From NCBI GenBank assembly GCA_023256475.1, contig JAGDXP010000023.1:1-33992 (forward strand): a stretch of 33,992 nt of DNA, written 5' to 3'. The DNA comes from Thermoplasmata archaeon (lineage in GTDB: Archaea; Thermoplasmatota; Thermoplasmata; Thermoplasmatales; GCA-001856825). Below the pieces are notes generated by a model. It had not been told where the DNA came from. It worked only from the letters and a program-made list of their open reading frames with translations, and searched no databases. Made by a program: the position numbers and the translations under genes. Positions 1 through 33,992 of the stretch are shown here, one piece after another; the stretch's first letter is position 1, and the number at the start of each line of letters is the position of its first letter.

Positions 1-411
1 ATAATTAACAAAAAAGCCGATTCCACAAGGCTAATTGAAAATGAAGGATTTCTCGCCATTATGGATATAAATCCAATTGCTCCGGGGCACACTTTAATTA
101 TATCGAAAGAGCATTATAAGGATATATTGGAACTCCCAAACAATCTAGCTCCTTCACTTGTTGAAATAATTAAAAATGTTTCTAAATTGATGATGGACAA
201 TTTAGGGTGTGACGGCATCAATTTGATAAATTCAACTGGCAGGTCTGCGGGACAAACTATTTTTCATTTCCATGTTCATGTTATTCCAAGATTCACCGGA
301 AAGAGCATAGGATTCCAGGAATGGTGGTTCTCTAGAGCAGGGCACTGGGATAGAGAAAGCCTTAACAGAATGGCCAATGAAATTCTCGGTAATCCAAATT
401 ATAAATATTGA
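1..411 (+). CDS. HIT-family nucleotide-binding protein, 5' end missing
   Basis: The reading frame is open from base 1, so the true start lies before the window and at least 136 residues are visible. HIT proteins are small nucleotide hydrolases or transferases that attack the alpha-phosphate of AMP-type substrates. The signature histidine triad HFHVHVIPR is present at about 264-290, and the upstream pattern (LIENEGFLAI, then PIAPGHTLIISKEH) is the usual first half of the fold. The C-terminal tail is short, ending 19 bases before fumarase on the same strand, so the two may be co-transcribed. The exact substrate cannot be told from sequence. Family assignment is firm; function beyond that is inference. 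Confidence 0.92.
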   Translation: MINKKADSTRLIENEGFLAIMDINPIAPGHTLIISKEHYKDILELPNNLAPSLVEIIKNVSKLMMDNLGCDGINLINSTGRSAGQTIFHFHVHVIPRFTGKSIGFQEWWFSRAGHWDRESLNRMANEILGNPNYKY

Positions 412-429
412 AAATAACTATGGATAATC

Positions 430-1806
430 ATGGTCAGGATAGAGAAGGATTCCCTAGGAACCGTTGAGGTTCCAGATGATGTTTATTATGGGCCAGAAAC
501 GGCAAGGGCTTTGGCTAACTTCCCATATGATAGATTTATAGATAGAAGAATCATTGAACACCTAATCGTTATTAAAAGGTCATATGTAAAAGCATTCTCC
601 GAAGCAGGCAAATTGGACAAAACAAAAGCGGATTTCATAATAAGGGCTGCCGATGAACTTCTTAAAAGTAGGAGAGATATTGATTTCCCATTGAAGTATA
701 TTCAAGCCGGTGCGGGGACTTCTACCAATATGAATGTCAATGAAGTAATTGCAAATAAAGCTTTGGAACTAATGGGAAAGCCGAAAGGTTCCTATGAGAT
801 CATCTCACCTCACACGGATGTCAACATTGGTCAATCCAGCAATGATGTATTTCCAGCTGCCATGAGGCTAACTTTTTATAAGGAGTTAAAAAAGTTCTCA
901 GAAGAAATTGACAAAACCATATCTAAATTCATGGAACTTTATAAAGAACATAAAGAGCATATAAAGACTGGTAGGACTCATCTTATGGATGCATCAGCTG
1001 TAACATTTGGAGATGAATTTAAGGCCCATGCAGATGAATTGAGTTTCTTGAAAACTGATATCGATTTCATTCTTTCAAGATTAAGAAGATTGAACCTTGG
1101 TGGAACCGCAGTAGGAACAGGAGCGAATCTCCCAAAAGAAATAAGAGATCTGGTTTATAAAAATATTAATGCCTATTATCATGAAAATTTTGTACCTGCT
1201 GAAAATTTGATGACTGTTGAACAGTTCACATCTGATTTTAATAGACTTGGACAATGGATAGCAAATCTAAGTGCATCTTTGATCAAAATTGGCAGAGATT
1301 TAAGGTTAATGAACTCTGGTCCAGTTGCAGGGTTCAATGAAATAGTTTTGCCAGCTGTTCAACCTGGTTCATCAATCATGCCTGGAAAGGTAAACCCAAG
1401 TATCATTGAAGCCGTAACCATGGCATCTTTCTTAGCCAGGGGATATGCCACAACTATTAGCGAGGCATCAATGAACGGAGAAATGGAAATTAATGTCTTC
1501 ACGCCAATTATCTATACATCTATGATGGGTGCATTTGACATATTGACTGTATCTTTGCAGATCCTCAGAGAAAAGGCATTAACAGGATTAAAGGTAAATC
1601 ACGAGTACGCTATGGAAGTACTTATCAATTCGCCTGGAACAGCCCTACTACTTAACCCCATAATAGGTTATGAAAAAACAGCTGAGATTGTTAAGGAAGC
1701 AAAGGAGAGAAAGGTGCCATTCATTCAGGTTCTGAGGGAAAAGAAAATACTCACTGAGGAGGAAATCCAGAGGATTTTCAGCAAGGAAAATATGTTGAAT
1801 AGGTAA
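430..1806 (+). CDS. fumC: Fumarate hydratase, class II
   Basis: A 458-residue member of the fumarase/aspartase superfamily, the normal length for class II fumarase, which interconverts fumarate and malate in the citric acid cycle without an iron-sulfur cluster. The superfamily signature GSSIMPGKVNP is present at about 1369-1401. The segment TSTNMNVNEVIAN and the substrate-site motif GRTHLMDA, with His rather than the Gln of aspartases, argue for fumarase over aspartate ammonia-lyase. The ATG at 430 begins a typical N-terminus and follows the HIT gene closely. No Shine-Dalgarno sequence is obvious. The remaining alternative is aspartase, which I consider less likely. Confidence 0.93.
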   Translation: MVRIEKDSLGTVEVPDDVYYGPETARALANFPYDRFIDRRIIEHLIVIKRSYVKAFSEAGKLDKTKADFIIRAADELLKSRRDIDFPLKYIQAGAGTSTNMNVNEVIANKALELMGKPKGSYEIISPHTDVNIGQSSNDVFPAAMRLTFYKELKKFSEEIDKTISKFMELYKEHKEHIKTGRTHLMDASAVTFGDEFKAHADELSFLKTDIDFILSRLRRLNLGGTAVGTGANLPKEIRDLVYKNINAYYHENFVPAENLMTVEQFTSDFNRLGQWIANLSASLIKIGRDLRLMNSGPVAGFNEIVLPAVQPGSSIMPGKVNPSIIEAVTMASFLARGYATTISEASMNGEMEINVFTPIIYTSMMGAFDILTVSLQILREKALTGLKVNHEYAMEVLINSPGTALLLNPIIGYEKTAEIVKEAKERKVPFIQVLREKKILTEEEIQRIFSKENMLNR

Positions 1807-1860
1807 ATAACAAGGAAAAAATAATTAACGTGTTAAAAATATGGCAAGGATTAGTGATCA

Positions 1861-2442
1861 ATGATGTACCTAATAGTTGAGTCAGAGGAAGTCATAAGGA
1901 TTCCACCCAATAAAATAGGGGAAAAATATGAAGAAACTGCAAAAGCAGAAGCTATAAAAAAGATGGAATCGAGGGTTGGGATTCTTGATAGGTCATTAGT
2001 TAGGGATCCAAATGATAGAAAGTACATAGTTCTCATGGTTTTAGATGCTTCATTGAACGGAGAAGGATATCTTGTTCATGGGGATGGAGGCGTATATCAG
2101 CCAGTTAAGGTCCGTGCTCTTGCTTATCAGCCGAACTTACAGGAAGTTATTGAGGGGGAAGTTACGGATATAACTAAAATTGGTGCATTTGTCAGGATCG
2201 GACCTGTGGAGGCACTTTTACATATTAGCCAAATAATGGATGATAGATTGGATATCGACCTCGAAAACAAAAAATTGATAGGAAAGGAAACTAAGAGGGA
2301 TCTGAAAGTAGGAGACATCATTAGGGCTAGAATTGTGAGTATATCCATCGCAGATACAATATCTAAGGGTGTCAAGATAGGATTAACACTAAGACAGAAC
2401 TTCCTAGGAAAGCTTTCATGGTTAAAGGGTGAGGGTCAATGA
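1861..2442 (+). CDS. rpo7: RNA polymerase subunit Rpo7 (E')
   Basis: A 193-residue homologue of archaeal Rpo7/RpoE1 and eukaryotic Rpb7, part of the polymerase stalk that binds emerging RNA and helps open promoters. The N-terminal ribonucleoprotein-like half runs to about residue 80. An S1/OB RNA-binding domain follows, recognisable from EGEVTDITKIGAFVRIGP and LLHISQI. Two adjacent ATG codons (1861, 1864) are possible starts; family members usually begin near the second. Its stop overlaps the spt4 start as ATGA, and the rpo7-spt4 pair is a conserved archaeal arrangement. The partner Rpo4 is not in the window. Confidence 0.96.
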   Translation: MMYLIVESEEVIRIPPNKIGEKYEETAKAEAIKKMESRVGILDRSLVRDPNDRKYIVLMVLDASLNGEGYLVHGDGGVYQPVKVRALAYQPNLQEVIEGEVTDITKIGAFVRIGPVEALLHISQIMDDRLDIDLENKKLIGKETKRDLKVGDIIRARIVSISIADTISKGVKIGLTLRQNFLGKLSWLKGEGQ

Positions 2443-2615
2443 TTAAATTGAGAGCATGCAGGGTTTGTAAAAGGGTAACTGAGGAACCAAAGTGCCATGG
2501 TGATACAGTACTGGAATGGAAAGGATACATTTACATCTTGAACCCTGAAAAATCAATCATAGCCAAAAAGGCTGGAATTACTGAAGTAGGTGAGTATGCC
2601 ATTAAGGTTAGATAA
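2439..2615 (+). CDS. spt4: Transcription elongation factor Spt4 (RpoE'')
   Basis: A 58-residue protein. Spt4 pairs with Spt5 to keep RNA polymerase processive. The start overlaps the rpo7 stop (ATGA), and the C-terminal half (IAKKAGITEVGEYAIKVR) matches archaeal Spt4 well. The N-terminus has the first zinc pair CRVC, but the second pair, normally CPxC, reads KCHGD. That leaves three cysteines and one histidine as possible ligands, and the loop after it is shorter than usual. Either a C3H site is used or zinc binding is altered. The gene overlaps the next one by about 20 bases. Confidence 0.9.
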   Translation: MIKLRACRVCKRVTEEPKCHGDTVLEWKGYIYILNPEKSIIAKKAGITEVGEYAIKVR

Positions 2616-3111
2616 GGATATATTGGTCAGTGAAAAATTTCGAAGTATATTCTCAAAAAAACCTGATGTTATCATTAGAAAGGAAACGCAAATCCTTCTT
2701 TTATCATCTAAAACCCTAATAACCGTGGGGGATGTGGTTACAGAAACGGTACTAAGATTTGGTATTGTCCCCAAACTTTCAATCGTTGACCTAAAAACCA
2801 AAAGAAAAATACCGCAATCGATTCAACAGGATAAGTTTGATAAAATAATCAGAGTAAAAAATCCTCCGGGTACAATTACCAAGGAACTTTGGTGTAGCGT
2901 TGAGGATGCTTTCAAATCAAATGGGAATATATTGATCATAGTTGAAGGAGAGGAAGATTTAGCTTCATTACCCGCAATTTACTTTTCTCCGAAAGGTTCC
3001 ATAATACTGTATGGGATACCAGATGAAGGCATAGCAGTTATTGAGTCCGGAGATTCCATAAAAACCGAAATAGAAAAATATATCAAAGATATGGGGGAGG
3101 GAGCTTCATGA
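2596..3111 (+). CDS. GTP-dependent dephospho-CoA kinase (DUF359 family)
   Basis: A 171-residue member of the archaeal DUF359 family, shown in Thermococcus to phosphorylate dephospho-CoA with GTP, the last step of coenzyme A synthesis. Typical features are the GDVVTETVL segment near residue 45, the NPPGTIT segment, and IIVEGEEDLASLPA followed by YGIPDEGI near the end. I place the start at the ATG at 2596; an in-frame GTG lies at 2590. Both overlap spt4. The position between spt4 and rps24e is conserved in many archaea and supports the call. The stop overlaps the S24e start as ATGA. Confidence 0.9.
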   Translation: MPLRLDKDILVSEKFRSIFSKKPDVIIRKETQILLLSSKTLITVGDVVTETVLRFGIVPKLSIVDLKTKRKIPQSIQQDKFDKIIRVKNPPGTITKELWCSVEDAFKSNGNILIIVEGEEDLASLPAIYFSPKGSIILYGIPDEGIAVIESGDSIKTEIEKYIKDMGEGAS

Positions 3112-3407
3112 ATATCGAGATAATAGAAAAGAAGGAAAATCCGCTGCTTGGGAGGGTTCAAGTTAAATTCTTAATAAGTCACAATAAGGAACCCACCCCT
3201 TCAAGAGAAAAGATTAGGAATCTTATAGCTACAAATCTTCAAGCACAGCCATCCAATGTAGTGATCAATTATGCGAAACCGATGTTCGGTGTAAATAAAA
3301 CCGTAGGATATGCTAAGATATACAACTCAAAAGAACAGGCATTAAAGATAGAATTGAAGCACTATCTTAAAAGGAATGGACTTTTAGAAGAAAAGAAACA
3401 GGAGTGA
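3108..3407 (+). CDS. rps24e: 30S ribosomal protein S24e
   Basis: A 99-residue small-subunit ribosomal protein found only in archaea and eukaryotes. The N-terminal [11 protein letters not shown] and the central [12 protein letters not shown] are family hallmarks, followed by the VNYAKPMFG-like segment (here [20 protein letters not shown]). The start codon overlaps the previous stop (ATGA), and the preceding bases gggggaggg within the kinase end form a good ribosome-binding site. Rps27ae follows after five bases, a pairing conserved across archaea. Length is normal and no oddity is seen. Confidence 0.97.
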
Positions 3408-3412
3408 ATCAA

Positions 3413-3565
3413 ATGCAAAAGAGAGAGTTATATTCAATAGAAAATGGGAAGCTGGTAAGGAAGAGGAGATTCTGCCCTAAGTGCGGACCTGGCGTTTTTT
3501 TGGCAGAACATGAAAACAGACTTTCATGCGGAAGATGTGGGTATACAGAAATAAAGGTAAAATAA
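3413..3565 (+). CDS. rps27ae: 30S ribosomal protein S27ae
   Basis: A 50-residue zinc-ribbon ribosomal protein. The two zinc pairs are CPKC (residues 21-24) and CGRC (39-42). The start [14 protein letters not shown] and the segment [17 protein letters not shown] are typical. It lies five bases after rps24e, with a ribosome site (caggag) at the S24e end just upstream. It is the archaeal counterpart of the C-terminal part of the eukaryotic ubiquitin-S27a fusion. PCNA begins 32 bases downstream and may be read from the same transcript. Confidence 0.96.
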
Positions 3566-3597
3566 ATATTCTAAAACCATTTTAAGTTTTGATTAAA

Positions 3598-4338
3598 ATG
3601 GTAGAATTTAAGATCGATGCTAGATCCTTGAGGGAGTTTGCAGATATTGTGGTCAGCCTTAACCAGGAAGCAAAAATAGATTTTACAAATAAGGGTCTCT
3701 CCACCAAAGTTATAGATCCCGCACATATAGCAATGGTTCTGCTTGAAATCGACAAGGACACTTTTCAAGATTTCAAGGTTGAAGATGAAGAATCAGTGGG
3801 CATAGATATAGAGAGGCTGAGAAATGCAATGAAACTCGCATCCTCCACTGACATTATAAATTTTAAAGCGGACGGTAAGAAAATATCAATAAAATATGGG
3901 AATTTGAGTTACAATATTCCCATTATTGATCCAAGCTCAATTTCAACACCAAAGATGCTCAATTTGGATATATCGAATAAGATCATTGCCGATTTCAGTT
4001 TGTTTTTAACTGGTATAAAAGCGGCAGAAAATTTTGCAGATGTTGTAACTTTCCATATGAAATCTGATGAACTCAAAATAATGGCTAAGGGGGAAAGTGA
4101 CTTGGAGAATGCAGAGCTGTCTATACCCAAGAGCCTTGCTAAAGAGTATGTCTTCACAGAGGAAGCAAGAAGTTCTTATTCCCTCGACTACCTCTCAAAT
4201 TTTGTTAGGTCACTTGAATCCGTAACAGACATTTCTGTTATGCTTAAAACAGATTATCCATTGAAAATAGAGGCTCCTGTGTACAATGGAAAGGGGAAAG
4301 TTACATTTATCCTTGCTCCAAGAATTGAAAGTATTTAA
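3598..4338 (+). CDS. pcn: DNA sliding clamp PCNA
   Basis: A 246-residue PCNA, the homotrimeric ring that tethers PolD or PolB, ligase and Fen1 to DNA. The N-terminal domain begins VEFKIDARSLREFADIV, and the C-terminal LAPRIES segment is the one that contacts PIP-box partners. Length is standard for archaea. I use the ATG at 3598; the frame also has a TTG at 3589, which would add three residues atypical for the family. The stop overlaps by four bases the stop of the convergent glycosyltransferase gene, so the two transcripts must overlap. Confidence 0.96.
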   Translation: MVEFKIDARSLREFADIVVSLNQEAKIDFTNKGLSTKVIDPAHIAMVLLEIDKDTFQDFKVEDEESVGIDIERLRNAMKLASSTDIINFKADGKKISIKYGNLSYNIPIIDPSSISTPKMLNLDISNKIIADFSLFLTGIKAAENFADVVTFHMKSDELKIMAKGESDLENAELSIPKSLAKEYVFTEEARSSYSLDYLSNFVRSLESVTDISVMLKTDYPLKIEAPVYNGKGKVTFILAPRIESI

Positions 4339-5018
4339 TCGCATTTTCTATTTTTCATCTTAATATTTCCCGTTATCCTTAATTTGAATAAATATACCAT
4401 ATTTCTTATTCCGTCCTTCCATGGTCGCAACTTCTTTTCTCCCATCCTTCTCCTATATTCAATTGGAACCTCCTTATAGCAATAAGCTGATGCAGCTCTA
4501 ATTTTTATTTCTTCTGAGAATTCCATACCCCCGCTTGATGGAAGAATGTCGTTGAGTATTTCTCTCTTAAAAACCCACATACCGCTCTGACTATCCGTTA
4601 TCCTTACCATGAAAAGTATTCTCGTTAATAAGGTGAGAATGAAATTCCCGATCATGTGCATGGTCGGCATGGCTTCCTTACTTGAATTTGATAGTCGCTC
4701 TCCATTTATGAAATCATATTTCCCAATCATTTCTACCAGACGCTTGGCTTCAGAAGGTGGATAAGTACCATCTGCATCCAGAGTAACTATTATATCTCCG
4801 CTGGCATTTTTGAATCCCTTTATATAGGCATAACCATAACCCCTCATACTTTCGTTAACTACTTTTGCACCTTTGGATTTAGCTATATCAGCAGTACCAT
4901 CGGTTGAGTCTGAATCCACTACAATTATTTCTGCATTGGGAAAATTTCTCTTTACTTCATCTAAAACATGACCTATACTTTCTGCCTCATTTAGAGCAGG
5001 TATAACTATGCTAATCAT
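4335..5018 (-). CDS. Glycosyltransferase family 2 (dolichyl-phosphate mannose synthase-like)
   Basis: A 227-residue GT-A fold enzyme. It begins ISIVIPALNEAESI, has the nucleotide-sugar site VVDSDSTDGT, the metal-binding DADGTYPP (DxD-type) near residue 85, and TDSQSGMWVF in the acceptor region, the pattern of polyprenyl-phosphate sugar synthases. No clear C-terminal membrane pair is present, so it is probably a peripheral enzyme that loads a dolichol carrier. I prefer the ATG at 5018, which overlaps the upstream glycosyltransferase stop by eight bases; an in-frame TTG at 5042 would overlap more. The sugar transferred is unknown. Surface glycan or N-glycan synthesis is a reasonable role, by inference. 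Confidence 0.85.
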   Translation of the reverse strand: MISIVIPALNEAESIGHVLDEVKRNFPNAEIIVVDSDSTDGTADIAKSKGAKVVNESMRGYGYAYIKGFKNASGDIIVTLDADGTYPPSEAKRLVEMIGKYDFINGERLSNSSKEAMPTMHMIGNFILTLLTRILFMVRITDSQSGMWVFKREILNDILPSSGGMEFSEEIKIRAASAYCYKEVPIEYRRRMGEKKLRPWKDGIRNMVYLFKLRITGNIKMKNRKCD

Positions 5019-5766
5019 GAAAATCACCCAATAAATAACCAACCATCCCTGCAGACAACCTTAAGAATTCTATAATCGGATGAGCCTTTAGGTTGTTTAT
5101 ATTGAATTTTGATTTGAGTTTGTATTTCCTATTGATGTATTTCCTCCCAATTCCATCCGTATAGGACTGCTTAAGCAATGACATTAAATCCTCTCTTGGG
5201 AAGTGATAAACAACCACATCCTCCGCATAGAAAATATCATACCCTTTCATTACAGCCCTTATATTTAGATCTATATCCTCAGCAGTATGCATTCTTTCGT
5301 CAAATTTACCAATTTCATCTATTACTGCTTTTGAATATTTCAAATTGTTACTTGGGTAAGTCACGTCTTTGCCTTCAAACAGCATCGGTACCCTCCCTAG
5401 ATCACTCCATTTAACGTTCCCCTTTTGCAGAATCTTTCCTGCAACGATAGGTCTGTCAAAGTACCTCTTAAAATTTTCAAACCATCCTAAAGGTACCTCT
5501 GTATCTGAATCAAGGAAAATGTAATTTTCTCCTGATGCCAGCTCAATGCATCTGTTTCTTCCAACGGCTCTGTTTCCCCTAATTCTATCTACCTTTAAAT
5601 CGAGTTTATCTTCATAATTTTTTAGTATCTCATAAGTTCCATCATTTGAATAGGCATCCACTATAACCACTTCTGCCCTCTTGCCTACCTCATTTGATAA
5701 TGAGTTCAGCAACTTTATCATATTTGATTTATCGTTTTTGACTGTTATTAAAATGGATGCCTCCAT
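5011..5766 (-). CDS. Glycosyltransferase family 2
   Basis: A 251-residue GT-A protein. The nucleotide-binding start ASILITVKNDKSNM, the VDAYSNDGT segment, the metal-binding FLDSDTEVP near residue 97 and the catalytic-loop ED of HTAEDIDLNIRA near residue 164 are visible. It resembles rhamnosyl- or glucosyl-transferases of surface glycan pathways more than the dolichyl-phosphate type encoded next to it. The C-terminal 40 residues are moderately hydrophobic and may lie on the membrane. The ATG at 5766 is 28 bases from a palindromic TATA-like element shared with the divergent gene. It is first in a two-gene unit with the overlapping glycosyltransferase. Confidence 0.83.
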   Translation of the reverse strand: MEASILITVKNDKSNMIKLLNSLSNEVGKRAEVVIVDAYSNDGTYEILKNYEDKLDLKVDRIRGNRAVGRNRCIELASGENYIFLDSDTEVPLGWFENFKRYFDRPIVAGKILQKGNVKWSDLGRVPMLFEGKDVTYPSNNLKYSKAVIDEIGKFDERMHTAEDIDLNIRAVMKGYDIFYAEDVVVYHFPREDLMSLLKQSYTDGIGRKYINRKYKLKSKFNINNLKAHPIIEFLRLSAGMVGYLLGDFHD

Positions 5767-5787
5767 CGTGGATAATGGATATCTATC

Positions 5788-5800
5788 ATTAAAATTTAAT
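5788..5800. promoter_or_regulatory. Symmetric TATA-like element between divergent genes
   Basis: The 13-base sequence ATTAAAATTTAAT is a palindrome around its central base. It sits in the 56-base gap between the divergent glycosyltransferase (start 5766) and isomerase-like (start 5823) genes. Its centre is 28-29 bases from each start codon, the distance expected for TATA boxes of leaderless transcripts in both directions. Seen directly; use by both transcripts is inference. Confidence 0.5.
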
Positions 5801-5822
5801 CGTATTTTGCATTATTGAGAAC

Positions 5823-6677
5823 ATGGCTGACGAACCATATGAGTTGGATGAAGAGTTCGTTATGCAAATGGAAGATTCCCCTCCTTTCCAATGGCTAATG
5901 AGCTATGATGAGAGATTCATTACCTGTTCTGCAAAGGCTAGAGAAGGTAAGGCTGAAATACATTCAGTTGGAAATCCATTTACAGTTTCCAGAATTTTTG
6001 TGGAAACATTCTTAAACAAATCATTTGACATTTCGTCAAAATCTTATGGAATATTTATTACTGTTTCTGGGGAAAATCAAGAGATATTATCAAAATTGAA
6101 AGATCATTCAGGAGAAGCAATAGTAGTATCCCAAGGTGGAAATGCTAAAAGGTTAGCAAGAGAAAAAGGATTTGATTTCTTTTCTTTGCCAAAGGGCATT
6201 CCATCAAGATTCCTCTTTCCTGAAATATTAGGTTGCCTTGCTTCAATTTTCTCTATAAATATTCCATTAAATAAGCTTAAACAGACTCTACCGACTATTT
6301 CTCCATCAACGCCAACCGAAAACAACGTTTCCAAATTACTGGCTTATGGTATGTCCAGGGATTTTATGATTTCAGTTGATAGAAATCTTATGGGAATTGG
6401 TAGGAGGATACAGGATATGATGCTTCAGACTATGAATAAATCTTCACCCATTTACTGGAATGATCAAGTGGATCTTTTCCTCCAGAATAAAAAAGATAAT
6501 GGGAAAATTGTTATAAATGATTCATCAATATTATTGGTTGATCCCCTGGATAAACTAAATTACAAGTTAAAGGACTTAGATCTCATCTCAATAATAACAA
6601 TATTGGATTTTGCAATTAACTATTATGCAATCCTTTCCAAAACAGATATAGTATTCATGGATGTTTTCAAGGACTAA
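5823..6677 (+). CDS. Divergent phosphoglucose/phosphomannose isomerase-like (SIS) protein
   Basis: A 284-residue protein that I align by eye with archaeal bifunctional phosphoglucose/phosphomannose isomerase (about 300 residues). Matching points are a first-strand segment IHSVGNPFTVSRI where the enzyme has GMGGSG, ITVSGENQEIL where it has SYSGNT, IVVSQGGNAKRLAREKG, and LPKGIPSRFLFPEILGCL where it has a PRAAL-type segment. The glycine-rich sugar-phosphate loops are changed, and the usual glutamate and histidine of the active site in the second half are not recognisable. It may be an inactive paralogue with a binding or regulatory role. The final 40 residues are hydrophobic. Identity is moderately supported; loss of activity is inferred. 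Confidence 0.6.
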   Translation: MADEPYELDEEFVMQMEDSPPFQWLMSYDERFITCSAKAREGKAEIHSVGNPFTVSRIFVETFLNKSFDISSKSYGIFITVSGENQEILSKLKDHSGEAIVVSQGGNAKRLAREKGFDFFSLPKGIPSRFLFPEILGCLASIFSINIPLNKLKQTLPTISPSTPTENNVSKLLAYGMSRDFMISVDRNLMGIGRRIQDMMLQTMNKSSPIYWNDQVDLFLQNKKDNGKIVINDSSILLVDPLDKLNYKLKDLDLISIITILDFAINYYAILSKTDIVFMDVFKD

Positions 6678-6753
6678 ATTCAAAAATAACAAGATTTTCC
6701 ACTGCATAACTGGCCTGTTAAAATTGATTAAATAGCAATTACAATCTATAAGA

Positions 6754-6768
6754 AAATATTTATTTATT
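6754..6768 (+). promoter_or_regulatory. TATA-like promoter of the roadblock gene
   Basis: AAATATTTATTTATT is centred about 29 bases before the ATG at 6790, in the 112-base gap after the isomerase-like gene. The gap holds no other recognisable element. The spacing suggests a leaderless or very short-leader transcript. Confidence 0.45.
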
Positions 6769-6789
6769 TACTCAATCACTTATGGTAAG

Positions 6790-7146
6790 ATGAGAGAGGA
6801 TATTGTTTCAAGTTCAATTTCCGATTTTCGAAAGAAAGAGTATATAGAATCTATAATGCTTGTGTCCAAAACAGGTGTTCCAATCATGGGGAATCCTCCA
6901 CCAACTTCTCAACCAGACCTATTTTCAATTCTTGCAGGAGTAATATTTGGCGGGGCTGAAGAATTAGTTGGAAAATCATCGAGAAAAGTTATGGAAGTGT
7001 CAATAGAATCCGATGAACCTAGATTTATCAAAATGAATCCCATGGGTGATAAGTACATAATAGTCACAGTGTTTAAAAAACATGATCAGAATGTAATGAG
7101 CGAATATAATGACTTCCTAAAGAGACTTGAAACTGCTTTTAAATGA
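6790..7146 (+). CDS. Roadblock/LC7-domain protein
   Basis: A 118-residue single-domain protein. The pattern is that of the roadblock fold: an N-terminal helix (residues 1-18), a strand IESIMLVSKTGVPIMG, a long helix LFSILAGVIFGGAEEL, a strand MEVSIES, then PMGDKYIIVTVFKK and a C-terminal helix. Such proteins (MglB type) bind or regulate small Ras-like GTPases, often as dimers. No small GTPase of that kind is adjacent; the GPN-loop GTPase at 11453-12220 is a different class. The stop lies one base from the end of the convergent PHP gene. Fold assignment is by pattern; the partner is unknown. Confidence 0.7.
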   Translation: MREDIVSSSISDFRKKEYIESIMLVSKTGVPIMGNPPPTSQPDLFSILAGVIFGGAEELVGKSSRKVMEVSIESDEPRFIKMNPMGDKYIIVTVFKKHDQNVMSEYNDFLKRLETAFK

Positions 7147-7147
7147 T

Positions 7148-7780
7148 TCAAATTCTTTTGAAACCTCTCGAAGCATATTCAGAACCCATCTTCCAGTAGA
7201 GAAGTATTCTATTTCTTAATGTAAGGTCTTCTCCCGTTGCATTTCCTATCCCTTTTATAATGGCTTTTCTTATGCTTTCCATATCGCCATCTGGTATTTC
7301 CAAATAAACCCTGCCAATCTCATTCAGGAAATGAGCATCGCTTCCAGCAGTTTTGCCCACATTTAGCTGGTTGGCAAGCTTTAAAGCTTTGCGATTGCAT
7401 CCCTTACCGCATCTTGAATTTTTTACCTCCACAGCATCATAAGAATTCACATATTTTTTACCTATTCCATTCACCATTCTAAAGGGATGGGCAAGAATTG
7501 CTATTCCACCAGAATCATGGATTCTGTCAATTGTTTCCATCTGCGAGAGACCTTTTGGTATCTCTTCCTCTATGAAAAGTGCAAGTATGTGGCCATCTAT
7601 GGATGTGACTTCCTCACCCGGTATTATAATAATTGATTCTGACTTGTATTTGTTGAATTTGTTGTGGTCCGAAATACTGATAAAATCTAGACCCAATTTG
7701 ACTGAATATTTTATTATGTCATCTGGTTCTGTTCTAGAATCTGGGCTGTATTTGGAATGTATATGAAGATCTCCCTTCAT
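7148..7780 (-). CDS. PHP-domain metal-dependent phosphoesterase
   Basis: A 210-residue PHP protein with the metal-binding motifs in order: DLHIHSKYSPDS at the N-terminus, ISISDHN near residue 36, PGEEVTS near 55, LAHPF near 97 and GSDAH near 146. Such stand-alone proteins hydrolyse phosphoesters, for example short nucleotides or histidinol-phosphate-like substrates. Nothing nearby points to histidine synthesis. Its ATG overlaps the stop of metG (ATGA), so the two are translationally coupled. The true substrate cannot be read from the sequence. The class is firm. Confidence 0.88.
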   Translation of the reverse strand: MKGDLHIHSKYSPDSRTEPDDIIKYSVKLGLDFISISDHNKFNKYKSESIIIIPGEEVTSIDGHILALFIEEEIPKGLSQMETIDRIHDSGGIAILAHPFRMVNGIGKKYVNSYDAVEVKNSRCGKGCNRKALKLANQLNVGKTAGSDAHFLNEIGRVYLEIPDGDMESIRKAIIKGIGNATGEDLTLRNRILLYWKMGSEYASRGFKRI

Positions 7781-9882
7781 TTTATTTTCAGACCCTCTGG
7801 TACCTTGTTATCAACCATAATATTCTCGTTGTTCACCTTCAGCGGTATCTTTTTCCCCTTATGATCCAGGATAGCAATGGTTTTGTTCCCCTCTTTCTGT
7901 GTTTGCAATGCATATTTCTTAAATTCATCAATACTAATTTGTTGATTCACGATTTCAAGGTCACCTATGGTTACTTTATCTCCAGGTTTGGAATTTTCTG
8001 GGGGTGTCAAAAGGTAAGTTTTTCCTTCATACTCAGTGGCTAAGAGCATTCCGTTACTTTCTATACCTCTAATATTTGCAGGCTTAAGATTTCTGACTAT
8101 CACGATCTTTCTACCGGAAAGTTCTGCTTCAGTGTAGCTATCTCTTATGCCAGATACTATAGTCCTGCTCTCATTTCCAATATCAAGATCCAATACGTAC
8201 AGCTTATCCGCATTCGGATGAGGTCTGACATCAACTACCTTTGCAACCACCAAATCTATGGGAATGCTTTCCTTACTCTGAATTTTCTCATAAAGTCTTT
8301 CCGGTTTTGTTATTACCCTGAACACAGGTATTTGCGGATCTGTGTTTATCTTTAATGGTAATGAAAAACCCATCCAGCTCAGGACCTTTTCAGAGGACTT
8401 TGGCAGAAAAACCTGAGCATCCATGGCCAAAATATAGCTGAGGAAACCCAAAGTATATAGCGAAGCATTGCAGTTTGGTCCCTTTGTTTTGCACGCTTCC
8501 CATGGCTTCCTGTTAGTTATATAGACATTGGCATACCTTGCTAATTCCATCCATTCTCTGAAAGCATCCCTGATCCTGACCTTTTCCATATTTTCAATAA
8601 ACAAACTGTGCTTTTGCCTGGCAATTTTTAGAGCTTCTAGATCAGTTTCGTTAAAGGAAGACTCATCAAATGAAACAGGACCATTTTTGAACAGCAAAAT
8701 GAGTGCTCTGTTTATGAAATTTCCATATTTGTCTATGAGTTCAGTATTTACCTTATTTTCAAATTCCTCAATAGAAAAATCAGAATCGTGTCCCTCTGGG
8801 AGATTATAATAAATTCCGAATCTGAGGTATTCAGGATCGTATTTTTCCAGCAGCTCAGGCATGAAAAATCCCACATTCGCACTCTTTGAAAATTTGGATC
8901 CCTGAAAATTGAGATATTCATTGGCCGCTATATAATACGGCAGCTGATATTTTCCATGTGCCATCAACATAGCCGGCCAGATAATGCTGTGGAATGGTAT
9001 GTTATCCTTTCCCATGAAATAATATTGCTTAACTTGGGGATCCGTCCACCAAGCTTCTGCCTCTTCAAAAGAATTCAATGTCACCCTTGTTCCTGTCAAA
9101 TAACCTATCAATGCTTCGAACCAGACATAGATTTTCTTTCCCTTCATATCAGGAAGCGGGACATCAACACCCCAATCTAAGTCCCTCGTAATTGGCCTGT
9201 CCTTCAGGCCTGATGATATAAAATTCTTTGAAAAGAATAATACATTTTCCCTCCAATGTTCATTTGAATCGATATAGGATTCCATTTCCTTTTGCAAGGC
9301 GGAAAGCTTGAAGAAAAGATGATCTGTTTCCTTAAAAACTGGTGGATTTTTGCAAATCACGCAAATTGGATTTATGAGATCAGATGGCTCTAAAGTGGCA
9401 CCGCAGTTCTCACACTGGTCACCTCTGGCACTTTCATAACCGCACTTGGGACACTTACCGATTACGTACCTATCAGGGAGGAACATTTTGTCATGTTCGC
9501 AGTAAGGCTGAATCATCTTACCTCTGTATATGTAACCGTTTTCGATCAGCTTAATAATAAAATCAGATACAGTTTGCTTATGGACATCCCATGAAGTTTC
9601 AATGTAAGTTGAAAATTCAATGTACATTTTATCAAAAATTTCCTTGTTTATTTTGTGATAATATTTTGCAATTTCATCTGGTGTTTTATTTTCCTTCATT
9701 GCCCTTACTGTAATTGGGGTGCCATGTTCATCACTCCCTGAAACTGAAATCACTTCTCTACCCATCAGTATATTGAATCTTCTAAAAGCATCATACGGAA
9801 CATAAGCTCCCGCCATGTGCCCTAAATGAAGTGGGCCGTTTGCATAAGGTAATGCAGAGAAAATTAACCTTCTCTCTCTCAT
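7777..9882 (-). CDS. metG: Methionyl-tRNA synthetase with C-terminal tRNA-binding domain
   Basis: A 701-residue class I synthetase that charges tRNA-Met. HLGH (HIGH motif) is at residues 19-22 and KFSKS (KMSKS motif) at 330-334. The connective zinc region has cysteines 128, 144, 147, 157, 160, 174 and 177, consistent with two zinc knuckles. The anticodon-binding helices follow, then an EMAP-II-like OB-fold domain near residues 540-650 (IDLVVAKVVDVRPHPNADKL) that dimerises the enzyme or captures tRNA. I use the ATG at 9882; a TTG directly precedes it. A TATA-like stretch lies about 25 bases upstream, so it may be transcribed independently of ftsZ. Confidence 0.97.
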   Translation of the reverse strand: MRERRLIFSALPYANGPLHLGHMAGAYVPYDAFRRFNILMGREVISVSGSDEHGTPITVRAMKENKTPDEIAKYYHKINKEIFDKMYIEFSTYIETSWDVHKQTVSDFIIKLIENGYIYRGKMIQPYCEHDKMFLPDRYVIGKCPKCGYESARGDQCENCGATLEPSDLINPICVICKNPPVFKETDHLFFKLSALQKEMESYIDSNEHWRENVLFFSKNFISSGLKDRPITRDLDWGVDVPLPDMKGKKIYVWFEALIGYLTGTRVTLNSFEEAEAWWTDPQVKQYYFMGKDNIPFHSIIWPAMLMAHGKYQLPYYIAANEYLNFQGSKFSKSANVGFFMPELLEKYDPEYLRFGIYYNLPEGHDSDFSIEEFENKVNTELIDKYGNFINRALILLFKNGPVSFDESSFNETDLEALKIARQKHSLFIENMEKVRIRDAFREWMELARYANVYITNRKPWEACKTKGPNCNASLYTLGFLSYILAMDAQVFLPKSSEKVLSWMGFSLPLKINTDPQIPVFRVITKPERLYEKIQSKESIPIDLVVAKVVDVRPHPNADKLYVLDLDIGNESRTIVSGIRDSYTEAELSGRKIVIVRNLKPANIRGIESNGMLLATEYEGKTYLLTPPENSKPGDKVTIGDLEIVNQQISIDEFKKYALQTQKEGNKTIAILDHKGKKIPLKVNNENIMVDNKVPEGLKIK

Positions 9883-9902
9883 CAAGGTATAATTTAAAAT
9901 GT

Positions 9903-9913
9903 TAATTAAATAT
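9903..9913 (-). promoter_or_regulatory. TATA-like promoter of metG
   Basis: On the minus strand ATATTTAATTA lies within the 50-base gap before metG, centred about 25 bases before the ATG. The distance fits a leaderless transcript. No Shine-Dalgarno sequence precedes metG, in contrast with the gene before it. Confidence 0.4.
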
Positions 9914-9932
9914 TGCTAAAAAAAGGAATAAA

Positions 9933-10313
9933 TTAATGGGCTCTTACACCGGTTCTCCTTGGAGTCCCAGTTGTGAGACCATAGGACGAAGCCAGGTAAA
10001 CTAGCCCAGCTATCAGAGCTGTGAATATTGCAAGGTAGAGGAATGTGTTCTTACCACCGGAAAGCATTACTTCTACATACATCATGGAAAGCCCTGTTAT
10101 AAGATACGTCAGCTGGAAGTACTTAAGGTAGCTGTTTGAAGTTATAAATCCTACGATGTAGGATACTAATGCAAAGGCTAGCAATGTTATGCCTATGTAA
10201 AGCACTGCTGACGTTATACCCCTCGACATTTGGAACACATACACCAACAGGAATATGCTGGCTAAGAAAGCCAATACGCCGCTCACAACTTTTATGTTAT
10301 TATTCTTTTCCAT
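9933..10313 (-). CDS. Small four-helix membrane protein linked to ftsZ
   Basis: A 126-residue protein of unknown function. Four hydrophobic segments are visible at about residues 8-28, 35-57, 63-84 and 90-110. A short charged N-terminus (EKNNNIK) and a C-terminal tail with TPRRTGVRAH follow the pattern of both ends inside the cell. It starts 16 bases after the ftsZ stop behind a perfect Shine-Dalgarno sequence, GGAGGTGA, one of the strongest in the window. That coupling suggests it is made together with FtsZ and could act in division, but no family was recognised and this is inference. It could equally be an unrelated passenger gene. Confidence 0.82.
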   Translation of the reverse strand: MEKNNNIKVVSGVLAFLASIFLLVYVFQMSRGITSAVLYIGITLLAFALVSYIVGFITSNSYLKYFQLTYLITGLSMMYVEVMLSGGKNTFLYLAIFTALIAGLVYLASSYGLTTGTPRRTGVRAH

Positions 10314-10319
10314 CTTTTT

Positions 10320-10327
10320 TCACCTCC
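10320..10327 (-). promoter_or_regulatory. Strong Shine-Dalgarno site for the membrane gene after ftsZ
   Basis: The minus strand reads GGAGGTGA, complementary to the 3' end of 16S rRNA over eight bases, six bases before the ATG at 10313. It begins only a few bases after the ftsZ stop codon, so ribosomes finishing ftsZ could reinitiate here. Confidence 0.8.
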
Positions 10328-10329
10328 TT

Positions 10330-11391
10330 TTACATTATCTGGTCTATTTCAGAGTCCAAACCCTTCACACCTATTTTTGATGCAGATTTATTTGAATCTA
10401 GAAAGTATGGGGAATTTACACCAGTCAGCACTACAAGTACCTTAAACTCTCCCTTTAATGTTGGATCTATTGATGCACCCCATACAATTCTAGCCATGGG
10501 ATTCACTTTCTCCTGAACCATCCTTACTGCCGTTTCAGCCTGTGATATAGTCATATCCTCTCCGCCTACCACTCTTACCAAGGCACCTTTGGCTGTAGAA
10601 ATATCCGCTTCTATCAACGGGGATGTTATTGCTTCATTAACCGCTTCTTCAACCGTTGCCTTTCCACCGGTGCTTTCACCTATGCCAATCATAGCAACTC
10701 CGCCTTCCTTCATTACTGTGAGTATGTCAGCATAATCCAGGTTGACAAGTCCAGGTTTTGTTATTATTTCTGTAAGCCCTTTCAATGCCTCCATCAATAG
10801 TTCATCTGCAACCTTGAATGCCTGATCTAAGGGTAACCTTGGAACCAGTTGGAGCAGCTTATCGTTAGGAATGACAATAGTGGTATCCGAATACCTTCTG
10901 ATCTTATCAACTCCATATAGTGCATTTTCCAATCTAACTTTACCTTCTGCTGAGAAGGGTAGTGTTACAATGGATATTACAAGGGCCTTCTGTTTCTTAG
11001 CTATTTCAGCAACGACCGGTGCAACTCCTGTTCCTGTACCTCCACCCATACCTGCCGTTACGAATACTATGTGAGAGTTTCCTATTACGGATACTATGTC
11101 ATCCCAACTTTCCCTCGCAGCTTCCTCCCCTACCTGTGGCAATGCTCCAGCTCCCAACCCACCTGTGGTCCTCCTCCCTACTAGCACTTTTCTATGAGCC
11201 TGAACCATTAATAGGTGATGTGCATCCGTATTAAGTGCAATGAGTTCTGCCCCATATATTCCCTCTCTGGCGCATCTTGTTATTGTATTTGTTCCCCCTC
11301 CGCCGCATCCCACAATCTTAATGTTTACCTTGAGCTGCTCAACAATTTTGGCTAGCTCTTCATCATCCGGACTGGTATAATTGTTTACCAT
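10330..11391 (-). CDS. ftsZ: Cell division protein FtsZ
   Basis: A 353-residue tubulin-like GTPase that forms the division ring. [10 protein letters not shown] begins the nucleotide site, and the tubulin signature GGGTGTG follows in [15 protein letters not shown]. The T7 synergy loop appears as NLDYADI. The tail ends [13 protein letters not shown], a short acidic-hydrophobic peptide of the kind that binds SepF, which is encoded at 22835-23215. The frame is open upstream to 11478, but I choose the ATG at 11391 because a TATA box (11412-11420) lies at leaderless distance and the extra 29 residues are not FtsZ-like. A four-helix membrane gene follows directly. Confidence 0.97.
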
Positions 11392-11411
11392 AGTAGTATG
11401 TATGTCGGACC

Positions 11412-11420
11412 TAATATAAA
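11412..11420 (-). promoter_or_regulatory. TATA box of ftsZ
   Basis: TTTATATTA on the minus strand is centred 25 bases upstream of the ATG at 11391, which places the transcription start at or next to the start codon. It lies in the 61-base gap after the GPN gene. It decides the ftsZ start. Confidence 0.6.
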
Positions 11421-11452
11421 TACTTTTATTACCAATGTCAGACGAATGACAG

Positions 11453-12220
11453 CTATCTTTCCTCCAAGTCTTCTCCACCTGAAAAAATCATGCTAAGAAA
11501 CTCGTAAATGTCTTCCATTCCCTCATCACTTTGACTTGAGACAAATTTACTCTGGCCAAGTATATCGAATGAATTTATTCCCTCCATCATCTTCTCTGCA
11601 AGTAGGGCACTCATACCGCCTTTTTCTCTCTTCAATGCGTCCAGCAATTCATTGGGATTTCTCTCCCAAATTTCAACGGAGGATCTCTCCTCCGGAGAAA
11701 GGAGATCCGATTTAGATATTGTCGGGAGAAATGGTACATAGAATCTGGTTAAAACACTCATTGCCAGGAATTTGGAAGAAACAAAGGAGCTTGGAACTTT
11801 GGCCAAATTTGAATCAATTAGATATATTATTGCGCTGTTCTTCTCTCCCAGCGTTCTCATAATTTCCCTAGAGGATTGTCTGAATGCAAAAAGTTCGAGC
11901 TGCCCCGGAACATCTATCAATACATAATCAGAGTCATAAGAATCTATTTCCTCAACAAATTCATCTAGATGCTGTATGAGTAAGTCAGAGGCTGCAATTT
12001 GTGCCCCATTTGGACCCAGATCATATTCTTGCATAACTTCAGTCAAAGAGATTCTTTCCCTAATATCAAAGTCAGGAGAATAAGGTATATATTCTGCACC
12101 TGGGTCCAAATTAAATGTGGCTGCATCTAGCTTAATATTTTCAAGCCACCTTTGAAAACTGGCCACTAGGGATGATTTCCCAGCACCTGCCGTTCCAACG
12201 AAATAAATCCTTGGTATCAT
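11453..12220 (-). CDS. GPN-loop GTPase
   Basis: A 255-residue member of the GPN family, conserved in archaea and eukaryotes, where relatives help RNA polymerase assembly or nuclear import. Visible are the P-loop GTAGAGKSS (residues 9-17), NLDPGAEYIPY, the defining GPN triplet in LGPNGAQ near residue 68, DVPGQLELF (G3) near 103 and TISKSDLL (G4) near 166. It closely resembles the structurally known Pyrococcus protein of this family. The start overlaps the PolD large subunit stop (ATGA). Its exact task in archaea is not established. Confidence 0.93.
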   Translation of the reverse strand: MIPRIYFVGTAGAGKSSLVASFQRWLENIKLDAATFNLDPGAEYIPYSPDFDIRERISLTEVMQEYDLGPNGAQIAASDLLIQHLDEFVEEIDSYDSDYVLIDVPGQLELFAFRQSSREIMRTLGEKNSAIIYLIDSNLAKVPSSFVSSKFLAMSVLTRFYVPFLPTISKSDLLSPEERSSVEIWERNPNELLDALKREKGGMSALLAEKMMEGINSFDILGQSKFVSSQSDEGMEDIYEFLSMIFSGGEDLEER

Positions 12221-15200
12221 CTGAAATCTTCAAGTGTCTTAACATTATTATCTTTTTCTACCATTTCTGTATAGAATAGCTCCTCCATGGATCTATTTAA
12301 TATCTGAATCCTCTGCCTAATATAATTGGAAACTCCAAAATTTTCAATAAGCCAATTAGCATCGCTCATGTATTTGTTAATGTTTCCCAGATGCACTGTC
12401 TCCTTTACCTGGCCCCCACACTTGGTGCATCTATTGTTAAGAGGAGGTCTCCTGTACCGAGCATTACAGCTCATGCATCTGAATCCCTGTGAACCGTATT
12501 TTCTCAGATTGCCCATCATATCGGGTATGAAATGATATTTCAATATTCTCTCAGCCACATCATTTTCATCCACTGCACGAATTTTAAGAGCCAGATCCAT
12601 CTGTTTCTTCAGTTTCTTTGACATTGTATCTATGCTCTTGTAAGATGATTCATGGGTTCCTATATTGATATCTGGCGTATCATCGCTAAAGTCGCAATGC
12701 GGATATAGATTTCCCTTCTTCACCTCATCACCTACTGTTCTAACCAATCCAGTCAATCTATTCGGGGGGACATAATCCCTCGTTAATTCCAACAACTCAA
12801 GAGGATAATCGCCAGTTATGTCCAAATTTAATGCCTCTTTATCTATCTCCAGTGGATTTATTTTTGTAGATAAAACCAAAGGCGCATCCATCATTGAACC
12901 CCTCGTATCAGGTAAGAAATCCACTGAGAAATTTATCAAACCATCCAGTAAGAGCATTATGGAATCTTCATCTCCGTCGCAATTTCTCCTCTTAGCTGCG
13001 TGGAAGAATGGATGTGCATAACCAACATTGCTCTTTGTAAATCCAATCACTCTTCCCAGAATCCCGCCTGACGTGTGAGGAGCCAACCCTATTATAAGAT
13101 GACCTATTAGGTCTTCCCTGGATTTGCAGTTATAGTACCTTTCCAATCCGTAGAATTTCTCTAGGAGGTCATCCATGTAGTTCGAAACCCTTACCATGTA
13201 ATCTCCTGCCCTCTCATTGATAACAATATCCTGAGGATAAATTTCAACAACCTGTTCATCTGATTCTAATGGTTTTCCAGTATAATCGTATTTGTACCCT
13301 AGCTCCCTGGCCTTCTCAACAGTTAAGCCAATTTCCTTGGGCCTAAAATGAGTTAGAGGGAGATCAGACATATCATACCTACAGGTTCCATCCTTGAATG
13401 GATACACGTTGTGATATGAACGCAATATCCCCTTTTCAATTGGCTCTGGAGTTAAGGTAGCAGACATTAGAGACTTTACCCCTCTAAAATCAGGCAATTC
13501 GGTTATTCCCATAATTCTGGCTTTTCTCTCTATTATGGCCTTAATATCTATATCAAATCTCTTGGTCTGTTGAGTTGCCAACGTTCTTTCACCGCAAGTT
13601 GGGCATCTATATTCATATGTTTCAATACCGCATGATTCACATTTTCTTAGCTGCATCTCAGCCCCTTTAAGCTTAATATAATCTTGGAAGTTCCTCTTAT
13701 TCTTCAATATGTCCCCCAATGGAAATAGAACATGAACAGGGGGATTCATGGATCTTTCCTGTGCCTTTTCAGGTCTTCCCATTCTTGCACCAATTCGCGA
13801 TGGACCTTTGGCATATATTGGAAAACCTGCTGAATTTGATAACGATACCAGAACATCCTTATCCATCGAAATGCAATTCACCTTTACAATCTTTCCATTG
13901 ACAATCTCCAGACCCATTGGAGCAAGTAGGTGCTCATATGTATCAGAAACCAAGAAACCTCCCTCGACGAAGTGCTCAAAAAGCAAATTTTCCATTATTC
14001 GCTTGATTCTACTTTCCATAGGTACTCTAAATTTCCCCTGTTCAATCGTGGCCTTTTCCAAGATAAAATCCCTAAGTAATTTAATCTCATCAAAATTTAA
14101 ATCGTGCCATAGAAGAGTATATTCTGGATGCAACGGAACTTGAAATGCTTTCGAAAATTCAACTGCTTCTTTTGCAGTTTTAAAACTTCTTGGCTCCATA
14201 CCCTTCTGTCTAACTAATTTTTCCCACCAAGAGACTGTGAAAGCTCCGGGAAAAAGTGTCTTATTATTCTCCAAAAATTCGCCGAATGAGATTAAAATTT
14301 CACCCAGATCAACAACTTCCTTTATCCTGTTCTTGTATTGTAAGAAATCATTCATAGTTCTTAATTTAATAAGTGATCCATCTTCCAGAAGAACATAAGG
14401 AGGCTCAATATTTTCATTGGTTGATATGGCTGCTGCCTTGCCTGGCCTCTCTGTCTTAATCTGTGTACCTATTGCTATAAAATCTTCCAACACCTTCATA
14501 GTTATGGGATGAATGGCAACTGCCGCAAGCCCTGTATTTCTTCCTCTCCCGTATCTTAACCTGAAACCTCCCTTTCTTGAGGGATATGAAAGGGCCGGCC
14601 TACCAGCAACCATTTCCTTTAAATAATTGTAATTGGGCTTTGTAGCATCTTCTTCCTTTTTCTCTTCTCCAATTTCCCATCCTTCTAGCTCAAATATTTT
14701 GGCATACTTTTTAAGCTTTGAAGCCTTTAATATAAGACCCTCGGCAATAACTAGAGCCATTCCACCTCTAACTCTGTTTGTCTCTATTAGCTCCAAATCT
14801 CTATGCCCAGAAACTTCTATCTCTTCGGTACCTTCTCCAGTTATGCACACCGGAGAACCTCTCACAGCGGTTTCAATTTCTTTGGAAGTAGGAACATACT
14901 GAAGATGTTGGATTCTTGCATAGAGTGGGATCTCCTCCTTATATCTCTCAATTTCTTCCTCAGTGGGCTTGTAACTTTCAATGCCCAACTTTCTTCTTAT
15001 TAAATCTCCAATTATAACGCTCAATGCCTGGGCTGTACCACCTGCACTCCTAATTGGTCCGGAGTAATATATGCATAAGAAATTCTTTCCATTCCTTTCC
15101 TTTATCTTGACACCGGTAATACCTTCTAGAGGTGCCACAAGTATTCCTTCGGTCAAAACTGCCAATGCTGTTCTTATTCCCATTTCTATCTTTTGTTCCT

Positions 15201-15462
15201 GGGTTCCATTATAACTACTTGCGACTTCCAAGGCAATTTCTATGGCGACTCTCTCCCTATCGTACTTTTTTTCCAATTCCCTGATTTTATCGGCGACATC
15301 AATTTTCATCAGTGCGGCTACCCTTCCCGCCAAATCCTCAGCCTGTGGTATTTCCACGTCAGTCTTTGGGTCAAGACCCTTGGAACGTGCCAACTTTGCA
15401 ATTTCATACTCCCTGTTGGCCCTTTCTCTGATATTATTGAAATAATCTTGAACCCAAGTCAT
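12217..15462 (-). CDS. polC: DNA polymerase D (PolII) large subunit DP2
   Basis: A 1081-residue catalytic subunit of the replicative polymerase PolD, found in euryarchaea and several other archaeal groups. The catalytic segment NCDGDEDSIMLL is present in the second half (about 12960-12995). Two zinc-binding sites are visible: CESC...CPTC near residue 610 and CMSC...CTKC near 1010. The conserved IYYSGPIRSAGGTAQA segment is at about residues 130-145. No intein is present. The exonuclease subunit DP1 is not in this window. A TATA-like sequence (15486-15496) sits about 28 bases before the ATG, and the GPN gene overlaps the stop. Confidence 0.97.
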   Translation of the reverse strand: MTWVQDYFNNIRERANREYEIAKLARSKGLDPKTDVEIPQAEDLAGRVAALMKIDVADKIRELEKKYDRERVAIEIALEVASSYNGTQEQKIEMGIRTALAVLTEGILVAPLEGITGVKIKERNGKNFLCIYYSGPIRSAGGTAQALSVIIGDLIRRKLGIESYKPTEEEIERYKEEIPLYARIQHLQYVPTSKEIETAVRGSPVCITGEGTEEIEVSGHRDLELIETNRVRGGMALVIAEGLILKASKLKKYAKIFELEGWEIGEEKKEEDATKPNYNYLKEMVAGRPALSYPSRKGGFRLRYGRGRNTGLAAVAIHPITMKVLEDFIAIGTQIKTERPGKAAAISTNENIEPPYVLLEDGSLIKLRTMNDFLQYKNRIKEVVDLGEILISFGEFLENNKTLFPGAFTVSWWEKLVRQKGMEPRSFKTAKEAVEFSKAFQVPLHPEYTLLWHDLNFDEIKLLRDFILEKATIEQGKFRVPMESRIKRIMENLLFEHFVEGGFLVSDTYEHLLAPMGLEIVNGKIVKVNCISMDKDVLVSLSNSAGFPIYAKGPSRIGARMGRPEKAQERSMNPPVHVLFPLGDILKNKRNFQDYIKLKGAEMQLRKCESCGIETYEYRCPTCGERTLATQQTKRFDIDIKAIIERKARIMGITELPDFRGVKSLMSATLTPEPIEKGILRSYHNVYPFKDGTCRYDMSDLPLTHFRPKEIGLTVEKARELGYKYDYTGKPLESDEQVVEIYPQDIVINERAGDYMVRVSNYMDDLLEKFYGLERYYNCKSREDLIGHLIIGLAPHTSGGILGRVIGFTKSNVGYAHPFFHAAKRRNCDGDEDSIMLLLDGLINFSVDFLPDTRGSMMDAPLVLSTKINPLEIDKEALNLDITGDYPLELLELTRDYVPPNRLTGLVRTVGDEVKKGNLYPHCDFSDDTPDINIGTHESSYKSIDTMSKKLKKQMDLALKIRAVDENDVAERILKYHFIPDMMGNLRKYGSQGFRCMSCNARYRRPPLNNRCTKCGGQVKETVHLGNINKYMSDANWLIENFGVSNYIRQRIQILNRSMEELFYTEMVEKDNNVKTLEDFR

Positions 15463-15485
15463 TATTATTCTGATATTTTCTTCGA

Positions 15486-15496
15486 ATAAAAATTTT
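15486..15496 (-). promoter_or_regulatory. TATA-like promoter of the PolD large subunit gene
   Basis: AATTTTTATTC on the minus strand, centred about 29 bases before the ATG at 15462 and within the 100-base gap after rnhB. The placement suggests a leaderless transcript for polC and the following GPN gene. Confidence 0.45.
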
Positions 15497-15562
15497 AGAC
15501 AAATAGCTTTTATTGGGGTGAATGCCCTTTAAATCTAAAATAACAAACAAATGAAAAGGGGC

Positions 15563-16180
15563 TTATGATTCAATATTGTCAAGGTTTATAATCCTTTTCA
15601 AGGTACTCCAACTTTTTCTAACATATGGGGGGAGGTTCTTATTCCGGGTATAATAATCCCTTATAAATTTTATAGTCCTTTCATCTGCGGGATATCCGGA
15701 GCCAAAATCCCCTATTTCTTCTTTTATCCTTTTAATTTCCCTTTCTCTGATCACTTTAGCAACTATGCTGGCTGCTCCCACTTCAGGATAAATGTAATCA
15801 GCTTTGTGTTTTGCCACAATATTTCGATTTCCGGTTAGGGATATCAACAAATCCCTGAACCTCTCTTCATTTGTGTCAGGGCAATCCACAACATATGACT
15901 TTTCTTTATCTATTAGCATTGAAATGTACCTCGCTTCCATGAAATTCAACTCATTTTTTAATACATATTGGTCAATGGTTTCCGCAGGAATTATAATGTA
16001 GTCAATTTCATCCGTGTAATCCTTCAATTTATCAAAGATTTCCTCCCTTCTGTTTTGTGTTAGGAGTTTACTATCCTTTGCACCTATTCTCTTTAATACT
16101 TCGCTTTCGCCGCATACCTTGGCAATAACCATGGGACCGATCAATGGACCCCTCCCAGCTTCATCTATACCGCATGCCAA
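15563..16180 (-). CDS. rnhB: Ribonuclease HII
   Basis: A 205-residue type 2 RNase H that cuts the RNA strand of RNA-DNA hybrids and single ribonucleotides in DNA. CGIDEAGRGPLIGPM at the start supplies the first Asp-Glu pair; VVDCPDT and the HKADYIYPEVGAASIVAKV block supply the other acidic ligands. The start is a TTG at 16180; no ATG or GTG lies nearby in frame, and the family motif begins immediately after it. It lies five bases beyond the thiQ stop, so it may be carried on the riboswitch-controlled thiamine transcript, an odd location for a housekeeping gene. Confidence 0.95.
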   Translation of the reverse strand: MACGIDEAGRGPLIGPMVIAKVCGESEVLKRIGAKDSKLLTQNRREEIFDKLKDYTDEIDYIIIPAETIDQYVLKNELNFMEARYISMLIDKEKSYVVDCPDTNEERFRDLLISLTGNRNIVAKHKADYIYPEVGAASIVAKVIREREIKRIKEEIGDFGSGYPADERTIKFIRDYYTRNKNLPPYVRKSWSTLKRIINLDNIES

Positions 16181-16185
16181 TTTTC

Positions 16186-17106
16186 TTACACCCCTGGGAT
16201 ACTTATGCCCTCTTTTTCATTATACTTTCTATCAAATATTGCATATATTTCACCAAACTGGGTCTTCAACAGATAATGGAACATGATACCTCTTTCCTCG
16301 TTTATGATTCTTGCTTCTATGTTTCCGCCAATCTTTATTTTAGAAGGATGAACGAATAATCTTGAATTGTTGAAATTAATTATATTATAGCCTAGAAGTT
16401 TAGCAGTTTCCTCCTTCCTTGGATTATTAAGTATCTCTCCCTTATCTCCTTCCTCCACTATCTTTCCGTTACTTAAAACTGAAACCTTATCGGCCATAAT
16501 GGCACAATCATCAACGTCGTGTGTGACATAAATAACTGTGAGATTCATTGATTTAGCTAGATTCTTAATATACCAACGCATATTGTTTCGAAGGAAAGTA
16601 TCCAAAGAACTCAGGGGTTCATCCATGAGTATGATAGAAGGATTTATTATCAACGCCCTCGCCAGAGCCACCAATTGCTTCTGGCCACCACTCAACTCAA
16701 TTGGGTACTTATTCAATAAATTTAACAAACCGAATTTGCTTGCATACTCGTGCAATCTTTTTTCGATATCCTCGCTCTTATATTTTCTGACCATTAACCC
16801 GTATATGATGTTATCCTTCACTGTTAATGACGAGAAAAGTCCAAGGTCCTGGAATATGTAAGCTATATTTCTTTTTTCAGTGGGAACCTTAGTGATGTCC
16901 TTTCCATCTAATATAATTTTACCCTCATCAGGAGAAATTAGACCTGAAATTATGTTTAGAAGTGTAGTTTTTCCGGTTCCGGATTGCCCAAGGATAACCC
17001 TGAATTCTCCTGGAAGTACCTCCATACTGACCGAATTCAAAACGTATTCCTTCTCAAACCGTTTGCTTATTCCTTGTATGGAAATTTTTGCTTCCAGATT
17101 TACCAC
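16186..17106 (-). CDS. thiQ: Thiamine ABC transporter, ATP-binding subunit
   Basis: A 306-residue ABC ATPase that drives the importer encoded upstream. Walker A is GQSGTGKTT (residues 39-47), the signature is LSGGQKQ, Walker B is IILMDEP and the switch histidine is in VTHD. About 70 residues beyond the usual ThiQ length form a C-terminal extension (FVHPSKIKIGGNIEARI), a TOBE-like regulatory region typical of archaeal sugar and metal importers. The start is a GTG at 17106, overlapping thiP by 53 bases; no ATG is available before the nucleotide-binding fold. Thiamine specificity is inferred from the riboswitch and thiB. Confidence 0.88.
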   Translation of the reverse strand: MVNLEAKISIQGISKRFEKEYVLNSVSMEVLPGEFRVILGQSGTGKTTLLNIISGLISPDEGKIILDGKDITKVPTEKRNIAYIFQDLGLFSSLTVKDNIIYGLMVRKYKSEDIEKRLHEYASKFGLLNLLNKYPIELSGGQKQLVALARALIINPSIILMDEPLSSLDTFLRNNMRWYIKNLAKSMNLTVIYVTHDVDDCAIMADKVSVLSNGKIVEEGDKGEILNNPRKEETAKLLGYNIINFNNSRLFVHPSKIKIGGNIEARIINEERGIMFHYLLKTQFGEIYAIFDRKYNEKEGISIPGV

Positions 17107-18568
17107 TTATCCCAATTAGGTATATCAGGAATGTTGAAATAAATATTACAGTCACAAAGAGCTCAGATATTGCGTAAGCAACATTTATTTTTCTTAACAA
17201 GAACTCGTTATAGATTTCAACTGTTAAAGTCACGGTATTCTGAGTATAAACCGTTGCAATAGCTGAGAATTCCCCCATAATAGTTACGAATTCCAATGCG
17301 ACTATACCCATAAAGCTACTCCTTATCCTTCCTAGATAATAATATATTGTCGCTCCAATCCTAGAATCACCAAGTATAAAAGTAGAATTTCTCTCAGAAA
17401 ATGGTATGCGTAATATTGAATCTGAATAATTTCTGGCCATAAAAGGTAAAGAAATTGCAATGAATATCAATATTATGACATATGGCAAAGGTAAAAATGT
17501 TTGATAGATTAAGAAATATGAAAGAGCTATGGCAACCGGGGTAAGTGCGGTAGATGTTATAAAGATCAGATCCGATTTGTAACCAGAAATATCTGAAATT
17601 ACGAAAATTAATAGAAGTATAGATAAAATTACAGATATTGAGCTAAAAAGTAATGTATTTAACAGGGCTAACTTTATGGAATTTATATTCAATATTGATA
17701 GCAAATTCCAAAATGGAAAGCGTGAAAATAAGATGATTAGAGGAAGATAAAGGATGAATAAAATAATAGTTATTAAAACAAGAGCCACAAGTGATTTGAC
17801 TTTTGAAAATGCTTTAAAACTTGTTGGTTGAGAAATTGAGGGCATCTTAGAGATTATTAGATATGAAACAACAGGCAGAAGTAGAATAGAGAATTGAAGA
17901 ACAGCCATCGTGGACGCATTGGAAAAAGGGAAGGGACCTGGCATTATATACGTTCTCTTGAAGAGATAAATTAGTACCTCAAATGTCGAATACTCCGGAC
18001 CCCCTATTATTAAAGGTAGGCTAAATCCCTGAAAACACAGGATAAAAGTCAAAATGGCTCCGATCCACAGTCCCTTTGCTCCATTTCTTATGTATAATTT
18101 TATGAGCTGAATATCGGTAGCGCCCAATATTTTAGCCATCTGTATTTCTCTCTGATTTGTTCCCATGGCATATAGATATCCTAAAATTCCGACCATAGGA
18201 GCATTAAAAATAACGTTACCTAGAATTATTTCCATCAGGGGATTTTGAAGGCCAAATGCTGATATAATAGATATGGCAATTATTATCCCTGGCATTACAT
18301 ATGAAATGTACATTATGGCAATTATACCGTTAATTAATCTCCCATTATATACTAGAAGCAACACAGTAAGAATCAATCCAATTGCCAGAGATATTAAAGT
18401 TGAAGAAGAAGCCTGGATAATGGACTGCATTAGGGCCCTTTGAATCAGTAAAAAAATAAGATAATTGCTATGAAAATGCCATGCCTGAATACACAAAAAT
18501 ACTATAGGAAATAAAAATAATAGGATAAATAACCCAAAAAAAGTGAGATCATTTTGTTTCAATCTCAT
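17054..18568 (-). CDS. thiP: Thiamine ABC transporter, fused permease
   Basis: A 504-residue membrane protein with about twelve hydrophobic segments in two similar halves, the fused layout of ThiP and Fe3+-type permeases. Coupling-loop (EAA-type) regions that contact the ATPase are seen as AKILGATDIQLIKLYI near residue 144 and FILGDSRIGATIYYYLGRI near 395. The ATG at 18568 overlaps the thiB stop by 20 bases, so the three importer genes are tightly coupled. Length is close to bacterial ThiP. Substrate identity rests on the leader riboswitch and the binding-protein gene. Confidence 0.88.
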   Translation of the reverse strand: MRLKQNDLTFFGLFILLFLFPIVFLCIQAWHFHSNYLIFLLIQRALMQSIIQASSSTLISLAIGLILTVLLLVYNGRLINGIIAIMYISYVMPGIIIAISIISAFGLQNPLMEIILGNVIFNAPMVGILGYLYAMGTNQREIQMAKILGATDIQLIKLYIRNGAKGLWIGAILTFILCFQGFSLPLIIGGPEYSTFEVLIYLFKRTYIMPGPFPFSNASTMAVLQFSILLLPVVSYLIISKMPSISQPTSFKAFSKVKSLVALVLITIILFILYLPLIILFSRFPFWNLLSILNINSIKLALLNTLLFSSISVILSILLLIFVISDISGYKSDLIFITSTALTPVAIALSYFLIYQTFLPLPYVIILIFIAISLPFMARNYSDSILRIPFSERNSTFILGDSRIGATIYYYLGRIRSSFMGIVALEFVTIMGEFSAIATVYTQNTVTLTVEIYNEFLLRKINVAYAISELFVTVIFISTFLIYLIGISGKSGSKNFHTRNKQTV

Positions 18569-19634
18569 CCCACTCGAGCTCTAAATTTGACAGATTTGAA
18601 TAGATAAATGTATCATTGACGTATTGATTCAATGCTATTATCTGTACGGGACTGGGTATATATTGAAATACCTTGGGCAATGTTACCTGATCATTTACTG
18701 GAAACATCCATTCATTCAAGGGTATCTGATTCTGCACTTCACTTCCTAAAAACCAATTTACGAAAGCTTCATCTAAAGCTTTGTGAGTTGAAGAATTCAA
18801 TATACCTATCCCGAGTACTTCCATCCATGCATAGTAAGAATTTCCATATTTGAATGGGGTCGTACCTATAGGTGTATAATTAAAGTATTGGTTATATGCG
18901 GGATCTGTCAAGTATGAATAGAATAACTGCTTCTCTCCAGATTCAAATATATTGAACCCAGAGGACCAATCGTTAGTTATGTAGATGCTTTTTGCATTAA
19001 TCCAGAAATTTGTCCAGTTTTCCTTTAGAATATTTTCATAGAAGGCATACTCCTCAAGCAAGAATTCCTCACCTGTTATGCTGGTCAAAGGATTCTCCAC
19101 TATAAATTGAGAGCCTATGGAACTGTTGTAAAAGTCTGTTAAAGTTAAATTTCTAATAATGCTTAGCGGTAGAGGTCCGGTCAGGTTATAATCAGTCGTT
19201 AGAAAGGAATATTCGTATGGCACCACGTAACCCATGGAATCCATATATTTCATTGCTGTTTCATTTATATATGATTCATTGCTTACTGAATACTTATAGA
19301 AAAGACCAGATCTGTATGCAGCATAAGCATCAAGATTATTCAAACCTATAACAATATCGTACCCCTTTCCACCGGATTGTTCTACGGCATTAAGAAGATC
19401 TCCAGATGCGTTTTTTATTATTATGTTCACGTTATACCACTTTTCAAAATTCCCGAAAACATAGCTATAAGTTTCGTTGGGATTGGGACCATAATCTAAA
19501 AGTGTCGAATAGGTTAATATGGTAATTGTAACCTTTCCTTTATTTAGTATTTCAGGTTCTTCAAAATATACCAATCCTGCGACAACGAATATTATAGACA
19601 ATACTATAGCCGCAATATAATATATCCTTTTCAT
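18549..19634 (-). CDS. thiB: Thiamine-binding protein of the ABC importer
   Basis: A 361-residue extracellular solute-binding protein of the TbpA/ThiB type. Residues 5-25 form a hydrophobic N-terminal anchor with no lipobox cysteine, so it is probably membrane-tethered. After it come VTILTYSTLLDYGPNP, GYDIVIGLNNLDAY and a WMFPVND segment near the end, all matching thiamine-binding proteins. At least twelve N-x-S/T sequons are present, suggesting heavy N-glycosylation at the surface. The ATG at 19634 follows GGAGGGA, which is the 3' end of the TPP riboswitch, so thiamine pyrophosphate probably controls its translation. Confidence 0.92.
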   Translation of the reverse strand: MKRIYYIAAIVLSIIFVVAGLVYFEEPEILNKGKVTITILTYSTLLDYGPNPNETYSYVFGNFEKWYNVNIIIKNASGDLLNAVEQSGGKGYDIVIGLNNLDAYAAYRSGLFYKYSVSNESYINETAMKYMDSMGYVVPYEYSFLTTDYNLTGPLPLSIIRNLTLTDFYNSSIGSQFIVENPLTSITGEEFLLEEYAFYENILKENWTNFWINAKSIYITNDWSSGFNIFESGEKQLFYSYLTDPAYNQYFNYTPIGTTPFKYGNSYYAWMEVLGIGILNSSTHKALDEAFVNWFLGSEVQNQIPLNEWMFPVNDQVTLPKVFQYIPSPVQIIALNQYVNDTFIYSNLSNLELEWDEIETK

Positions 19635-19639
19635 TTATC

Positions 19640-19721
19640 TCCCTCCGCCAGTATTACCTGGATCAGGTTCTAAGGGTCGATCCTTTCAGGATCCTCTCAG
19701 CCCGTCACAACGAGCTCCCCC
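19640..19721 (-). promoter_or_regulatory. TPP (THI-box) riboswitch controlling thiBPQ
   Basis: The minus strand carries the full THI element. GGGGGAGC begins P2, CTGAGAGG is the pyrimidine-sensing core, GATCC and GGATC form the P3a hairpin, and CCTTAGAACCTGATC with the CCAG/CTGG hairpin forms the pyrophosphate-sensing arm. It closes with GGCGGAGGGA. That last segment also contains the Shine-Dalgarno sequence five bases before the thiB ATG, so TPP binding should hide the ribosome site. A TATA box at 19752-19764 puts the transcript start near 19732, just before the element. Class identity is clear; the switching mode is inference. Confidence 0.96.
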
Positions 19722-19751
19722 ACAGGACCTATCTACGGTATTGAAATTTGG

Positions 19752-19764
19752 TATTTATATATTT
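19752..19764 (-). promoter_or_regulatory. TATA box for the riboswitch-led thiamine operon
   Basis: The minus strand reads AAATATATAAATA, centred about 26 bases upstream of position 19732, which would start the RNA just before the TPP aptamer. The remaining stretch to guaB (19765-19840) shows no further clear element. Confidence 0.55.
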
Positions 19765-19841
19765 CATTAAATTATGGAAATCGAAATTAACATTCAATAG
19801 CGTGTAAGATCTTCTTACCTATTATGGATTCCATTTCCTAA

Positions 19842-21323
<1,482 letters not shown>

Positions 21324-21382
21324 TGAAATCCATCAAGAAATTTAGAAAGATTTATTAATCGTTTAAATTATAGTGTGACAGT

Positions 21383-22405
21383 ATGATAGGACCCCTGGAA
21401 CTGGTACAAAATTACGAGAAAGCTGCCAAGGAATTGATTGAAGAAGGCAAAACTGAAGCTGCTGGGAAAGAGCTAAAGAAGGCCATTTCTGCAATTCTGG
21501 ATCAACAGGATAATTTTGATCCGGACGAATTCCCAGGATTGGTCAAGATAATAGAAAATATTTTTGATGATTTCATTAAGATTGGTGATTTTGCCGGCAG
21601 TTATGATTCAATTGTACTTTTAAATGCATTTAGTTCAGATAAAAAAAGGGTGGAAAACAAATTTAATCAGTGGCTGAAAGAAGCTCCAAAAGCAATAGTT
21701 ACTCAATTTGAGCCGAGAATCTCAAAACTTGCACAAAAAAATCAATCGATAAAGCAGGCATGGGAATCATATAAATCTGGACAACCATCTGTTAGTGGGC
21801 CAAAGGAAATCGTAACCCTGAAAGGTCAGAATCAACCCCAGGAAATTAAGCAATCACAGGGGAATCAGATAGAAACGACGGCTCAGGAAAGAAAAGCAGA
21901 AGCAGGCCCACAAATCAATGCTCCAGCATCTCAACAAAACCAAGTGCAGATCGATAGTGTTATTAAATTAAAATTAACGCTTGCATCTACTGAGATTTCT
22001 AGGGGGAATTATGAGAATGCCTATCTTCTATTATCTGATATTTTAAAGGCCGATCCAAATAATCAGGAAGCAAAAAAACTATTAGAGGAAGTCCAGACAA
22101 AACGCAATCAATTGGAGCAAGAAAAGGCCGTAAATAATTTGATAAATTCCGCTGAACCAGCTTCAGATGATGAAAGGGAAGTTCTAAAACTATACTTCAA
22201 CAAAAATTGGAAGGATGCCAACGACCTGATAACAAAGGTTCTTGCTAAGGATAGAAATAATGCCAGATTATGGTATTTGAAGTCACAAATAGTCAAAAGA
22301 CTTGGGGATGAAAAAACTTCCCAAAATTTCGAATCTTTTGCTAAAAAGTTGGACCCTAAAATTCAGGATTCTAAAATGGCGCAGATTGTCAAAAATTTCC
22401 AATAG
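21383..22405 (+). CDS. TPR-like helical protein, unknown function
   Basis: A 340-residue protein in three parts. Residues 1-130 are charged and predicted helical. Residues 130-190 are a low-complexity linker rich in Gln, Pro and Ala. Residues 195-340 resemble tetratricopeptide repeats (EISRGNYENAYLLLSDILKADPNN and KNWKDANDLITKVLAKDRNN). No signal or membrane segment is present, so it is cytoplasmic and probably a protein-binding scaffold. It lies 59 bases after guaB with AT-rich promoter-like sequence (21350-21371) in between. I did not recognise a specific family. The low-complexity linker is unusual for this otherwise compact set of genes. Confidence 0.8.
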   Translation: MIGPLELVQNYEKAAKELIEEGKTEAAGKELKKAISAILDQQDNFDPDEFPGLVKIIENIFDDFIKIGDFAGSYDSIVLLNAFSSDKKRVENKFNQWLKEAPKAIVTQFEPRISKLAQKNQSIKQAWESYKSGQPSVSGPKEIVTLKGQNQPQEIKQSQGNQIETTAQERKAEAGPQINAPASQQNQVQIDSVIKLKLTLASTEISRGNYENAYLLLSDILKADPNNQEAKKLLEEVQTKRNQLEQEKAVNNLINSAEPASDDEREVLKLYFNKNWKDANDLITKVLAKDRNNARLWYLKSQIVKRLGDEKTSQNFESFAKKLDPKIQDSKMAQIVKNFQ

Positions 22406-22630
22406 ATAATGAAACCAAATTCTTTCATTTAATTTCTTTTACGTTGTGCTATAAGCAGGAAAATCATTTACTTGATCTTCTGGAATATTCAATTGATTTT
22501 TAATATGTTTAAATTACCCCCCTTTCGCTATTTGCATATGGTTCAAGTTTAAACAATATTGCCAAATAGAAAGTAAAAAACTTCCTTATGATAAAGTGAA
22601 TGAAAAGTTATAAAATAGATATTTAGTTGA
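22406..22630. other. Gap after the TPR-like gene, no gene seen
   Basis: About 225 bases of AT-rich sequence between the TPR-like gene and tRNA-Tyr. I find no convincing reading frame. A short T-rich run on the minus strand just past the tRNA (about 22605-22620) could end its transcript. Nothing else stands out. Confidence 0.5.
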
Positions 22631-22731
22631 TCCCGGCTGCCGGATTCGAACCAGCGACCTGTGGATAGCGGCGGTGCGCCGAAGCGCTGTCCCTCTACAG
22701 TCCACCGCTCTACCAACTGAGCTAAGCCGGG
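22631..22731 (-). tRNA. tRNA-Tyr (anticodon GTA) with intron
   Basis: The minus strand folds as a complete cloverleaf: a seven-pair acceptor stem (CCCGGCT with AGCCGGG), D stem GCTC/GAGC, anticodon stem GTGGA/TCCAC, T arm GCTGG-TTCGAAT-CCGGC and discriminator A. The anticodon loop reads CTGTAG, then a 28-base intron at 22667-22694, then A, giving GTA for tyrosine. The intron is at the canonical 37/38 position, removed in archaea by the splicing endonuclease at a bulge-helix-bulge. The mature length is 73. CCA is not encoded. A TATA-like box (AATTTTTATC, 22755-22764) lies about 29 bases upstream. Confidence 0.95.
22667..22694 (-). other. Intron of tRNA-Tyr
   Basis: A 28-base GC-rich insertion between bases 37 and 38 of the tRNA, with an internal CGCTTCGGCG hairpin. 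Because it begins with A and exon 2 also begins with A, the cut could shift by one base with the same product. Confidence 0.85.
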
Positions 22732-22754
22732 TAATTTGGTAATAATTGGATGTA

Positions 22755-22764
22755 GATAAAAATT
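22755..22764 (-). promoter_or_regulatory. TATA-like promoter of tRNA-Tyr
   Basis: AATTTTTATC on the minus strand, centred about 29 bases before the first base of the tRNA. It is the only TATA-like element in the 100-base gap shared with the divergent sepF gene at a suitable distance. Confidence 0.45.
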
Positions 22765-22834
22765 TCCTTTTAATTCGTGCCATTAAAAGAAATATTAATA
22801 TTCTTGCATATTATTTCTATCCGGTGAATTTAAA

Positions 22835-23215
22835 ATGCCAATGCCATTCAGAAAAAAACCATCATTGAGGCCCGAGGGTAGGGGTAAGGAACCTAGGAAA
22901 TACATTGATCTTTCAGAGATGGATTCCAACGTAAATGCTGCTGGAGCTACTCAAATGTATGTTAAATTTGCTGAAATTAACAAGTTTGAGGATATTGGTT
23001 TCTTCAGTCAAATAGTAGACGATGGCGATGTACTTATCTTAGACTATGGGGCGATGCAGGGCGATGAGCTTCAATTGAAAAGAATAATCAGTGAATTAAA
23101 GAGATCTGCAACCGAAACAAACGGTGACGTAGTATCATTTGGGGGTAAATACATAGTTGTAACTCCGAGGGGAGTAAAAATACAGAGAGAGAAGATAAAG
23201 CCACCAGAAATTTAA
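22835..23215 (+). CDS. sepF: Cell division protein SepF
   Basis: A 126-residue SepF, which in archaea anchors FtsZ to the membrane. The N-terminal MPMPFRKK is a short amphipathic-type membrane-binding peptide. A linker follows, then the SepF core from about residue 40 (YVKFAEINKFEDIGFFSQIVDDGDVLILDYGAMQ, quoted in parts: FAEINKFEDI and GDVLILDYGAM), ending GGKYIVVTPRGVKI. FtsZ is at 10330-11391, so the two known division genes are about 12 kb apart. GGTGA at about 22823-22827 is a weak ribosome site before the ATG. Length is typical. Confidence 0.93.
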   Translation: MPMPFRKKPSLRPEGRGKEPRKYIDLSEMDSNVNAAGATQMYVKFAEINKFEDIGFFSQIVDDGDVLILDYGAMQGDELQLKRIISELKRSATETNGDVVSFGGKYIVVTPRGVKIQREKIKPPEI

Positions 23216-23260
23216 TCTAAATTTTATTATAACCTTTAAAATTATCTGATTCTCGTACTT

Positions 23261-23295
23261 TGACTCAGATTACTGAGCCATGAATCAATGAGTCA
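23261..23295. repeat. Inverted repeat TGACTCA...TGAGTCA before hppA
   Basis: TGACTCA (23261-23267) and its complement TGAGTCA (23289-23295) are separated by 21 bases. A nested CTCAG-ATTA-CTGAG hairpin (23264-23277) offers an alternative fold. It lies in the 146-base gap between sepF and hppA and could be an operator or an RNA hairpin. The role is unknown. Confidence 0.4.
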
Positions 23296-23361
23296 TCATT
23301 TAATCTGTTCTCATTTATTTTTCAATAATAAGAATTATTAATTATTTTATTATCACCCCCC

Positions 23362-25440
23362 ATGATTATAAGCGAGCTAACCTGGGAACTATTCGTATTG
23401 ATATCAGCTCTTCTCGGTTTACTATATGCAGGAATTCAATCTTATTTATTGCTCAAGATTCCTGTAACTGAAGAAAAACCACTAACCATCGCTAAGTCTA
23501 TAATGGAAGGATCAAATGCCTTCATGAAGAGGCAGTACAGATCTATATTTACATTTGCAGTGATCTTAGCAGTTCTAATATTCGTTGCATTCTACTACTC
23601 CGAAGGATTCAGCGATGCTTGGAAAGTGACACTTGGATTTTTAGTTGGAGCAATTGGATCGGCAGCAGCAGGACTCATCGGTATGAATATTTCAATCAGG
23701 GCCAATGTTAGAACTGCCATAACAGCGAAGAAGGGACTTAATCCAGCTCTAAGATTGGCATTTAGAGGGGGAACAGTAACTGGATTAAGTGTAGCTTCAT
23801 TGGCCTTATTGGGACTTATAATATTTTACATGTGGTTCGGGAACCCCCAACTCATGGTCGGTTACATATTTGGAGCCTCCTTGGTTAGTCTTTTTGCAAG
23901 AGTTGGAGGCGGAATTTATACCAAGGGTGCAGATGTTGGAGCTGACCTTGTGGGTAAGGTAGAAGCTGGAATCCCAGAGGATGATCCAAGGAATCCAGCT
24001 GTTATTGCAGATAATGTTGGGGATAATGTTGGTGATTGTGCTGGCATGGGGGCTGATCTATTCGAAACCTATGTGGTAACAGCCCTATCGTCAATGTTGC
24101 TTGCTTATCTTATTTATCTTTCCTACCCATCTGTGATTGGACAGAATGGAGTTATACTTCCCCTTGTAATTGGTGGATTTGCTATACTTGCAACAATTAT
24201 AGGTACATTCTTCGTTAGAAAGAATGAAAAAGAGAGAATAATGAGGGCTCTTTACAAAGGCTTAATTGCAACAGTTATCATTTCAGCGGTATTCTTCTAC
24301 ATAGCTGACTACTACCTAATGAAAGGCAATGTTGCCATATACGTTGATAGCCTAGTGGGGATAGTCATAATGCTTATAATGGTCTATATAACTGAGTACT
24401 ATACTTCTGAGAGATATGCTCCTGTGGCCAAGATAGCAAAGGCTTCTGTTACAGGTACGGGAACAAACATAATTACAGGTCTAGCTTATGGGCTGCAGGC
24501 AGTGTTCATCCCAGCAATTGTGATTGTAGCAGGTATCATCATTTCTTATGGAATAACATTTTATTCCTTTGGACAGAATGCACAGATGGGATTATATGGT
24601 ATTGCAATCGCTGCCGCATCAATGCTTTCAGCTACTGGAATAATAATATCAATCGATTCCTATGGACCCATAACAGATAACGCTGGCGGTATAGCTGAAA
24701 TGTCGGGATTTGATGAAAAGACCAGGAAGGAAGTAACTGATCCCTTGGATGCTGTGGGAAATACAACAAAAGCTGTCACAAAGGGTTATGCTATTGGAAG
24801 TGCAGCATTAGCTGCCTTGACACTATTTGCGGCCTACAAGACAGTGATTTCATCACAATTCCCCCAGATTGAAATAGACAATCCACTCGTAGTTTCAGGT
24901 CTGATAATAGGAGCAGCTCTTCCTTTCTTCTTTACCTCGTTCCTCATGAATGCCGTTGGAAAAGCTGCCTTTGCAATAGTCGAAGAAGTAAGAAGGCAAT
25001 TTAGGGAAAAACCGAAGATACTTGAATGGCAAGACAAACCTGACTATGGAAAGGCAGTTGATATAGTAACAAAGGAAGCCTTAAGGCAACTAATGGTACC
25101 TGCCATCATTGCAGTTCTAACTCCAATACTGGTGGGATTTGTACTGGGTCCTCTTGCACTTGCAGGAGTATTGCTTGGCGTAATACTGTCCGGATTCCCC
25201 TTGGCTATAATGATGACAGTTGGAGGAGGTGCATGGGATAATGCAAAGAAATACATTGAACAGGGCAATTACGGTGGCAAAGGATCAGAAGCCCATAAGG
25301 CAGCAGTAGTTGGTGACACTGTAGGAGATGCAACAAAAGATACGGCTGGACCAGCCATCAATCCTCTCGTGAAAGTTGTCAATACTATTTCTATATTATT
25401 TGTGGTAATAATATTGACACACTATCTGATACATCTATAA
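23362..25440 (+). CDS. hppA: Membrane H+-translocating pyrophosphatase, K+-independent type
   Basis: A 692-residue integral membrane pump with about 16 hydrophobic segments that uses pyrophosphate hydrolysis to move protons out of the cell. The substrate motif DVGADLVGKVEAG is at residues 191-203 and is followed by DNVGDNVGDCAGMGADLFE. The segment GNTTKAVTKG places Lys at 470 and Thr at 473; in this family Lys at that site (instead of Ala) marks enzymes that do not need potassium. C-terminal motifs VVGDTVGDATKDTAGPA are complete. The start ATG at 23362 directly precedes the first helix. The stop overlaps the convergent folP stop by six bases. Confidence 0.96.
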   Translation: MIISELTWELFVLISALLGLLYAGIQSYLLLKIPVTEEKPLTIAKSIMEGSNAFMKRQYRSIFTFAVILAVLIFVAFYYSEGFSDAWKVTLGFLVGAIGSAAAGLIGMNISIRANVRTAITAKKGLNPALRLAFRGGTVTGLSVASLALLGLIIFYMWFGNPQLMVGYIFGASLVSLFARVGGGIYTKGADVGADLVGKVEAGIPEDDPRNPAVIADNVGDNVGDCAGMGADLFETYVVTALSSMLLAYLIYLSYPSVIGQNGVILPLVIGGFAILATIIGTFFVRKNEKERIMRALYKGLIATVIISAVFFYIADYYLMKGNVAIYVDSLVGIVIMLIMVYITEYYTSERYAPVAKIAKASVTGTGTNIITGLAYGLQAVFIPAIVIVAGIIISYGITFYSFGQNAQMGLYGIAIAAASMLSATGIIISIDSYGPITDNAGGIAEMSGFDEKTRKEVTDPLDAVGNTTKAVTKGYAIGSAALAALTLFAAYKTVISSQFPQIEIDNPLVVSGLIIGAALPFFFTSFLMNAVGKAAFAIVEEVRRQFREKPKILEWQDKPDYGKAVDIVTKEALRQLMVPAIIAVLTPILVGFVLGPLALAGVLLGVILSGFPLAIMMTVGGGAWDNAKKYIEQGNYGGKGSEAHKAAVVGDTVGDATKDTAGPAINPLVKVVNTISILFVVIILTHYLIHL

Positions 25441-26520
25441 TTCTTTCAATTTTTTGATTAATTTTATTATTTTTAAATTTTCAACTGGATCGTGAACCCT
25501 TATAAAATCAGCACCATTCATAATTGATACTGTGTTCATTATAACGGTTGAGCATAACCTCTCATCAGCATTCTCATTAAGTATCTTGCCTAAAAATGAT
25601 TTCCTCGATAGCCCCATGAGCAAAAAATAACCCATTTTCATCTCTTCAAGATACTTTATTATCATTAGATTGTCTTCCACTCTCTTGCCGAAGCCTATTC
25701 CAGGATCCAAAATTATGTTATCCAATATTCCTAATCTCTCTGCGCGCCTCAATCTATCCATGAAAAATGAAATTATTTCCAAAATAACATTTTCATATTG
25801 TGGATTATCTTGCATAGTTTTAAAATCTCCTTTGCTATGCATTATTATTATCGGAACATCATATTTCTTCGCCAAAATTCCCATTTCCTTAGATTCCAAA
25901 CCCTTAACATCATTTATTATGTGAGAACCAAGCTCGAGGGCCTTCATTTGAGTTTCTGGCTTATACGAGTCAACAGATACAATGAATCCTTCATCTATGA
26001 AAAATTTCAGTGGTTCCTTTATCCTGGCCCATTCATCCGCAGATGAAACTGGGATACTACCAGGCCTCGTACTCTCTCCTCCTATGTCAATTATTTTAAC
26101 TCCAATGCTCTTTAAGTTTTGGGAGATTTCTTCAATCTTATCCATTCCAACTCTGCTTTTTTCGTAGAATGAATCTGTTGTAAAATTCAGAATCGCCATA
26201 AGCTCGGGAGGATCTACAATCCAATCATTTCCTCTGATTCTCAGATTCCTATGGGATCTATACCATTTGAAGGGTTCTTTTTCCCCAAATAAATCTAAGA
26301 AATTGTCAAAAGACTTTTCGGGAATTTGATATAAGTATTTTTGTTCCTTGATTAACTGGTTTTCTCTATCATAGCCGATCTCTTTACCTATATCCTGCCA
26401 TGAAAAAAGATATTTCATGCCTGATTTTAATTCAGAATCATCGAAACCAAGATATTTCGAAACGAATTCTCTATTTTTGATAATGTAGGAATTAGACTTC
26501 CAATATTGAGAACTGTGCAT
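25435..26520 (-). CDS. folP: Dihydropteroate synthase with N-terminal extension
   Basis: A 361-residue protein whose last 240 residues are a complete dihydropteroate synthase, which joins p-aminobenzoate to a pterin. Motifs in order: NFTTDSFYE, IDIGGESTRPGS, INDVKG, MHSKGDFKTMQ, LDPGIGFGKR, GLSRKSFLGKIL and RVHDP. About 120 residues precede the barrel and match nothing I recognise. The frame opens at 26559; I choose the ATG at 26520, which overlaps the DUF424 gene by 29 bases. An ATG at 26418 would give a shorter extension. Other folate genes are not in the window. Confidence 0.9.
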   Translation of the reverse strand: MHSSQYWKSNSYIIKNREFVSKYLGFDDSELKSGMKYLFSWQDIGKEIGYDRENQLIKEQKYLYQIPEKSFDNFLDLFGEKEPFKWYRSHRNLRIRGNDWIVDPPELMAILNFTTDSFYEKSRVGMDKIEEISQNLKSIGVKIIDIGGESTRPGSIPVSSADEWARIKEPLKFFIDEGFIVSVDSYKPETQMKALELGSHIINDVKGLESKEMGILAKKYDVPIIIMHSKGDFKTMQDNPQYENVILEIISFFMDRLRRAERLGILDNIILDPGIGFGKRVEDNLMIIKYLEEMKMGYFLLMGLSRKSFLGKILNENADERLCSTVIMNTVSIMNGADFIRVHDPVENLKIIKLIKKLKEL

Positions 26521-26797
26521 GTGGTACGCCCCCAATAACAAGTATTCGGGTTCTGTCAATAAAGCCGGCTTTTATTGCGGCCTCTACCGCCCTATTTCCT
26601 ACGATATTGGCAACGGTACAGAGGCTGAATAATTCAATGAACTGCTGTTCATTCACCAGCTGTCCCTTGTAGAAACCTTCGCTGACCTTTATTTTGTATT
26701 TTCCTTCCTTAAATTCCAAGCCTATAAGTTCTTCATCGGCTGCTGCAAGCAAAATCTCATTTGATGTCCTGTAAATCTTAGTCCATATCAAATTCAA
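26492..26797 (-). CDS. DUF424 family protein
   Basis: A 101-residue member of the archaeal DUF424 family, function unknown. It is recognised by WTKIYRTSNEILLAAADEEL, the central VSEGFYKGQLV and the C-terminal NIVGNRAVEAAIKAGFID followed by IGGVPHAQ. The start is a TTG whose last bases form the mcm stop (TTGA), so it is coupled to mcm; a second TTG lies two codons on. Linkage to mcm or translation-related genes may hint at a role in information processing, but this is inference. Confidence 0.88.
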   Translation of the reverse strand: MNLIWTKIYRTSNEILLAAADEELIGLEFKEGKYKIKVSEGFYKGQLVNEQQFIELFSLCTVANIVGNRAVEAAIKAGFIDRTRILVIGGVPHAQFSILEV

Positions 26798-28878
26798 GCA
26801 CCCTGTTTTGATCTTAACAGCTTATAAACATCGTTTCTGTATTCATAAATCATAGCATTGTTTTTCATGATTTTCAGAAGCTTATCCAGAGTTTCTCTGG
26901 AAATGTTGTTTCTTTCGGCTTCCGACTCTATATCTGACAATTTGGCAAAACCGAACTGTGATTCATACCTTTCAATTATGTCTAGGACAATTGATATATC
27001 GGTTCTTTCCTTGGCACTATGACCTGTTGTCACAAGATCAATGTCGATTTTACCGTTAACTGATGCAGAATCCCTTAGGAAATATTCCATCAACCTAATT
27101 GCCCTGTTAACATCCTCTTCGCTGATTCTTTCGCTCAATCTCACCCTTGCCGAAGCCTCCGAAAGTCTTATTAAAGCTTCAAGCTGCCTTGGAGTCATTA
27201 TCATGGTTTTTGTCTCTTTAGATTGCATTCTCTTCTCTAAGTAATATTCCTTAATTTTCTGCCTTGCTTCTGGTGATAATATTGGAAAAGAATTCTTACG
27301 AGCATAAACAACATATTTCCTTATAAATTCTGGCGAAAGAAGTGGCCTATAAATAGATTTATCTATGTCCTTACCCCCAGCTATTTTCTCTCCATCGGTA
27401 TGTACATTCAAAATGTAATCTGTCATATTTTCATCTTGCTTTCCCGGTGTATCCCTGACAATGAATATTAAATCAAATCTCGAAAGCAATGATGGGGGTA
27501 GGTCAGTTTGCTCTACAATACTCATATCTTCCTGAAGACGGCCAAGTTTAGGGTTAGCCGCTCCCAAAATGGCACACCTCGACATGAGCGTAGCATTAAT
27601 TCCCGCCTTAGCTATGGTTACTGTTTGCTGTTCCATAGCTTCGTGCATTGCACTTCTATCATCTTTTTCCATTTTGTCCAGTTCATCTATTGCTGCAAGT
27701 CCTCCATCTGCTAGAACCAAAGTTCCAGCTTCCAGGGTCCATCTGCCCTCAGAAAGATCATCCTTGATTGCAGCAGCTGTTAAACCTGCCGCTGAACTTC
27801 CCTTTCCGGAAGAATATATGGATTTGGGTGCAACGTTAACGGCATACTTAAGAAGCTGTGATTTTGCCGTACCTGGATCACCTAGCAACAGAATGTGTAT
27901 TTCACCTCTTATTGTAGTGCCATCCTGGAATCTTTTTCTTATGGCTCCAAAAAGTTGAAGAGTTATGGCTTCTTTTATATGCTCCATACCATAAATCGTG
28001 GGTGCTATACTCTGTATAAGTTTTGAGTAAGGATCCGGTTCTGAAGCCATTTTCTTTATCTCTTCCTCTTCCTCATCAGTTATTTCTATCTCTTCATATT
28101 CCGTCGATTCCTTTTCAAAATAAGATGCTTCCAGAAAGATCTCGAATTGTGTGCTCATGGTGTTTCCAATGCTTCTCTGTTTTCCCCTCAATATGCCGGA
28201 AATTTTAACCCTGTCTCCAGGATTCAACTTGCCGCATAAGTCGTCCAATAGATGTACGTTAACCCTAGCTGGCTGCGTAGCACCCCTTAATAATTCCGGT
28301 TTTTCTTGAATCTCAATTAATTGGGTATCGTGGAAGACACTCTTCTCAGGAATAAATTTGAACTTTATTTTGTCTAGTTCCTTGGACTTTCCGCACAGAT
28401 AACATTCAGCGGGCTCAATTAATTTTGGACCAGGCTGTTCATATAGTCCAATTCTATGGCAATATGAACATTCATAGGCAGCCATGGTTATGGTTGGGGT
28501 TACTTCTGTGGCCCTCTTTACTATTCCATCTACCTGTAAAAATTTATTTAAATCCTCACTTCTCAAATCTCTTATTTTTTTCTCTAAATCCTGGAGTTTG
28601 GTAGTAATCCTTATGTTAATCCTATTTGCCTTATTTTCTTTGAATTCAGTAGGTAAAAATTCCTTCTGAAATACGTCCCTCAATAGTTTTAGATAGTCAT
28701 CTGGCCTCTCCAGAAAATCCAGAGCGAAGTCCCTGTTCAAGGAATCCATTTCTTCATAATTTATAATAAGGGATCGCTCCCTAGGATAGTTACCTACTAT
28801 CGAATATATTTGGGATGCCTTGAGAGTTAGCAATCTGGACCAGAGTTCCTTTATACTCTTTTCACTAAATTTCCTCAT
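26794..28878 (-). CDS. mcm: MCM replicative DNA helicase
   Basis: A 694-residue hexameric helicase that unwinds DNA at the replication fork. The N-terminal domain holds a zinc site (Cys 137, 140, 159, 162). The AAA+ core has Walker A GDPGTAKS (333-340), Walker B LADGGLAAIDEL (389-400), sensor 1 around GAANPKLG and the arginine finger in SRF (466-468). A winged-helix domain ends the protein. No intein is present. The ATG at 28878 follows a TATA-like TTAAATTA about 26 bases upstream, suggesting a leaderless transcript that also carries the DUF424 gene and folP. Confidence 0.98.
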   Translation of the reverse strand: MRKFSEKSIKELWSRLLTLKASQIYSIVGNYPRERSLIINYEEMDSLNRDFALDFLERPDDYLKLLRDVFQKEFLPTEFKENKANRINIRITTKLQDLEKKIRDLRSEDLNKFLQVDGIVKRATEVTPTITMAAYECSYCHRIGLYEQPGPKLIEPAECYLCGKSKELDKIKFKFIPEKSVFHDTQLIEIQEKPELLRGATQPARVNVHLLDDLCGKLNPGDRVKISGILRGKQRSIGNTMSTQFEIFLEASYFEKESTEYEEIEITDEEEEEIKKMASEPDPYSKLIQSIAPTIYGMEHIKEAITLQLFGAIRKRFQDGTTIRGEIHILLLGDPGTAKSQLLKYAVNVAPKSIYSSGKGSSAAGLTAAAIKDDLSEGRWTLEAGTLVLADGGLAAIDELDKMEKDDRSAMHEAMEQQTVTIAKAGINATLMSRCAILGAANPKLGRLQEDMSIVEQTDLPPSLLSRFDLIFIVRDTPGKQDENMTDYILNVHTDGEKIAGGKDIDKSIYRPLLSPEFIRKYVVYARKNSFPILSPEARQKIKEYYLEKRMQSKETKTMIMTPRQLEALIRLSEASARVRLSERISEEDVNRAIRLMEYFLRDSASVNGKIDIDLVTTGHSAKERTDISIVLDIIERYESQFGFAKLSDIESEAERNNISRETLDKLLKIMKNNAMIYEYRNDVYKLLRSKQGA

Positions 28879-29053
28879 TACAGTAGGTATTATGAACCCC
28901 TAATTTAACAGTTGTGTAACAGCACGATATCCTTTTTAAATCTGGAAAATTTTATAATTGACAACAAGCTCACCCTTTATCTCTCCGTAAGATATGGTTT
29001 ATTATAAGCCTGACAAGAAACATTTATGTAAACGCAATTATTTCGTCCTTTAA

Positions 29054-29126
29054 GCAGGTGTTGTGTAGCCTGGTAGCACAAAGGCCTTCCAAGCCTTTAG
29101 CCCGGGTTCAAATCCCGGCACCTGCA
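29054..29126 (+). tRNA. tRNA-Gly (anticodon TCC)
   Basis: A 73-base cloverleaf without intron: acceptor GCAGGTG with CACCTGC, D stem GTGT/GCAC (one wobble), anticodon stem AAGGC/GCCTT with loop CTTCCAA (anticodon TCC, glycine), T arm CCGGG-TTCAAAT-CCCGG and discriminator A. CCA is not encoded. A weak TATA-like TTTATGTAA lies about 29 bases upstream (29022-29030). Confidence 0.96.
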
Positions 29127-29249
29127 TATTTATGTGACACAATCTTAGGATGATTCATTTTCTGTGTTCGTGTCTTATCACTCTTTCTGAATATTCTCGA
29201 GGCAACTAGAATTATTAGATAGAAAATCTAGGGAGAATAAAGTAAAACG

Positions 29250-29257
29250 TTTTTAAG
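29250..29257 (+). promoter_or_regulatory. TATA-like promoter of the metallophosphoesterase gene
   Basis: TTTTTAAG is centred about 28 bases before the ATG at 29282, in the 155-base gap after tRNA-Gly. No Shine-Dalgarno sequence precedes the gene. Confidence 0.45.
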
Positions 29258-29281
29258 CCGTTATGGATATTAACGCTGAAA

Positions 29282-29944
29282 ATGCCTAAAGTTGCCTGTA
29301 TTGTATCTGACCTGCATGGGCATGAAAGAACATTGAAGTATATAGGCAATGTATCCAAAGGGAAATGCGACTATATACTGGTAGCAGGAGATATAACTTC
29401 GGCAGACTCAGGCGCATCACCAGATCCAGTATTTCAATACTTGAATAAAATCGGCATCCCAATTGTGGCTGTTCTTGGAAATAGCGATAGATTGGAGTTT
29501 ATTGAAGAATATTCAAATCTGGAAAATTTGAGATTGCTTCACTTCGATTGGGATATAATTGATAGCATTAAAATTATAGGTGTTTCAGGTATTCAGAGGC
29601 AGAATCATGGTTCCAATTATTTCCTTACAGAGGCACAGTTCTATCATGGATTGGTTAAGGTATATGAGGATGCTGGAAAACCTACCGATTTCATATTAAT
29701 GTCCCATGCACCACCTTATGGCTTTGGAGACATAACATTTGATGGAGAGCATATTGGTTCAAAAGGCTTAAGGAAATTCGATGAAATTTATTCGCCAAAA
29801 ATCCACATATGTGGACACGTCCATGAGGACAGTGGTACTTTCAATCTTGGTAAAACACTAATTATAAATCCGGGAATACAAAGGCCAGATCAACCTATCC
29901 TATTTCTGAACTTAAGTAATTTCAAAGTTGGCTATATACCTTAA
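29282..29944 (+). CDS. Calcineurin-like metallophosphoesterase
   Basis: A 220-residue phosphoesterase with all five metal-binding motifs: SDLHGHE (residues 9-15), AGDIT near 36, LGNSD near 66, SHAPP near 145 and CGHVHE near 178. This arrangement fits the small YfcE/Icc-like phosphodiesterases that act on nucleotides or phosphodiesters. TTTTTAAG (29250-29257) lies 28 bases before the ATG, implying a leaderless mRNA. It sits alone between tRNA-Gly and a convergent transporter cluster, giving no clue to the substrate. Confidence 0.92.
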   Translation: MPKVACIVSDLHGHERTLKYIGNVSKGKCDYILVAGDITSADSGASPDPVFQYLNKIGIPIVAVLGNSDRLEFIEEYSNLENLRLLHFDWDIIDSIKIIGVSGIQRQNHGSNYFLTEAQFYHGLVKVYEDAGKPTDFILMSHAPPYGFGDITFDGEHIGSKGLRKFDEIYSPKIHICGHVHEDSGTFNLGKTLIINPGIQRPDQPILFLNLSNFKVGYIP

Positions 29945-30014
29945 ATTAAATTAGAACAACAGTTTCCATTCAAAATGAATAGTTAATTCAATCATTTATC
30001 TTAACGTTGATTTT

Positions 30015-30539
30015 TCACTGGGTTACCAGAACATATTCCTCTTCCTGTTTCTTGAACAACCCCGAATAAACTCCCCACTCTATAAATATAACTTCTAGTT
30101 CGTGTAGACCTGAGGGTGAATTGAACCTTTGTATCCCATTTCTTATTAGTTCCTTTTGTAAATCTTCTAATTTGAATTTTCTCATTTTAATTGCCGTATA
30201 GAATGGCTCAATATCTTTGATTGAATCTCTTATGATTTCCTTTCTTTTTTTAATTCCAGCTTTTATAAATTCTACACCCTTCTCTGTAGTAGAAATATCT
30301 CCATTGTCCAATTTTACAAAATTTAAAAGTGAAGCAGTATAAACAATGGGCATTAAATCATCAACATCAACTTCCATTTCCTTCTCCAACATATACAGAT
30401 CTGTCTTTCCGTTAAATATATTATTTAGCGTATATAATAAACCTACCAAGTCCGCTATTCTTGAATCTGGATCTATTACTTCTTTCATCAGCATTAGCAA
30501 TATTTTCATTTCTGATATTAATTTTTCTAATTCTTTCAA
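30015..30539 (-). CDS. AAA-associated domain protein next to a NitT/TauT-type importer
   Basis: A 174-residue soluble protein resembling the AAA-associated C-terminal domain, which in other organisms is fused to ATPases of nitrate/taurine-type importers. Supporting points are DLYMLEKEMEVDVDDLMPIV, the LxFVKLDNGDISTTEKG segment, and the C-terminal FIEWGVYSGLFKK. Here it is a separate gene just downstream of the fused permease, the stand-alone form of that domain. It could regulate the transporter. The start is uncertain: the first possible codon is TTG at 30539, 21 bases after the permease stop, and an ATG is at 30509. No DNA-binding motif is evident. Confidence 0.72.
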   Translation of the reverse strand: MKELEKLISEMKILLMLMKEVIDPDSRIADLVGLLYTLNNIFNGKTDLYMLEKEMEVDVDDLMPIVYTASLLNFVKLDNGDISTTEKGVEFIKAGIKKRKEIIRDSIKDIEPFYTAIKMRKFKLEDLQKELIRNGIQRFNSPSGLHELEVIFIEWGVYSGLFKKQEEEYVLVTQ

Positions 30540-30560
30540 AATTAAGAACAGGTAAAGATA

Positions 30561-32192
30561 TTATGCAGCATAAATGCCCTCTTCAGCCACATATTTCTTT
30601 CTCGCCAAATCCATTAGATGCTTTGTGAATAACAGAGAATATAACACAACTACTATGGAGAAGATAAACGACGACCATGCTGCTATCTGTATATTTCCTT
30701 GCAAGGTTGCCTGTGAAATATATTTCATTAGACCAACCTTTACCTCCAAGTTCTTGTCTCCTATTATATTTGGCCAGTATTCACCTATCATTAATCCTCC
30801 CCATGCACTGTTTATGGTAGATGTTATCCCTGATATTAAGTAAGGGAATGTTCCAGGTAATATTATATACCTTAATTTTTGGAAGAAATTCATTTGAAAA
30901 TTCTCCATTACATCAAAATATTCGCTGGGGAAGGCCTTCAGTCCCATCCAGAATGAATACAGCACATAGTAGAAAGTACTTATAAAGCCAATTGAAAGAA
31001 CATATATCTCAGTAGTTAGAATTCCGAAATAGTGCAACACAAATGGATATGTAATACCGAATACGATTGGAAAATAAATAGGTGGTGGGAATGCACTGAA
31101 TGTCTGAATTATTGGAACTAATATAGCTTCTCCACGCTTGTGCATTGCTAAATAATAACCTACAAGAACTGCAAAAACTAATGAAATTATTGCAATTATG
31201 GCTATTCTGATATAATCAAAGAGCATATTAAGGAGGATGAATGGAGTTAGGGAAAGGAGATAATCCCAAGTCACAGAGGGTATCGAGATAACCAATTTTA
31301 TGGAATAATACAAGATCAGAATGAATACAAAAATTGCAATAACTCCTGGAATATACTTTACCCAATTGTATCCATGTTCCTCTTTTTCAAATATCTCTTC
31401 CTCTGGGACATTATTTCTGAATCTATAGTATCTCGCTAACCTACTTAGAGGGGTCACGGTTATAGAAGATATAACCCTTGTAGTTTGTTTCAAATTGATT
31501 CTACCCCTTCTTAATATAGGTGCATCAGTATCCACGGTGTACTTCGCAACTGCGTATTTGCTAAATTCCCTTAATAAATATACTGATATTGCAATTATTA
31601 TGGCCATTATTAACAATGAGTAATAAACGTATGTTATCTCATTCCTGGAATAGAAATAAACTATAACGGATCCTATGCCGAATGTTTCATACTGGTGAAC
31701 GCCTATTGAAAATACTTCACTCACCGTAATATAGAAGAATGCATCCGCAAAACTTGGGAATAAGTTGGCAGCAATCCTAGGGATAGAAAATGGTATGTAA
31801 ATATATTTCAATTTCTCTCCAAGGGTAAAATTGTAGTTTTCGCCCACCTCGACCATTTCATTTGGGACGGTTTTGTAGGCTTGATATTCCCCCATCCATA
31901 TATTCCAAACCACTGCAGTAAATACAAGAAAATCGGCTGCCAGTTCAACACCTAAAATTCCTCCTATGGCATTGACGAAAAGTACCAGAACTATTGGAAA
32001 GAATGATATTACTGGGACAGACTCAAAAATTTCATTCAATGGAATATAAATGTTCTCAAATATCTTGCTTTTGATCGCTGCATATGATAATAACCATCCA
32101 GAGGTTATTGACAGCAATATGATTCCAAATACTCTTAATGTAGTTACAATTGCCGCAAAGATTATAATTTCAGTAACATACAATAAATTCAC
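30561..32192 (-). CDS. Fused ABC permease, NitT/TauT (anion) type
   Basis: A 543-residue membrane protein made of two similar permease halves of five to six helices each, separated by a soluble linker near residues 230-280. Each half has an ATPase-coupling loop: GENYNFTLGEKLKYIYIPFS near residue 117 and MENFQMNFFQKLRYIILPG near 430. This doubled permease is the type annotated as an archaeal anion transporter. The start is a GTG overlapping the ATPase stop (GTGA), with AGGGGG just upstream acting as ribosome site. The substrate is unknown, and no binding protein is encoded beside it. Confidence 0.85.
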   Translation of the reverse strand: MNLLYVTEIIIFAAIVTTLRVFGIILLSITSGWLLSYAAIKSKIFENIYIPLNEIFESVPVISFFPIVLVLFVNAIGGILGVELAADFLVFTAVVWNIWMGEYQAYKTVPNEMVEVGENYNFTLGEKLKYIYIPFSIPRIAANLFPSFADAFFYITVSEVFSIGVHQYETFGIGSVIVYFYSRNEITYVYYSLLIMAIIIAISVYLLREFSKYAVAKYTVDTDAPILRRGRINLKQTTRVISSITVTPLSRLARYYRFRNNVPEEEIFEKEEHGYNWVKYIPGVIAIFVFILILYYSIKLVISIPSVTWDYLLSLTPFILLNMLFDYIRIAIIAIISLVFAVLVGYYLAMHKRGEAILVPIIQTFSAFPPPIYFPIVFGITYPFVLHYFGILTTEIYVLSIGFISTFYYVLYSFWMGLKAFPSEYFDVMENFQMNFFQKLRYIILPGTFPYLISGITSTINSAWGGLMIGEYWPNIIGDKNLEVKVGLMKYISQATLQGNIQIAAWSSFIFSIVVVLYSLLFTKHLMDLARKKYVAEEGIYAA

Positions 32193-32986
32193 CCCCTAAC
32201 ATTGGAGGATGAACCTAGGTAAGTGTAAAGTTGATCCAACATCCTGTTAAATTCATCACTTCTAGGATTTCTGGGCCTCGGTAAATTCACCTCTATCTTT
32301 GCAACCACAGTAGCTGGCATATTATTCAATATGAAAATCTCATCAGAGAGCTCCAGCACTTCGGTTAGATTATGAGATACTAAAACTACTGCCTTCAGAT
32401 TTGTTTCTGGATTAAATAGAATGTTATAGATATCCTGCCTTAGACCTTCTGCAGTCAATTCGTCCAAATGTGCAAATGGTTCGTCCATTAACAGCATTAG
32501 TGGTTCTGCAGCTAGTGCTCTGGCAATAGATACCCTTTGCCTCATACCACCGCTCATTTCCTTTGGATAAAGGTCCTCAAATCCCTGTAAACCTACCATT
32601 TCAAGAGCTTTCCTTGCCCTGTAATTTTCCTCTTCCTCTGTCAGATTCTTTGATTTCAGAGAGATTTTAACATTCTCTAAAGCGGTCATCCATGGGAATG
32701 TAACTATTGATTGATGTATTAAAACAATCTGAGGATTGGGTTTTGTTATCCTTTTACCTCTAAGATAAATATTACCTGAATCTGGCTTTAGAAATCCGCC
32801 TAATAATCTCAAAAATGTAGATTTACCTATTCCTGAACGACCAATAACTGATACAAATCTATTTTCATTAATAGATAAATTGATGTTCTCAAAGACTTTA
32901 TAACCGTTTTCATAGGTAAAATTGAGATTCTCAACTCTCATGATTTCATTAAGCTGATTCTCGTGGGAATTATTATTTAAAGTCAT
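32189..32986 (-). CDS. ABC transporter ATP-binding protein, NitT/TauT type
   Basis: A 265-residue ABC ATPase. Walker A is GRSGIGKST, the signature reads MSGGMRQRV (Met-Arg variant typical of nitrate/taurine/sulfonate systems), Walker B is LLMDEPFAHLD and the switch histidine is in VSHN. I choose the ATG at 32986, preceded by AGGGGG at about seven bases, because a TATA-like sequence at 33054-33067 places the RNA start near 33034. The frame extends upstream to a TTG at 33040, and the ABC domain itself would allow an ATG at 32941. It is first in a three-gene unit. Confidence 0.88.
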   Translation of the reverse strand: MTLNNNSHENQLNEIMRVENLNFTYENGYKVFENINLSINENRFVSVIGRSGIGKSTFLRLLGGFLKPDSGNIYLRGKRITKPNPQIVLIHQSIVTFPWMTALENVKISLKSKNLTEEEENYRARKALEMVGLQGFEDLYPKEMSGGMRQRVSIARALAAEPLMLLMDEPFAHLDELTAEGLRQDIYNILFNPETNLKAVVLVSHNLTEVLELSDEIFILNNMPATVVAKIEVNLPRPRNPRSDEFNRMLDQLYTYLGSSSNVRG

Positions 32987-33053
32987 GCAGTTTCCCCCTA
33001 AATTATATTTATTGCCGCATATTATTCTCTGGAACTTCAAACATTAGGAATTT

Positions 33054-33067
33054 ATCTTATATAAGAT
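33054..33067 (-). promoter_or_regulatory. Palindromic TATA region of the importer operon
   Basis: ATCTTATATAAGAT is a perfect 14-base palindrome whose centre TTATATAA is a TATA box. Transcription would start about 26 bases on, near 33034, leaving a leader of about 48 bases before the ATG at 32986. A repressor bound at the palindrome would block TBP, but that is inference. Confidence 0.5.
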
Positions 33068-33480
33068 TTTACTAAGTACCATTATTATTTTAATAGTGAA
33101 ATGATTTTTGAGAACTTTTGATAATAATCGAAACAGCACTTAGATGTGGAAGATCTCCGTCACCGAGACGAAACATTGAGAAAATCTTAGATTTTGTGTA
33201 ATAATTTAATTAAAACCTCACCTTGATTAATCAAGCTGTGGATATTTTCCCATGAAAATTTTTATTTAATAAACATCATTATGACTTCCTCATTATATAA
33301 AGAGCCTTAGAAACCAATTCCGATACAAACAAATCATAAAGATACTCACATTTTCAATTTCCATGCTCATCAATCAACGTAGATTGATAAGTTTTAGTGA
33401 AATTTATTTCATGAAAATAACTTCTAAAAACCACTCTCATTCCCAGTGGAATCCCACATTTTTATAAAACGGATACGACA
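33068..33480. other. Gap upstream of the importer, no gene seen
   Basis: About 410 bases of AT-rich sequence without a convincing reading frame. It contains one clear small hairpin, ATCAATC-AACGTA-GATTGAT (33369-33388), and a near-palindrome TTATTTCATGAAAATAA around 33405-33421. I see no transposase remnant, tRNA or repeat array. Confidence 0.5.
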
Positions 33481-33630
33481 TTTATATCATTATTCTCCGC
33501 CTAACTCATAATAGCATGATATGATCAACGGGCCCGAGGGGATTAGTATCTTTATTGGTCTTCAATCGTATCATGACTCATTGTAAATCTAACGAATTCT
33601 AGTTCCAATTGTTAATAACAATTATTTTAT
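33481..33630 (+). ncRNA. Candidate structured small RNA (speculative)
   Basis: A GC-rich patch in an AT-rich gap. TATA-like TTTATATC (33481-33488) would start RNA near 33511. Just after that, CATGATA (33515-33521) can pair with TATCATG (33569-33575), enclosing the self-complementary CGGGCCCG (33529-33536) and a small ATTG-GTCTT-CAAT hairpin (33554-33566). Further on, AATTGTT-AAT-AACAATT (33607-33623) followed by ATTTTAT resembles a termination hairpin. It matches no RNA family I know; it is not a tRNA, since the enclosed length and arms do not fit. The pairing is seen; that it is a gene is inference. Confidence 0.3.
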
Positions 33631-33773
33631 AATTAGTTGGTAAATCCAAACTTACCAGAATTTTCCAGATAAGGTTTTAGAATTGGAATTGATTTGATAT
33701 TGACGATTGGTGATCTTCTTTGGTAGGAACCTATATACTTAACAAGAATTGGAAAGAAGAAATTGAAAACATA

Positions 33774-33992
33774 ATGAGGAGTTACCTCACAGTAAGTTAT
33801 TACACAAAGTATACAGTGAATTACACCAGTCAAGGTCCTTACTATTTACCTAAACACAACATTGAGCCATTCACTGTAGTCATAGGCATAGACATAGATT
33901 CAGAGCATGAAGAGAAATATTTAGGGGAATTTTTGAATGTTATAAAAGATGTATTGAGAAGGAGCCCTGTCATCAGTCTCATGAGAGTTAAG
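33774..33992 (+). CDS. Unidentified reading frame, 3' end beyond the window
   Basis: Seventy-three codons are open from the ATG at 33774 to the last base, and the frame continues upstream without a stop to a TTG at 33720, giving about 91 codons. The predicted protein begins MRSYLTVSYYTKYTVNYT and later has FTVVIGIDIDSEHEEKYLGEF and FLNVIKDVLRR, with alternating strand-like and helix-like segments that look like real protein. A TATA-like CTATATACTT lies at 33731-33740, which would fit a short leader before the ATG. No family was recognised. The gene is truncated by the window edge, so coding is probable but not certain. Confidence 0.5.
   Translation, partial: MRSYLTVSYYTKYTVNYTSQGPYYLPKHNIEPFTVVIGIDIDSEHEEKYLGEFLNVIKDVLRRSPVISLMRVK

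Follow-up and report, generated by a model that had tools for sequence, protein, structure and literature searches.

The gene arrangement closest to the one described here was reported in 2012, when Li et al. (PMC3688454) described a 'possible novel ABC system' in Liberibacter that had no binding protein and whose substrate was guessed to be an oxoacid ion. In Ca. Liberibacter asiaticus (CLIBASIA_02415/02420; PMC3688454) there are two permease domains per chain, accompanied by a NitT-type ATPase to which PF09821 is fused, and an excerpt of a study of Liberibacter crescens lists the permease among the essential genes (PMC4837290). The nearest solved permeases by sequence and by fold are those of the cyanobacterial CmpBCD and NrtBCD systems, which have an ATPase similar to the one in this study but differ in having single-domain permeases and a binding protein (CmpA/NrtA next to NrtB). 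Another precedent is NrmT/NRMT, an Nramp-related Mg2+ importer in which, in excerpts of PMC4072509 and PMC8806188, a Mg2+ riboswitch likewise lay ahead of an unexpected transporter. NrmT is a carrier of another fold and not an ABC system, and according to the same excerpts it is supported by rescue and transport experiments.

No Mg2+ ABC importer of this kind was named in the titles and abstract openings covered by a literature search. The products of mgtB and mgtA are P-type ATPases. Two papers apply the phrase 'magnesium ABC transporter' to these genes. In a 2026 review of bacterial Mg2+ transporters (PMC13209247), 'ATP-binding cassette' does not occur and 'ABC' is confined to a reference link.

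Anatomy of the operon

The window analysed in this study is an entire contig of 33,992 nucleotides (C19 of genome G000). The original prediction that an ATPase, a doubled permease and a separate PF09821 gene form a tight unit was borne out, and all three minus-strand genes are real as judged by open reading frames and Pfam matches:

32189..33040, minus strand: ABC ATPase of the NitT/TauT type (ORF; ABC_tran, E 6.7e-31; Walker A/B)
30561..32192, minus strand: doubled permease of 543 aa (two BPD_transp_1 stretches, Pfam)
30015..30539, minus strand: stand-alone PF09821 (AAA_assoc_C) winged-helix protein (PF09821, E 1.1e-28)

The likelier start of the ATPase is the ATG at 32986, which has a G-rich stretch ahead of it and gives a protein of about 265 aa with intact Walker A and B motifs and the signature MSGGMRQR. 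The permease reading frame overlaps the ATPase stop by 4 nt (GTGA), and the PF09821 gene lies 21 nt past the permease; relatives, in an alignment of 25, start near 30494, which gives about 159 aa. The single permease chain holds two type-I importer permease domains (Pfam; AlphaFold2 model, pLDDT 76.6). Its Pfam result is BPD_transp_1 with no CorA, MgtE or Nramp match listed, so by sequence it is not one of those importers. By its matching architecture we take it to belong to the COG4986 'duplicated permease' class.

The set has a NitT-type ATPase and permease fold, with NCBIfam matches that fall below equivalog cut-offs. The best such match of the ATPase is ABC_ATP_SaoA of the SaoABC system (E 7.3e-55), but membership was rejected because the score is 186 bits against a cut-off of 360. 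Profile comparison puts both proteins nearest to the systems for nitrate, taurine and sulfonate, and a fold search with the permease model returned CmpB, NrtB and FbpB as the nearest solved folds. The nearest solved relatives carry bicarbonate and nitrate, an observation that speaks against a Mg2+ substrate. An Rfam scan of the window found a TPP riboswitch and two tRNAs only, with no cation riboswitch near the operon.

All features of the class described by Li et al. (PMC3688454) were found in the set: the doubled chain, PF09821, the lack of a NitT-type binding protein, and the permease ancestry, as judged from a tree that did not include the Liberibacter protein itself. The architecture has therefore been known since 2012, and what this study adds is a lead to the substrate. 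PF09821 is a separate gene here but fused to the ATPase in Ca. Liberibacter asiaticus, and the split form is a variant of that known architecture.

Search for a binding protein

Pfam analysis of part of the window's open reading frames agreed with the original prediction in that no binding-protein gene of this importer was seen. An SBP_bac_1 binding protein is encoded at 18549-19634, in a different operon that has its own ATPase and a 504-aa membrane protein and lies behind the TPP riboswitch. Since the window is the whole contig, the sequence just beyond it could not be read and relatives were used instead. The search of the genome and its relatives that had been proposed was carried out with the NitT-type families PF09084 and PF13379. 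They were absent from 35 of 36 genomes carrying the permease, the exception being one marginal match over cut-off (G033), compared to 5 of 25 non-carriers with a match, and none was found in the window's own genome. The 20 archaeal stretches around the permease contained no recurrent extra neighbour, and no binding protein was listed beside the permease-ATPase pair in the bacterial loci. An assembly gap was considered and rejected as the cause, since 35 of the 36 carriers agree and several of them are single-contig genomes.

Judged by these two families, the set lacks the cognate binding protein of NitT/TauT importers. The absence that had been predicted is confirmed and is conserved in relatives. 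It is not a lone oddity: the doubled permease is present in 36 of 61 related genomes and the same design occurs in bacteria. It is quite unlikely that this is a NitT/TauT-type anion importer whose binding protein is distant or has escaped recognition. The profile matches and the solved structures CmpB and NrtB would fit such an importer, as would the restriction of the genome-wide search to NitT-type families and the SBP_bac_1 protein in another operon of the same genome; the counts of PF09084 and PF13379 and the lack of a shared neighbour in archaeal and bacterial loci argue against it.

Ancestry of the doubled permease

The permease set comprised 84 distinct sequences, of which 72 of at least 520 aa were kept and 36 were placed in a tree of the separate halves (the Tsukamurella frame was trimmed to its last 600 residues). 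Archaeal and bacterial N-halves group together (100/97), as do the C-halves (99/93), and the doubled family is set apart from TauC, SsuC and two NrtB. This tree indicates that the archaeal and bacterial doubled permeases share ancestry in both halves. Their identity is low (23-27% among the 20 matches listed) and substrates can change, which is a further point against a Mg2+ reading. Five invariant permease residues are specific to the family (T92, N97, Y103, N143 and Y409). The Meiothermus sequence (L136) failed the sequence filter and is absent from the tree, while its locus is still counted among the bacterial loci below. Thermogymnomonas (L086) yielded no long intact permease frame, and its PF09821 match was partial.

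The PF09821 protein

The three-gene set is conserved, with some freedom in the position of PF09821. Where it was found in named loci, it lay on the strand opposite the permease in 11 of 27. For 7 further named loci the stretches contained none, although 4 of these genomes carry it beyond the fetched flank. Among the 21 bacterial loci, 17 have PF09821 joined to the ATPase in one protein (checked with Pfam for 3 of them). It is plausible that the separate protein is, as had been suggested, a control subunit of the importer. A sequence search of the PDB with the PF09821 alignment returned nothing. The AlphaFold2 model of the protein (pLDDT 91.6) had no fold match at E <=0.001, and its weak matches, many of them superposing poorly, were to winged-helix proteins, IclR and MarR regulators among them.

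A winged-helix domain together with the lack of a binding protein would also suit a membrane-bound sensor or regulator made of ABC parts, a doubt already voiced by Li et al. (PMC3688454). However, the importer fold and the intact ATPase motifs make this highly improbable, and the excerpted report that the permease is essential in L. crescens (PMC4837290) fits uptake, though it is no proof of it.

Magnesium-linked neighbours in bacteria

The bacterial sample is non-random: 21 loci were selected by hand for organism spread from 52 plasmid records whose coverage was 80% or more. Nearby Mg2+-related elements (an mgtC gene, an mgtC leader RNA or the Mg2+-sensing M-box riboswitch) occur in 9 of the 21, and the remaining 12 show no Mg2+ link. 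In 4 of the 21 the gene run is preceded by an M-box or mgtC leader, whereas none was found at the window's operon. In Enterococcus raffinosus and E. gilvus the M-box precedes the permease by 56-57 nt, in Tsukamurella an M-box heads an mgtC-permease-ATPase run, and the mgtC leader RNA of Escherichia albertii lies 610 nt before the permease. The mgtC gene adjoins the permease-ATPase pair in Cupriavidus and Aureimonas and is one gene further away in two Azospirillum, and a Mycolicibacterium cluster of about 9 kb combines an M-box with mgtC, MgtE_N-CBS and Nramp-family genes. In addition, an M-box before a COG4986 permease has been published for Bifidobacterium breve (PMC5746004). When E. coli genomes were searched at the DNA level with the stretch from E. 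albertii, none of the records reached 80% coverage of it, and the ten places listed fell under IS3 transposases.

MgtC is a Mg2+-response gene and is not generally accepted as a Mg2+ importer. The link to Mg2+ is one of regulation and neighbourhood only, and the fold relatives are anion importers, so the system could belong to a Mg2+-starvation response, co-induced with Mg2+ genes in bacteria, and yet move something else, be it an anion, phosphate, potassium or an envelope component. We regard this as unlikely: an excerpt of PMC4072509 states that M-boxes are nearly always upstream of Mg2+ transporters, and the archaeal carriers mostly have neither CorA nor MgtE.

Some bacterial loci have neighbours that point to other metals, namely a canonical Nramp (DPGN, ATVM) at Thermus, a cation diffusion facilitator at two Azospirillum loci, a VIT-family gene at Paraburkholderia and, close to one locus of Pantoea, genes for iron export. 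Along with a full-length fold match of the window permease to the ferric importer permease 9j4r, these would fit import of a transition metal (Mn2+, Fe2+ or similar) instead of Mg2+. This is improbable, however, because the RNA elements found directly ahead of the permease run are of the Mg2+ type, and the single Mn2+ riboswitch detected (locus L129) lies on the opposite strand, adjoining a sodium:calcium antiporter gene.

Magnesium transporters in the archaeal carriers

CorA or MgtE was found in 1 of 36 permease carriers compared to 20 of 25 non-carriers. A phylum sample, in which PF09821 was a stand-in for the permease and three sub-cut-off PF09821 matches were left uncounted, gave 5 of 45 PF09821 carriers compared to 172 of 247 others. 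None of seven named carrier genomes had CorA or MgtE over cut-off, and two weak MgtE matches fell under it. Two of the seven (L063 and L076) seem to have been sampled already, as their PF09821 places are the same as those of G028 and G270, and the tree shows L074 and L077 to be near-copies, so the seven are not independent cases.

The pattern runs along family lines. Nramp-related genes have the same distribution (34 of 36 carriers, 5 of 25 non-carriers) and could account for it, and the pattern alone was therefore rejected as proof of Mg2+ transport. A uniform Mg2+ type for the Nramp-related proteins of the archaea was also rejected, since 19 of the 20 read (one match per genome, from 20 of the 39 genomes with one) are without the published signature. 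PF09821 and CorA occur together in the control genomes of Sulfolobus acidocaldarius and Synechococcus elongatus, so there is no general mutual exclusion. When eight Mg/Mn/cation neighbour proteins were compared by phmmer with the frames of the archaeal loci, no Mg2+ gene was found beside the operon; the one match was a Na:Ca antiporter-like frame in L046.

Discussion

The absence of a binding protein from the archaeal set and the related bacterial ones, along with Mg2+ switches and genes beside several of the bacterial members, suggests that this may be a type of Mg2+ pump so far unrecognised. From these comparisons, we put at about even the chance that the three genes encode a binding-protein-less ABC importer for Mg2+ or a closely linked divalent cation. 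The original prediction had proposed looking at expression under phosphate, sulfate or nitrogen limitation; this follows the NitT/TauT label, and the comparative evidence points to Mg2+ instead. Such an importer would draw Mg2+ straight from the surroundings with no solute-binding protein, and mainly under Mg2+ shortage. Transport would be inward, with the fused permease pairing with an ATPase dimer and T92, N97, Y103, N143 and Y409 helping to form the ion path. The PF09821 protein would act on the ATPase from the cytosol, as the fused bacterial form would.

Importers of this fold are regarded as dependent on binding proteins, and a widespread family without one would put that rule to the test. 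Should Mg2+ prove to be the substrate, the system would close a gap in those archaea and bacteria that have neither CorA nor MgtE, and the public label 'nitrate/sulfonate/bicarbonate ABC transporter', attached to the ATPase at 17 of the 21 bacterial loci, would be corrected. More tentatively, and with the balance somewhat against it, the family may be a further dedicated class of Mg2+ importer beside CorA, MgtE, MgtA/B and NrmT, a binding-protein-free ABC transporter found in at least Proteobacteria, Firmicutes, Actinobacteria, Cyanobacteria, Deinococcota and three archaeal phyla. In many archaea without CorA and MgtE it would then be one of the main ways for Mg2+ to enter the cell, and a detachable winged-helix subunit would gate it from the cytosol, sensing Mg2+ via conserved acidic residues.

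Gene set in the window and its genome

The archaeal genome bin (1.39 Mb, 28 contigs, 89% complete) includes the window as a complete contig of 33,992 bases. The original prediction described an ABC set lacking a binding protein, and this observation was confirmed in the window, where the three-gene set has no binding protein of its own.

Genes of the set
32189-33040 (likelier start 32986), minus strand: ABC ATPase
30561-32192, minus strand: doubled permease, 543 aa, with a 4-nt overlap with the ATPase stop
30015-30539 (conserved start near 30494), minus strand: PF09821 protein, 21 nt beyond the permease

The motifs of the window ATPase are intact, with the signature MSGGMRQR. The ~650 bases 5' of the ATPase (33067-33719) contained no ORF of at least 80 aa and no Rfam match at the gathering score. 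The sole binding protein in the window, SBP_bac_1 (18549-19634), is part of another operon, behind a TPP riboswitch. That riboswitch, at 19622-19731 (-), precedes the operon 16186-19634, which encodes the binding protein, a 504-aa membrane protein and an ABC ATPase and probably represents thiamine uptake in an archaeon.

A second, divergent set in the same genome (contig C2, 9364-12315; L031) consists of PF09821, an opposite-strand ATPase and a permease at 32% identity. It is flanked by a V-ATPase I-subunit gene and a thioredoxin-like (DsbH) gene, and its gene order was found again in genomes G003 and G005. Among named records, a Euryarchaeota bin has the closest permease (90% identity); Thermoplasma, Ferroplasma and Acidiplasma are among the further carriers.

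Absence of a binding protein in relatives

The doubled permease was present in 36 of 61 related genomes. When a co-conserved binding protein was sought in 20 fetched stretches around the permease (two overlapping), no cluster of more than four members recurred besides the ATPase, permease and PF09821, and Pfam found no binding-protein family in ten proteins from five of those stretches. A whole-genome search restricted to NitT-type families found PF09084/PF13379 over the cut-off in 1/36 carriers vs 5/25 non-carriers; the lone positive carrier, G033, was marginal (21.1 bits vs a cut-off of 20.5). PF09084 and PF13379 were each detected in 12/14 control genomes. The missing binding protein is a conserved trait, as judged genome-wide from NitT-type families.

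Bacterial relatives and age of the duplication

This architecture has been known since 2012 from one bacterium (Li et al., PMC3688454); in the archaeal variant it is split. A tblastn search against plasmid records returned 73 records, and the 20 matches listed had 90-97% query coverage and 23-27% identity. Twenty-one bacterial loci, picked for spread, were read. The ATPase was 413-459 aa in 17 of them, with a C-terminus aligning with PF09821 (Pfam agreed in 3/3 tried). It was short (244-260 aa) in E. albertii, two Enterococcus and one Pantoea, and Pfam found no PF09821 in the 2/2 short ATPases tried. No binding protein was listed beside the permease-ATPase pair in 20 annotated loci, as read from an incomplete plasmid gene table; the E. 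raffinosus locus carried no annotation and its frames were read instead.

In a tree of permease halves, archaeal and bacterial N-halves formed one group (100/97) and C-halves another (99/93). TauC, SsuC and two NrtB fell outside both, a placement weakened by the long branches of TauC and SsuC. Because N-halves and C-halves each group across both domains, the duplication predates the archaeal-bacterial divergence within the doubled-permease family.

The PF09821 protein

A PF09821 gene was found in 27/34 named archaeal loci, sharing the permease's strand in 16 and lying opposite it in 11. In three Nitrososphaerota and one Aramenus whose named loci lacked it, such a gene lies elsewhere in the genome, beyond the fetched flank. 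Since it is retained whether fused, adjacent, flipped or distant, the best interpretation of the protein is that of an accessory subunit. Its AlphaFold2 model (pLDDT 91.6) has a helix-strand order that fits a winged helix, as Li et al. (PMC3688454) inferred for the Liberibacter domain. In the Thermoplasmatota alignment E52, E54, E56, D58, D60 and D61 are invariant, which speaks against DNA binding by this acidic stretch. That these residues sense Mg2+ is speculation; just some of them are kept in the second set and in bacterial versions.

Magnesium links at bacterial loci

Two Rfam searches together spanned all 21 bacterial loci. An M-box lies before the permease in Enterococcus raffinosus (57 nt) and E. 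gilvus (56 nt) and at the head of an mgtC-permease-ATPase run in Tsukamurella, and in E. albertii an mgtC leader stands 610 nt upstream of the permease, the two being separated by a short hypothetical gene. A MgtC/SapB gene directly follows the pair in Cupriavidus and Aureimonas; in two Azospirillum a single cation-diffusion-facilitator gene lies between. On a Mycolicibacterium plasmid from a mine (NZ_CP122996 10000-22500), the pair is divergently oriented to a neighbouring cluster that includes an M-box, mgtC, an MgtE_N-CBS gene and two genes of the Nramp family. The one Nramp protein read there has DPSG and TTIT, agreeing with the Mg2+-type signature DxxG-TxxA/T published in PMC8806188. Altogether, a Mg2+ link was found in 9/21 loci (7/17 genera) and none in 12/21.

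The E. raffinosus stretch (L126) has a second M-box at 1218-1384 (+), ahead of a 395-aa frame (1405-2592) that by eye resembles a cell-wall LytR-type protein.

According to PMC5746004, Bifidobacterium breve has an M-box before a COG4986 permease, and its authors comment on metal homeostasis. Save for that remark, no Mg2+ assignment for the doubled-permease ABC system was found in the literature searched. The Mg2+ importer NrmT was discovered via a similar clue (PMC4072509).

Distribution of CorA, MgtE and Nramp

CorA or MgtE was over the cut-off in 1/36 permease carriers vs 20/25 non-carriers (Fisher p 1.6e-10, shared ancestry ignored). In the phylum sample it was found in 5/45 PF09821 carriers vs 172/247 others (p 1e-13, shared ancestry again ignored). 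Neither was over the cut-off in 7/7 named genomes from three phyla. The split follows family lines.

Permease carriers and CorA/MgtE holders by family
f1: permease 10/15; CorA/MgtE 0
f2: permease 0/1; CorA/MgtE 1
f3: permease 5/5; CorA/MgtE 0
f4: permease 0/18; CorA/MgtE 18
f5: permease 0/1; CorA/MgtE 1
f6: permease 21/21; CorA/MgtE 1

In f1, five bins (76-89% complete) lack the permease as well as CorA and MgtE. Counting against a general pattern, CorA is also present in both PF09821-bearing control genomes (Sulfolobus acidocaldarius, Synechococcus elongatus). Additionally, a control search for Nramp (PF01566) was positive in 34/36 carriers vs 5/25 non-carriers. Because Nramp tracks the carriers too, the CorA/MgtE pattern cannot point specifically to the ABC system. 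Of 20 Nramp-related proteins read (L162-L181, one per genome), 19 have DxxS-AxxM, retaining the methionine tied to transition metals; this is an unusual ion-site signature, without the usual histidine. The protein of genome G057 has the Mg2+-type DxxG-TxxA. Two carriers, G043 and G058, had none of CorA, MgtE and Nramp. Mg2+ uptake through the ABC system fits this distribution, as does uptake through the Nramp-related protein or through both.

Permease structure and proposed mechanism

The permease model (pLDDT 76.6) folds as a type-I importer, with CmpB and NrtB as its closest matches; the match to the doubled ferric permease FbpB was long yet loose (TM 0.57, rmsd 9.4). Five residues, T92, N97, Y103 and N143 from the first half plus Y409 from the second, are invariant in 36 family members and different in TauC, SsuC and two NrtB, while E159 and E471 are common to all of these. 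Overall, the chances that the set is a Mg2+ importer appear about even. In such an importer, the five polar residues would make up a selective site within the permease and so dispense with a binding protein, ATP would power uptake when outside Mg2+ is low, and PF09821 may tune the ATPase from the cytosolic side.
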